Shown piece by piece: positions 1 through 34,110 of a stretch of 34,110 nucleotides of DNA. Each line of letters opens with the position of its first letter. Within the stretch, counting starts at the first letter, position 1. Under the pieces are notes generated by a model, which was not told the origin of the DNA, did not search any database, and saw nothing but the letters and a program-made list of their open reading frames with translations. Origin of the DNA: Thermoleophilaceae bacterium (GTDB taxonomy: Bacteria > Actinomycetota > Thermoleophilia > Solirubrobacterales > Thermoleophilaceae); the NCBI GenBank assembly GCA_036378175.1, contig DASUWY010000046.1, forward strand, positions 1-34,110, given 5' to 3'. The position numbers and the translations under genes were made by a program.

Positions 1-40
1 GCTCTTAGCCGGCCGCGGCCTTCGTCAGCGCGAGCGAGAA
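1..40. repeat. 40-bp exact direct repeat, copy 1
   Basis: Bases 1-40 are identical to 509-548, where they span the last codons and stop of rpsT and the 3' end of holA. Identity stops abruptly after base 40/548. Here the copy sits at the window edge without its gene context, so it could be a small duplication or an assembly or contig-end artefact. Confidence 0.9.
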
Positions 41-201
41 GAAGGCGGTGCTGCGCGCGATCCTCCGGCCGCCGCCTTCGGAGCCGCTGCCGCCCGGCGG
101 CGCGGCGCCGCCGTCGCTCGTGCTGTCGCGCCCGCGCGGGCTCCTCAGTCGCGGAGCGCCTCGGGGCGCGGCTGGGCGCTCTGGAGCCGCCACGGGGCCG
201 C

Positions 202-207
202 TATAGT
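202..207 (+). promoter_or_regulatory. Candidate -10 box for rpsT
   Basis: TATAGT lies 42 bases before the rpsT ATG in otherwise very G+C-rich DNA, giving a predicted transcript start near 214. I see no convincing -35 hexamer at 16-18 bases upstream. The rest of 41-249 holds no gene I can support. Confidence 0.35.
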
Positions 208-249
208 AGGCCGCCGCCGCGGCAAGAAGAGTCGCGGCGACTGTCTGTC

Positions 250-516
250 ATGGCAAACATCGCCTCACAAGAAAAGCGCATCCACCGGGCGGAGCGGGAG
301 CGGCTCGAGAACCGCCGCTACACGTCGTCGATCAAGACGTACTTCCGGCGCCTCGAGGCGGCCGTCGCGGCGGGTGACGCCGCCACCGCCGACGCGGAGC
401 ATCGCGAGCTCGTCTCGCGCATCGACCGCGCCGTGAAGCGCCACGCGCTCCACAAGAACAACGGCGCCCGGAAGAAGTCTCGCGCAGCCGCTCTGCGCGC
501 CAAGCTGGGCTCTTAG
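250..516 (+). CDS. rpsT: 30S ribosomal protein S20
   Basis: This is an 88-residue basic protein of the usual S20 length. It binds 16S rRNA in the small subunit and acts early in 30S assembly. The sequence shows the family pattern: MANI start, KRIHRAERER helix, the SSIKTYFRRLE helix and the C-terminal DRAVKRHALHKNNGARKKSR segment. The ATG is preceded by no strong Shine-Dalgarno; GAAGAG-like bases near 225-230 are the best candidate. Its TAG stop (514-516) overlaps the TAA stop of holA on the other strand, so there is no space for a terminator between the two genes. Identification is secure. Confidence 0.97.
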   Translation: MANIASQEKRIHRAERERLENRRYTSSIKTYFRRLEAAVAAGDAATADAEHRELVSRIDRAVKRHALHKNNGARKKSRAAALRAKLGS

Positions 517-548
517 CCGGCCGCGGCCTTCGTCAGCGCGAGCGAGAA
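509..548. repeat. 40-bp exact direct repeat, copy 2
   Basis: Identical to bases 1-40. This copy is in its natural context: it spans the rpsT stop and the last codons of holA (TKAAAG end). Confidence 0.9.
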
Positions 549-1496
549 CGCCGTGTCCTCGTCGAGGCCGGTGCTACCGCCGCCGCGCAGGTCGATCTCG
601 AGCTCCGCGAAGGTGCAGATCGCCTGCTCGAGCGCGCGCCGATCCGCCCTCTTCGCGCGTGCGATCACCTTCTTCGCGGCCCATGGCGGCCCGCCCAGCG
701 CGGCCGCGACCTTCTGCTCGGGCACTCCCTGCTCGATCAGCGACGCCGCTCGGTGCACTTCCCGTAGCCGGCTCGTGATGCGCCACATGAGCTTCGAGCC
801 GTGCTCCTCCTGATCGAGCAGTCGCTCCGAGATGGCGAGCGCGGCGTGGCCGTCACCGGCCACCAGAGCATCGGCCAGGTCGTATGCCCCCTGCGTCGCC
901 TCCGCAGGCGTCAGATCCTCGAGCTCGTCGGCGCTGAGCGTGGCGGACGGATGCGCGGCGAGGACCAGCTTCTCAACCTCCCGGGCAAGGCGCTGCTGCC
1001 CGCCGCCCACGGAGGCCACGAGCAGCTTGGCGGCTTCCGAGTCGAGCGTGAGCCCCTCCTCCTTTGCGCGCGCGACCACCCACTTGTGCATCTCCCAGGG
1101 CTTGGGCGCCTCGTACGCGCGCACCTCGCCCCCGGCCTTCTGCACCGCCTTGGCGAGCCGCGCCTGCGCCTTCCCTCGGGCGATGAGGACGAGCACCGTG
1201 TCCGGCGACATGTCCGCCAGCGCGCGCTCGAGCGGCTCGAGGTCACCTGCCTTCCACGACTGCACCGAGTCGGCCAGCAGGTAGCGCATGCCGGGGTTGA
1301 AGGTGAGCGTGGCGAGCTCGGCGGCCAGCGCGCCGGGAGTGGTCTCGCGGGCATCGAACGTCTCGAGCGCTCCAGGCCCGCCCTCGTCCTCGGCGCGCTT
1401 GCGCAGGCGCGCGCGCCACGCGTCGATCTTCGCGTCGTCCTCGCCTGAGATCAGGTACACGGGGTGCAGGCCGGCCACGGCAGGCAGTCTAGGCAT
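513..1496 (-). CDS. holA: DNA polymerase III subunit delta
   Basis: 327 residues, normal for HolA. The delta subunit is part of the clamp loader that opens the beta sliding clamp on DNA. The start of the protein (VYLISGEDDAKIDAWRARLRK) matches the family N-terminus, followed by an AAA+-like middle region and the helical C-terminal collar domain (EIDLRGGG, TAFSLALTKAA end). I chose the ATG at 1496-1494: it overlaps the end of comEC as ATGCCTAG, implying translational coupling. A longer open frame to 1580 only adds a low-complexity Arg/Ser/Pro tail read from comEC. comEA-comEC-holA-rpsT is a known actinobacterial neighbourhood. The stop overlaps the rpsT stop in the tetranucleotide 513-516. Confidence 0.93.
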   Translation of the reverse strand: MPRLPAVAGLHPVYLISGEDDAKIDAWRARLRKRAEDEGGPGALETFDARETTPGALAAELATLTFNPGMRYLLADSVQSWKAGDLEPLERALADMSPDTVLVLIARGKAQARLAKAVQKAGGEVRAYEAPKPWEMHKWVVARAKEEGLTLDSEAAKLLVASVGGGQQRLAREVEKLVLAAHPSATLSADELEDLTPAEATQGAYDLADALVAGDGHAALAISERLLDQEEHGSKLMWRITSRLREVHRAASLIEQGVPEQKVAAALGGPPWAAKKVIARAKRADRRALEQAICTFAELEIDLRGGGSTGLDEDTAFSLALTKAAAG

Positions 1497-3828
1497 GGGT
1501 GGAGATGGTGAGGCGGCCGCCGTTGACCGTGAGCCTGATCGTCCCGTCGCGGTCGGTGCGGTAGACGCGCGGGACCGCACGCCCGAGCGCAGTGAGCGTG
1601 GAGGGACGCGGGTGGCCGTAGGTGTTGTGCGCGCCGACCTCGATCGCCGCGACCCGCGGGCGCAGACGGGCGAGCACCTGTGAAAGGCCTGGATCCTCGC
1701 TGCCGTGATGCGGCACCTTCATCGCGGTCACGTGCGGCAGGGCGAGCGGCAGTAGCGACGGGCTCTCCGCATCCGCCGACAGGAAGAGGCTGAAGCCGGC
1801 CTCGCGCACTATCGCCACCACCGCCCGGGTGTTGGGGTCCCCCGGCGGCGGCCCCGCCGGGCGGGGGCCCGGTGCGAGGACGTCGATCGTGAGGCCGCCG
1901 GCGCGCACTGTCTCGCCGGCACGGGCCACCACACGCCGGATTCCCCGAGCGTCGGCCTGCGCCTCGAGCCCGCGAAAATCTGCCTCGCGGGTGCCGTCCC
2001 CGCCGTCGAGCATGAGGCCGACCGGGAAGCGGCGGAGCACCTCGTGGAGTCCGCCCACGTGGTCGCGGGCCTGGTGGGTGGCCACCACCACGCTCAGCCG
2101 CTTCACGCCGAGGTTGCGGATGATCCGCGCAACGCGCGCCTCCGGCGGACCGCCGTCGAACAGCACCGCGGCACCGCTCGGGTCCTGGATCAGCGTGGCG
2201 TCGCCCTGGCCGACGTCGAGAAACGAGACCGTCAGTTCGCGCGGCGCAGACGGCGGGCCCGTGACACGCCATCCGACAAGGGCGAGGACCGCCGCGAGCC
2301 CGGCAGCGACCGCTGTCCGCCGCACGCGCGGGACGCGCCTCCACGCGGCCGCCCACGCCGGAGCTCGCGGCTCGACCGACCGCATCACACGCTGCATCAG
2401 GAGGCACCCAGCCGCCATCAGCGCGTACGCCGTCGCGACCGCGAGCGGAGACTTCAACGCCACCGTCGCCTGTCCATGCGGCGCGTCGCCGAACCAACGA
2501 GCGACGCCGCGCAGGTAGTCGAGCAGGAGTCCGTCGAGCGACCCCAGCAGCGCCGAGAGCGGGACAGAGGGGCCACCGAGCACGCCCAGCCCGGCCTGGA
2601 CCATCCCGCTCCACATGATCGGCGCCACCACCGGCAGCGCGAGAAGATTCGCGGGCAGCGCCACGAGCTGCACCGCGTGGAAGTGGTGCGCGAGCAGCGG
2701 CGCCGTGGCGAGCGTGGCAGCAGTCGTGATCGCGGCGCCGTCCGCCACCGGGCCCGGAAGCCAGTTCAGCATTCGCCGCAGCCCCGGCACCAGCACGGCG
2801 ATGCCGATCACCGCGGCGAATGAGAGCTGCCAGCCCGGATCGCCCGACACGCGCGGGTTCAGCACGAGCGTGGCCGCGGCTGCGAGCAGCAGCGCGTACG
2901 AGCGGGAGACCGGCCGCGCGGCGGCCGCGGCGGCAAGCCCCGCCGCCCCCATCACTCCCGCGCGCTGGAGGGAGGGCCCGGCGCCCGCCAGCGGCACGTA
3001 GACGGCCACGAGCGCGCCCACCGCCGCCACCCTCGCGCGCGGGCTCACCCCCACCAGCCCGAAGAGTGGGAGCACGAGCGCGCCGAGCAGCATCACGTTC
3101 TGGCCGCTGACGGCGAGCAGGTGCGAGAGGCCGGAGCGGCGGAAGTCATCACGCACGTCCGAGCCCACCCGCTGGTCCTCCCCGAGCACCATGCCGGTGG
3201 CGAGCGCGCCATTGGCCGCGTCGAGTCCCGCCGCCACCCCGCGCTCGGCCCGGCGGCGAAGCGAGTCCACCCAGCCGGCGGCGCCGCCCCTCGACCGCCC
3301 GCTCGAGCGCAGAGTGTCGAGCGCCAGCTCGTACCGGATGCCGCGCCGGCGCAGGTACGCCGGATAGTCGAAGTCCGCGCGCGCGCTCCGCCTGGGCCGC
3401 TCGAGCAGACCCCTGATCTGCACGCCCGTGCCAGGTGAGCCACCCTTCGGCCAGCGCCATCCGGCCGGCGCCCGCGCGAGTAGGTGCGCGCCCCGCGCCG
3501 GTCCCGAGACCACCCGCACTTCCGCCGAAGATCCGAACGGCGACGCCCGTGGCCACTCGAGGAGCCACGCACGTCCCGAGAAGGGCTCACCGGCATGCAG
3601 GAACCGGTCCGGCGCATCGATGGCGTGCAGCCGCGCGTGACCGGCGGCGGCGCCGCCGAGCAGCAGCACCGCCGCGAGCACGCCGAGCAGCGGAGCCCGC
3701 GTGAGCGCCAGGGCGATGGCCAGAGCAGCCGCACCGAGGAGGAGGTCGGGCGCCGCAAGGCCGCACAACAGCAGCCCGGCGACGAACGAGCCAAGGCAGG
3801 CGTAGTACGGATGCCGCGGAAGCCGCAC
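1489..3828 (-). CDS. comEC: ComEC/Rec2-type DNA uptake channel with metallo-beta-lactamase domain
   Basis: 779 residues. ComEC forms the inner-membrane channel for single-stranded DNA in natural transformation. Visible parts: two N-terminal membrane helices, a DUF4131-like soluble segment (about 50-180), the Competence domain with many helices (about 210-500, including LAVSGQNVMLLGALVLP), then a cytosolic metallo-beta-lactamase domain from about 530 (SFLDVGQGDATLI, FDGG, THQARDHVGG near 577, PHHGS near 704). The usual first Asp/His of the HxDxDH motif is Ala here. The only usable start in the frame is GTG at 3828; an in-frame stop lies near 3868. comEA lies further upstream on the same strand but is separated by other genes. 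Overlaps holA by 8 bases. Confidence 0.93.
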   Translation of the reverse strand: MRLPRHPYYACLGSFVAGLLLCGLAAPDLLLGAAALAIALALTRAPLLGVLAAVLLLGGAAAGHARLHAIDAPDRFLHAGEPFSGRAWLLEWPRASPFGSSAEVRVVSGPARGAHLLARAPAGWRWPKGGSPGTGVQIRGLLERPRRSARADFDYPAYLRRRGIRYELALDTLRSSGRSRGGAAGWVDSLRRRAERGVAAGLDAANGALATGMVLGEDQRVGSDVRDDFRRSGLSHLLAVSGQNVMLLGALVLPLFGLVGVSPRARVAAVGALVAVYVPLAGAGPSLQRAGVMGAAGLAAAAAARPVSRSYALLLAAAATLVLNPRVSGDPGWQLSFAAVIGIAVLVPGLRRMLNWLPGPVADGAAITTAATLATAPLLAHHFHAVQLVALPANLLALPVVAPIMWSGMVQAGLGVLGGPSVPLSALLGSLDGLLLDYLRGVARWFGDAPHGQATVALKSPLAVATAYALMAAGCLLMQRVMRSVEPRAPAWAAAWRRVPRVRRTAVAAGLAAVLALVGWRVTGPPSAPRELTVSFLDVGQGDATLIQDPSGAAVLFDGGPPEARVARIIRNLGVKRLSVVVATHQARDHVGGLHEVLRRFPVGLMLDGGDGTREADFRGLEAQADARGIRRVVARAGETVRAGGLTIDVLAPGPRPAGPPPGDPNTRAVVAIVREAGFSLFLSADAESPSLLPLALPHVTAMKVPHHGSEDPGLSQVLARLRPRVAAIEVGAHNTYGHPRPSTLTALGRAVPRVYRTDRDGTIRLTVNGGRLTISTHA

Positions 3829-4027
3829 CCATCGGAGGCTCGCCGCGAGGCCGTAACGGCAACAGACCTAAACGAGAAAACTGGGCGCGGCTCGCGTGAA
3901 AATCGCGTAACGGCCGACGGACCGAACGCCCCTCTCCAACTCCAAGTTATACCGCGTGGGGGCCTTGCGGGAAGCCCCGGGGTCTGCCCCATAATCGCCT
4001 GCCGCAAGCGAAATCGGAGGAGCAGAC
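3829..4027. promoter_or_regulatory. Divergent intergenic region between comEC and the FAD monooxygenase
   Basis: A 199-base spacer, clearly richer in A+T than its surroundings. It holds AACGAGAAAA (3871-3880, also found upstream of comEA at 6487-6496), the near-palindrome GCCGTAACGGC (3850-3860), and a second GTAACGGC at 3907-3914. A weak -10-like TATACC at 3948-3953 could serve the plus-strand gene. Assignment of promoters is tentative. Confidence 0.45.
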
Positions 4028-5500
4028 TTGGCTGTAAGCGAGCATGCGGTGGTGGTGGTCGGAGGCGGTCCGACCGGGATGATGTTGGGCGCCGAACTGG
4101 CGCTCGCGAATGTGGATGTGGCGATCCTCGAGCGACGCACGGGGCCCGATCTCGAGTCCGTGCGCTCCGGCGGCCTCCTGTCACGGACGATCGAGGTGCT
4201 CGATCAGCGCGGAGTGGCCGACCGGTTCCTGTCGGAGGGGACGACGGTTCAGGTGTGGGGCGACTTCGCCGGCGTTCAGATGGGCATCAGCCACTTCCCC
4301 ACCCGCCACAACTACGTTCTCGGGCTCTGGCAGAACCACATCGAGCGCATCCTCGCCGGCTGGCTCGATGAGCTGCCCGTGACGATCTACCGCGGGCGCG
4401 ACGTGACCGGCTTCACGCAGGACGCCAGCGGTGTTGACGTCGAGCTCGCCGAAGGGGCGCCGCTCCGGGCCGAGTACATCGTCGGGTGCGACGGCGGACG
4501 CAGCCTGATCCGCAAGGCGGCGGGCATCGGCTTTCCAGGCTGGGACCCATCGACGAGCTCCCTGGTGGCCGAGGTGGAGATGGACGGGGAGCCCGAGATC
4601 GGCGTCCGCCGCGATGCCAAGGGCATCCACGGCATCGGCAGGCTCGAGGACGGGCGGTTCCGGCTCGTGATGAGAGAGGAGGAGCTGGGGCAGACCGAGC
4701 AGCCGACGCTCGAGGATCTACGCCGGCTGCTCGTGACCGTCTGGGGAACGGACTACGGGCTCCGCAGTGCCACCTCGATCTCCCGGTTCACGGATACGAG
4801 CCGGCAGGCGGAGTCGTATCGGAAGGGTCGCGTGCTGCTGGCGGGCGACGCCGCCCACGTTCATTCCCCGATGGGCGGCCAGGGCCTCGGCACCGGAGTG
4901 CAGGACGCGGTGAACCTGGGATGGAAGCTCGCCCAGGTGGTGAAGGGCATATCGCCGGACAGCCTGCTGGACAGCTACCACGCGGAGCGCCATGCGGTGG
5001 GCGCCCGCGTGCTGCAGACGACGATGGCGCTGAACGCCCTCGCGCGCCAGGAGGCTCGCGTGGACGCCCTGCGCGAGACCATCGCCGATCTCCTCACCGT
5101 CGAAGACGCCCGCACGCGGATGGCCGGGAGGCTCTCCGGCCTGGACATCCACTACGACCTCGGCGACGGGCACCCGCTCCTCGGGCGGCGCATGCCTGAT
5201 CTCGACCTCGTGACGGCCGACGGCACCGTGCGAATGTTCACCCTGCTGCACGAGGCGAAGCCGGTGCTCCTCAACTTCGGTCTGGCCGGCGAGGCCGACG
5301 TCGCGCCGTGGGCGGATCGGATGCACACGGTCGATGCCGAGTACAGCGGGGCGTGGGAGCTTCCGGTACTGGGCGAGGTCAGCGCTCCGAGCGCGGTGTT
5401 GATCCGACCCGACGGCTATGTGGCGTGGGTGGGCGAGCTCACCGACCCAGCGCTGCGGGATGCGCTCACCGCCTGGTTCGGCGCGGCGGCAGCGACGTAA
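4028..5500 (+). CDS. FAD-dependent aromatic-ring monooxygenase (PheA/TfdB-type, group A)
   Basis: 490 residues. Predicted to hydroxylate an aromatic or polyketide-like substrate using O2 and NAD(P)H with bound FAD. Visible motifs: dinucleotide-binding VVGGGPTG (residues 10-17), the DG motif GCDGGRS (about 153-159) and the GD motif LLAGDAAHVHSPMGGQG (about 269-285). The last ~110 residues look like the thioredoxin-like C-terminal domain found in phenol hydroxylase and rifampicin monooxygenase relatives. Start is TTG at 4028, supported by GGAGG at 4016-4020 with 7-base spacing. It lies on the opposite strand between comEC and comEA, interrupting an otherwise conserved pair. The substrate cannot be told from sequence; a xenobiotic or antibiotic-inactivating role is possible but unproven. 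Confidence 0.9.
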   Translation: MAVSEHAVVVVGGGPTGMMLGAELALANVDVAILERRTGPDLESVRSGGLLSRTIEVLDQRGVADRFLSEGTTVQVWGDFAGVQMGISHFPTRHNYVLGLWQNHIERILAGWLDELPVTIYRGRDVTGFTQDASGVDVELAEGAPLRAEYIVGCDGGRSLIRKAAGIGFPGWDPSTSSLVAEVEMDGEPEIGVRRDAKGIHGIGRLEDGRFRLVMREEELGQTEQPTLEDLRRLLVTVWGTDYGLRSATSISRFTDTSRQAESYRKGRVLLAGDAAHVHSPMGGQGLGTGVQDAVNLGWKLAQVVKGISPDSLLDSYHAERHAVGARVLQTTMALNALARQEARVDALRETIADLLTVEDARTRMAGRLSGLDIHYDLGDGHPLLGRRMPDLDLVTADGTVRMFTLLHEAKPVLLNFGLAGEADVAPWADRMHTVDAEYSGAWELPVLGEVSAPSAVLIRPDGYVAWVGELTDPALRDALTAWFGAAAAT

Positions 5501-5506
5501 CGGCAG

Positions 5507-5692
5507 CTACGCGGCGGGCGCGAACGGCTTCTCTGCGACTGCGACGCGTGTGGCGGCGCACGAGTGGGCGTGGATCGCCCGCGGCTTTCCCTGCCGGTAG
5601 CTCGGCAGAATCCGGTCTCCGGGTCGTACGGGCGCATGGCAGATCCCGCAAACCAGTCCAGAAAAGCGGCTGTCCCGCTCAACCAAGAGCAT
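5507..5692 (-). CDS. Small Cys/His protein, putative zinc finger, unknown function
   Basis: 61 residues. I chose the ATG at 5692-5690 because a perfect AGGAGG (5704-5699) lies 6 bases before it, the strongest ribosome site in this region; an upstream TTG would overlap that site. The protein has C15-x2-C18 (VCGICHAPVRPGD) and H41-A-H43-S-C45, an arrangement able to hold one zinc ion, loosely like PARP-type or treble-clef fingers. The tail is Ala-rich. It converges on the monooxygenase gene with a 6-base gap. Nothing visible identifies a partner. The protein-like composition and ribosome site argue that it is a real gene and not a shadow. Confidence 0.65.
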   Translation of the reverse strand: MLLVERDSRFSGLVCGICHAPVRPGDRILPSYRQGKPRAIHAHSCAATRVAVAEKPFAPAA

Positions 5693-5836
5693 CTTGCTCC
5701 TCCTCAATGCCTACGCTCGGGAGCACTCTCTCGAGCATAAGGTTCGCTCCGGCGGATTCTCTCCCTGCCGTCTTGCCGCCAATATCCCCACCTGGCGCGT
5801 CCTCCAAACCGGTTACACCGCCGAACGCGCGACGGC

Positions 5837-6460
5837 TCATGGAACGAGCGCCTGCCGCAGGGCCTCGAAGCGCTTGTCGCCTATGCCGGAAACCTCCTTC
5901 AGCTCGTCGAGCGAGCGGAACCCGCCGTGCTGCTGGCGGTACTGGATGATCCGGCCGGCGAGCGCCGGGCCGATGCCGTCGAGCGTCTCGAGCTGCGCCT
6001 CCGTGGCCTGCGAGAGGCTGATGGGTCCGCCAGCCGCCGCGGCGCCCCCTCCCGCCCCTCCGCCGGCCGCTCCCACGCCGCCGACTCCGCCTGTGCCGCG
6101 CAGCGGCACGATCACCTGCTGCCCGTCGTGGAGCGGGGAGGCGAGATTCACCCCAGCCTCGTCGCCGCGGCGCGACACGCCGCCTGCGCGCTCGAGCGCC
6201 GCCGCCAGCCGCGACCCGGCCGGGACCTTGTAGAGGCCGGGGCGGCGCACCGCCCCGGCCACGTCGACCCACAGCTCGCGGGCCGGGGCGGGAGCCGCAG
6301 CCGCGGGCGCCCGTCCGCCGCCCGCAGGCCCAAGCGAGACCGAGGCCGCCGGCGCGCCACCTCCACCGCCGTGCGCGTGAAGTCGAAGCGCGATCGCCAC
6401 GACCAGCAGAGCGAACGCCGCCCATGCGACGAGCTTGCCCTTGTCGATGTCCTCGAGCAT
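5837..6460 (-). CDS. comEA: ComEA-like DNA-binding competence protein
   Basis: 207 residues. ComEA is the membrane-anchored DNA receptor of the transformation machinery that hands DNA to ComEC. The order is typical: short cytosolic start, one membrane helix (about 9-27, VAWAAFALLVVAIAL), a Gly/Ala/Pro-rich linker, an SLBB-type domain (LWVDVAGAVRRPGLYKVPAG through GQQVIVPL), a second Gly/Ala linker, and C-terminal double helix-hairpin-helix (LDGIGPALAGRIIQYR, LKEVSGIGDKRFEALRQAL). I chose ATG 6460; the open frame continues upstream but loses protein character. No clear Shine-Dalgarno. comEC, normally the next gene, is displaced about 2 kb away by two intervening genes. Confidence 0.92.
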   Translation of the reverse strand: MLEDIDKGKLVAWAAFALLVVAIALRLHAHGGGGGAPAASVSLGPAGGGRAPAAAAPAPARELWVDVAGAVRRPGLYKVPAGSRLAAALERAGGVSRRGDEAGVNLASPLHDGQQVIVPLRGTGGVGGVGAAGGGAGGGAAAAGGPISLSQATEAQLETLDGIGPALAGRIIQYRQQHGGFRSLDELKEVSGIGDKRFEALRQALVP

Positions 6461-6486
6461 GCGAGCCAGGCTAAGCCGCGCCGTGT

Positions 6487-6496
6487 AACGAGAAAA
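6487..6496 (-). promoter_or_regulatory. Shared motif upstream of comEA (TTTTCTCGTT)
   Basis: AACGAGAAAA on the plus strand, 27-36 bases before comEA, is identical to 3871-3880 upstream of comEC. It may be a common control element for the two competence genes, or may serve the divergent OsmC-like gene. Two occurrences only. Confidence 0.3.
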
Positions 6497-6544
6497 GACC
6501 GCCGCGCAACGGTTTCGCGACCGCTCGGTGACAATGTCGTCGCA

Positions 6545-7012
6545 ATGGGCTCGACGCACCGCTACCACGCGCGCACGCACTGGACCGGCGACACCGGCCT
6601 CGGCTGGGAGAACTACGCCCGGCCCCACACCGCGAGCGCCCCGCCTGCCGAGCCCGAGCTCACCCTCACCACCGGCGAGGCACACGGCGACCCGGCGCAG
6701 CTCAACCCGGAGCAGCTCTTGCTGATGGCCGCCTCCTCGTGCCAGCTGCTGTCGTTTCTCCACGTGGCCGCGAAGGCGCGCGTGGAGGTGATCGAGTACG
6801 AGGACGAAGCCGAGGCCGAGATGCCGGAGGACGACCCGCCCACCCGCCTCACCCGCATCGTCCTCCGCCCGCGCATCGTCATCAGGCCAGGCGCCACCGA
6901 GGAGCGCGTCCACCACCTCGTGGAGGTCGCGCACCGCGCCTGCTACATCGCCAACAGTCTGCGCACTGACGTGGTGGTGGAGCCTCGAATCGAATACCCG
7001 TCGACGGGCTAG
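6545..7012 (+). CDS. OsmC-family peroxide-reducing protein
   Basis: 155 residues, normal for the OsmC/Ohr family of thiol peroxidases that reduce organic hydroperoxides in the cytosol. The two conserved cysteines are present: C66 in MAASSCQLLSFL and C133 in HRACYIANS. The N-terminal HWTGDTGLGWENY segment resembles OsmC/YhfA-type subfamily members, more than Ohr. Start at ATG 6545; no strong ribosome site is visible, so a short or absent leader is possible. It is divergent from comEA (84-base spacer) and is followed after 36 bases by the secreted HExxH gene on the same strand. Confidence 0.88.
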   Translation: MGSTHRYHARTHWTGDTGLGWENYARPHTASAPPAEPELTLTTGEAHGDPAQLNPEQLLLMAASSCQLLSFLHVAAKARVEVIEYEDEAEAEMPEDDPPTRLTRIVLRPRIVIRPGATEERVHHLVEVAHRACYIANSLRTDVVVEPRIEYPSTG

Positions 7013-7048
7013 TCAGAAAGTCCAGCGCATGTCGATCAACCGGGCCGC

Positions 7049-8134
7049 ATGCGGCCCCGTATCGACATCGCGCGCGCACGCCGGGCACTTCCCGCCGCGG
7101 TGGCGGCCGCATGCCTGATCGCAGCACCCGCCGCCTCCGCACACCAGCACCGCCTGAAGCTCCGTCCACTGAAGAGCATGGCCGCCGCGGCAGAGAGCGT
7201 CCGGCTCTTCCATCCGCAGGCGCCCGACCGCGTGCGCCCCAGCGTCCTCAACGCGCGCGCCGCCCGCCGCATCACCGCGCACGCCAGCACCACCAGCTTC
7301 CGCACGGCCGACGGCGTGAGCATCCCGGTGGCCGTCTCCTCCGCATACACGCCGGATCCCACTGTCGAGCAGGGCTACGTGAACCTACTCGGCGGGCTCG
7401 TGCACGGCAGCGAGCTCGGCAAGATCAGCGTGTACATCGCCACGCCCGGCCAGATCGAGAACAGCTTCTGCGGTCAGGGCGCCCTCGCCTGTTACGTCGG
7501 TGACGAGGAGCGGATGTACGTTCCCGGGGTGGGCGAGAAGAGCGACCCGCCGGTGCAGTTCCTGATCGCGCACGAGTACGGCCACCACATCGAGCTGAAC
7601 CGTTCGAACGCGCCCTGGTCGGCCTACGACAAGGGCGTGAAGCAGTGGGCGAGCTACGAGAACGTGTGCGCGCTCGAGCGGCGAGGCAGGATCGGCACGA
7701 ACTACTACAACGATCCGAGCGAGGCGTTCGCCGAGTCGTACGCCGACATGCAGTTCCCGGGAGTCGACTTCATCTACACGGATGTCCTCGCGCCCGACAG
7801 GAGTGCGTTCAGGGCCATCCGCGCGGACGTGCTGAACCCGTGGACCGGCTCCCGCTCGGTCACTCTGCACGGCTCCTTCGCGGACCGCGGGCACCCCACC
7901 CGGACGTTCAGGCTGCACACCCCGCTCGACGGCACCGCCGGCTTCGAGCTCACCGTCCCCGAGGGTGCGAGCTACCGCCTCCGCTTGCTGGGCGCGAGCC
8001 ACACGTCCAGGCGACACATGCTGCACGCCGCCTCGAACGGCAGCTACACGGTATGCGGCGCGCGCACCCTCAGCGTGCAGGTCACGCGCGTGGTGGGGAG
8101 CGGGCCGTTCAGCATCGCGGCAAGCCTTCCCTAG
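7049..8134 (+). CDS. Secreted putative zinc metallopeptidase (HExxH)
   Basis: 361 residues. A signal peptide is clear: positively charged start, hydrophobic stretch about 13-27, and an ASA cleavage site at 29-31. The middle domain carries H175-E-Y-G-H179 inside FLIAHEYGHHIE, with E225/E229 in DPSEAFAESYADM as candidate third zinc ligand, the gluzincin-like layout. Two nearby Cys pairs are possible (SFCGQGALACYVG; others later). The C-terminal ~95 residues look like a beta-rich accessory domain. I cannot name the family: it resembles neutral zinc metallopeptidase-like secreted proteins of actinobacteria. Its stop overlaps that of the acylphosphatase gene in CTAG (8131-8134). Confidence 0.8.
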   Translation: MRPRIDIARARRALPAAVAAACLIAAPAASAHQHRLKLRPLKSMAAAAESVRLFHPQAPDRVRPSVLNARAARRITAHASTTSFRTADGVSIPVAVSSAYTPDPTVEQGYVNLLGGLVHGSELGKISVYIATPGQIENSFCGQGALACYVGDEERMYVPGVGEKSDPPVQFLIAHEYGHHIELNRSNAPWSAYDKGVKQWASYENVCALERRGRIGTNYYNDPSEAFAESYADMQFPGVDFIYTDVLAPDRSAFRAIRADVLNPWTGSRSVTLHGSFADRGHPTRTFRLHTPLDGTAGFELTVPEGASYRLRLLGASHTSRRHMLHAASNGSYTVCGARTLSVQVTRVVGSGPFSIAASLP

Positions 8135-8403
8135 CGGACGTCGAAACCGGCGAGCCCCTCGGGCTCCTCGCCGATCACCTCGACGTCCGACACCTCGGCG
8201 TTGCGCGGGCCCTCCCCCATGAAACGCACCAGGGAGTCGACCGCCTCCGGCTCGCCTTCGAACACCGCCTCCACCGCGCCGTCGGGGCGGTTGCAGACCC
8301 ATCCCGCCACGCCGCGCGAAGATGCGCGCTGCCGCGTCGCATCCCGGAAGAACACACCCTGAACGCGACCCCGCGCCACCACTCGCTTCCGCACCTTGCT
8401 CAC
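8131..8403 (-). CDS. acyP: Acylphosphatase
   Basis: 90 residues, the usual size. Acylphosphatase hydrolyses carboxyl-phosphate bonds of small acyl phosphates in the cytosol. The signature is visible: RGRVQGVFFRDATRQRA, containing the phosphate-binding loop and catalytic Arg, and the GWVCNRPDGAVEAVFEG segment with the catalytic Asn and the beta hairpin. Start is GTG at 8403, chosen because it overlaps the previous stop as GTGA, the standard translational-coupling overlap. It is the last gene of the decarboxylase operon. Why it is there is unclear; carbamoyl phosphate is one possible substrate linked to its neighbours, but this is speculative. Confidence 0.9.
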   Translation of the reverse strand: MSKVRKRVVARGRVQGVFFRDATRQRASSRGVAGWVCNRPDGAVEAVFEGEPEAVDSLVRFMGEGPRNAEVSDVEVIGEEPEGLAGFDVR

Positions 8404-9644
8404 GACGCCGCACCTCCGAGCGTGGCCAGCGCGTCCGCGAGCACTCGGCATGCCAGCTCCAGATGCGCCGGCTCCGCCCACTCGGCGGGGTGATGGCTCA
8501 GCCCGTCGCGGCAGGGGACGAAGAGCATCGCCGTGGGAACTCGCCGCGCCACGTAGCCGGCGTCGTGTCCGGCCGGACTGACCATGTCGAGCCACCCGGC
8601 CCCGCTGCGATCCGCCGCCGCGCGCAGCGTGTCGAGCACGCCGTGATCGAACGCCACCGGCCCGTACTCCCACACGTCCTCGTCCACGGCCACCGCCACG
8701 TCCCTGCCCGCTAGTGCCGACCCGGCAACCTCACGCACGCGCGCCACCAGCTCGTCCGGTGGGTCGAGCGCCGCACCGCGCACGTCCACGAGTAGCCGGG
8801 CGGCACCCGGCACCACCGATGGCGCGTTCGGCTCCACCTCGATGCGGCCCACGGTCACGCTCGCGCCACCGGATCCGTCACCCAGCTCACCCATGGCCTC
8901 CACCAGCCGCGCCGCCGCCCGCAGCGCGTCGCGGCGGCCGGCCATGGGGCTGCCCGCATGCTCCTCGCGGCCGGTCAGCTCGATCGCGAACTTGCGGATC
9001 CCGCGGATCCCGCGCACCACCCCGAGCGGCAGTCCCTCGTTCTCGAGCACCGGGCCCTGCTCGATGTGAAGCTCGAGATACGCGGAGGCAGGCCGCGAAC
9101 CGGGCTCCTCGTCTCCCGCGAAGCCCACGCGGTCGAGCTCATCGCCGTAGAGCGGCCCGTCGAAGGCGCGCAGCGCCCGCACCTCCTCGGCGCTCGCGGC
9201 GCCCGCGTACACCGCCGAGCCGGTGCAGAAGCGCGGAAAGCGCCCGCCCTCCTCATTCGTCCAGTTCACCACCTCGATCGGAGCCGCGGTGCGGACGCCC
9301 GCGTCGTTCAGCGCGCGCACGGCCTCGAGCGCCGCGAGCACGCCGAACACGCCGTCGAAGCGCCCGCCGTTTGGCTGCGTGTCGAGATGGCTGCCGGCCA
9401 TCACCGCGGGGAGTGAGGGATCGGAGCCCGCGCGGCCCGCGAACATGTTCCCCGCGCTGTCCGAGCGGAGCTCGAGCCCGGCCTCGCGCGCCCAGCGGCC
9501 GAACAGCTCGCGGCCGGCCACATCCTCGTCCGTGAGCGCGAGCCGCGAGCAACCGCCTTCGGGCGTGGCCCCCACCTCGGCCATCGCCATGAGATCGGAC
9601 CAGAGGCGGTCACCCGAGACGGCGGCCGCTGCCGCGGTGCTCAT
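8400..9644 (-). CDS. M20-family N-carbamoyl/allantoate-type amidohydrolase
   Basis: 414 residues, the length of hydantoinase/carbamoylase (AllC/HyuC/beta-ureidopropionase) enzymes that split N-carbamoyl groups to CO2, ammonia and an amine using two metal ions. Ligand motifs are visible: H86-L-D88 in GSHLDTQ, D98 in RFDG, E131-E132 in NWTNEEGG, H193 in ELHIEQGP, and the C-terminal LSHHPAEW. The lid domain contributes the GRRDA Arg segment. Start ATG 9644 overlaps the previous stop as ATGA; the longer frame upstream reads into the deiminase gene in the wrong frame. Its place directly after an arginine decarboxylase-like and a deiminase-like gene suggests a carbamoyl substrate such as N-carbamoylputrescine. 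Substrate is inferred only. Confidence 0.9.
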   Translation of the reverse strand: MSTAAAAAVSGDRLWSDLMAMAEVGATPEGGCSRLALTDEDVAGRELFGRWAREAGLELRSDSAGNMFAGRAGSDPSLPAVMAGSHLDTQPNGGRFDGVFGVLAALEAVRALNDAGVRTAAPIEVVNWTNEEGGRFPRFCTGSAVYAGAASAEEVRALRAFDGPLYGDELDRVGFAGDEEPGSRPASAYLELHIEQGPVLENEGLPLGVVRGIRGIRKFAIELTGREEHAGSPMAGRRDALRAAARLVEAMGELGDGSGGASVTVGRIEVEPNAPSVVPGAARLLVDVRGAALDPPDELVARVREVAGSALAGRDVAVAVDEDVWEYGPVAFDHGVLDTLRAAADRSGAGWLDMVSPAGHDAGYVARRVPTAMLFVPCRDGLSHHPAEWAEPAHLELACRVLADALATLGGAAS

Positions 9645-10615
9645 GCCGGGTCGCGCACCAGCTCGATCGTGGAGCAGTGCACGCCGCCGCCGTTCTTGTG
9701 AATCTCGTCGTAGGGGATCGTGACCACCTCGACGCCCGCGCTCGAGAGCAGCTCGGCCGTGCGCGGCGATCCCTCCGCCATGAGCACGCGGCCCGGCCTC
9801 AGGCAGAGCAGGTTGAGGCCCCACTCCTCGCCGGCCGCCGCCTCGATCGTCTCGATGCCGAGCTCGCGCAGGGTCACGAGGAAGTCGTAGGGCAGCCCCG
9901 CGGGATCGATCAGCGCGCGGTCCACGTCCACCATCGCGAGGTGAAGGTCGATATGGATGCTGTAGCCCGCGATCGGCACCCGGATCAGCTCGACTCCGAT
10001 CAGCTCGAGCAGCACGCGCAGCTGGCGGAAGCCCTCCTCGTTGCAGCGGATCGACGTGCCGAGCGCGGCCAGCCCCGGCCGCAGCTTCACGAACGACCCT
10101 CCCTCGAGCGTGCCGGTGCCGGTGATCGTGCCGAGGATCGGCATGCCGGCGGCGGCCAGCGCGCGGGTGACATGCGGCTCCTCGCCGCGGCGCATGCGCA
10201 CGCCCATGCGCCCGACGATCGCGCCGCCGGGCACCGTGATCGAGGGGTCGCGCGTGTAGACCGACTTGACGAACGGCGGGCCGAGCGGCTCGACCACCAC
10301 CACCTCCACGCCCTCGGACCGCAGCGCGCTCACGAGGCCCTGATGCTGGGAGGCGACCAGGTTCAGGTCGGGCGGCCGGCGGTCGGTCCAGTACCAGCGG
10401 CCGTCAGGGTCAACGAGCGCGCCGAGCTCCTCGTTCCAGGCGTCCTCGCGAATTGCCTTGAGCTCGTCGCCCGGGGTGCGCACCATCACTCGCCGCAGCA
10501 CGCCCACCTCGTCAACGGCGCCGAACGGCGCGCCCCACACCGCCGCCAGCTCCTCGTGGAACGGCGGCTTCGCAGCGCCCTCCATCGCTGCCTGATGTGC
10601 GTCAGGAGCGCTCAA
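9641..10615 (-). CDS. Arginine/agmatine deiminase-superfamily enzyme (DDAH/amidinotransferase-like)
   Basis: 324 residues with the guanidino-modifying superfamily layout (five-fold beta/alpha propeller). The expected catalytic residues are visible: the TRDP Asp at 122, E171 in TLEGGSF, H221-x-D223 in SIHIDL, and a nucleophile C314 in GGGVHCST. This superfamily covers arginine deiminase, agmatine deiminase, dimethylarginine hydrolase and amidinotransferase, and the motifs do not decide which. The TTG start at 10615 follows AGGGTGG and overlaps the decarboxylase end by 14 bases; an ATG at 10585 is the alternative. It sits between a basic-amino-acid decarboxylase and a carbamoyl amidohydrolase, so agmatine is the most economical guess for substrate. 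Confidence 0.85.
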   Translation of the reverse strand: MSAPDAHQAAMEGAAKPPFHEELAAVWGAPFGAVDEVGVLRRVMVRTPGDELKAIREDAWNEELGALVDPDGRWYWTDRRPPDLNLVASQHQGLVSALRSEGVEVVVVEPLGPPFVKSVYTRDPSITVPGGAIVGRMGVRMRRGEEPHVTRALAAAGMPILGTITGTGTLEGGSFVKLRPGLAALGTSIRCNEEGFRQLRVLLELIGVELIRVPIAGYSIHIDLHLAMVDVDRALIDPAGLPYDFLVTLRELGIETIEAAAGEEWGLNLLCLRPGRVLMAEGSPRTAELLSSAGVEVVTIPYDEIHKNGGGVHCSTIELVRDPA

Positions 10616-12128
10616 CTACCACCCTGATCGTCTCTAGCTTCCGGTCGCTCGCACCGCGCAGGCTGCCGCCCTGCTCGAGCGTGTTCTGGATGTAGTCGAG
10701 CAGGTCGTCGGTGAGGCGCTCGCCGGGCAGGACGTTCGGGATCCCCGGGGGGTACGCCGCGAGCGACTCCGCCGCGATCCTGCCGGCGGCCGCACGGAAC
10801 GGCACGACCTCCTGCATCGCGAGATATGCCTCGCGCGGCGCCATCGCGAGCGGCCCCCACTGCGGCGGCGGCGCGAACAGCGACTCCTCGCGCTCGTGTG
10901 ACGGCGGCAGCCGGTCCACCACCTGGTGGAGCGCCGCGACGAGCCTCGCGCTCGAGCGGGAGGCATCCTCCCCCACCCCGAACACGGCCACGATCACGTT
11001 CTCGGCGTACAGCTCGAGGTTGATGTCGGCGAGCTGGAGCATCATCGGCGCGATCTCGTACCCGGTCCTGCCCGTGCCGCGCACGTCGATGCAGAGCCGC
11101 AGCGGGTCGTAGGCGAACACTCCCGGCCGGCCCGTCATCCGCTCGTCCAGCACGTCGAGGCCGGGGATCTCGCGGATCGCCTCCCGAGTGGCGGCAAGGG
11201 CCTCGATCGTCTCCCCGAGCAGCTCCTCGCCGTGCACGGCGGCCTGCCTGCGCGCGGCGTCGAGAGACGCGGTGAGCAGCGAGTTGGGGCTCGTGGACTC
11301 GAGCAGCGTGACCGAGCGGTCGATCACGCGCTCGTCGAGCAGATCGCCGTGACCGAGATGCAGCATCGCCGACTGGGTCATGCTGCCCACGATCTTGTGG
11401 GTGCTCGAGATCACGAGATCCGCGCCCAGCGACAGTGCGTGGTCCGGCAGGTCAGGGTGGAAGGCCAGATGCGCGCCCCAGGCCTCGTCCACGATCAGCG
11501 GCACGCCGTGGGAGTGAGCCACGTCCGCGAGCGAGCGCACGTCCGCCATCGCGCCGAAGTAGGTGGGCGAGACCACCTGCGCCGCCACCGCTCCAGGCGT
11601 CTCGCGAAGCGCGCGGTCGAGCGCTTCGGGCGTGATGCAATGCGCGATGAGCAGCTCCGGATCGAGCTCGGGCGCGACGAACGTGGGCCGCAGCCCCGAG
11701 ATCACGAGCCCGTCAATCGTGCTCGAGTGCACGTTGCGCTGCACGACGAACTCGCGGCCCATCTGCGCGAGCGCCATGCAGGTGACGTGGTTGCCCTGCG
11801 ACGCGCCGTTGATCAGGAACCAGCAGCGCTTCGCGCCCCACGCCTCCGCCGCGAGCTGCTGCGCGCGCTGAAACGGCGTGGGCTCCGGACCGACGTCGAT
11901 GCCCTGCATGAGCGCCGGGATGTCGAGCCCGAGCGCGGCGTCGCCGAACGCCTCGCGCATCCCGGGATCGGCGCCGGGACCGCCCTTGTGACCGGGCACG
12001 TGGAAGCGGCCCGGGTCGCGCTGCGCGTATTCGCGAATGGCGTCGAGGTACGGCGCGTCCTCCGTGCCGGCGTGCGACGGCTCTGGAGCCGACCCTGGAC
12101 GGACGGCCGACTGGTCTAGTTCGGCCAC
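10602..12128 (-). CDS. PLP-dependent Orn/Lys/Arg decarboxylase (SpeA/LdcC fold-type I)
   Basis: 508 residues, the short form of the fold-type I family, without the long N-terminal wing domain of the enterobacterial enzymes. It would remove the alpha-carboxylate of arginine, lysine or ornithine to give agmatine, cadaverine or putrescine. Visible: family start motif RFHVPGHKGG (41-50), substrate-side D214 in VDEAWGAH, and Schiff-base K245 in SSTHKIVGSM. The C-terminal domain includes the YPPGIPNVLPGE motif typical of this family. Start is GTG 12128, 12 bases after the LOG-gene stop. The following deiminase-like and M20 genes overlap in series, supporting arginine as substrate, but this is inference. 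Confidence 0.92.
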   Translation of the reverse strand: MAELDQSAVRPGSAPEPSHAGTEDAPYLDAIREYAQRDPGRFHVPGHKGGPGADPGMREAFGDAALGLDIPALMQGIDVGPEPTPFQRAQQLAAEAWGAKRCWFLINGASQGNHVTCMALAQMGREFVVQRNVHSSTIDGLVISGLRPTFVAPELDPELLIAHCITPEALDRALRETPGAVAAQVVSPTYFGAMADVRSLADVAHSHGVPLIVDEAWGAHLAFHPDLPDHALSLGADLVISSTHKIVGSMTQSAMLHLGHGDLLDERVIDRSVTLLESTSPNSLLTASLDAARRQAAVHGEELLGETIEALAATREAIREIPGLDVLDERMTGRPGVFAYDPLRLCIDVRGTGRTGYEIAPMMLQLADINLELYAENVIVAVFGVGEDASRSSARLVAALHQVVDRLPPSHEREESLFAPPPQWGPLAMAPREAYLAMQEVVPFRAAAGRIAAESLAAYPPGIPNVLPGERLTDDLLDYIQNTLEQGGSLRGASDRKLETIRVVVERS

Positions 12129-12140
12129 TGGCTCGCGAGT

Positions 12141-12689
12141 CTATTTATGCGCCAGGTCGAGCGCCGTGCGCGCCGCCTCGGCGGCGCTGTGCACCGCCAC
12201 CACCCCCGCGTCCGGCGCGCCGCCGCGCGCCAGCTCCCACGTGTTCAGGCCCACAACCGGCGTCCCGCCCTTCAGAGCCAGCGCGATCTCGGACAGGGTG
12301 CCGTAGGCACCGCCCACCGCCACCACGGCGTCCGCGGCCCGCACCACCAGCGCGTTGCGCGCCTCTCCGAGGCCGGTGGGAACGGCCACAGCCACGTGCG
12401 GATTGGCGTCGCGGCGGTCCCGCCCCGGCAGGATTCCGAGGGTGAGCCCGCCCGACGCCCTAGCGCCGCGGCAAGCGGCCTCCATCACACCTCCGAGCCC
12501 GCCGCAAACAACCACGGCGCCGGCCTCCGCCAGCAGCCTCCCCACCTCCTCGGCCGCATCCAGCTCCTCGGTCGTGGCGCGGCCGCCGGGCCCCACCACG
12601 GCGATGTGAACCCGGTCGCTCAGGTGCGCTCTTGCTCTTCGGTGTCCGGCTCGAAGGGCAGCGTCTCGTCCTCCGAGCCGGCCGTCCAC
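12141..12689 (-). CDS. LOG-like protein (TIGR00725/SLOG family)
   Basis: Up to 182 residues. The Rossmann-like core matches the TIGR00725 branch of the LOG/lysine decarboxylase-like family: VHIAVVGPGG, VCGGLGGVMEAACRGA, LGILPG, VAVGGAYGTLSEIALAL. Relatives include cytokinin riboside monophosphate phosphoribohydrolases, but for this branch the substrate is not established. The start is doubtful: GTG at 12689 would put about 22 poor-quality residues before the core and overlap the membrane-protein gene by 70 bases, while a CTG at 12623 would give a CTGA overlap with the upstream stop just before the core. No ATG, GTG or TTG lies between. Twelve bases separate its stop from the decarboxylase start. 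Confidence 0.82.
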   Translation of the reverse strand: MDGRLGGRDAALRAGHRRARAHLSDRVHIAVVGPGGRATTEELDAAEEVGRLLAEAGAVVVCGGLGGVMEAACRGARASGGLTLGILPGRDRRDANPHVAVAVPTGLGEARNALVVRAADAVVAVGGAYGTLSEIALALKGGTPVVGLNTWELARGGAPDAGVVAVHSAAEAARTALDLAHK

Positions 12690-13249
12690 GGCTCCGGATC
12701 GTCCGCGCCGATCGGCCCGCTCCGCTCCGCCTCGGGGTAGAGCTCCTCGTGCACCTCCGGCTCCGCAACGCGCGCCTCAGTGGCCGGGCTCGGCCCGCTC
12801 AGCGGCGGCTCAGGCTCCGGCTCCGGGACAAAGCGCTCGCGCTCGGGAGCCGCCAGGGACACCGACAGCGACACCCGCCCGACTGTGAGCACCCCGCCGC
12901 CCGCGATCAGCGCGGACCCGATGAGGGCAAGCCACGCTCCCGCGGCCGCGGGGTGGTGGTGTGCCGCCGCCGGCGGATGGTTGATGAGCTGGGAGGCGAC
13001 GATCACGAGGGCGACGATGCCGGCCAGCGGCAGGCTGCCCTCACGCGGCGGGCCTTCCCACACGAGCGGCGCAAGCACGGCCCACAGCGCCCACAGCGCG
13101 AGCGCGGCGAGCACGAGGTCCCAGACCTCGAACGCGCCCCATGCCGTGAGGCGCCCGTACCAATGGAGGAAAAGGCTCACGAACAGCAGCAGGCCGCCGG
13201 CGGCTGCAAGCAGCGGCGGGAGCTCCAACCTGTGTCGCACGCGTTCCAC
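12620..13249 (-). CDS. Four-helix membrane protein with acidic C-terminal tail, unknown function
   Basis: 209 residues. Four hydrophobic segments are visible (about 12-30, 40-62, 74-88, 103-125), the first containing FLHWYGRLTAWGAFEVWD, a pattern common in small actinobacterial membrane proteins of unknown role. The last ~75 residues are rich in Glu and Pro and probably disordered. Start is GTG 13249, the only reasonable one, with 56 bases to the leuS stop. It begins the tight gene string that continues through the LOG-like and decarboxylase genes. I see no motif that gives a function; it may simply be co-transcribed. Confidence 0.75.
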   Translation of the reverse strand: MERVRHRLELPPLLAAAGGLLLFVSLFLHWYGRLTAWGAFEVWDLVLAALALWALWAVLAPLVWEGPPREGSLPLAGIVALVIVASQLINHPPAAAHHHPAAAGAWLALIGSALIAGGGVLTVGRVSLSVSLAAPERERFVPEPEPEPPLSGPSPATEARVAEPEVHEELYPEAERSGPIGADDPEPWTAGSEDETLPFEPDTEEQERT

Positions 13250-13305
13250 CTACCCCGACACCCTAGAGGGCAGCCACCACGCAATGGCGCAGCGCGCCAG
13301 TGCGC

Positions 13306-15732
13306 CTAGCCCAGCACGAAATTCACGAGCTTGCCCGGCACGACGATGGTCTTGACGATCCTGTGCCCGTCGAGCTGAGCCGCCACCTTGGGCGCCTCCC
13401 GCGCCAGCCGTTCCTGCTCCTCGTCGGGCGCGCCGGAGGGAACGTCCACGCGGTCGCGCAGCTTCCCGTTCACCATCACCACCACCTCGTTCGTCTCACG
13501 CGCGAGCAGCCCCGGGTCCGCCTGCGGCCACGGCTGCTCCCACACCCGCTCGCCCGTGAGCAGCTCGTACACCTCAGCCCCCAGGTGCGGGGCGAAGGGG
13601 AAGATCAGCGAGCCCGCGGTGGCGGCGGCGAAGCGCAGCTGCGAGCGTCCCTCCAGCGAAGCGAGCAAGGCGTCGCGCTGCCGGTAGGCGTCGTTCACCA
13701 GCTCGATCACCGCAGCGATCGCGGTGTTGAAGGCGAAGCGCTGACCGAGGTCGCTCGTGACCTTGTCGATCGCCCAATGCGCCTTTCGCAGCAGGTCACT
13801 TGGATCGCCGCTGGGCTCGCTCGACGGCTCGGTGGCCTCCGCGACGTCGGCCGCCAGCCGCCACAGCCTCGCCAGGAAGCGATGGATACCGCCGGCTCCC
13901 TCGTCGGACCAGTCGGCGTCCTGATCGATCGGGCCGAGGTAGAGGACGTAGGTGCGCAGCGTGTCCGCGCCGTAGCGGTCCACGTACTCGCTCGGGTTCA
14001 CGACGTTGCCGCGCGACTTTGACATCTTCGCGCCGTCGCGCGTGATCATGCCCTGGGTGAAGAGGTTGGCGAACGGCTCCTGCACGTCCAGGTAGCCCAG
14101 GTCCGCCAGCGCCTTGGTGAAGAAGCGCGCGTACATCAGGTGCAGGATCGCGTGCTCGATGCCGCCGATGTACTGGTCCACCGGCATCCAGCGATCCACC
14201 ACATGGCGGTCCCACGCCTCCCGGTCGTTCCGCGGGTCGCAGTAGCGGATGAAGTACCAGGAGGAGTCGACGAAGGTGTCCATCGTGTCCGTCTCGCGCT
14301 TCGCGGGGCCGCCGCACTTCGGACACGTGGTGTTCACCCAGTCCTCCGCTGCGGCCAGCGGCGAGCGGCCGCGCGGCGCGTAGTCCTCCACGTCCGGCAG
14401 CTCCACCGGCAGCTGGTCGTCGGGCACGGGAACGAGCCCGTGCTCCTCGCAGTGCACGATCGGGATCGGGCAGCCCCAGTAGCGCTGGCGTGACAAGAGC
14501 CAGTCGCGCAGCTTGTAGTTCACCGCCGGCTTGCCGCTGCCCTCGGACTCGAGCCACTCGATGATCTGCGGGAAGGCCTCGCGGTTCGGCATCCCGTCGA
14601 AGCGGCCGCTGTTCACCAGCGGGCCGTCGCCGGCGTAGGGCAGCTCCTCCCCGTCCACCACGCGCCGGATGGGCAGGTCGAACTTCTGCGCGAACTCGAA
14701 GTCGCGCTCGTCGTGCGCGGGCACGGCCATGATCGCGCCGGTGCCGTACTCCATCAGCACATAGTCGGCCACGTACATCGGGATCTCCTCGCCGTTCACC
14801 GGGTTGGTGACGGTGTGGCCGAGCGGGATGCCGGTCTTCTCGCGCGCCTCGCCACGCTCCTCGGGCGATTCGCGCACCGCGCGGTTCACGTACTCGCGCA
14901 CCTCGGGTGAGTCGTTCAGCTTCAGCACGTCCGGGTGCTCCGGCGCCATGACGACGAAGGTGGCACCGAACAGCGTGTCCGGCCGCGTGGTGAACACCGG
15001 GTAGTCGATCCCGAGCTCCTGGCAGCGGAAGACCACCTCGGCGCCCTTGGAGCGGCCGATCCAGTTGCGTTGCATCGTCACCACGTGCGGCGGCCACTCC
15101 ACCGTTTCCAGGTCGTCGAGCAGGCGCTGGGCGTAGTCGGTGATCTTGAAGAACCACTGCTCGAGCTGTCGGATCTCCACCTCGTTGCCGCAGCGCTCGC
15201 AGTGCCCGTCGATCACCTGCTCGTTCGCCAGCACCGTCTGGTCCACCGGGCACCAGTTCACCGCCGCCTCCTTGCGGTAGGCGAGGCCCTTCTCGAACAG
15301 GCGCAGGAAGATCCACTGGGTCCACCGGTAGTAGCTCGGCTCGTGCGTAGCGAGCTCGCGCGACCAGTCGATGGAGATCCCCCAGGCCATGAACTGGCGG
15401 CGGAACTCGGCGATCGACTTCTCGGTCGAGTCGCGCGGGTGCTGCCCGGTCTTGATCGCGTGGTTCTCGGCCGGCAGCCCGAACGCGTCGTAGCCCATCG
15501 GCTGGAGCACCTTCTTGCCGATGCGCCGGCGATAGTGCGCGATCGCGTCGCCCACGCTGTAGACCTTCAGATGGCCGATGTGGGGCTCGCCCGACGGGTA
15601 CGGCAGCATGACGAGCACGTACGCCTTGTTGTCGTACGTGGCCTCGTCGTTCGACACCTCCCAGGTGCGTTCGTCGGCCCAGACCTTCTGCCACTTGGGC
15701 TCGATCTGCTTCGGGTCGTAGCGCTGCTCCAT
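13306..15732 (-). CDS. leuS: Leucyl-tRNA synthetase
   Basis: 808 residues, normal for bacterial LeuRS, which charges tRNA-Leu in the cytosol. The class I signatures are present: HIGH at 51-54 (SGEPHIGHLKVY) and KMSKS near residue 568 (AKMSKSRGN). The CP1 editing domain contains TTRPDTLFGATF. Cys pairs (CERCG; CPKCGG) resemble the zinc module of the family. The C-terminus holds the anticodon-binding and tRNA-contact domains. ATG 15732 is chosen from the conserved start; there is no Shine-Dalgarno before it. It diverges from the coiled-coil gene across about 57 bases. Confidence 0.97.
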   Translation of the reverse strand: MEQRYDPKQIEPKWQKVWADERTWEVSNDEATYDNKAYVLVMLPYPSGEPHIGHLKVYSVGDAIAHYRRRIGKKVLQPMGYDAFGLPAENHAIKTGQHPRDSTEKSIAEFRRQFMAWGISIDWSRELATHEPSYYRWTQWIFLRLFEKGLAYRKEAAVNWCPVDQTVLANEQVIDGHCERCGNEVEIRQLEQWFFKITDYAQRLLDDLETVEWPPHVVTMQRNWIGRSKGAEVVFRCQELGIDYPVFTTRPDTLFGATFVVMAPEHPDVLKLNDSPEVREYVNRAVRESPEERGEAREKTGIPLGHTVTNPVNGEEIPMYVADYVLMEYGTGAIMAVPAHDERDFEFAQKFDLPIRRVVDGEELPYAGDGPLVNSGRFDGMPNREAFPQIIEWLESEGSGKPAVNYKLRDWLLSRQRYWGCPIPIVHCEEHGLVPVPDDQLPVELPDVEDYAPRGRSPLAAAEDWVNTTCPKCGGPAKRETDTMDTFVDSSWYFIRYCDPRNDREAWDRHVVDRWMPVDQYIGGIEHAILHLMYARFFTKALADLGYLDVQEPFANLFTQGMITRDGAKMSKSRGNVVNPSEYVDRYGADTLRTYVLYLGPIDQDADWSDEGAGGIHRFLARLWRLAADVAEATEPSSEPSGDPSDLLRKAHWAIDKVTSDLGQRFAFNTAIAAVIELVNDAYRQRDALLASLEGRSQLRFAAATAGSLIFPFAPHLGAEVYELLTGERVWEQPWPQADPGLLARETNEVVVMVNGKLRDRVDVPSGAPDEEQERLAREAPKVAAQLDGHRIVKTIVVPGKLVNFVLG

Positions 15733-15789
15733 CGAGCATCGGAGATTAGTGAGAGGGCCACCCTTCCTGTAGCTTTGCCCTGGATTACG

Positions 15790-16749
15790 GTGCGTAACGG
15801 GGGAGACAGCGGGTCACGCGCGGCCGACATCGCGGCGCAGCAGGTGGAGGCGATCGTCTCCGCGGCGCACGACGCCGCCGAGAAGATCCAAGCCGATGCC
15901 CGGGCCGCCGCGCGGCGCGAGGCGGCGGAGCTCACTGCGGACGCGGGCGCCAAGGCGGAGCGCATCCGCGCCGAAGCGGAGACCCTGCGGGACGAAGCGC
16001 AGTCGCTTCGCGACAAGGCCAAGGACGAGGCCGACCACATGCGCGCGGAGGCCACGCGGGTTCTATCCGAGGCGCGCGCGGAGGCGGACACCACGCGCGC
16101 GGACGCGCAGGCGGCCGCGGTGCGGCTCGCCGCGGAGGCGAAGGAGCGGGCCGACTCGCTGATCGCCGAGGCCGAGGCGAGCGCTCAGCGGACGCGTGGC
16201 GAGGCGGAGCAGATTCGTGCGGCAGCCGCGGCCGAGGCGGAGACGGCCACACGCGAGGCGCAGGAGAAGGCGAGCGTGGTGACCGCCGCAGCCGACCAGG
16301 CCGCCCACGACACCCGCTCGAAGGCCGAGGAGGAAGCGGCGAAAGCGGTGAGCGACGCCGAGGCGAAGGCGAAGAATGTGACGAGCGACGCGCGCCGCGA
16401 GGCCGACCGCCTTCTCCAGGAGGCTCGTGCCGAGGCGGTGCGCATGGGCGAGGAGGCGCGCCGCGAGAGCTCGGAGCGGGTGGCGGACGCGGAGCGGCTC
16501 GCGGACGAGATGCTCTCCGACGCCCGTGCCGTGAGCAACGGCCTGCGGCAGCTCGGCAAGACTCTTCAGGACCAGGCCGAGCGCATCCTCCGGGACGTGC
16601 AGGCGGGGCACAAGCGGATCCGCAACGACCTCCGGACCGTCACCGGTTCCTCTGCCTCGTCGACCGACGCCGGCTCGCCACGCTCTAGGCGAGGCAGCCC
16701 GTTCGACGAACTAGAGCTGCCGAGCTGGGCCGAGCGGACGGACCGCTAG
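15790..16749 (+). CDS. Ala/Glu/Arg-rich long coiled-coil protein, unknown function
   Basis: 319 residues from GTG 15790; a TTG at 15775 would add five. After about 20 residues, roughly 240 residues form an almost uninterrupted charged alpha-helix with repeated AEAE, ADAxR and AKxEAD blocks and few hydrophobic clusters, so a long coiled coil is likely. The C-terminal ~65 residues (KTLQDQAERILRDVQAGHKRIRNDL, then a Ser-rich tail ending PFDELELPSW) are different and may be a docking segment. The composition recalls DivIVA-like or Scy-like scaffolds and also phage/late-embryogenesis-like helices, but I see no diagnostic DivIVA N-terminus. It has no signal or membrane segment. Its stop overlaps that of modC in CTAG. 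Confidence 0.8.
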   Translation: MRNGGDSGSRAADIAAQQVEAIVSAAHDAAEKIQADARAAARREAAELTADAGAKAERIRAEAETLRDEAQSLRDKAKDEADHMRAEATRVLSEARAEADTTRADAQAAAVRLAAEAKERADSLIAEAEASAQRTRGEAEQIRAAAAAEAETATREAQEKASVVTAAADQAAHDTRSKAEEEAAKAVSDAEAKAKNVTSDARREADRLLQEARAEAVRMGEEARRESSERVADAERLADEMLSDARAVSNGLRQLGKTLQDQAERILRDVQAGHKRIRNDLRTVTGSSASSTDAGSPRSRRGSPFDELELPSWAERTDR

Positions 16750-17807
16750 GCCGGGGCCAGGCGAGTGGCGGCCGCCTTCCAGGTGGCGATAACGCTCGAG
16801 CCGGGGCGCAGGTCGAGCCGTTCGAGTGACGCGTCGGTGATCTCCGCGGTGAGCGGCTGAGGCGCGCTGAGTCCGACGCGCACCCGCGCTCCCAGGACCG
16901 TGACCGTGGTGACGGTGGCGTGCAGGTGGTTGCGCGCCGAGCCCGCGTGGTTCGACCCCGGCGGCTCGAGCTCCACCTCCCAGGGATAGACGCTCACGGA
17001 CACGGCGCCTTGCGCCGGCTCGGCGCTCACCACTGCACCGCCGCCGTCGAGCTCCACTCGCGTGAGGCCGGCCTCCCCCGCGCGCGCGACTCCGCTCAGC
17101 ACGTTGGCCCCGGTGAAGTCCGCCACGAAGCCGGACGCCGGGGCGGCCGCCAGCTCCGCGGCAGCGCCCTGCTGAACGATCGTCCCGGCGTCGATCACCG
17201 CCACGCGGTCGCCGAGCTGCGCCGCCTGGCCGAAGTCGTGGGTGACGAGCACCGTGGGCACGTCCGCCTCCTCGAGGAACGCGCCGAGCTCGCGAGCGGC
17301 ACGGGCGCTCGTGCGCGAGTCGAGCGCCGCCAGCGGCTCGTCGAGCAACAGCAGCTTGGGATCCGCGGCGAGCGCGCGGGCGAGGGCCACGCGCTGGCGC
17401 TCGCCGCCGGAGAGCGTGCCGGGACGGGCTTCGGCGATGTGCTTTGCCCCGAAGCGCTCGAGCAGCTCGAGCGCACGCGGCTTGCGCTCCGCACGCGGCG
17501 TGCCGCGCAGCCCGTAGGCCACGTTCTGCCAGGCCGACAGGTGCGGGAAGAGCGCGTAATGCTGGAACACCAGCCCGCAGCGGCGGCGCTCCGGCGGAGC
17601 ACTCGCGCCGCGCTCGTCGAGCCACACCTCGCCGCCGCATTCGATGCGGCCGCTATCAGGCGTCGCGAGGCCGGCGAGCAGCCGCAGGATCGTGGATTTG
17701 CCGGCCCCACTGGGACCCGCCAGCGCGAGGCACTCGCCATCCGCCACCTCCAGGGCGACGTCGAGCTCGATGGTCCCGACGCTCGCCCGCAGCTCAGCGC
17801 GCAGCAC
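16746..17807 (-). CDS. modC: Molybdate ABC transporter ATP-binding protein
   Basis: 353 residues. It powers molybdate (or tungstate) import with ModB and ModA. ABC motifs in order: Walker A GPSGAGKST (32-40), Q-loop in LVFQHYALFPHL, signature LSGGERQRVALARAL, Walker B LLLLDEPLAALD, and switch His in VTHD. The last ~65 residues are a TOBE/Mop domain, which senses oxyanion in ModC proteins. Start is GTG 17807, overlapping the end of modB by 14 bases. Genes run regulator-modA-modB-modC with overlaps throughout, so they form one transcript. Confidence 0.93.
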   Translation of the reverse strand: MLRAELRASVGTIELDVALEVADGECLALAGPSGAGKSTILRLLAGLATPDSGRIECGGEVWLDERGASAPPERRRCGLVFQHYALFPHLSAWQNVAYGLRGTPRAERKPRALELLERFGAKHIAEARPGTLSGGERQRVALARALAADPKLLLLDEPLAALDSRTSARAARELGAFLEEADVPTVLVTHDFGQAAQLGDRVAVIDAGTIVQQGAAAELAAAPASGFVADFTGANVLSGVARAGEAGLTRVELDGGGAVVSAEPAQGAVSVSVYPWEVELEPPGSNHAGSARNHLHATVTTVTVLGARVRVGLSAPQPLTAEITDASLERLDLRPGSSVIATWKAAATRLAPA

Positions 17808-18630
17808 CGCCGAGCGCTCCGGACCCCACGAGGAACTTGACCGTGAGGAGCAAGGCGCCGCTCACCGCCACGAGCACCGCCGACAGCGCGAGCGCGGCGT
17901 CGAAGTCGGTGGCGAATTCGCCGTAGATCGCGAGCGGCGCGGTTTGCGTGATGCCCCTGAAGGAGCCGGCGAACATCAGCGTGGCCCCGAACTCGCCGAG
18001 GGCGCGGCCCCAGGCGAGCGCGAGGCCCGCGGCGAGGCCCGGCGCGGCCGCCGGAATGGCCACGCGCGCGAACGTCTTCCCCTCCCCCGCGCCAAGCGTG
18101 CGGGAGGCCTCGAGCCAGCTGCGGTCGAGGGCGCCGAAAGCGGCCTGGCCCTGGCGGAGGTAGAAGGGCGCGGCCACGAAGGTCAGGGCCACGACCACGG
18201 CTGCGGTGTTGAGGGTGAGCGGGATCCCTGCACGCTGGAGCGCCGGGCCGAGGAAGCCGCCCGGCCCGAGCGAGGCGAGCAGCCCGATTCCCGCCACGGC
18301 CGGGGGGAGGACGAGCGGCAGCTCGATCAGCGTGGTGACGAGCTGCTTCGCCGGGAACTCCCGGGTGGCGAGCAGATACGCCGCGGGGGTCCCGACCACG
18401 ACGATCACCGCCACCGCGATCGCGGACGTCTCAAGGCTCAGCCGGAGCGCGTCCTTGCTCGCCGGATCGCCGAGGCTCGACACGAGCTTGGACGGGCTCG
18501 AGTGGGTGAAGATCGCGACGACCGGCAGCACGAGGAAGAACAGAGCGAGCGCGAGGGCCAGGCCCAGCAGCGCGGGAAACCAGGGGCGCGTGCCGAGGCG
18601 CGCGTGCGCGGCGGTGGCCTGCGCGCTCAT
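17794..18630 (-). CDS. modB: Molybdate ABC transporter permease
   Basis: 278 residues with about six membrane helices, forming the channel of the molybdate importer. The EAA loop that contacts ModC is visible (SWLEASRTLGAGEGKTFARV, then the IPAAAPG stretch), and ALGEFGATLMFAG is typical of ModB. Start ATG 18630 overlaps the modA stop as ATGA. Downstream it overlaps modC. Confidence 0.93.
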   Translation of the reverse strand: MSAQATAAHARLGTRPWFPALLGLALALALFFLVLPVVAIFTHSSPSKLVSSLGDPASKDALRLSLETSAIAVAVIVVVGTPAAYLLATREFPAKQLVTTLIELPLVLPPAVAGIGLLASLGPGGFLGPALQRAGIPLTLNTAAVVVALTFVAAPFYLRQGQAAFGALDRSWLEASRTLGAGEGKTFARVAIPAAAPGLAAGLALAWGRALGEFGATLMFAGSFRGITQTAPLAIYGEFATDFDAALALSAVLVAVSGALLLTVKFLVGSGALGGAAR

Positions 18631-19403
18631 GCTCCTGCGCCGGGCGCCGGCTCGAACCCCGCCGCCTGCAGCGCCTGCCGCCCGGCTCCGTGCAGCAGCC
18701 CTTCGATGAACACCTGCGCCTGCTTCGGGTGCTTCGCCCCCTTCACGACCGCCACGCCGTACGCCACCTGCGGCTGGAGGCTCTTCGGCAGCTCGATCGC
18801 CTTGAGTTTGCCGTCGGTGGCATCCACGTCGGTGATGTAGACGAAGCCGGCGTCCACCGCGCCCTGTGTGAGCTTCCCCACCACACCCGCCACGTCCGGC
18901 TCGTTCGACCGGACGTTCCCGAGCAGCTTTGCCTGCTGTGCCTTCGGCAGGCCGGACAGCACCTGGCGCGTATAGGCCCCCACGGGCACGGTTGGCGATC
19001 CCATCGCGATCGTCACCCCGGGCTTCTCGAGGTCCGCCAGCGACGCCACCTTGCCGGCCTTCGCCGGTACGGCGATCACGAGCCGGTTGCCCGCGAACAC
19101 CACCGGCTTCTCGACGAGACCCTTCTGGAACAGCTGCTCCGGGAGCTTCGTGTTGGCGGAGGCGAAGACGTCCGGCTTCACGCCCTGCTCGATCTGGGCG
19201 GCGAGCTCATCGGAGCCGGCGAACGAGGCGCGAACGTTCGCTTGCCGGAACTTCTGCGCGTACTGGTCGAAGGCGTCCTTGAGCGATGCCGCGGCGGACA
19301 CCACGAGGTCCGGCCTGCCGCTGCTCGACGACCCGCCGGAGCCGCAACCGGCGGGCGCCACGGCGAGCATCGCCACCGCTGCGAGCGCCATCCAGCGCCT
19401 CAA
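18627..19403 (-). CDS. modA: Molybdate-binding lipoprotein
   Basis: 258 residues. Periplasmic-type solute receptor of the molybdate transporter, held to the membrane as a lipoprotein: hydrophobic start followed by PAGC with Cys20. Conserved ligand segments include VVSAAASLKDAF and the SDELAAQIEQGVKPDVFASAN region. I chose a TTG start at 19403 on two grounds: GGAG at 19413-19410 lies 6 bases upstream, and TTGA overlaps the stop of the regulator gene. A downstream ATG at 19391 is the alternative. Confidence 0.93.
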   Translation of the reverse strand: MRRWMALAAVAMLAVAPAGCGSGGSSSSGRPDLVVSAAASLKDAFDQYAQKFRQANVRASFAGSDELAAQIEQGVKPDVFASANTKLPEQLFQKGLVEKPVVFAGNRLVIAVPAKAGKVASLADLEKPGVTIAMGSPTVPVGAYTRQVLSGLPKAQQAKLLGNVRSNEPDVAGVVGKLTQGAVDAGFVYITDVDATDGKLKAIELPKSLQPQVAYGVAVVKGAKHPKQAQVFIEGLLHGAGRQALQAAGFEPAPGAGA

Positions 19404-19795
19404 CCCGAACTCCTCTCGACCATCACCGACGTCGCCTTCACAGCCGCCGTGGCTGGGACGCCGGGCGCGAGACCAAGCTCCTCCACCGCATCCCGGGTGA
19501 CCGCCGCCGTGATCCTGTGCGGGCCCGCCTCGATCTCCACGAGCGCCATCACGCCGTCCACCTCCACGGAGGTGACCACACCCGGGAAGCGATTGCGCGC
19601 GGACAGCTGATCTCCGGCTTGGTGCCGCTGGGGTCGCTCGGACAGCCGCTCGACCTCCCGCCGCGGAACGAGCCTGCGGTTGGAGGAGTCGCGCTTCGTG
19701 CGCAACTTGCCCGCCCGCTCCCAGCGCCGCAGCGTGTCCGTGCTCACGCCTATCGCGCGTGCCGCCTCGCCCAGAGTCAGGTCCTTGGTAGGCAT
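19400..19795 (-). CDS. HTH-Mop fusion, putative molybdate-responsive regulator
   Basis: 131 residues in two parts. Residues 4-55 are a MerR/excisionase-type helix-turn-helix (LTLGEAARAIGVSTDTLRRW, then NRRLVPRREVERL). Residues about 65-128 are a single Mop/TOBE molybdate-binding domain (SARNRFPGVVTSVEVDGVMA to AVKATSVMVERS). This differs from ModE, which has a winged helix and paired Mop domains, but the job is likely the same: sensing molybdate and controlling the mod operon of which it is the first gene. A 19-base near-palindrome lies 7 bases before its ATG (19795) and is a natural operator candidate. Confidence 0.87.
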   Translation of the reverse strand: MPTKDLTLGEAARAIGVSTDTLRRWERAGKLRTKRDSSNRRLVPRREVERLSERPQRHQAGDQLSARNRFPGVVTSVEVDGVMALVEIEAGPHRITAAVTRDAVEELGLAPGVPATAAVKATSVMVERSSG

Positions 19796-19802
19796 GGTCT
19801 CT

Positions 19803-19821
19803 GCCTAAGCATTGCATAGGC
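19803..19821. promoter_or_regulatory. Near-perfect 19-bp palindrome, candidate mod operator
   Basis: GCCTAAGCATTGCATAGGC matches its reverse complement except at one symmetric position and the centre: GCCTA-w-GCA-n-TGC-w-TAGGC. It lies 7 bases before the mod regulator start and 40 bases before the divergent CBS gene. It is A+T-rich for this genome. The pattern does not resemble the E. coli ModE site. Confidence 0.55.
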
Positions 19822-19848
19822 AGCCGTGCGACGCCGGAATCGAGGCGG

Positions 19849-19854
19849 TACGAT
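19849..19854 (+). promoter_or_regulatory. Candidate -10 box of the CBS gene (leaderless)
   Basis: TACGAT fits TAnnnT and ends 7 bases before the ATG at 19862, where transcription would begin at or next to the start codon. No Shine-Dalgarno precedes that ATG. The -35 match is poor. Confidence 0.35.
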
Positions 19855-19861
19855 CAGCGCC

Positions 19862-20281
19862 ATGGCTGAGGACTGCGGCAACGTGAAGATCGCCGTCGGC
19901 GACGCCGCCGACCAGGCTGTGGCGGACGTGATGATCAAGCGGCCGAAGACACTTCCGCTCGAGGCCACCGTGGGCGACGTGCGGCGCCTGTTCGAGAACG
20001 GCAGCGTGCAGACGGGACTCCTCGTGGACGACGGTCGCTTTCGCGGGGCCATCGAGCGGCCGAACGTGCCGGACTCGGCGGCGGACGATGCGCCCGCAAT
20101 CGACTTCGCCATCACACCGACCGCAAAGGTCCATCCGAGCACGCCGATGAGCGAGGCGATAGCACTGCTGGACGCCGAGTCCGCGCGCCGGCTCGTGGTG
20201 GTGGACGAGGACGGCGAGACGTTGCGCGGCCTCGTCGCCCTCAATTCCTCGCGCAGCGGCTTCTGCGGCGGCGGCGAGTAG
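19862..20281 (+). CDS. CBS-pair domain protein
   Basis: 139 residues made of two CBS motifs (about 17-75 and 82-135), the fold that binds adenosine nucleotides and regulates partner proteins. Visible: VADVMIKRPKTLPLEATVGD, GLLVDDGRFRGAIE, then a second unit AKVHPSTPMSEAIALLD, RRLVVVDEDGETLRGLVAL. No other domain is attached, so it acts alone or in trans on an unknown partner. Tail SGFCGGGE contains one Cys. It is divergent from the mod operon and is followed by a strong terminator at 20302-20320. Confidence 0.85.
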   Translation: MAEDCGNVKIAVGDAADQAVADVMIKRPKTLPLEATVGDVRRLFENGSVQTGLLVDDGRFRGAIERPNVPDSAADDAPAIDFAITPTAKVHPSTPMSEAIALLDAESARRLVVVDEDGETLRGLVALNSSRSGFCGGGE

Positions 20282-20290
20282 GCGTCTGGC

Positions 20291-20824
20291 TCATGAGAAA
20301 AGCCGCCCGTTGCGGGCGGCTTTTTCAGTGGAGCTAGTCGGGCTCGAACCGACGACCTCTGCCATGCCATGGCAGCGCTCTCCCAACTGAGCTATAGCCC
20401 CAAGCTCGTATGTCTCGGCCGAGTGTACCCCCGTCTTCTGGTTATTCAACGAGGGACTCAGACGCAAATGAATGGCCGATCTGCCAGCTACCAAGGATAT
20501 CGGCAGGAAGTAGCAGCTCCGTAGCTCGAGACAGCACGCCGCTACCGCGTCGATCTCGTCGGCCGAGTAGGTGGTTCGCACATATCCCGCGGGGGTGAGC
20601 CGACTTGTGGCGAGTTGGACCGACACGACAGCGCCACGCTTGACCGCCCACTTGCACTGCACGCGCAGCGGCCGTGACCCCACGTCGAAGATCAGGTCGT
20701 AGCGTCCGCCTTCCATCAGGGGTCGGTAAACCCCCATTCCCAAGCGCACGGCTTCGGCCGCGACGTTACAGTGCCCCTGACCCGCAACGAGGAGGAGAGA
20801 ATGGCCCGTTTCGTCTTGGTCCAC
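20291..20824 (-). CDS. PD-(D/E)XK homing-endonuclease-like gene reading into tRNA-Ala
   Basis: The frame resembles group I intron-associated PD-(D/E)XK endonucleases (I-Ssp6803I type): GRYDLIFD (catalytic Asp), RVQCKWA (Q-x-K motif), a Y-x-ADEIDAVAACC segment, and the NNQKTGVHSAETYEL end. Residues 1-141 (20824-20402) are non-tRNA sequence; the frame then enters tRNA-Ala at its first base without a stop and continues to TGA at 20291, reading the tRNA as AIAQLGER...GSSPTSS. The N-terminus is weak: GTG 20824 (or a start at 20887) would overlap the hydrolase gene and its ribosome site, and the first helix looks shortened, so the gene may be decaying. G+C over 20401-20520 is about 55 percent by count, far below neighbours (77 percent for 8761-8820), suggesting transfer. 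Confidence 0.7.
   Translation of the reverse strand: MDQDETGHSLLLVAGQGHCNVAAEAVRLGMGVYRPLMEGGRYDLIFDVGSRPLRVQCKWAVKRGAVVSVQLATSRLTPAGYVRTTYSADEIDAVAACCLELRSCYFLPISLVAGRSAIHLRLSPSLNNQKTGVHSAETYELGAIAQLGERCHGMAEVVGSSPTSSTEKAARNGRLFS
20302..20320. terminator. Bidirectional intrinsic terminator
   Basis: GCCGCCCG (20302-20309), loop TTG, CGGGCGGC (20313-20320): an 8-bp stem of G-C pairs, flanked by AAAA on the left and TTTTT (20321-20325) on the right. It can stop both the plus-strand CBS transcript and the minus-strand tRNA transcript. It is the only textbook intrinsic terminator I see in the window. Confidence 0.9.
20329..20401 (-). tRNA. tRNA-Ala (anticodon GGC)
   Basis: 73 bases, CCA not encoded. 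Acceptor GGGGCTA pairs with TAGCTCC including the G3-U70 pair that marks alanine tRNAs. D arm GCTC...GAGC, anticodon stem CTGCC/GGCAG with loop ATGGCAT (anticodon GGC), T arm GTCGG TTCGAGC CCGAC, discriminator A. There is no intron. Its first base (20401) directly follows the last non-tRNA codon of the endonuclease-like gene. A terminator follows 8 bases after its 3' end. Confidence 0.97.
20422..20449 (-). promoter_or_regulatory. Candidate tRNA-Ala promoter inside the endonuclease frame
   Basis: On the minus strand TTGAAT (20449-20444), a 16-base spacer and TACACT (20427-20422). Transcription would start near 20415, about 14 bases before the tRNA. The same bases encode the LNNQKTGVHS residues of the endonuclease-like protein. 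Confidence 0.5.
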
Positions 20825-21550
20825 GGCGCGTTCAGCGGCGCCTGGGTGTGGGAGCGCGTCGCCGACGAGCTGCGCTCGGCCGGCCACACCGTGGAGGCAT
20901 TCGACCTCCCCGGCTCAGGCGACGACCAGACGCCCCCGGAGGGAGTGACGCTCGACGCCTACGCGAACCGCATCTGCGACGCGCTCGCCGAGAGCGACGA
21001 GCCCGCCATCCTCGTTGGCCACAGCATGGGCGGGGTGGCGATCACGCAGGCCGCCGGCCGCTCCCCGAAGCGCATCTCCCTGCTCGTGTACGTGGCGGCG
21101 TTCATGCCCCAGCACGGCCAGAGCCTGCTTGACCTGACCCACACACCGGAAGGGCAGGACGACCAGGTGCAGGCCAACCTCGTGGTGGAGGGCGATCCGC
21201 CCATGGCCACGCTGCCCGTGGCCGCCGCGCGCGATGTCCTGTACGCCAGCTGCACGGACGAGCAGGCGGCCTGGGCAGGCGCGCGGATGCGACCGCAGGC
21301 CGTTGCCCCGTTCGCCACCCCGGTACTCATCGACGACGCGAGGTCCTACGCCCTCCCGCGCGCGTACGTGATCTGCAACCAGGATCGCGCGATCCCGCCG
21401 GCTCTTCAGCGCCGGATGATCAGCGAGACACCCTGCGCCGAGGTGATCGAGCTCGACACCGACCATTCGGCCTGGCTCTCGGCCACGGACGAGGTGGTGA
21501 CCGCGCTCGGCCGGCTGGCGGAAGTGCCCGCTGTGTCGAACGTCGACTAA
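20801..21550 (+). CDS. Alpha/beta hydrolase (plant methylesterase-like/SABP2 group)
   Basis: 249 residues. A serine hydrolase of the alpha/beta fold, likely an esterase or lactonase in the cytosol. Visible: oxyanion region FVLVHGAFSGAWVW (4-17), nucleophile elbow GHSMGG with S75, acid in CNQDRAIP, and His in DTDHSAWLS near the end. Start ATG 20801 has a good GGAGGAG ribosome site just before it; an upstream GTG at 20771 is less likely. The resemblance to hydroxynitrile lyase/salicylate methylesterase-like proteins is general and does not fix the substrate. Its stop overlaps that of rsfS as CTAA (21547-21550). Confidence 0.9.
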   Translation: MARFVLVHGAFSGAWVWERVADELRSAGHTVEAFDLPGSGDDQTPPEGVTLDAYANRICDALAESDEPAILVGHSMGGVAITQAAGRSPKRISLLVYVAAFMPQHGQSLLDLTHTPEGQDDQVQANLVVEGDPPMATLPVAAARDVLYASCTDEQAAWAGARMRPQAVAPFATPVLIDDARSYALPRAYVICNQDRAIPPALQRRMISETPCAEVIELDTDHSAWLSATDEVVTALGRLAEVPAVSNVD

Positions 21551-21909
21551 CCGACAGAGCGCGCCGGCACCTCGCCCCAGAGCTGCTCGAGCCGGTAGAA
21601 CGAGCGCGCCTCCGGGGTGAATATGTGCACCACGCAGTCGAGGTAGTCCATCAGGATCCAGCGCGCCTGCCGCTCGCCCTCCGTGCGCCGAGGCAGCAGA
21701 CCGTCGCGATCCTTCAGCTCCTTGTAGATCGCGTCGTGCACGGCCTTCGTCTGCCGCTCCGTGTTGCCGCTGCAGATCACGAAGTAGTCGGTGTAGCCCA
21801 CCACCCCGCGCAGGTCGAGGATCCGCACGTCGATCGCCTTCTTGTCGGAGGCGATCTCAGCGATCTGCTCGGCGAGCGCCAGCGAGCGTTCCTCGGACGA
21901 GGACGTCAT
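21547..21909 (-). CDS. rsfS: Ribosomal silencing factor RsfS
   Basis: 120 residues. RsfS binds L14 on the large subunit and blocks joining of the subunits when nutrients fall. The family core is clear: LDLRGVVGYTDYFVICSGNT, and the C-terminal WILMDYLDCVVHIFTPEARSFYRLEQLW. Start ATG 21909 overlaps the nadD stop as ATGA. nadD-rsfS adjacency is usual. It is the last gene of the long minus-strand cluster here. Confidence 0.96.
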   Translation of the reverse strand: MTSSSEERSLALAEQIAEIASDKKAIDVRILDLRGVVGYTDYFVICSGNTERQTKAVHDAIYKELKDRDGLLPRRTEGERQARWILMDYLDCVVHIFTPEARSFYRLEQLWGEVPARSVG

Positions 21910-22580
21910 GACTCCGTCGCCACCGGCGCCGACGCCCCGTACAGGCTCTGCGCCCCGATGTAGTTCGCCACCTTCTCCGGCACGAGGTAACGGATCGGCT
22001 TGCCCTGGCGAGCCCGCCGCCGCACCATCGACGACGACACGTCCACCCGCGGCATCTCGAAGAACACGAGCCGCTCCGCGCCCCGCAGGCCCGACAGCTT
22101 CACTCCGATCGCCGGTCGCGGCCAGCCGCTGCGCTCCACGACGGCGATCGTCGCCAGCGAAAGCACCTCCTCCGGCTCGTGCCACGAGCGCAGCGATGCG
22201 GCCTGGTCGCCGCCCAGGATGAGGAACAGCTCGTCGTCAGGAGAGCGAGAGCGCAGCTCGCGCAGAGTGTCCACCGTGTACGACGGCCCCTCCCGCTCGA
22301 GCTCCAGGCGCGACAACGAGAACCGCTCGTCCGCGGACACGGCAAGCTCGCACATCTCGTAGCGCGCCTCGGCGCCCGGGTCCCCCTCCACCTCCCGGTG
22401 AGGCGGCACGCCGGCGGGGATCCACACCACCGTGTCCAGCCCGAGGCAGACCAGCGCCTCCTGCGCGCAGATCAAATGTCCGATATGGGGCGGGTTGAAG
22501 GTGCCGCCCAGGATTCCAACTCGCGCGGCCGCTACTCCCTCACCTGCCCGGAGCCCTCGACCACGTACTTGTACGTGCAC
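21906..22580 (-). CDS. nadD: Nicotinate-nucleotide adenylyltransferase
   Basis: NadD joins nicotinate mononucleotide and ATP to make deamido-NAD. The core has the family motifs GILGGTFNPPHIGHL (nucleotide-binding T/HxGH) and the later VDVSSSMVRRRARQGKPIRYLVP. The start is a problem: no ATG, GTG or TTG lies just before the conserved RVGILGG. The nearest in-frame canonical codon is GTG 22580, which overlaps proA by 49 bases and adds about 22 residues with no ribosome site. A purine-rich stretch (GGTGAGGGAG) at the proA stop suggests real initiation near 22530 at a rare codon such as GTA. 224 residues as given; roughly 200 if started at the core. Confidence 0.88.
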   Translation of the reverse strand: MHVQVRGRGLRAGEGVAAARVGILGGTFNPPHIGHLICAQEALVCLGLDTVVWIPAGVPPHREVEGDPGAEARYEMCELAVSADERFSLSRLELEREGPSYTVDTLRELRSRSPDDELFLILGGDQAASLRSWHEPEEVLSLATIAVVERSGWPRPAIGVKLSGLRGAERLVFFEMPRVDVSSSMVRRRARQGKPIRYLVPEKVANYIGAQSLYGASAPVATES

Positions 22581-23803
22581 AGCTCGCGCAGCCCGATCGG
22601 GCCGCGCGCGTGAAGCTTCTGCGTGGAGTTGCCAATCTCGGCGCCCATCCCGAACTCGCCCCCGTCCGTGAAGCGGGTGGAGGCGTTCACGTAGACGCAC
22701 GCGGTGTCCACGCCTGAGGTGAACGCGCGCGCCACGTCGCTCGACTGCGTGACCACCGCGTCAGAGTGTCCGCTCGTGTAGCGGTTCACGTGGTCGATCG
22801 CCTCGTCGGCGGAATCCACCACCTTCACGGCGAGGATGAGCGCGTGGTACTCCGTCGCCCAGTCGGCCTCGGCTGCCTCATTCAGAGAATCCGCCAGATC
22901 GCCGGCGAACGAACGCGTACGCGCGTCCACCCGCAGCTCCACGCCCGACTCGCGCAGCTCGCGCAGCGCGCGGGGCAGGAACGAAGGCGCGATCTCCGAG
23001 TGCACCAGCAGCGTCTCGGCCGCGTTGCACACGCTCGGCCGCTGCACCTTCGCGTTCAAGGTGATGGCGACGGCGTCGTCGAGATCGGCCGTCGCGTCCA
23101 CGTATACATGGCAATTACCGGAAGCCGCGTAGATCACCGGCACCTTTGCGTGCTCCTTCAAGGCCGCCTTCAGCCCCTCGCCGCCGCGCGGGATGATCAG
23201 GTCGACGATCCCCTCCTGGGTGGCGAGCTCGCGCAGCTCGTCGCGTCCGCCGCCGGCCACGAGCGACACCGCGCCCTCAGGCAGCCCGGCCGACGAAACC
23301 GCGTCCGAGGCGATCGAGGCGAGCACCGTGTTCGAATGAAGAGCGGTTGATGAGCCACGCAGCACGATCGCGTTGCCCGACTTGAGACACAGAGCCGTGC
23401 AGTCGATCGTCACGTTCGGCCGGGCCTCGTACACCACAGCCACAACGCCGAGCGGCACGCGCACCTGCCGCAGATCGAGGCCGTTGTACATCCGCTGTCC
23501 GGAGATCACCTCGCCCACGGGGTCGGGCAGCGCAACGATCCGCCGCGCATCGCGCGCTATCCCGGCCACCCGTTCGGGCGTGAGGAGCAGCCGATCGAGG
23601 AGCGAGGCGTCGAGCGAAGCCTCTCGCCCGGCCTCCATATCGCGCGCGTTCGCCTCGAGGATCTCGTCCACGCGCGCTTCGAGCGCGTCCGCCATCGCCT
23701 CGATCGCGGCGTTCTTCGTGGTGGTGTCCAGGCGCGCGAGCTCGCGCGACGCGCGCTTGGCGCTCGCGCAGATCTCGGCTACGGATGCGGCGGTGGTGGC
23801 CAC
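22532..23803 (-). CDS. proA: Gamma-glutamyl phosphate reductase
   Basis: 423 residues, normal length. ProA reduces gamma-glutamyl phosphate to glutamate semialdehyde in proline synthesis. The catalytic Cys is in RPSVCNAAETLL; MGRGVP-type upstream residues in the open frame belong to the MOSC promoter region, so I chose GTG 23803, giving MATTAASVAEICASAKRASR as the start. NADPH-site segments (PLGVVAVVYEARPNVTID, GNAIVLRGS) and EFGMGAEIGNSTQKLHARGP are present. proB lies upstream on the same strand, but a plus-strand MOSC gene separates the two. Confidence 0.95.
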   Translation of the reverse strand: MATTAASVAEICASAKRASRELARLDTTTKNAAIEAMADALEARVDEILEANARDMEAGREASLDASLLDRLLLTPERVAGIARDARRIVALPDPVGEVISGQRMYNGLDLRQVRVPLGVVAVVYEARPNVTIDCTALCLKSGNAIVLRGSSTALHSNTVLASIASDAVSSAGLPEGAVSLVAGGGRDELRELATQEGIVDLIIPRGGEGLKAALKEHAKVPVIYAASGNCHVYVDATADLDDAVAITLNAKVQRPSVCNAAETLLVHSEIAPSFLPRALRELRESGVELRVDARTRSFAGDLADSLNEAAEADWATEYHALILAVKVVDSADEAIDHVNRYTSGHSDAVVTQSSDVARAFTSGVDTACVYVNASTRFTDGGEFGMGAEIGNSTQKLHARGPIGLRELCTYKYVVEGSGQVRE

Positions 23804-23822
23804 CTGACAAGGGTACCTGCCA

Positions 23823-23836
23823 CCCGTAACAACGGG
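23823..23836. repeat. Short inverted repeat between proA and MOSC gene
   Basis: CCCGT-AACA-ACGGG in the 55-base divergent spacer, 22 bases before the MOSC ATG. Five-base arms only, so it could be an operator half-pair or chance. Confidence 0.25.
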
Positions 23837-23858
23837 AGCCTCCGCCAGACTGTGCCGG

Positions 23859-24506
23859 ATGGCCAAAGTTGAAGCAGTGAACGTCGGAACTCCGCGCCCC
23901 ATCGAGCGCTCGAATGGAAAGGTCGAGACCAGCGCGATCTGGAAGGAGCCGGTGTCTGGCCGAGTGGCAGTTCGCGGGGTGAACATCGAAGGCGACGATC
24001 AGGCGGACCGCAGCGCCCACGGCGGGCCCGACCGCGCTCTGTACGCCTACGCCGCGGAGGACACGGACTGGTGGCAGGACCAGCTCGGGCGCGAGCTCGG
24101 CCCCGGCACCTTCGGCGAGAACCTCACGCTGCGGGGCATCGATGTGACCGGCGCGCGCGTTGGCGAGCGCTGGCGCATCGGCACGGTGGTGCTCGAGGTC
24201 ACCTCGCCGCGCATCCCCTGCTGGAAGCTCGCCAAGAAGATGGGAGACCCGCGCTTCATCAAGCGCTTCGCCCAGGCTGGCCGCCCCGGCGCTTACCTGC
24301 GCATCATCGAGGAGGGCGAGCTCGGCGCCGGCGACGAGGTGGAGGTCGTCGATCGCCCCGATCACGATGTCAGCCTCGCGCTCTTCGTCGACGCCTACGA
24401 GCACGATCGCAGCCAGCTCCCCCGCCTCCTCGAGGCCGACGCGCTGCCGGACGCCTGGCGCGATTGGATCGAGGAAGTGGCGGGCCGCTACTCGAGCACG
24501 AAGTAA
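23859..24506 (+). CDS. MOSC-domain protein (YiiM-like)
   Basis: 215 residues. MOSC domains bind molybdenum cofactor or pyranopterin-linked sulfur; YiiM relatives act with cytosolic molybdenum oxidoreductases that detoxify N-hydroxylated compounds. Visible: SAIWKEPVSGRVAVRGVNIEGD, HGGPDRALYAYA, FGENLTLRGIDV, and the conserved Cys in SPRIPCWKLAKKMGD. Start ATG 23859 fits the conserved N-terminus. It lies antisense between proA and proB, ending 19 bases inside the proB 3' end. The window also holds a molybdate transporter, so the cell clearly uses the metal. Confidence 0.9.
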   Translation: MAKVEAVNVGTPRPIERSNGKVETSAIWKEPVSGRVAVRGVNIEGDDQADRSAHGGPDRALYAYAAEDTDWWQDQLGRELGPGTFGENLTLRGIDVTGARVGERWRIGTVVLEVTSPRIPCWKLAKKMGDPRFIKRFAQAGRPGAYLRIIEEGELGAGDEVEVVDRPDHDVSLALFVDAYEHDRSQLPRLLEADALPDAWRDWIEEVAGRYSSTK

Positions 24507-25588
24507 TCGCGGTGCACGGCCTCCTCGCTCGCGCGCGGGAGAAGCTCGCGCACCTCTGAGGTCTTGAGCCCCTTGATGCGGCGGAGCTCCTCGGCCGAGT
24601 AGTTCACGATGCCCTTGCCGATCGAACGACCGTCGCCGTTCGTGGTCGATACGTCCACGGCGTCGCCCGCCTGGAAGTCGCCCTGAACCTCCACCACGCC
24701 CACGGGGAGGAGGCTCGTGCCGCGCTCACGGAGCGCGTGCGCCGCCCCGTCGTCCACCACGATCTTGCCGTGCGCGGGCTTCGCGTACTTGAGCCACAGC
24801 TTGAAGCTCGACACGCGGCCGTCCTGCGGCTTGAAGCGGGTGCCGCCCTGCTCGCCCGCCACCGCAGTGGCGATCACCCCATCGCGATGGCCGCTCGCGA
24901 TCACGGCCGGGATCCCCGCCGCGGTGGCCATCTCCGCCGCCACGACCTTCGAGCGCATCCCGCCGGACCCGAGCGGCGAGGTGGACATCGCGATGTCGAT
25001 GTTCTGGAGCATCTCGAAGTCGCTCACCTGGGGCACGTGCCGCGCGCCCCGGTGGCGGCGCGGATCGGCCGTGTAGAGGCCGTCGGTATCGGTGAGCAGC
25101 AGCAACAGGTCGGCGTCCAGCAGGATCGCCACCTGCGCGGCAAGGAAGTCGTTGTCGCCGAACGAGATCTCGTCGGTGGTCGTGGTGTCGTTCTCGTTGA
25201 TCACCGGCACCACTCGCCAGTCGAGCAGCTTGCGCAACGTCTGCCGCGCGTTCAGGTAATGGCTGCGCGCCGACATGTCGAAGAACGTGAGCAGCACCTG
25301 CGCGCTCGGCACGCCGTGTTCCTGGAGCAGCTCGTCGTACACGCGGAAGAGCTTGCCCTGCCCCACCGCCGACGCCGCCTGCAGCTCGTCCATCGCGCGC
25401 GGGCGGATCGCGAGGTCCATCACCTCCATGCCGCGGGCGATCGCCCCCGATGTGACGAGCACCACCGAGGTGCCGGCGGCGTGCAGCTCGGCGGTCTCTG
25501 CGCACAGGCGCGCAAGCTCCTCGCGGCGTACGACCCCCTCATCGTCCGCCACGATGCTTGATCCGAGCTTCACCACCGCAATGCCCAT
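24488..25588 (-). CDS. proB: Glutamate 5-kinase with PUA domain
   Basis: 366 residues, the two-domain form. ProB phosphorylates glutamate at the start of proline synthesis and is normally feedback-inhibited by proline. The kinase domain shows VVKLGSSIV, LVTSGAIARG, VINENDTTTTDEISFGDND and SPLGSGGMRSK. The C-terminal ~90 residues form the PUA domain (KIVVDDGAAHALRERGTSLLPVG). ATG 25588 is the natural start. Its 3' end overlaps the MOSC gene tail by 19 bases on the opposite strand. Confidence 0.95.
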   Translation of the reverse strand: MGIAVVKLGSSIVADDEGVVRREELARLCAETAELHAAGTSVVLVTSGAIARGMEVMDLAIRPRAMDELQAASAVGQGKLFRVYDELLQEHGVPSAQVLLTFFDMSARSHYLNARQTLRKLLDWRVVPVINENDTTTTDEISFGDNDFLAAQVAILLDADLLLLLTDTDGLYTADPRRHRGARHVPQVSDFEMLQNIDIAMSTSPLGSGGMRSKVVAAEMATAAGIPAVIASGHRDGVIATAVAGEQGGTRFKPQDGRVSSFKLWLKYAKPAHGKIVVDDGAAHALRERGTSLLPVGVVEVQGDFQAGDAVDVSTTNGDGRSIGKGIVNYSAEELRRIKGLKTSEVRELLPRASEEAVHRDYFVLE

Positions 25589-25696
25589 GTGGCGAAGGTT
25601 ATGGGGATGCCGGGCGCCCGCGTCCCCACACGAAGCGGCCGTCCCGCGAGAACACCGCTTCCCGCACTTCCGTAGCCGCGAGCACCAGCGGAATCG

Positions 25697-26602
25697 TCAG
25701 CGCTTCCGGCCCCAGGTTGGATGCTTCTCGAAGCCCGGCTGGTGAGTGAGGTTGCGCGCGCCGCTGCCGTCGGCCTTCGCGATCCAGATGTCATGCGTCG
25801 CCTCGTTCGTCCAGATCACGAAGCGGCCGTCGGGCGAGAAGGCCGGATCCTGGTCCTGGGCGGGCTCATCGGCGAGCTTGGTGGGGGCGCCGCCAGCCAC
25901 GGGCAGCGTCCAGATCGCATTGCCCGGCCCGGAATAGACGAAGCGCCTGCCGTCCGGCGACCAGTCGCTGATCGGCACGCCCGGACCGAGCACCGTGGGC
26001 CCGCCGCCGCTCAGGTTGGTCAGCTCGAGCTGCCGCGGAGCGTTGGGATCGCCGTTCGGGTCGGCGTGGACGAAGGCGAGCTGCTTGCCCAGCGGCGAGG
26101 CGAGCACGAACAGATCGCTCCCGGACGTCACCTGGTGCTGAGCGCCGCCCTTCGGGCTGATCGACCAGATCGTCACCGGCGCGAGCGACCCCACCACGGG
26201 CTTCTCCCGCTCGTACAGGATGCTCTTGCCGTTCGCGGACCACGTGGGCGCGAAGTAGGGGTCGGTGTTCACGTCACCGCTCGTCAGGTGCTTCAGGCCG
26301 GTGCCGTTCGAGTTCACCACGCCGATGCCGCCGTTTTGATGGTTGACGGTGCCGAAGCTCACCCACAGGAACGCGATCGTCCGGCCGTTCGGCGAGAACG
26401 CGGGCGACGTCTCGGACACGCGCCGCGTGCGGGTGATGTCGCGCTCCTTGCCGCCCTTCGGACCCATCACGTAGATCTCCGAGGACGGCGACTTGATCTT
26501 CTGGAACGCGATCAGCCCGTTCTTCCCCGGAAATGCGGCATTGGCGGCCGGGGCTGCGGTTAGAGCCAGGAGTGTGACCGTGAGAACGCTGCGAGCCCTC
26601 AC
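25697..26602 (-). CDS. Exported TolB-like beta-propeller protein
   Basis: 301 residues with a signal peptide (about 1-22, ending AAPAANA). The rest consists of WD40-like/PD40 beta-propeller repeats recognised by the repeated forms SPAFSPNGRTIAF, DPYFAPTWSANGKSILYE, ISDWSPDGRRFVYS and DPAFSPDGRFVIWT. Such exported propellers mostly act in protein-protein contacts at the cell surface; no catalytic motif is seen and TolB proper (with Pal/TolA) is not expected in this kind of cell. GTG 26602 is the start; ribosome site weak. It lies between proB and an LLM gene, both on the same strand. Confidence 0.87.
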   Translation of the reverse strand: MRARSVLTVTLLALTAAPAANAAFPGKNGLIAFQKIKSPSSEIYVMGPKGGKERDITRTRRVSETSPAFSPNGRTIAFLWVSFGTVNHQNGGIGVVNSNGTGLKHLTSGDVNTDPYFAPTWSANGKSILYEREKPVVGSLAPVTIWSISPKGGAQHQVTSGSDLFVLASPLGKQLAFVHADPNGDPNAPRQLELTNLSGGGPTVLGPGVPISDWSPDGRRFVYSGPGNAIWTLPVAGGAPTKLADEPAQDQDPAFSPDGRFVIWTNEATHDIWIAKADGSGARNLTHQPGFEKHPTWGRKR

Positions 26603-26611
26603 GGGGCAACC

Positions 26612-27370
26612 CTAACCGGGTCCGGCCTCTATTGCAGAGCGCACTTCCGCCTCAGTGGGTGTGGGGCCGAAGCTGGTGAGGCACCAGGTTGCGCCGGCGG
26701 CCTCCCAGGGGCTTGGATCCGTGCCCGGCGGATACTCGACGACGATCTCGAACGGGGCGGATGGGTCGGGCCGGTGCTCATTCACGTACGCCACCATCTC
26801 CTCGAGCTGGTCAGGCTCATCCTGGTCGATCGGGAAGAGCCCGTCCCAGCGTGCCGCGCGCCGCATCGGGCGCTTGTTCGGCCAGCGCGCCGCCACCCAC
26901 ACCGGAATCCGGGGCCGCTGCAGCGGGCGCGGCTCGAACTCCCCGTCCCAGAACTCCACGAGCCGGTCCATGCCCTCGTCGAGAAGCCGGGCGCGCTCCC
27001 GCGCGTCCACCACCTCGCCGAAGGGCTCGAGCTCCCCGTTGTTGTGGCTGCCCAGGCCGATTCCGAACACGAGACGGCCGCCACTCAGGAGGTCGAGCGA
27101 AACGGTTTCGCGCGCGAGCTTGTGGATGCGGCGGCGCGACAGCGGCGTGACGAGCGGGCCGATGCGCATTCGCTCGGTCGCGCAGGCGATCGCGCTCATC
27201 GCCACCCAGGGATCCGCCAGCGCGCTCGTGGGCGGCCTGTAGTTCACGTGGTCCCAGAGGAAGAAGCCGTCGAAGCCGCGCTTCTCGGCGTCCGCGGCGA
27301 GCCGCGCGAGCAGGCGCGGGTCCGACAGCTCGTCGAAGGGCGCGACGAATATCCCGCGCTTCGACCTCAT
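26612..27370 (-). CDS. LLM-class flavin-dependent oxidoreductase
   Basis: 252 residues, a short member of the luciferase-like monooxygenase fold that uses FMN or F420. Seen: GFDGFFLWDHV near the start, RMRIGPLVTPLSRRRIHKLARE (barrel strand and helix) and LLSGGRLVFGIGLGS. It could be an F420-dependent dehydrogenase or a monooxygenase; the residues do not decide. Start ATG 27370 overlaps the obgE stop as ATGA, so it is translationally coupled to Obg, which is unexpected functionally. It is 9 bases from the TolB-like gene. Confidence 0.88.
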   Translation of the reverse strand: MRSKRGIFVAPFDELSDPRLLARLAADAEKRGFDGFFLWDHVNYRPPTSALADPWVAMSAIACATERMRIGPLVTPLSRRRIHKLARETVSLDLLSGGRLVFGIGLGSHNNGELEPFGEVVDARERARLLDEGMDRLVEFWDGEFEPRPLQRPRIPVWVAARWPNKRPMRRAARWDGLFPIDQDEPDQLEEMVAYVNEHRPDPSAPFEIVVEYPPGTDPSPWEAAGATWCLTSFGPTPTEAEVRSAIEAGPG

Positions 27371-28650
27371 GCGGGATCCAGTTCGAAGACCATTCCCGCG
27401 ATCTCCACGTCGTCACCCGGCTCGAAGCCGGCGGACTCGAGCGCGCGGATCACACCCATCGCGCGGAGGCGGTCCTCCACGTAGCGCTGAGCGTCCTCGT
27501 TGTCCATGTCGTGGCGCGCGATCAGCCGCTCCACACGCCCGCCGGACACGCGGTAGGCGCCATCCCCGAGGCGCTGCACGCGGAAGGCGTCGTCGGCGCC
27601 CGGGCGGTACACCCGGTGCTCGGCTGCGGCCTCCTGCGGCTCCGTCGCGCCCGGTGGCTGTTCGCCCGGCACGCGCAGGAAGATCGCCTCCACGAGCTCG
27701 TCGAGCCCAAGTCTCGTGGCCGAGGACGTGACCACCACCTGCACGCCGAGCCGCTCCTCCCACTCGGCCTTTGCGGCCGCGGCCTGCTCCGGCGGCACGA
27801 GGTCCGCCTTCGACAGGCAGAGGATGCGCGGCAGCCGCTCGAGCCCTGCCCCGTAGCCGGCAAGCTCGGCCTCCACGGTCTCGTGGTTCTTCACGGGATC
27901 CGACCCGTCGAGCGGGTTCAGGTCGAGCACGTGCACGAGCAGGCGGGTGCGCTCCACGTGTGCGAGGAACTCGTGGCCGAGTCCCGCGCCCTCGCCCGCA
28001 CCCTCGATGAGGCCGGGGATGTCCGCCACCACGAGCTGGCGACCGTCCCTCTCGATCGTGCCGAGCACCGGTTCGAGCGTGGTGAACGGATAGTCCGCCA
28101 CCCGCGGCTGCGCGCGCGTGATGCGGGAGAGCAGCGACGACTTGCCGGCGTTCGGCAGCCCCACCAGTCCCGCGTCCGCGAGCAGCTTGAGCCGCAGCTC
28201 GAGCCAGCGCTCCTCGCCCGGCAGCCCGCGTTCCGCGAAGCGCGGCGCCTGGCGGGTGGGCGTGGTGAAGTGGCGGTTGCCCCGGCCGCCGAGGCCTCCC
28301 CGGGCCACCACCGCGCGCTGTCCAGGCTCCGTGAGGTCGTAGCGCAGCTCATGTTCTGAATCCTCCACCACCGTGCCCGGCGGCACGCGCACCTCGAGCG
28401 CCTCCGGGCTCGCGCCGTGGCGGTTCGCCCCCTCGCCGTGGCCGCCGCGGCGCGCCTTGTAGTGCGCCTTGCGCTTGAAGCTCTGGAGGTCGCGCAGCGA
28501 GGCGTCGCACACGATCACCACATCGGCGCCGCGGCCGCCATCGCCGCCGTCGGGACCGCCGCGCGGCACGTGCGCCTCGCGCCGAAACGACACCACGCCG
28601 TTTCCGCCGCCGCCGCCCTGTACGAAGATCTTCGCCCTGTCGTAGAGCAC
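27367..28650 (-). CDS. obgE: GTPase ObgE/CgtA
   Basis: 427 residues with all three Obg parts: Gly-rich Obg fold (about 1-158), G domain with GLPNAGKSS (164-172), DIPGLIEGA (G3) and LSKADL (G4, an SKAD variant of NKxD), and a C-terminal OCT domain (about 345-427). Obg assists 50S assembly and stress control. Start is GTG 28650. It follows the L21-L27-DUF1028 genes, the usual rplU-rpmA-obg order apart from the DUF1028 insertion. Confidence 0.96.
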   Translation of the reverse strand: MLYDRAKIFVQGGGGGNGVVSFRREAHVPRGGPDGGDGGRGADVVIVCDASLRDLQSFKRKAHYKARRGGHGEGANRHGASPEALEVRVPPGTVVEDSEHELRYDLTEPGQRAVVARGGLGGRGNRHFTTPTRQAPRFAERGLPGEERWLELRLKLLADAGLVGLPNAGKSSLLSRITRAQPRVADYPFTTLEPVLGTIERDGRQLVVADIPGLIEGAGEGAGLGHEFLAHVERTRLLVHVLDLNPLDGSDPVKNHETVEAELAGYGAGLERLPRILCLSKADLVPPEQAAAAKAEWEERLGVQVVVTSSATRLGLDELVEAIFLRVPGEQPPGATEPQEAAAEHRVYRPGADDAFRVQRLGDGAYRVSGGRVERLIARHDMDNEDAQRYVEDRLRAMGVIRALESAGFEPGDDVEIAGMVFELDPA

Positions 28651-28663
28651 GCGGCGATGGTAC

Positions 28664-29557
28664 TTACGGCAGGAGACCGCGCAGGAGCTCCGGATCGTCC
28701 GGGATGAGGCCGGCGGCGGGCAGGCGGCGCAGCAGCTCCGCCCAGCCGGGATCCACCTCGCTCACCCGCCGGATGTGCTCCCGCCCCTCCTCCACGCGGC
28801 CGCAGCCACCCAGCGCGAGACCGAGCCAGAACGCGATCTCGGTGTTGTCCGGGGCGGCGGCGTGCGCCCGCTGGTAATGCCCGAGCGCGCCCTCCAGGTT
28901 TCCCCGCACGGCGAGCTGCTCGCCAAGCTCCATCTCGTCGTAGGCACGGCGCAGGCGCAGCAGCCGCCGCAGCTCGCGGAGCGGCTCGGGGTGGTCCTCC
29001 ACGCGCAGATCCACGGGTTTGTGCTCCCACGGCTCGGCGCTGCGCCTGCCGCCCACGACCAGGACGGCGGCGGACTGCTTGCCGCGGATGTCGCCGCCCT
29101 CGGCCTCGGCCGCCTCGAGCGCCGTGAGCAGCCGCTCCGCCAGATCGCCACGCGTGGACTCGTACGCATCCACCATCGCGTCGGGCACCGTTTCGCGGCG
29201 CATCATGTTCGCCTGGGCCGACATCTGGTTGCCCACGCGATGCCCCGCCTCCGCGATGCATGACTGGCCGGTGTGCACGGCCACCCGGCCAGCGGAGTCG
29301 ATCATTGCCACCTGCCGGGACGCCTCGCCCTGGTCGCGGTCCACGAGCTCGCCGAGCGCGCCGGCGGCGCTGCGGCCACTCCGCATCAGCTCGAGCCCGC
29401 GCGGTCCGTACGACACCTCCACGAACGACTGGGTGGCCACGGCGCCAATGCCGGGCTCCGCCCACGGCACGACGGGTCCCACGCAGAAGAAGTGGGACTG
29501 CACGGCCACACCAAGCTCGCCGGTCTCCGGATCACGGGCGACCAGCGAGTAGGTCAT
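28664..29557 (-). CDS. DUF1028 Ntn-hydrolase-like protein with TPR-like C-terminus
   Basis: 297 residues. The first ~215 residues match DUF1028 (MTYSLVARDPETGELGVAVQSHFFCVGPVVPWAEPGIGAVATQS). The family has an Ntn-hydrolase-like fold but unknown substrate; here the mature first residue would need processing, which I cannot see. The last ~80 residues look like helical repeats (LEGALGHYQRAHAAAPDNTEIAFWLG), like TPR. It lies between rpmA and obgE with 10 and 13 base gaps, so it is inside the ribosomal-protein operon. ATG 29557 is chosen from the conserved MTYS start. Confidence 0.85.
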   Translation of the reverse strand: MTYSLVARDPETGELGVAVQSHFFCVGPVVPWAEPGIGAVATQSFVEVSYGPRGLELMRSGRSAAGALGELVDRDQGEASRQVAMIDSAGRVAVHTGQSCIAEAGHRVGNQMSAQANMMRRETVPDAMVDAYESTRGDLAERLLTALEAAEAEGGDIRGKQSAAVLVVGGRRSAEPWEHKPVDLRVEDHPEPLRELRRLLRLRRAYDEMELGEQLAVRGNLEGALGHYQRAHAAAPDNTEIAFWLGLALGGCGRVEEGREHIRRVSEVDPGWAELLRRLPAAGLIPDDPELLRGLLP

Positions 29558-29567
29558 GGCGCGGAGC

Positions 29568-29828
29568 TTATTCGGACGCGCTGGGCGCTACGGAGATGAC
29601 GCGGCCGCGGCGGCCGGTCTTGAACTCGACGATGCCCGGGCGCTTGGCGAAGATCGTGTCGTCCTTGCCGATGCCCACGCCGTCGCCGGGGTGGAAGCGG
29701 GTGCCGCGCTGGCGGACGATGATCTCGCCGCCGGTGACGGTCTGGCCGGCGAACACCTTCACGCCCAACCGCTGGGCGGCCGAGTCGCGGCCGTTGCGGC
29801 TTGAGCCGAGTCCCTTCTTATGAGCCAT
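29568..29828 (-). CDS. rpmA: 50S ribosomal protein L27
   Basis: 86 residues. L27 reaches the peptidyl-transferase centre. [16 protein letters not shown] and [24 protein letters not shown] are diagnostic; there is no cleaved N-terminal extension as in Firmicutes. ATG 29828 lies 11 bases inside the end of rplU, preceded by an AAGGAGG ribosome site, so translation is coupled. Confidence 0.97.
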
Positions 29829-30264
29829 CCTCGGCCTCCTTCTTCGTCTGGCGCGGCTTCGACGCCCGCGGCTTGGCGGCAGCCTTGGGCTTGGCCTCGG
29901 CCTTCGGGGTCTCCTCGGCCTCCTTCGCCTCCTTCACGGCGGAAGAGGCGCGCTGGAGAAGCTTGATGTCCTTGATCTCGATGCGAGTGAGGTCCGCCCG
30001 CGCCCCGCTGCGGCGCTTGTAGCCGCGCTTGGGCTTGAACTTGAGCACGTGAACCTTCGGCCCGCGCTCGTGCCCGCTCACGACCGCCTCGACCTTGATC
30101 TTCCCGAGGTCGTTGCCCTCGAACACCGTGTCCTTGCCATCGGCGAGCAGCAGCGGATCGAGGGTGAGCTTGTCGCCCTCGGAAGCGCTCATGCGATCAA
30201 CCACCAACGATTGACCCTTTTCCACGCGGTACTGCTTACCGCCGACTTTGACTACTGCGTACAT
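29818..30264 (-). CDS. rplU: 50S ribosomal protein L21 with charged C-terminal extension
   Basis: 148 residues. The first ~103 are canonical L21 ([40 protein letters not shown], and the GYKRR segment ending LTRIEIKDI). A further ~45 residues rich in Lys, Ala and Glu follow, longer than usual; such tails occur in high-G+C bacteria. I chose ATG 30264 with GAGG 8 bases upstream over an extension to 30279. The 3' end overlaps rpmA. A stem-loop and promoter lie just upstream. Confidence 0.95.
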
Positions 30265-30282
30265 GAAAAAACCTCGCAAAGA

Positions 30283-30300
30283 GACGCCCGGGTGGGCGCC
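30283..30300 (-). promoter_or_regulatory. 5'-terminal hairpin in the rplU leader
   Basis: On the rplU strand GGCGCCC-ACCC-GGGCGTC forms 7 pairs including one G-U. It would lie at the very 5' end of a transcript starting near 30302, 19 bases before the start codon. Possible autoregulatory or stabilising role. Confidence 0.4.
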
Positions 30301-30308
30301 GACGCTGG

Positions 30309-30314
30309 AGTGTA
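30309..30314 (-). promoter_or_regulatory. Candidate rplU -10 box
   Basis: TACACT on the minus strand, the same hexamer as in the tRNA-Ala promoter candidate. Predicted start near 30302, a 38-base leader. No good -35. Confidence 0.4.
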
Positions 30315-30324
30315 GCCAACGCTA

Positions 30325-30380
30325 GGGCGTAGGGCATGGGGCATAGAACGACCTCTTCCGATGCCCTATGCCCTATGCCC
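30325..30380. repeat. Inverted repeat made of three 7-base units per arm
   Basis: Arm 30325-30344 (GGGCGTA GGGCATG GGGCAT) pairs with 30361-30380 (ATGCCCTATGCCCTATGCCC) over 20 positions around a 16-base loop. The two imperfect positions are G-U wobbles in plus-strand RNA but A-C mismatches in minus-strand RNA. It lies in the rng-rplU spacer, directly after the rng stop and over the expected -35 area of rplU. No poly-U follows, so it is not a classical terminator. Confidence 0.75.
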
Positions 30381-30383
30381 CAA

Positions 30384-32285
30384 CTACTCTGACGCCGCCT
30401 TAGTCCGCCGCCCCCGTCCGCCACGCCGGCCGCGGCTGCGCTTCGGCTTCTCCTCCTCCGCCTGCGGGGCGTCGGCGCCGTTGTCAACGATGGTGGCGGA
30501 GGCCGCGGATCGCGTGACTGCCTCAATCCGCACAAGCCTCTTCTCCCCGAGATGCCTCACTCCGCGCGCCACTGAGATCACGTAGCCGTCCACCTTCGCC
30601 ACGGCGTCGTCCTCGTTGTACATGTGAGGTTCCTCGATGGTCACGAGCACCTCCTCGCCCTCGCGGAAGGGGAGCGCGCGCTCCTCGACCTCGGAGCGGC
30701 TGCCCTCGAGGGTGACGGCGAAGTGGTCGATCGGCAGCCCCTCCGAGCCCTCGAAGTGGAAGTGCTTGTGCACCTCCTCCTCGATCTCGAGGAGCGGCGG
30801 GCGCCCGGGGCCGCTGAGCAGCACGCCCGACACCCGCGGGTTGAGCTGGATCAGGAAGGCCTCCACGTCCGGCTTCTCGGCCGCCAGCTCGCGCAGCTTG
30901 CGCTCCACCTCGATCGCGACCGTCTCCTCGGACAGCACAACCCCGTCGCCGTGGCAGGTGGGGCACGGCTTGGTGAGGATCTCGCGCACGCCGTCGGTCA
31001 CGTTCTGGCGGGTCATCTCCACGAGCCCGAGCGGCGAGATCTCCATCACGTAGGTCTTGGTGCGGTCCTCGTCGAGCGCCTTGCGCAGCGTCTTCAGCAC
31101 CGCGTCGCGGTTGCGCGCCCGCGCCATGTCGATGAAGTCGATGACGATGATGCCGCCGATGTCCCGCAGCCTGAGCTGGCGCACGACCTCCTCGGCCGCC
31201 TCGAGGTTCGTCTTCGAGATCGTGTCCTCGAGCCGCGCGCCCTTGCCGCGCCCGGTGAAGGAGCCCGAGTTGATGTCGATCACCGTCATCGCCTCGGCGT
31301 AGTCGATGATCAGGTAGCCGCCGCTCGGCAGGTCCACGCGCCGGCTCAAAGTGGACTTCATCACCTCGTCGATGCCGAACTTCTCGAACAGCGGCACCTT
31401 CCCGTCCTCATACAGCTCGACCCGCGCGACGAGCTCCGGCGCGGTGCGCGTGAGGAACGAGACCAGGCGCTGGTGCGCCTTCTCGTCGTCCACGAGCGCG
31501 TCCTCCAGCTGCGAGGAGAAGATGTCGCGCACCACGCGCACGGCGAGGTCGGCCTCCTGGAAGACCATCGCCGGGGCGACCGTCTCCTTGGCGCGCTTCT
31601 GAAGGATCTCGTACAGCTTGTGGAGGTACTTGATCTCGCGCTCGAAGTCGGCGCGGTCGGCCCCCCGGGCGGCGGTACGGATGATCGCGCCGCCCTTGCC
31701 GAGGTCGAGCTTCGAGGCCTGCTTGCGCAGCCGGTCCCGCTCCTTGTCCTCGAGCCGGCGCGACACGCCCACGCCCTCGCCCTGAGGCACGTATACGAGG
31801 TAGCGCCCTGCGATGGAGAGCTGCATCGTGAGGCGCGCGCCCTTCGTCTTCAGCGGGTCCTTCATCACCTGGACGACGATCTCCTGGCCCGGCTTGAGCA
31901 GCTCGGTGATCCGCTGCCCCTTGCCGCCGCGGCCGCGGCGCGCGACCTCCACGCCCGGCATCACGATGTCGTCCGCGTGCAGGAACCCGTTCTTGTCGAG
32001 GCCGATGTCGACGAAGGCCGCCTCGAGGCCGGGCAGGACGTTGTCGACCTTGCCCTTGTAGATGTTCCCGACTATCGAGCGGCTGCCACGGCGCTCTATG
32101 TAGAGCTCTGCGACATGGCTGCCGTTCAGCTCCTCCCTCTTCTGGGAGGCCTTCCCGCCGCCCCGGCGCCTGCCGGACGGCTTCTTATCACCCGATTCAC
32201 CCCGAGGTGAGGGCTCCCCCTCCGCCTCCAAGATGGCGACTCGGGTTTCGCCACGGTCCACCGTGACGAGTACTCGTTTTCTCAA
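30384..32285 (-). CDS. rng: Ribonuclease E/G
   Basis: 633 residues. Endoribonuclease for mRNA turnover and rRNA maturation. Visible: split S1 domain (RKRVLVTVDRGETRVAILEA then SIVGNIYKGKVDNVLPGLEA) with about 33 disordered Lys/Gly/Arg residues inserted between, metal-binding Asp residues in VIDINSGSF (near 335) and IVIDFIDM (near 381), and the Zn-link CPTCHGDG (near 441). The C-terminus ends in a short basic tail (RSRGRRGGRGRRTKAASE). TTG start at 32285 is supported by AGAGGA with 6-base spacing. Only 9 bases separate it from rodA. It lies upstream of rplU as in many actinobacteria. Confidence 0.94.
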   Translation of the reverse strand: MRKRVLVTVDRGETRVAILEAEGEPSPRGESGDKKPSGRRRGGGKASQKREELNGSHVAELYIERRGSRSIVGNIYKGKVDNVLPGLEAAFVDIGLDKNGFLHADDIVMPGVEVARRGRGGKGQRITELLKPGQEIVVQVMKDPLKTKGARLTMQLSIAGRYLVYVPQGEGVGVSRRLEDKERDRLRKQASKLDLGKGGAIIRTAARGADRADFEREIKYLHKLYEILQKRAKETVAPAMVFQEADLAVRVVRDIFSSQLEDALVDDEKAHQRLVSFLTRTAPELVARVELYEDGKVPLFEKFGIDEVMKSTLSRRVDLPSGGYLIIDYAEAMTVIDINSGSFTGRGKGARLEDTISKTNLEAAEEVVRQLRLRDIGGIIVIDFIDMARARNRDAVLKTLRKALDEDRTKTYVMEISPLGLVEMTRQNVTDGVREILTKPCPTCHGDGVVLSEETVAIEVERKLRELAAEKPDVEAFLIQLNPRVSGVLLSGPGRPPLLEIEEEVHKHFHFEGSEGLPIDHFAVTLEGSRSEVEERALPFREGEEVLVTIEEPHMYNEDDAVAKVDGYVISVARGVRHLGEKRLVRIEAVTRSAASATIVDNGADAPQAEEEKPKRSRGRRGGRGRRTKAASE

Positions 32286-32294
32286 GATTTCCTC

Positions 32295-33500
32295 TCATAG
32301 AAGTGTCTGTCGGCCTTTGGCCTTAGCGATCTCGCGTGCCTGCACGTGGATCGACTGCAAGAGGCCAATTGCCAGCAATGTGACTATCACAGAGCTGCCG
32401 CCGTAACTCATCAAGGGTAGGGGCACCCCCGTAATGGGCATGATTCCCACGGTCATGCCCACATTGACGAAGACCTGGAACATGAGCATCACCACGATGC
32501 CTCCCGCTACCAGGCTCCCGTAGAGGTTCTTCGCCATGGTGAGGATACGTAGCCCTCTCCATATCAGGAGGGCGTACAGCGATAAGACGACCGCGGCGCC
32601 CACGAAGCCGAACTCCTCCCCCACCACGGAGAACACGAAGTCCGTGTGGTGCTCGGGGATGAAGTCGAGCTTGGTCTGCGTCGCGTTGCCCGCCCCACGA
32701 CCGGTCTTCTCACCGGAGCCGATCGCGGTTATTGACTGCTTCAGCTGATAGCCCTGCTTGCGCGGGTTGTCCGTGGGATGGGCGAACGCCGTGAGGCGAT
32801 CCACCTGATACTGCTTGATCACGTGCACCCCGGCCATCGGCGCTAACACGAGCACGGCGGTGACCGCCAACGCTCCGAGCGCGCCGAGCGCCGCGAAGTG
32901 CGTCCACTTGGTCCCTGCCACAAACAGGAGGGCCAGCGCTATCGCTATGTACACGAAGCCGCTTCCGAGGTCCGGCTGAGCGATCACGAGCATCGCCGGG
33001 ATCACGGTGAGAAGCATGATCCTGGCGGTGTTCTCCGCCTCGCCGAGGCGACGCGTCCGATCGACCAGGAAGCCGGCAAGGGCGAGCGTGAGCAGGACCT
33101 TGCCGAGCTCCGACGGCTGGAAGTTGAAGAAGGGGAAGTTGATCCAGCGCTTGGACCCGTGGGAGGCGGTGCCGAGCGCCAGGGTCGCAAGGATCGTGAA
33201 CAGCATGAGCCCGTAGATCCCCCAGCGCCACTCGCGCAGCCGCGAGTAGTCGAACCGCGAGACGATCAGCATGAGCAGCACGCCAACCCCCGCGTACAGC
33301 CCCTGGCGGATCACGTAGTAGTACGGGCTGCCCGGGATGTCGCCGCTCGTGGCCGTGTAGATCGTGTAGATCCCCGCGCCACAGAGGCCGAGCGTTCCCA
33401 GGAACAGCAGTGGGTCCACCCGGAGCAGCGGAATCGCCCTCGCGGGCCGCTCCTCCTCATGGAACCCCTTGACCGATGCGCCGTATGGAGTGGCGGTCAT
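32295..33500 (-). CDS. rodA: SEDS peptidoglycan glycosyltransferase RodA
   Basis: 401 residues with about ten membrane helices. SEDS polymerase that extends glycan strands together with PBP2. Key motifs: SKRWINFPFFNFQPSELGK, IAQPDLGSGF (catalytic-type Asp), GAGNATQTKLDFIPEHHTDF and the C-terminal MPITGVPLPLMSYGGSS. ATG 33500. Its gene partner, the PBP2 transpeptidase, lies directly upstream (26-base gap), the normal arrangement. Confidence 0.95.
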   Translation of the reverse strand: MTATPYGASVKGFHEEERPARAIPLLRVDPLLFLGTLGLCGAGIYTIYTATSGDIPGSPYYYVIRQGLYAGVGVLLMLIVSRFDYSRLREWRWGIYGLMLFTILATLALGTASHGSKRWINFPFFNFQPSELGKVLLTLALAGFLVDRTRRLGEAENTARIMLLTVIPAMLVIAQPDLGSGFVYIAIALALLFVAGTKWTHFAALGALGALAVTAVLVLAPMAGVHVIKQYQVDRLTAFAHPTDNPRKQGYQLKQSITAIGSGEKTGRGAGNATQTKLDFIPEHHTDFVFSVVGEEFGFVGAAVVLSLYALLIWRGLRILTMAKNLYGSLVAGGIVVMLMFQVFVNVGMTVGIMPITGVPLPLMSYGGSSVIVTLLAIGLLQSIHVQAREIAKAKGRQTLL

Positions 33501-33526
33501 CTGCTCTTCACCCTAACGAGCGCCCC

Positions 33527-34110
33527 CTAGAGGGTGCGGCTCGACCCCCTCACGACCTTGTTCTCCTGGCTCTTGATGCCGAACAGCGCAGCCAGGATAC
33601 GGCGAGCGTCGGGCGCCGCGGCCTGGGCGCCGAAGCCGCCGGTCTCGTCCGTGACCGCCACCACGTACTGCGGGTTGGGGCACGGGGCGAGCACCACGTA
33701 CCAGGACTGGTCCGGGCGGCCCAGCCCCTTCTGCGCGGTACCGGTCTTGCCGCAGACCTTGATCGGGAAGCCCTTGAACACGTCGACCGAGGTGCCGCCC
33801 GGCAGGTTCGCTGCGCCGAACAGGCCATCCAGGATGGTCTGGCGCCACAGCGGGTTGATGGGCAGCCTCCTGCGCGAGGGCGTGGAGAACTGCTGCAGAG
33901 CGCGTCCCTCGTTGTCCTCCACCCGCATGGCCAGGTGCGGGACCACCTTGTAGCCCGTGGCGATCGCCCCATAGGCCACCGCCATTTGCAGCGGGTCGGC
34001 CTCGAGGTAGCCCTGGCCAACCGCCAGGTTCACGTTGTCGCCCGGCACCCATGGCAGGTTGAAGACCTTCGGGATCTTCTTGTGGAGCTTGTTGATCTTG
34101 TCCGGCGTGG
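33527..34110 (-). CDS. mrdA: Penicillin-binding protein 2 (C-terminal part, cut by window edge)
   Basis: About 194 residues visible; the gene continues beyond 34110. It is the transpeptidase C-terminus of a class B PBP: GYLEADPLQMAVAYGAIA, the PLWRQTILDGL helix and the KTG box in VCGKTGTAQ. The SxxK and SxN motifs lie outside or near the cut end and are not seen. Direct linkage to rodA supports PBP2 (elongation) over PBP3. Confidence 0.9.
   Translation of the reverse strand, partial: TPDKINKLHKKIPKVFNLPWVPGDNVNLAVGQGYLEADPLQMAVAYGAIATGYKVVPHLAMRVEDNEGRALQQFSTPSRRRLPINPLWRQTILDGLFGAANLPGGTSVDVFKGFPIKVCGKTGTAQKGLGRPDQSWYVVLAPCPNPQYVVAVTDETGGFGAQAAAPDARRILAALFGIKSQENKVVRGSSRTL

What the first reader, a model, noticed from the sequence alone, without database searches (positions are those of the whole stretch)
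30325..30380. Heptad-based inverted repeat between rng and rplU
Two arms each made of three 7-base units (GGGCATA-like and TGCCCTA-like) pair over 20 positions. The two imperfect pairs are wobbles only in plus-strand RNA, antisense to the genes, which hints that a plus-strand RNA or the DNA itself is the conserved object. It touches the stop of an RNase gene and overlaps the rplU promoter area.
Basis: partly seen in the sequence, partly recalled or inferred. Interest (0 to 1): 0.55.

Follow-up and report, generated by a model that had tools for sequence, protein, structure and literature searches.

The report
Hairpin of 7-base repeats after rng
The hairpin after an RNase gene is one of many scattered 7-base repeat arrays in this bacterium and its nearest held relative; most of those sampled sit at gene ends, and their sequence changes faster than their 7-base rhythm and layout.

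Summary
In detail: 30321-30345 and 30361-30384 are three GGGCATA-like heptads facing three TATGCCC-like ones, directly after the stop of an RNase E/G gene and 6 nt upstream of the predicted rplU -10. It is not single-copy. The genome holds 44 exact copies of the two-heptad word in 23 arrays (reversed control 0), plus other heptads; the only other held genome of the genus has its own set. Of 49 extragenic arrays in the sampled stretches of both genomes, 36 lie within 15 nt of a stop codon and none within 15 nt of a start. At rng-rplU the sister species has a different heptad hairpin in the same place. At 25 sites with an array in both genomes, hairpin-or-direct layout agrees at 23 while the main unit differs at 21; at four of six hairpin sites both arms changed together. 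But of 19 sites chosen from the sister genome only 8 keep the array here, and 1 of 4 hairpins. Nearest known: heptameric 3'-end repeats of Xanthomonas/Nostoc. Most likely: arrays made by slippage, arms matched by template switching, tolerated after stop codons. Wobbles show no strand bias, so the antisense-RNA hint fails. Function untested.

The parts
30321..30345 (.). left arm: three heptads (GGGCGTA GGGCATG GGGCATA on + strand) with GCTA at the base
30346..30360 (.). loop and apical part of the hairpin
   Evidence: fold
30361..30384 (.). right arm: ATGCCCTATGCCCTATGCCC + CAAC; two exact genome-wide heptad words at 30361-30373 and 30368-30380
30384..32285 (-). Rne/Rng family ribonuclease gene; stop codon TAG 30386-30384
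   Evidence: NCBIfam TIGR00757 above cut-off, (my codon-usage caller puts the start at 32231)
30309..30314 (-). -10-like hexamer TACACT of rplU, of a form shared by relatives
   Evidence: the strict consensus scan found none
29818..30264 (-). rplU (50S ribosomal protein L21)
   Evidence: TIGR00061
29568..29828 (-). rpmA (50S ribosomal protein L27)
   Evidence: TIGR00062

Best explanation
The feature is one member of a family of dispersed heptanucleotide arrays (simple sequence repeats with a 7-bp period) seen in both held genomes of this genus. They sit mainly directly after stop codons with the G-rich strand as the mRNA sense strand; here two arrays face each other and form a hairpin. Shown: copy number, 7-bp period, place, folding, and a different unit in the two species at the same site. 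Inferred: arrays grow and are homogenised by replication slippage in 7-bp steps, so a mutated unit can take over an arm; in inverted arrays template switching within the hairpin copies one arm onto the other, so both arms change together; arrays survive where they do least harm, after stop codons, and stop-free units can also survive inside genes. At this site the hairpin probably acts at most as a weak 3'-end structure of the rng transcript that separates it from the rplU promoter.
For: 44 exact copies of the two-heptad word, reversed control 0. In 400 kb of own genome at offsets chosen without looking, period 7 gives 6 arrays and periods 5, 8, 10, 11 give 0; periods 6 and 9 give 10 and 7. 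36 of 49 extragenic arrays within 15 nt of a stop (null 11.6%, binomial 1e-23), 0 of 49 within 15 nt of a start; G-rich sense 31 of 39. 4 of 49 lie between divergent genes. Of 61 arrays 12 are inside called genes, and by reading the list, 11 of the 12 carry no stop codon in any frame of the gene strand (exception L138). The sister species has a heptad hairpin of other sequence at the same place, identity 33 of 53, as for shuffled sequence. Of 22 G000 sites bracketed in G001, 17 keep the period. At 25 sites with an array in both, layout agrees at 23, the main unit differs at 21 and no unit is shared at 15. Both arms changed at 4 of 6 forward hairpin sites: pairing score 16-20 within a species, 4-9 across species. 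Mosaic arrays such as L032:4139-4230 mix units two substitutions apart. Template switching is described as a way to make and keep hairpin stems (abstract and outline of PMC8794818).
Against: In the reverse set, chosen from G001, only 8 of 19 sites keep the period at the same threshold, and only 1 of 4 G001 heptad hairpins has a heptad hairpin in G000 (at L135 the G000 site has other stems). One site is direct in G001 and inverted in G000 (L137:5201). Many forward sites were chosen by a word that G001 lacks, so 'the unit differs' is partly built in there; in the reverse set it differs at 5 of 8. At L038 and L046 arms still pair across species. Two genomes cannot order the changes, and no intermediate state of the rng-rplU array was seen. 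Slippage alone does not explain why 7 and not 5, 8 or 10. Polarity is flipped at rng-rplU (on the gene strand, G-rich arm first in G000, C-rich arm first in G001), which fresh insertion explains more easily than stepwise change.
Confidence: 0.6

Rival explanations
1. Selected RNA structure: the array is kept at the rng 3' end because the hairpin terminates or protects the transcript; sequence is free, pairing is not.
For: Fold energies -42.7 and -43.1 kcal/mol in the two species' sense RNA. Hairpin present in both with both arms different. Hairpin begins at the stop codon and ends 6 nt before the -10-like element. Of the other 28 relatives' rplU upstream stretches (160 nt), three reach stem score 15 or more without heptads: L155, L158, L167.
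Against: No T run after the stem. Most paired arrays are direct, with stem score under 15. At L042:10514 a hairpin followed by TTTT comes after the array in both species (read). In several relatives, such as L153, L168, L171 and L173, the -10-like element lies at or inside the rng end. Three of four G001 heptad hairpins have no heptad hairpin in G000.
Confidence: 0.25
2. Mobile hairpin element (REP-like) that inserts after stop codons and is replaced by fresh insertion.
For: Presence/absence pairs: L040:599 is a 26-nt insertion; L036, L049 and L131 are present in one genome only. Polarity is flipped at rng-rplU.
Against: No Y1 (RAYT) transposase match in G000 or G001 (G001 is 88% complete). 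Unit sequences vary along one array. No target duplication is apparent in the two insertion alignments I read, L040:602 and L133:6509. Many sites keep place and layout.
Confidence: 0.1
3. Operator repeats bound by a DNA- or RNA-binding protein.
For: Dispersed short repeats at defined gene positions.
Against: The unit differs within and between the two genomes, at 21 of 25 matching sites.
Confidence: 0.04
4. Plus-strand regulatory RNA or RNase E/G autoregulatory target.
For: Two wobbles in plus-strand RNA.
Against: No clear strand bias over 12 hairpins, 12 to 15; the same heptads lie by many other genes; no Rfam match here at gathering scores; sequence not conserved.
Confidence: 0.03

Closest known systems
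GGGAATC / GGGGA(C/T)T heptameric repeats of Xanthomonas and Nostoc/Anabaena (PMC4692102; passages and sections 13 and 16 read)
   Same: 7-nt G-rich unit, dispersed, mostly intergenic, often within 50 bp after stop codons on the coding strand and overlapping stops, under-represented between divergent genes, inverted pairs (70 in Xcc), majority between the same genes in two related species with variation in length and sequence, function unknown.
   Different: That study followed one motif per species and stresses G-quadruplex capacity. Here several units occur in one genome, the main unit differs between sister species at matching sites, and the focal array lacks four G runs on either strand. 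Other phylum.
TAACTGA repeats of marine Beggiatoaceae (PMC4679880; abstract, introduction and section 9 read)
   Same: Dispersed intergenic heptanucleotide direct repeats.
   Different: Mostly just upstream of start codons, one unit, a single indirect repeat.
Heptanucleotide repeats building the P6b stem of the Nostoc trnL intron (PMC4476775; abstract and passages read)
   Same: 7-nt repeats keep a stem while the motif class (TDNGATT or NNTGAGT) is replaced as a whole.
   Different: A single group I intron locus, not dispersed 3' ends.
Heptanucleotide long simple sequence repeats (Mrazek et al. 2007, seen only as cited in PMC4679880 and PMC4692102)
   Same: Heptanucleotides the most abundant class in most genomes; polymerase-footprint slippage proposed.
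   Different: That paper was not read here; whether it covers this lineage is unknown.

Membership tests
Xanthomonas/Nostoc-type heptameric 3'-end repeats | tandem units of 7 nt in many dispersed places | tested here: met
Xanthomonas/Nostoc-type heptameric 3'-end repeats | close after stop codons, G-rich strand as coding strand | tested here: met
   36 of 49 within 15 nt; G-rich sense 31 of 39
Xanthomonas/Nostoc-type heptameric 3'-end repeats | some sites are inverted pairs | tested here: met
Xanthomonas/Nostoc-type heptameric 3'-end repeats | unit GGGAATC or GGGGAYT | tested here: not met
   several units, none of these among the main units listed
Xanthomonas/Nostoc-type heptameric 3'-end repeats | four G runs able to form a quadruplex | tested here: not met
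   focal array has three runs of GGG or more per strand; longer arrays such as L042:3978 have more
Intrinsic terminator | G+C-rich hairpin followed by a T run | tested here: not met
   hairpin met, T run not
REP elements with RAYT | Y1 (RAYT) transposase in the genome | tested here: not met
   PF01797 no match in G000 and G001; 5 of 14 control genomes ring. G001 is 88% complete.
Known structured RNA | Rfam match at the feature | tested here: not met
   only a tRNA at 20329-20401 reaches a gathering score in the window

The most novel reading that the evidence does not exclude
In this genus the object kept at a site is not a sequence but a 7-bp rhythm and its hairpin-or-direct layout. The unit is rewritten in concert, in both arms, between sister species, by an active copying process (slippage plus template switching, or an unknown array-writing enzyme). 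If so, compensatory change in such hairpins is mutational and not proof of selected RNA structure.
Probability: 0.3. Interest if true: 0.75.

Novelty: new variant of a known kind. Interest (0 to 1): 0.5.

Why it matters
Heptamer arrays after stop codons are described in Xanthomonas and Nostoc and unexplained. Here is an unrelated lineage with the same period, place and orientation but many units, and two close species in which the unit at matching places usually differs while period and layout often stay. That makes two questions testable: why seven, and whether co-varying arms arise by mutation rather than by selection on RNA.

Tried and rejected
Antisense RNA reading: rejected on folding of both strands and wobble counts. 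Rfam: nothing here. Canonical promoter or terminator: none by consensus scan; the -10 rests on comparison. RAYT/REP: rejected. G-quadruplex at this site: too few G runs. A loop motif GCTGTTCC that I thought recurrent is no more common than its reversed control. Exact GGGCATA-type words in other relatives: 0 of 60. A degenerate heptad pattern gives 88 matches in G000 (control 21) and 58 in G001 (control 0). In the other 59 genomes it gives 0 to 4 each, much like the control, apart from one long GGTCGGC array in G045 (32 matches) and G035 with 14 to 3; units outside that pattern were not sought there. None of the 28 other relatives' rplU upstream stretches reaches 12 of 14 at lag 7 (best 11, L162). 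Literature: eight searches; only named Thermoleophilia, and its two listed papers (listing seen only) are, by title, not about such arrays. Only the held open library was searched.

Limits: genes were called by my own codon-usage script, so stops are firm but starts approximate. The 61 arrays come mostly from stretches chosen because they hold arrays, and nearby pieces of one site can count twice (L036). The null for stop distance uses G000 gaps only. The 400-kb sample lies on contigs already known to me. Site pairs: 22 forward of 26 tried (not bracketed: L041, L044:3830, L045, L043), after 4 of 24 search pieces found no hit in G001; 19 reverse of 21 tried (not bracketed: L141, L149:4414). L038, L039 and L040:4208 were found because both genomes had arrays there, so they are biased; without them and L040:599, 14 of 18 forward sites keep the period. 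Control lags reach at most 9 of 14 in the forward set but 10 in one long reverse stretch, L135. The G001 'hairpin' without partner at L048 may be another stem in a 282-nt stretch. By eye I had seen an inverted repeat after rng in L162; it scores only 12, so I do not use it. Weak extra hits were not used.

Full report
What is there. Between the stop of an Rne/Rng-family ribonuclease gene and rplU-rpmA the window has GCTA GGGCGTA GGGCATG GGGCATA, a loop, and ATGCCCTATGCCCTATGCCCCAAC. The best stem runs from 30321 to 30384 and starts at the last base of the stop codon. Both strands fold at about -42.5 kcal/mol, far below shuffles. The inverted repeat is confirmed as described.

It is not alone. 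The word ATGCCCTATGCCC occurs 44 times in the 4.29-Mb genome, 22 on each strand, in 23 separate arrays by my grouping, and its reversed form never. None of 60 relatives has it. Yet the one other held genome of the genus has its own heptads, chiefly GGTCATA, GGTCGGA, GGTCAGA and GGGCACT. Own-genome arrays also include GGTCGCA, GGTCGGA, GGTCATA and GGGCGGA. In 400 kb of own genome taken at offsets chosen without looking, lag-7 repeats occur 6 times and lags 5, 8, 10 and 11 never; lags 6 and 9, multiples of three, occur 10 and 7 times. The lineage is Solirubrobacterales/Thermoleophilaceae by its RNase relatives (best identity 72%).

Where they sit. With genes called by codon usage, 49 of 61 arrays are extragenic. 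Of these, 36 lie within 15 nt of a stop codon, where 11.6% would by random placement; none lies within 15 nt of a start; the G-rich strand is the sense strand in 31 of 39 that could be assigned; 4 lie between divergent genes. Part of this is mechanical: a run of units such as TAGGGCA carries TAG in every frame. At L039 the stop codon of the G000 gene lies in the array, while G001 has its own TAA just before. Intragenic arrays use units without stops in 11 of 12 cases (read).

What happens between species. At rng-rplU the sister species, about 88% identical around, keeps the stop codon and the sequence GCGTTGGCTACACT, but between them has AAGTGCCCAGCGCCCAGTGGCCAG, a loop, and CTGGGCACCGGGTACTGGGCACTT. 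This is again three heptads facing three heptads, of other sequence and opposite polarity. Identity with the G000 array is 33 of 53, as for shuffled sequence. The other 28 relatives' loci show no lag-7 array there (best 11 of 14); in several the -10-like element lies at or inside the rng end.

I then paired sites in both directions. Of 22 G000 sites bracketed in G001, 17 keep a 7-bp period (12 of 14 or more at lag 7; control lags at most 9). Of 19 G001 sites bracketed in G000, 8 do, and a few more have a shorter or weaker array. All six G000 forward hairpin sites are hairpins in G001, with one G001 stem among the other 16. In the reverse set only one of four G001 heptad hairpins is a heptad hairpin in G000, and one site is direct in G001 but inverted in G000. 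Over the 25 sites with an array in both, layout agrees at 23 (7 with a stem, 16 without; Fisher 1e-4), the main unit differs at 21, and at 15 no unit is shared. Many forward sites were picked by a word that G001 lacks, so part of that difference is built in; in the reverse set the main unit differs at 5 of 8. At four of the six forward hairpin sites (L042:3956, L044:9506, L047 and the window) both arms changed: they pair with scores 16-20 within a species and 4-9 across species. At L038 and L046 the change is smaller and cross pairing remains good.

How it most likely works. Slippage in 7-bp steps spreads a changed unit along an arm, and template switching in the hairpin carries it to the other arm, as described for RNA stems (PMC8794818, abstract and outline). 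Selection removes arrays from coding sequence and promoters, leaving them after stops. This is inference; the flip of polarity at rng-rplU fits fresh insertion better. A 3'-end role of the rng hairpin is possible but not needed; there is no T run.

Two wobbles on one strand are weak evidence, and over 12 hairpins the count is 12 sense to 15 antisense.

Known relatives. The Xanthomonas GGGAATC repeats share unit length, place, strand and inverted pairs, and their role is unknown (PMC4692102, passages and sections 13 and 16). The replaced heptad motif in the Nostoc trnL stem is the best parallel for unit replacement with a kept stem (PMC4476775, passages). I judge this a new variant of that kind.

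Noticed in passing
30309-30314 (-) and loci L151-L180: A -10-like element [CG]TA[GAC]A[AC]T upstream of rplU is found in 23 of 30 loci, in several of them inside or at the end of rng.
   Followed up: partly
L143:9242-9297 (G001): An AGTGACT-type heptad hairpin fills the gap between two convergent genes, reaching into both gene ends; no such array at the G000 site.
   Followed up: partly
L070:2105-2147, 4967-4992, 6308-6371: An Acidobacteria MAG has 7-bp arrays of quite other units (GGGAACT, GCTGATA, CAAGTCG), so the 7-bp habit recurs in another phylum.
   Followed up: no
G045:C84:1143-1390: A long array of about 30 GGTCGGC heptads in a same-order relative otherwise without such matches.
   Followed up: no
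L042:10514-10544 and L210: An array of different unit sits between a stop codon and a hairpin followed by TTTT in both species, so there the array is probably not the terminator.
   Followed up: partly
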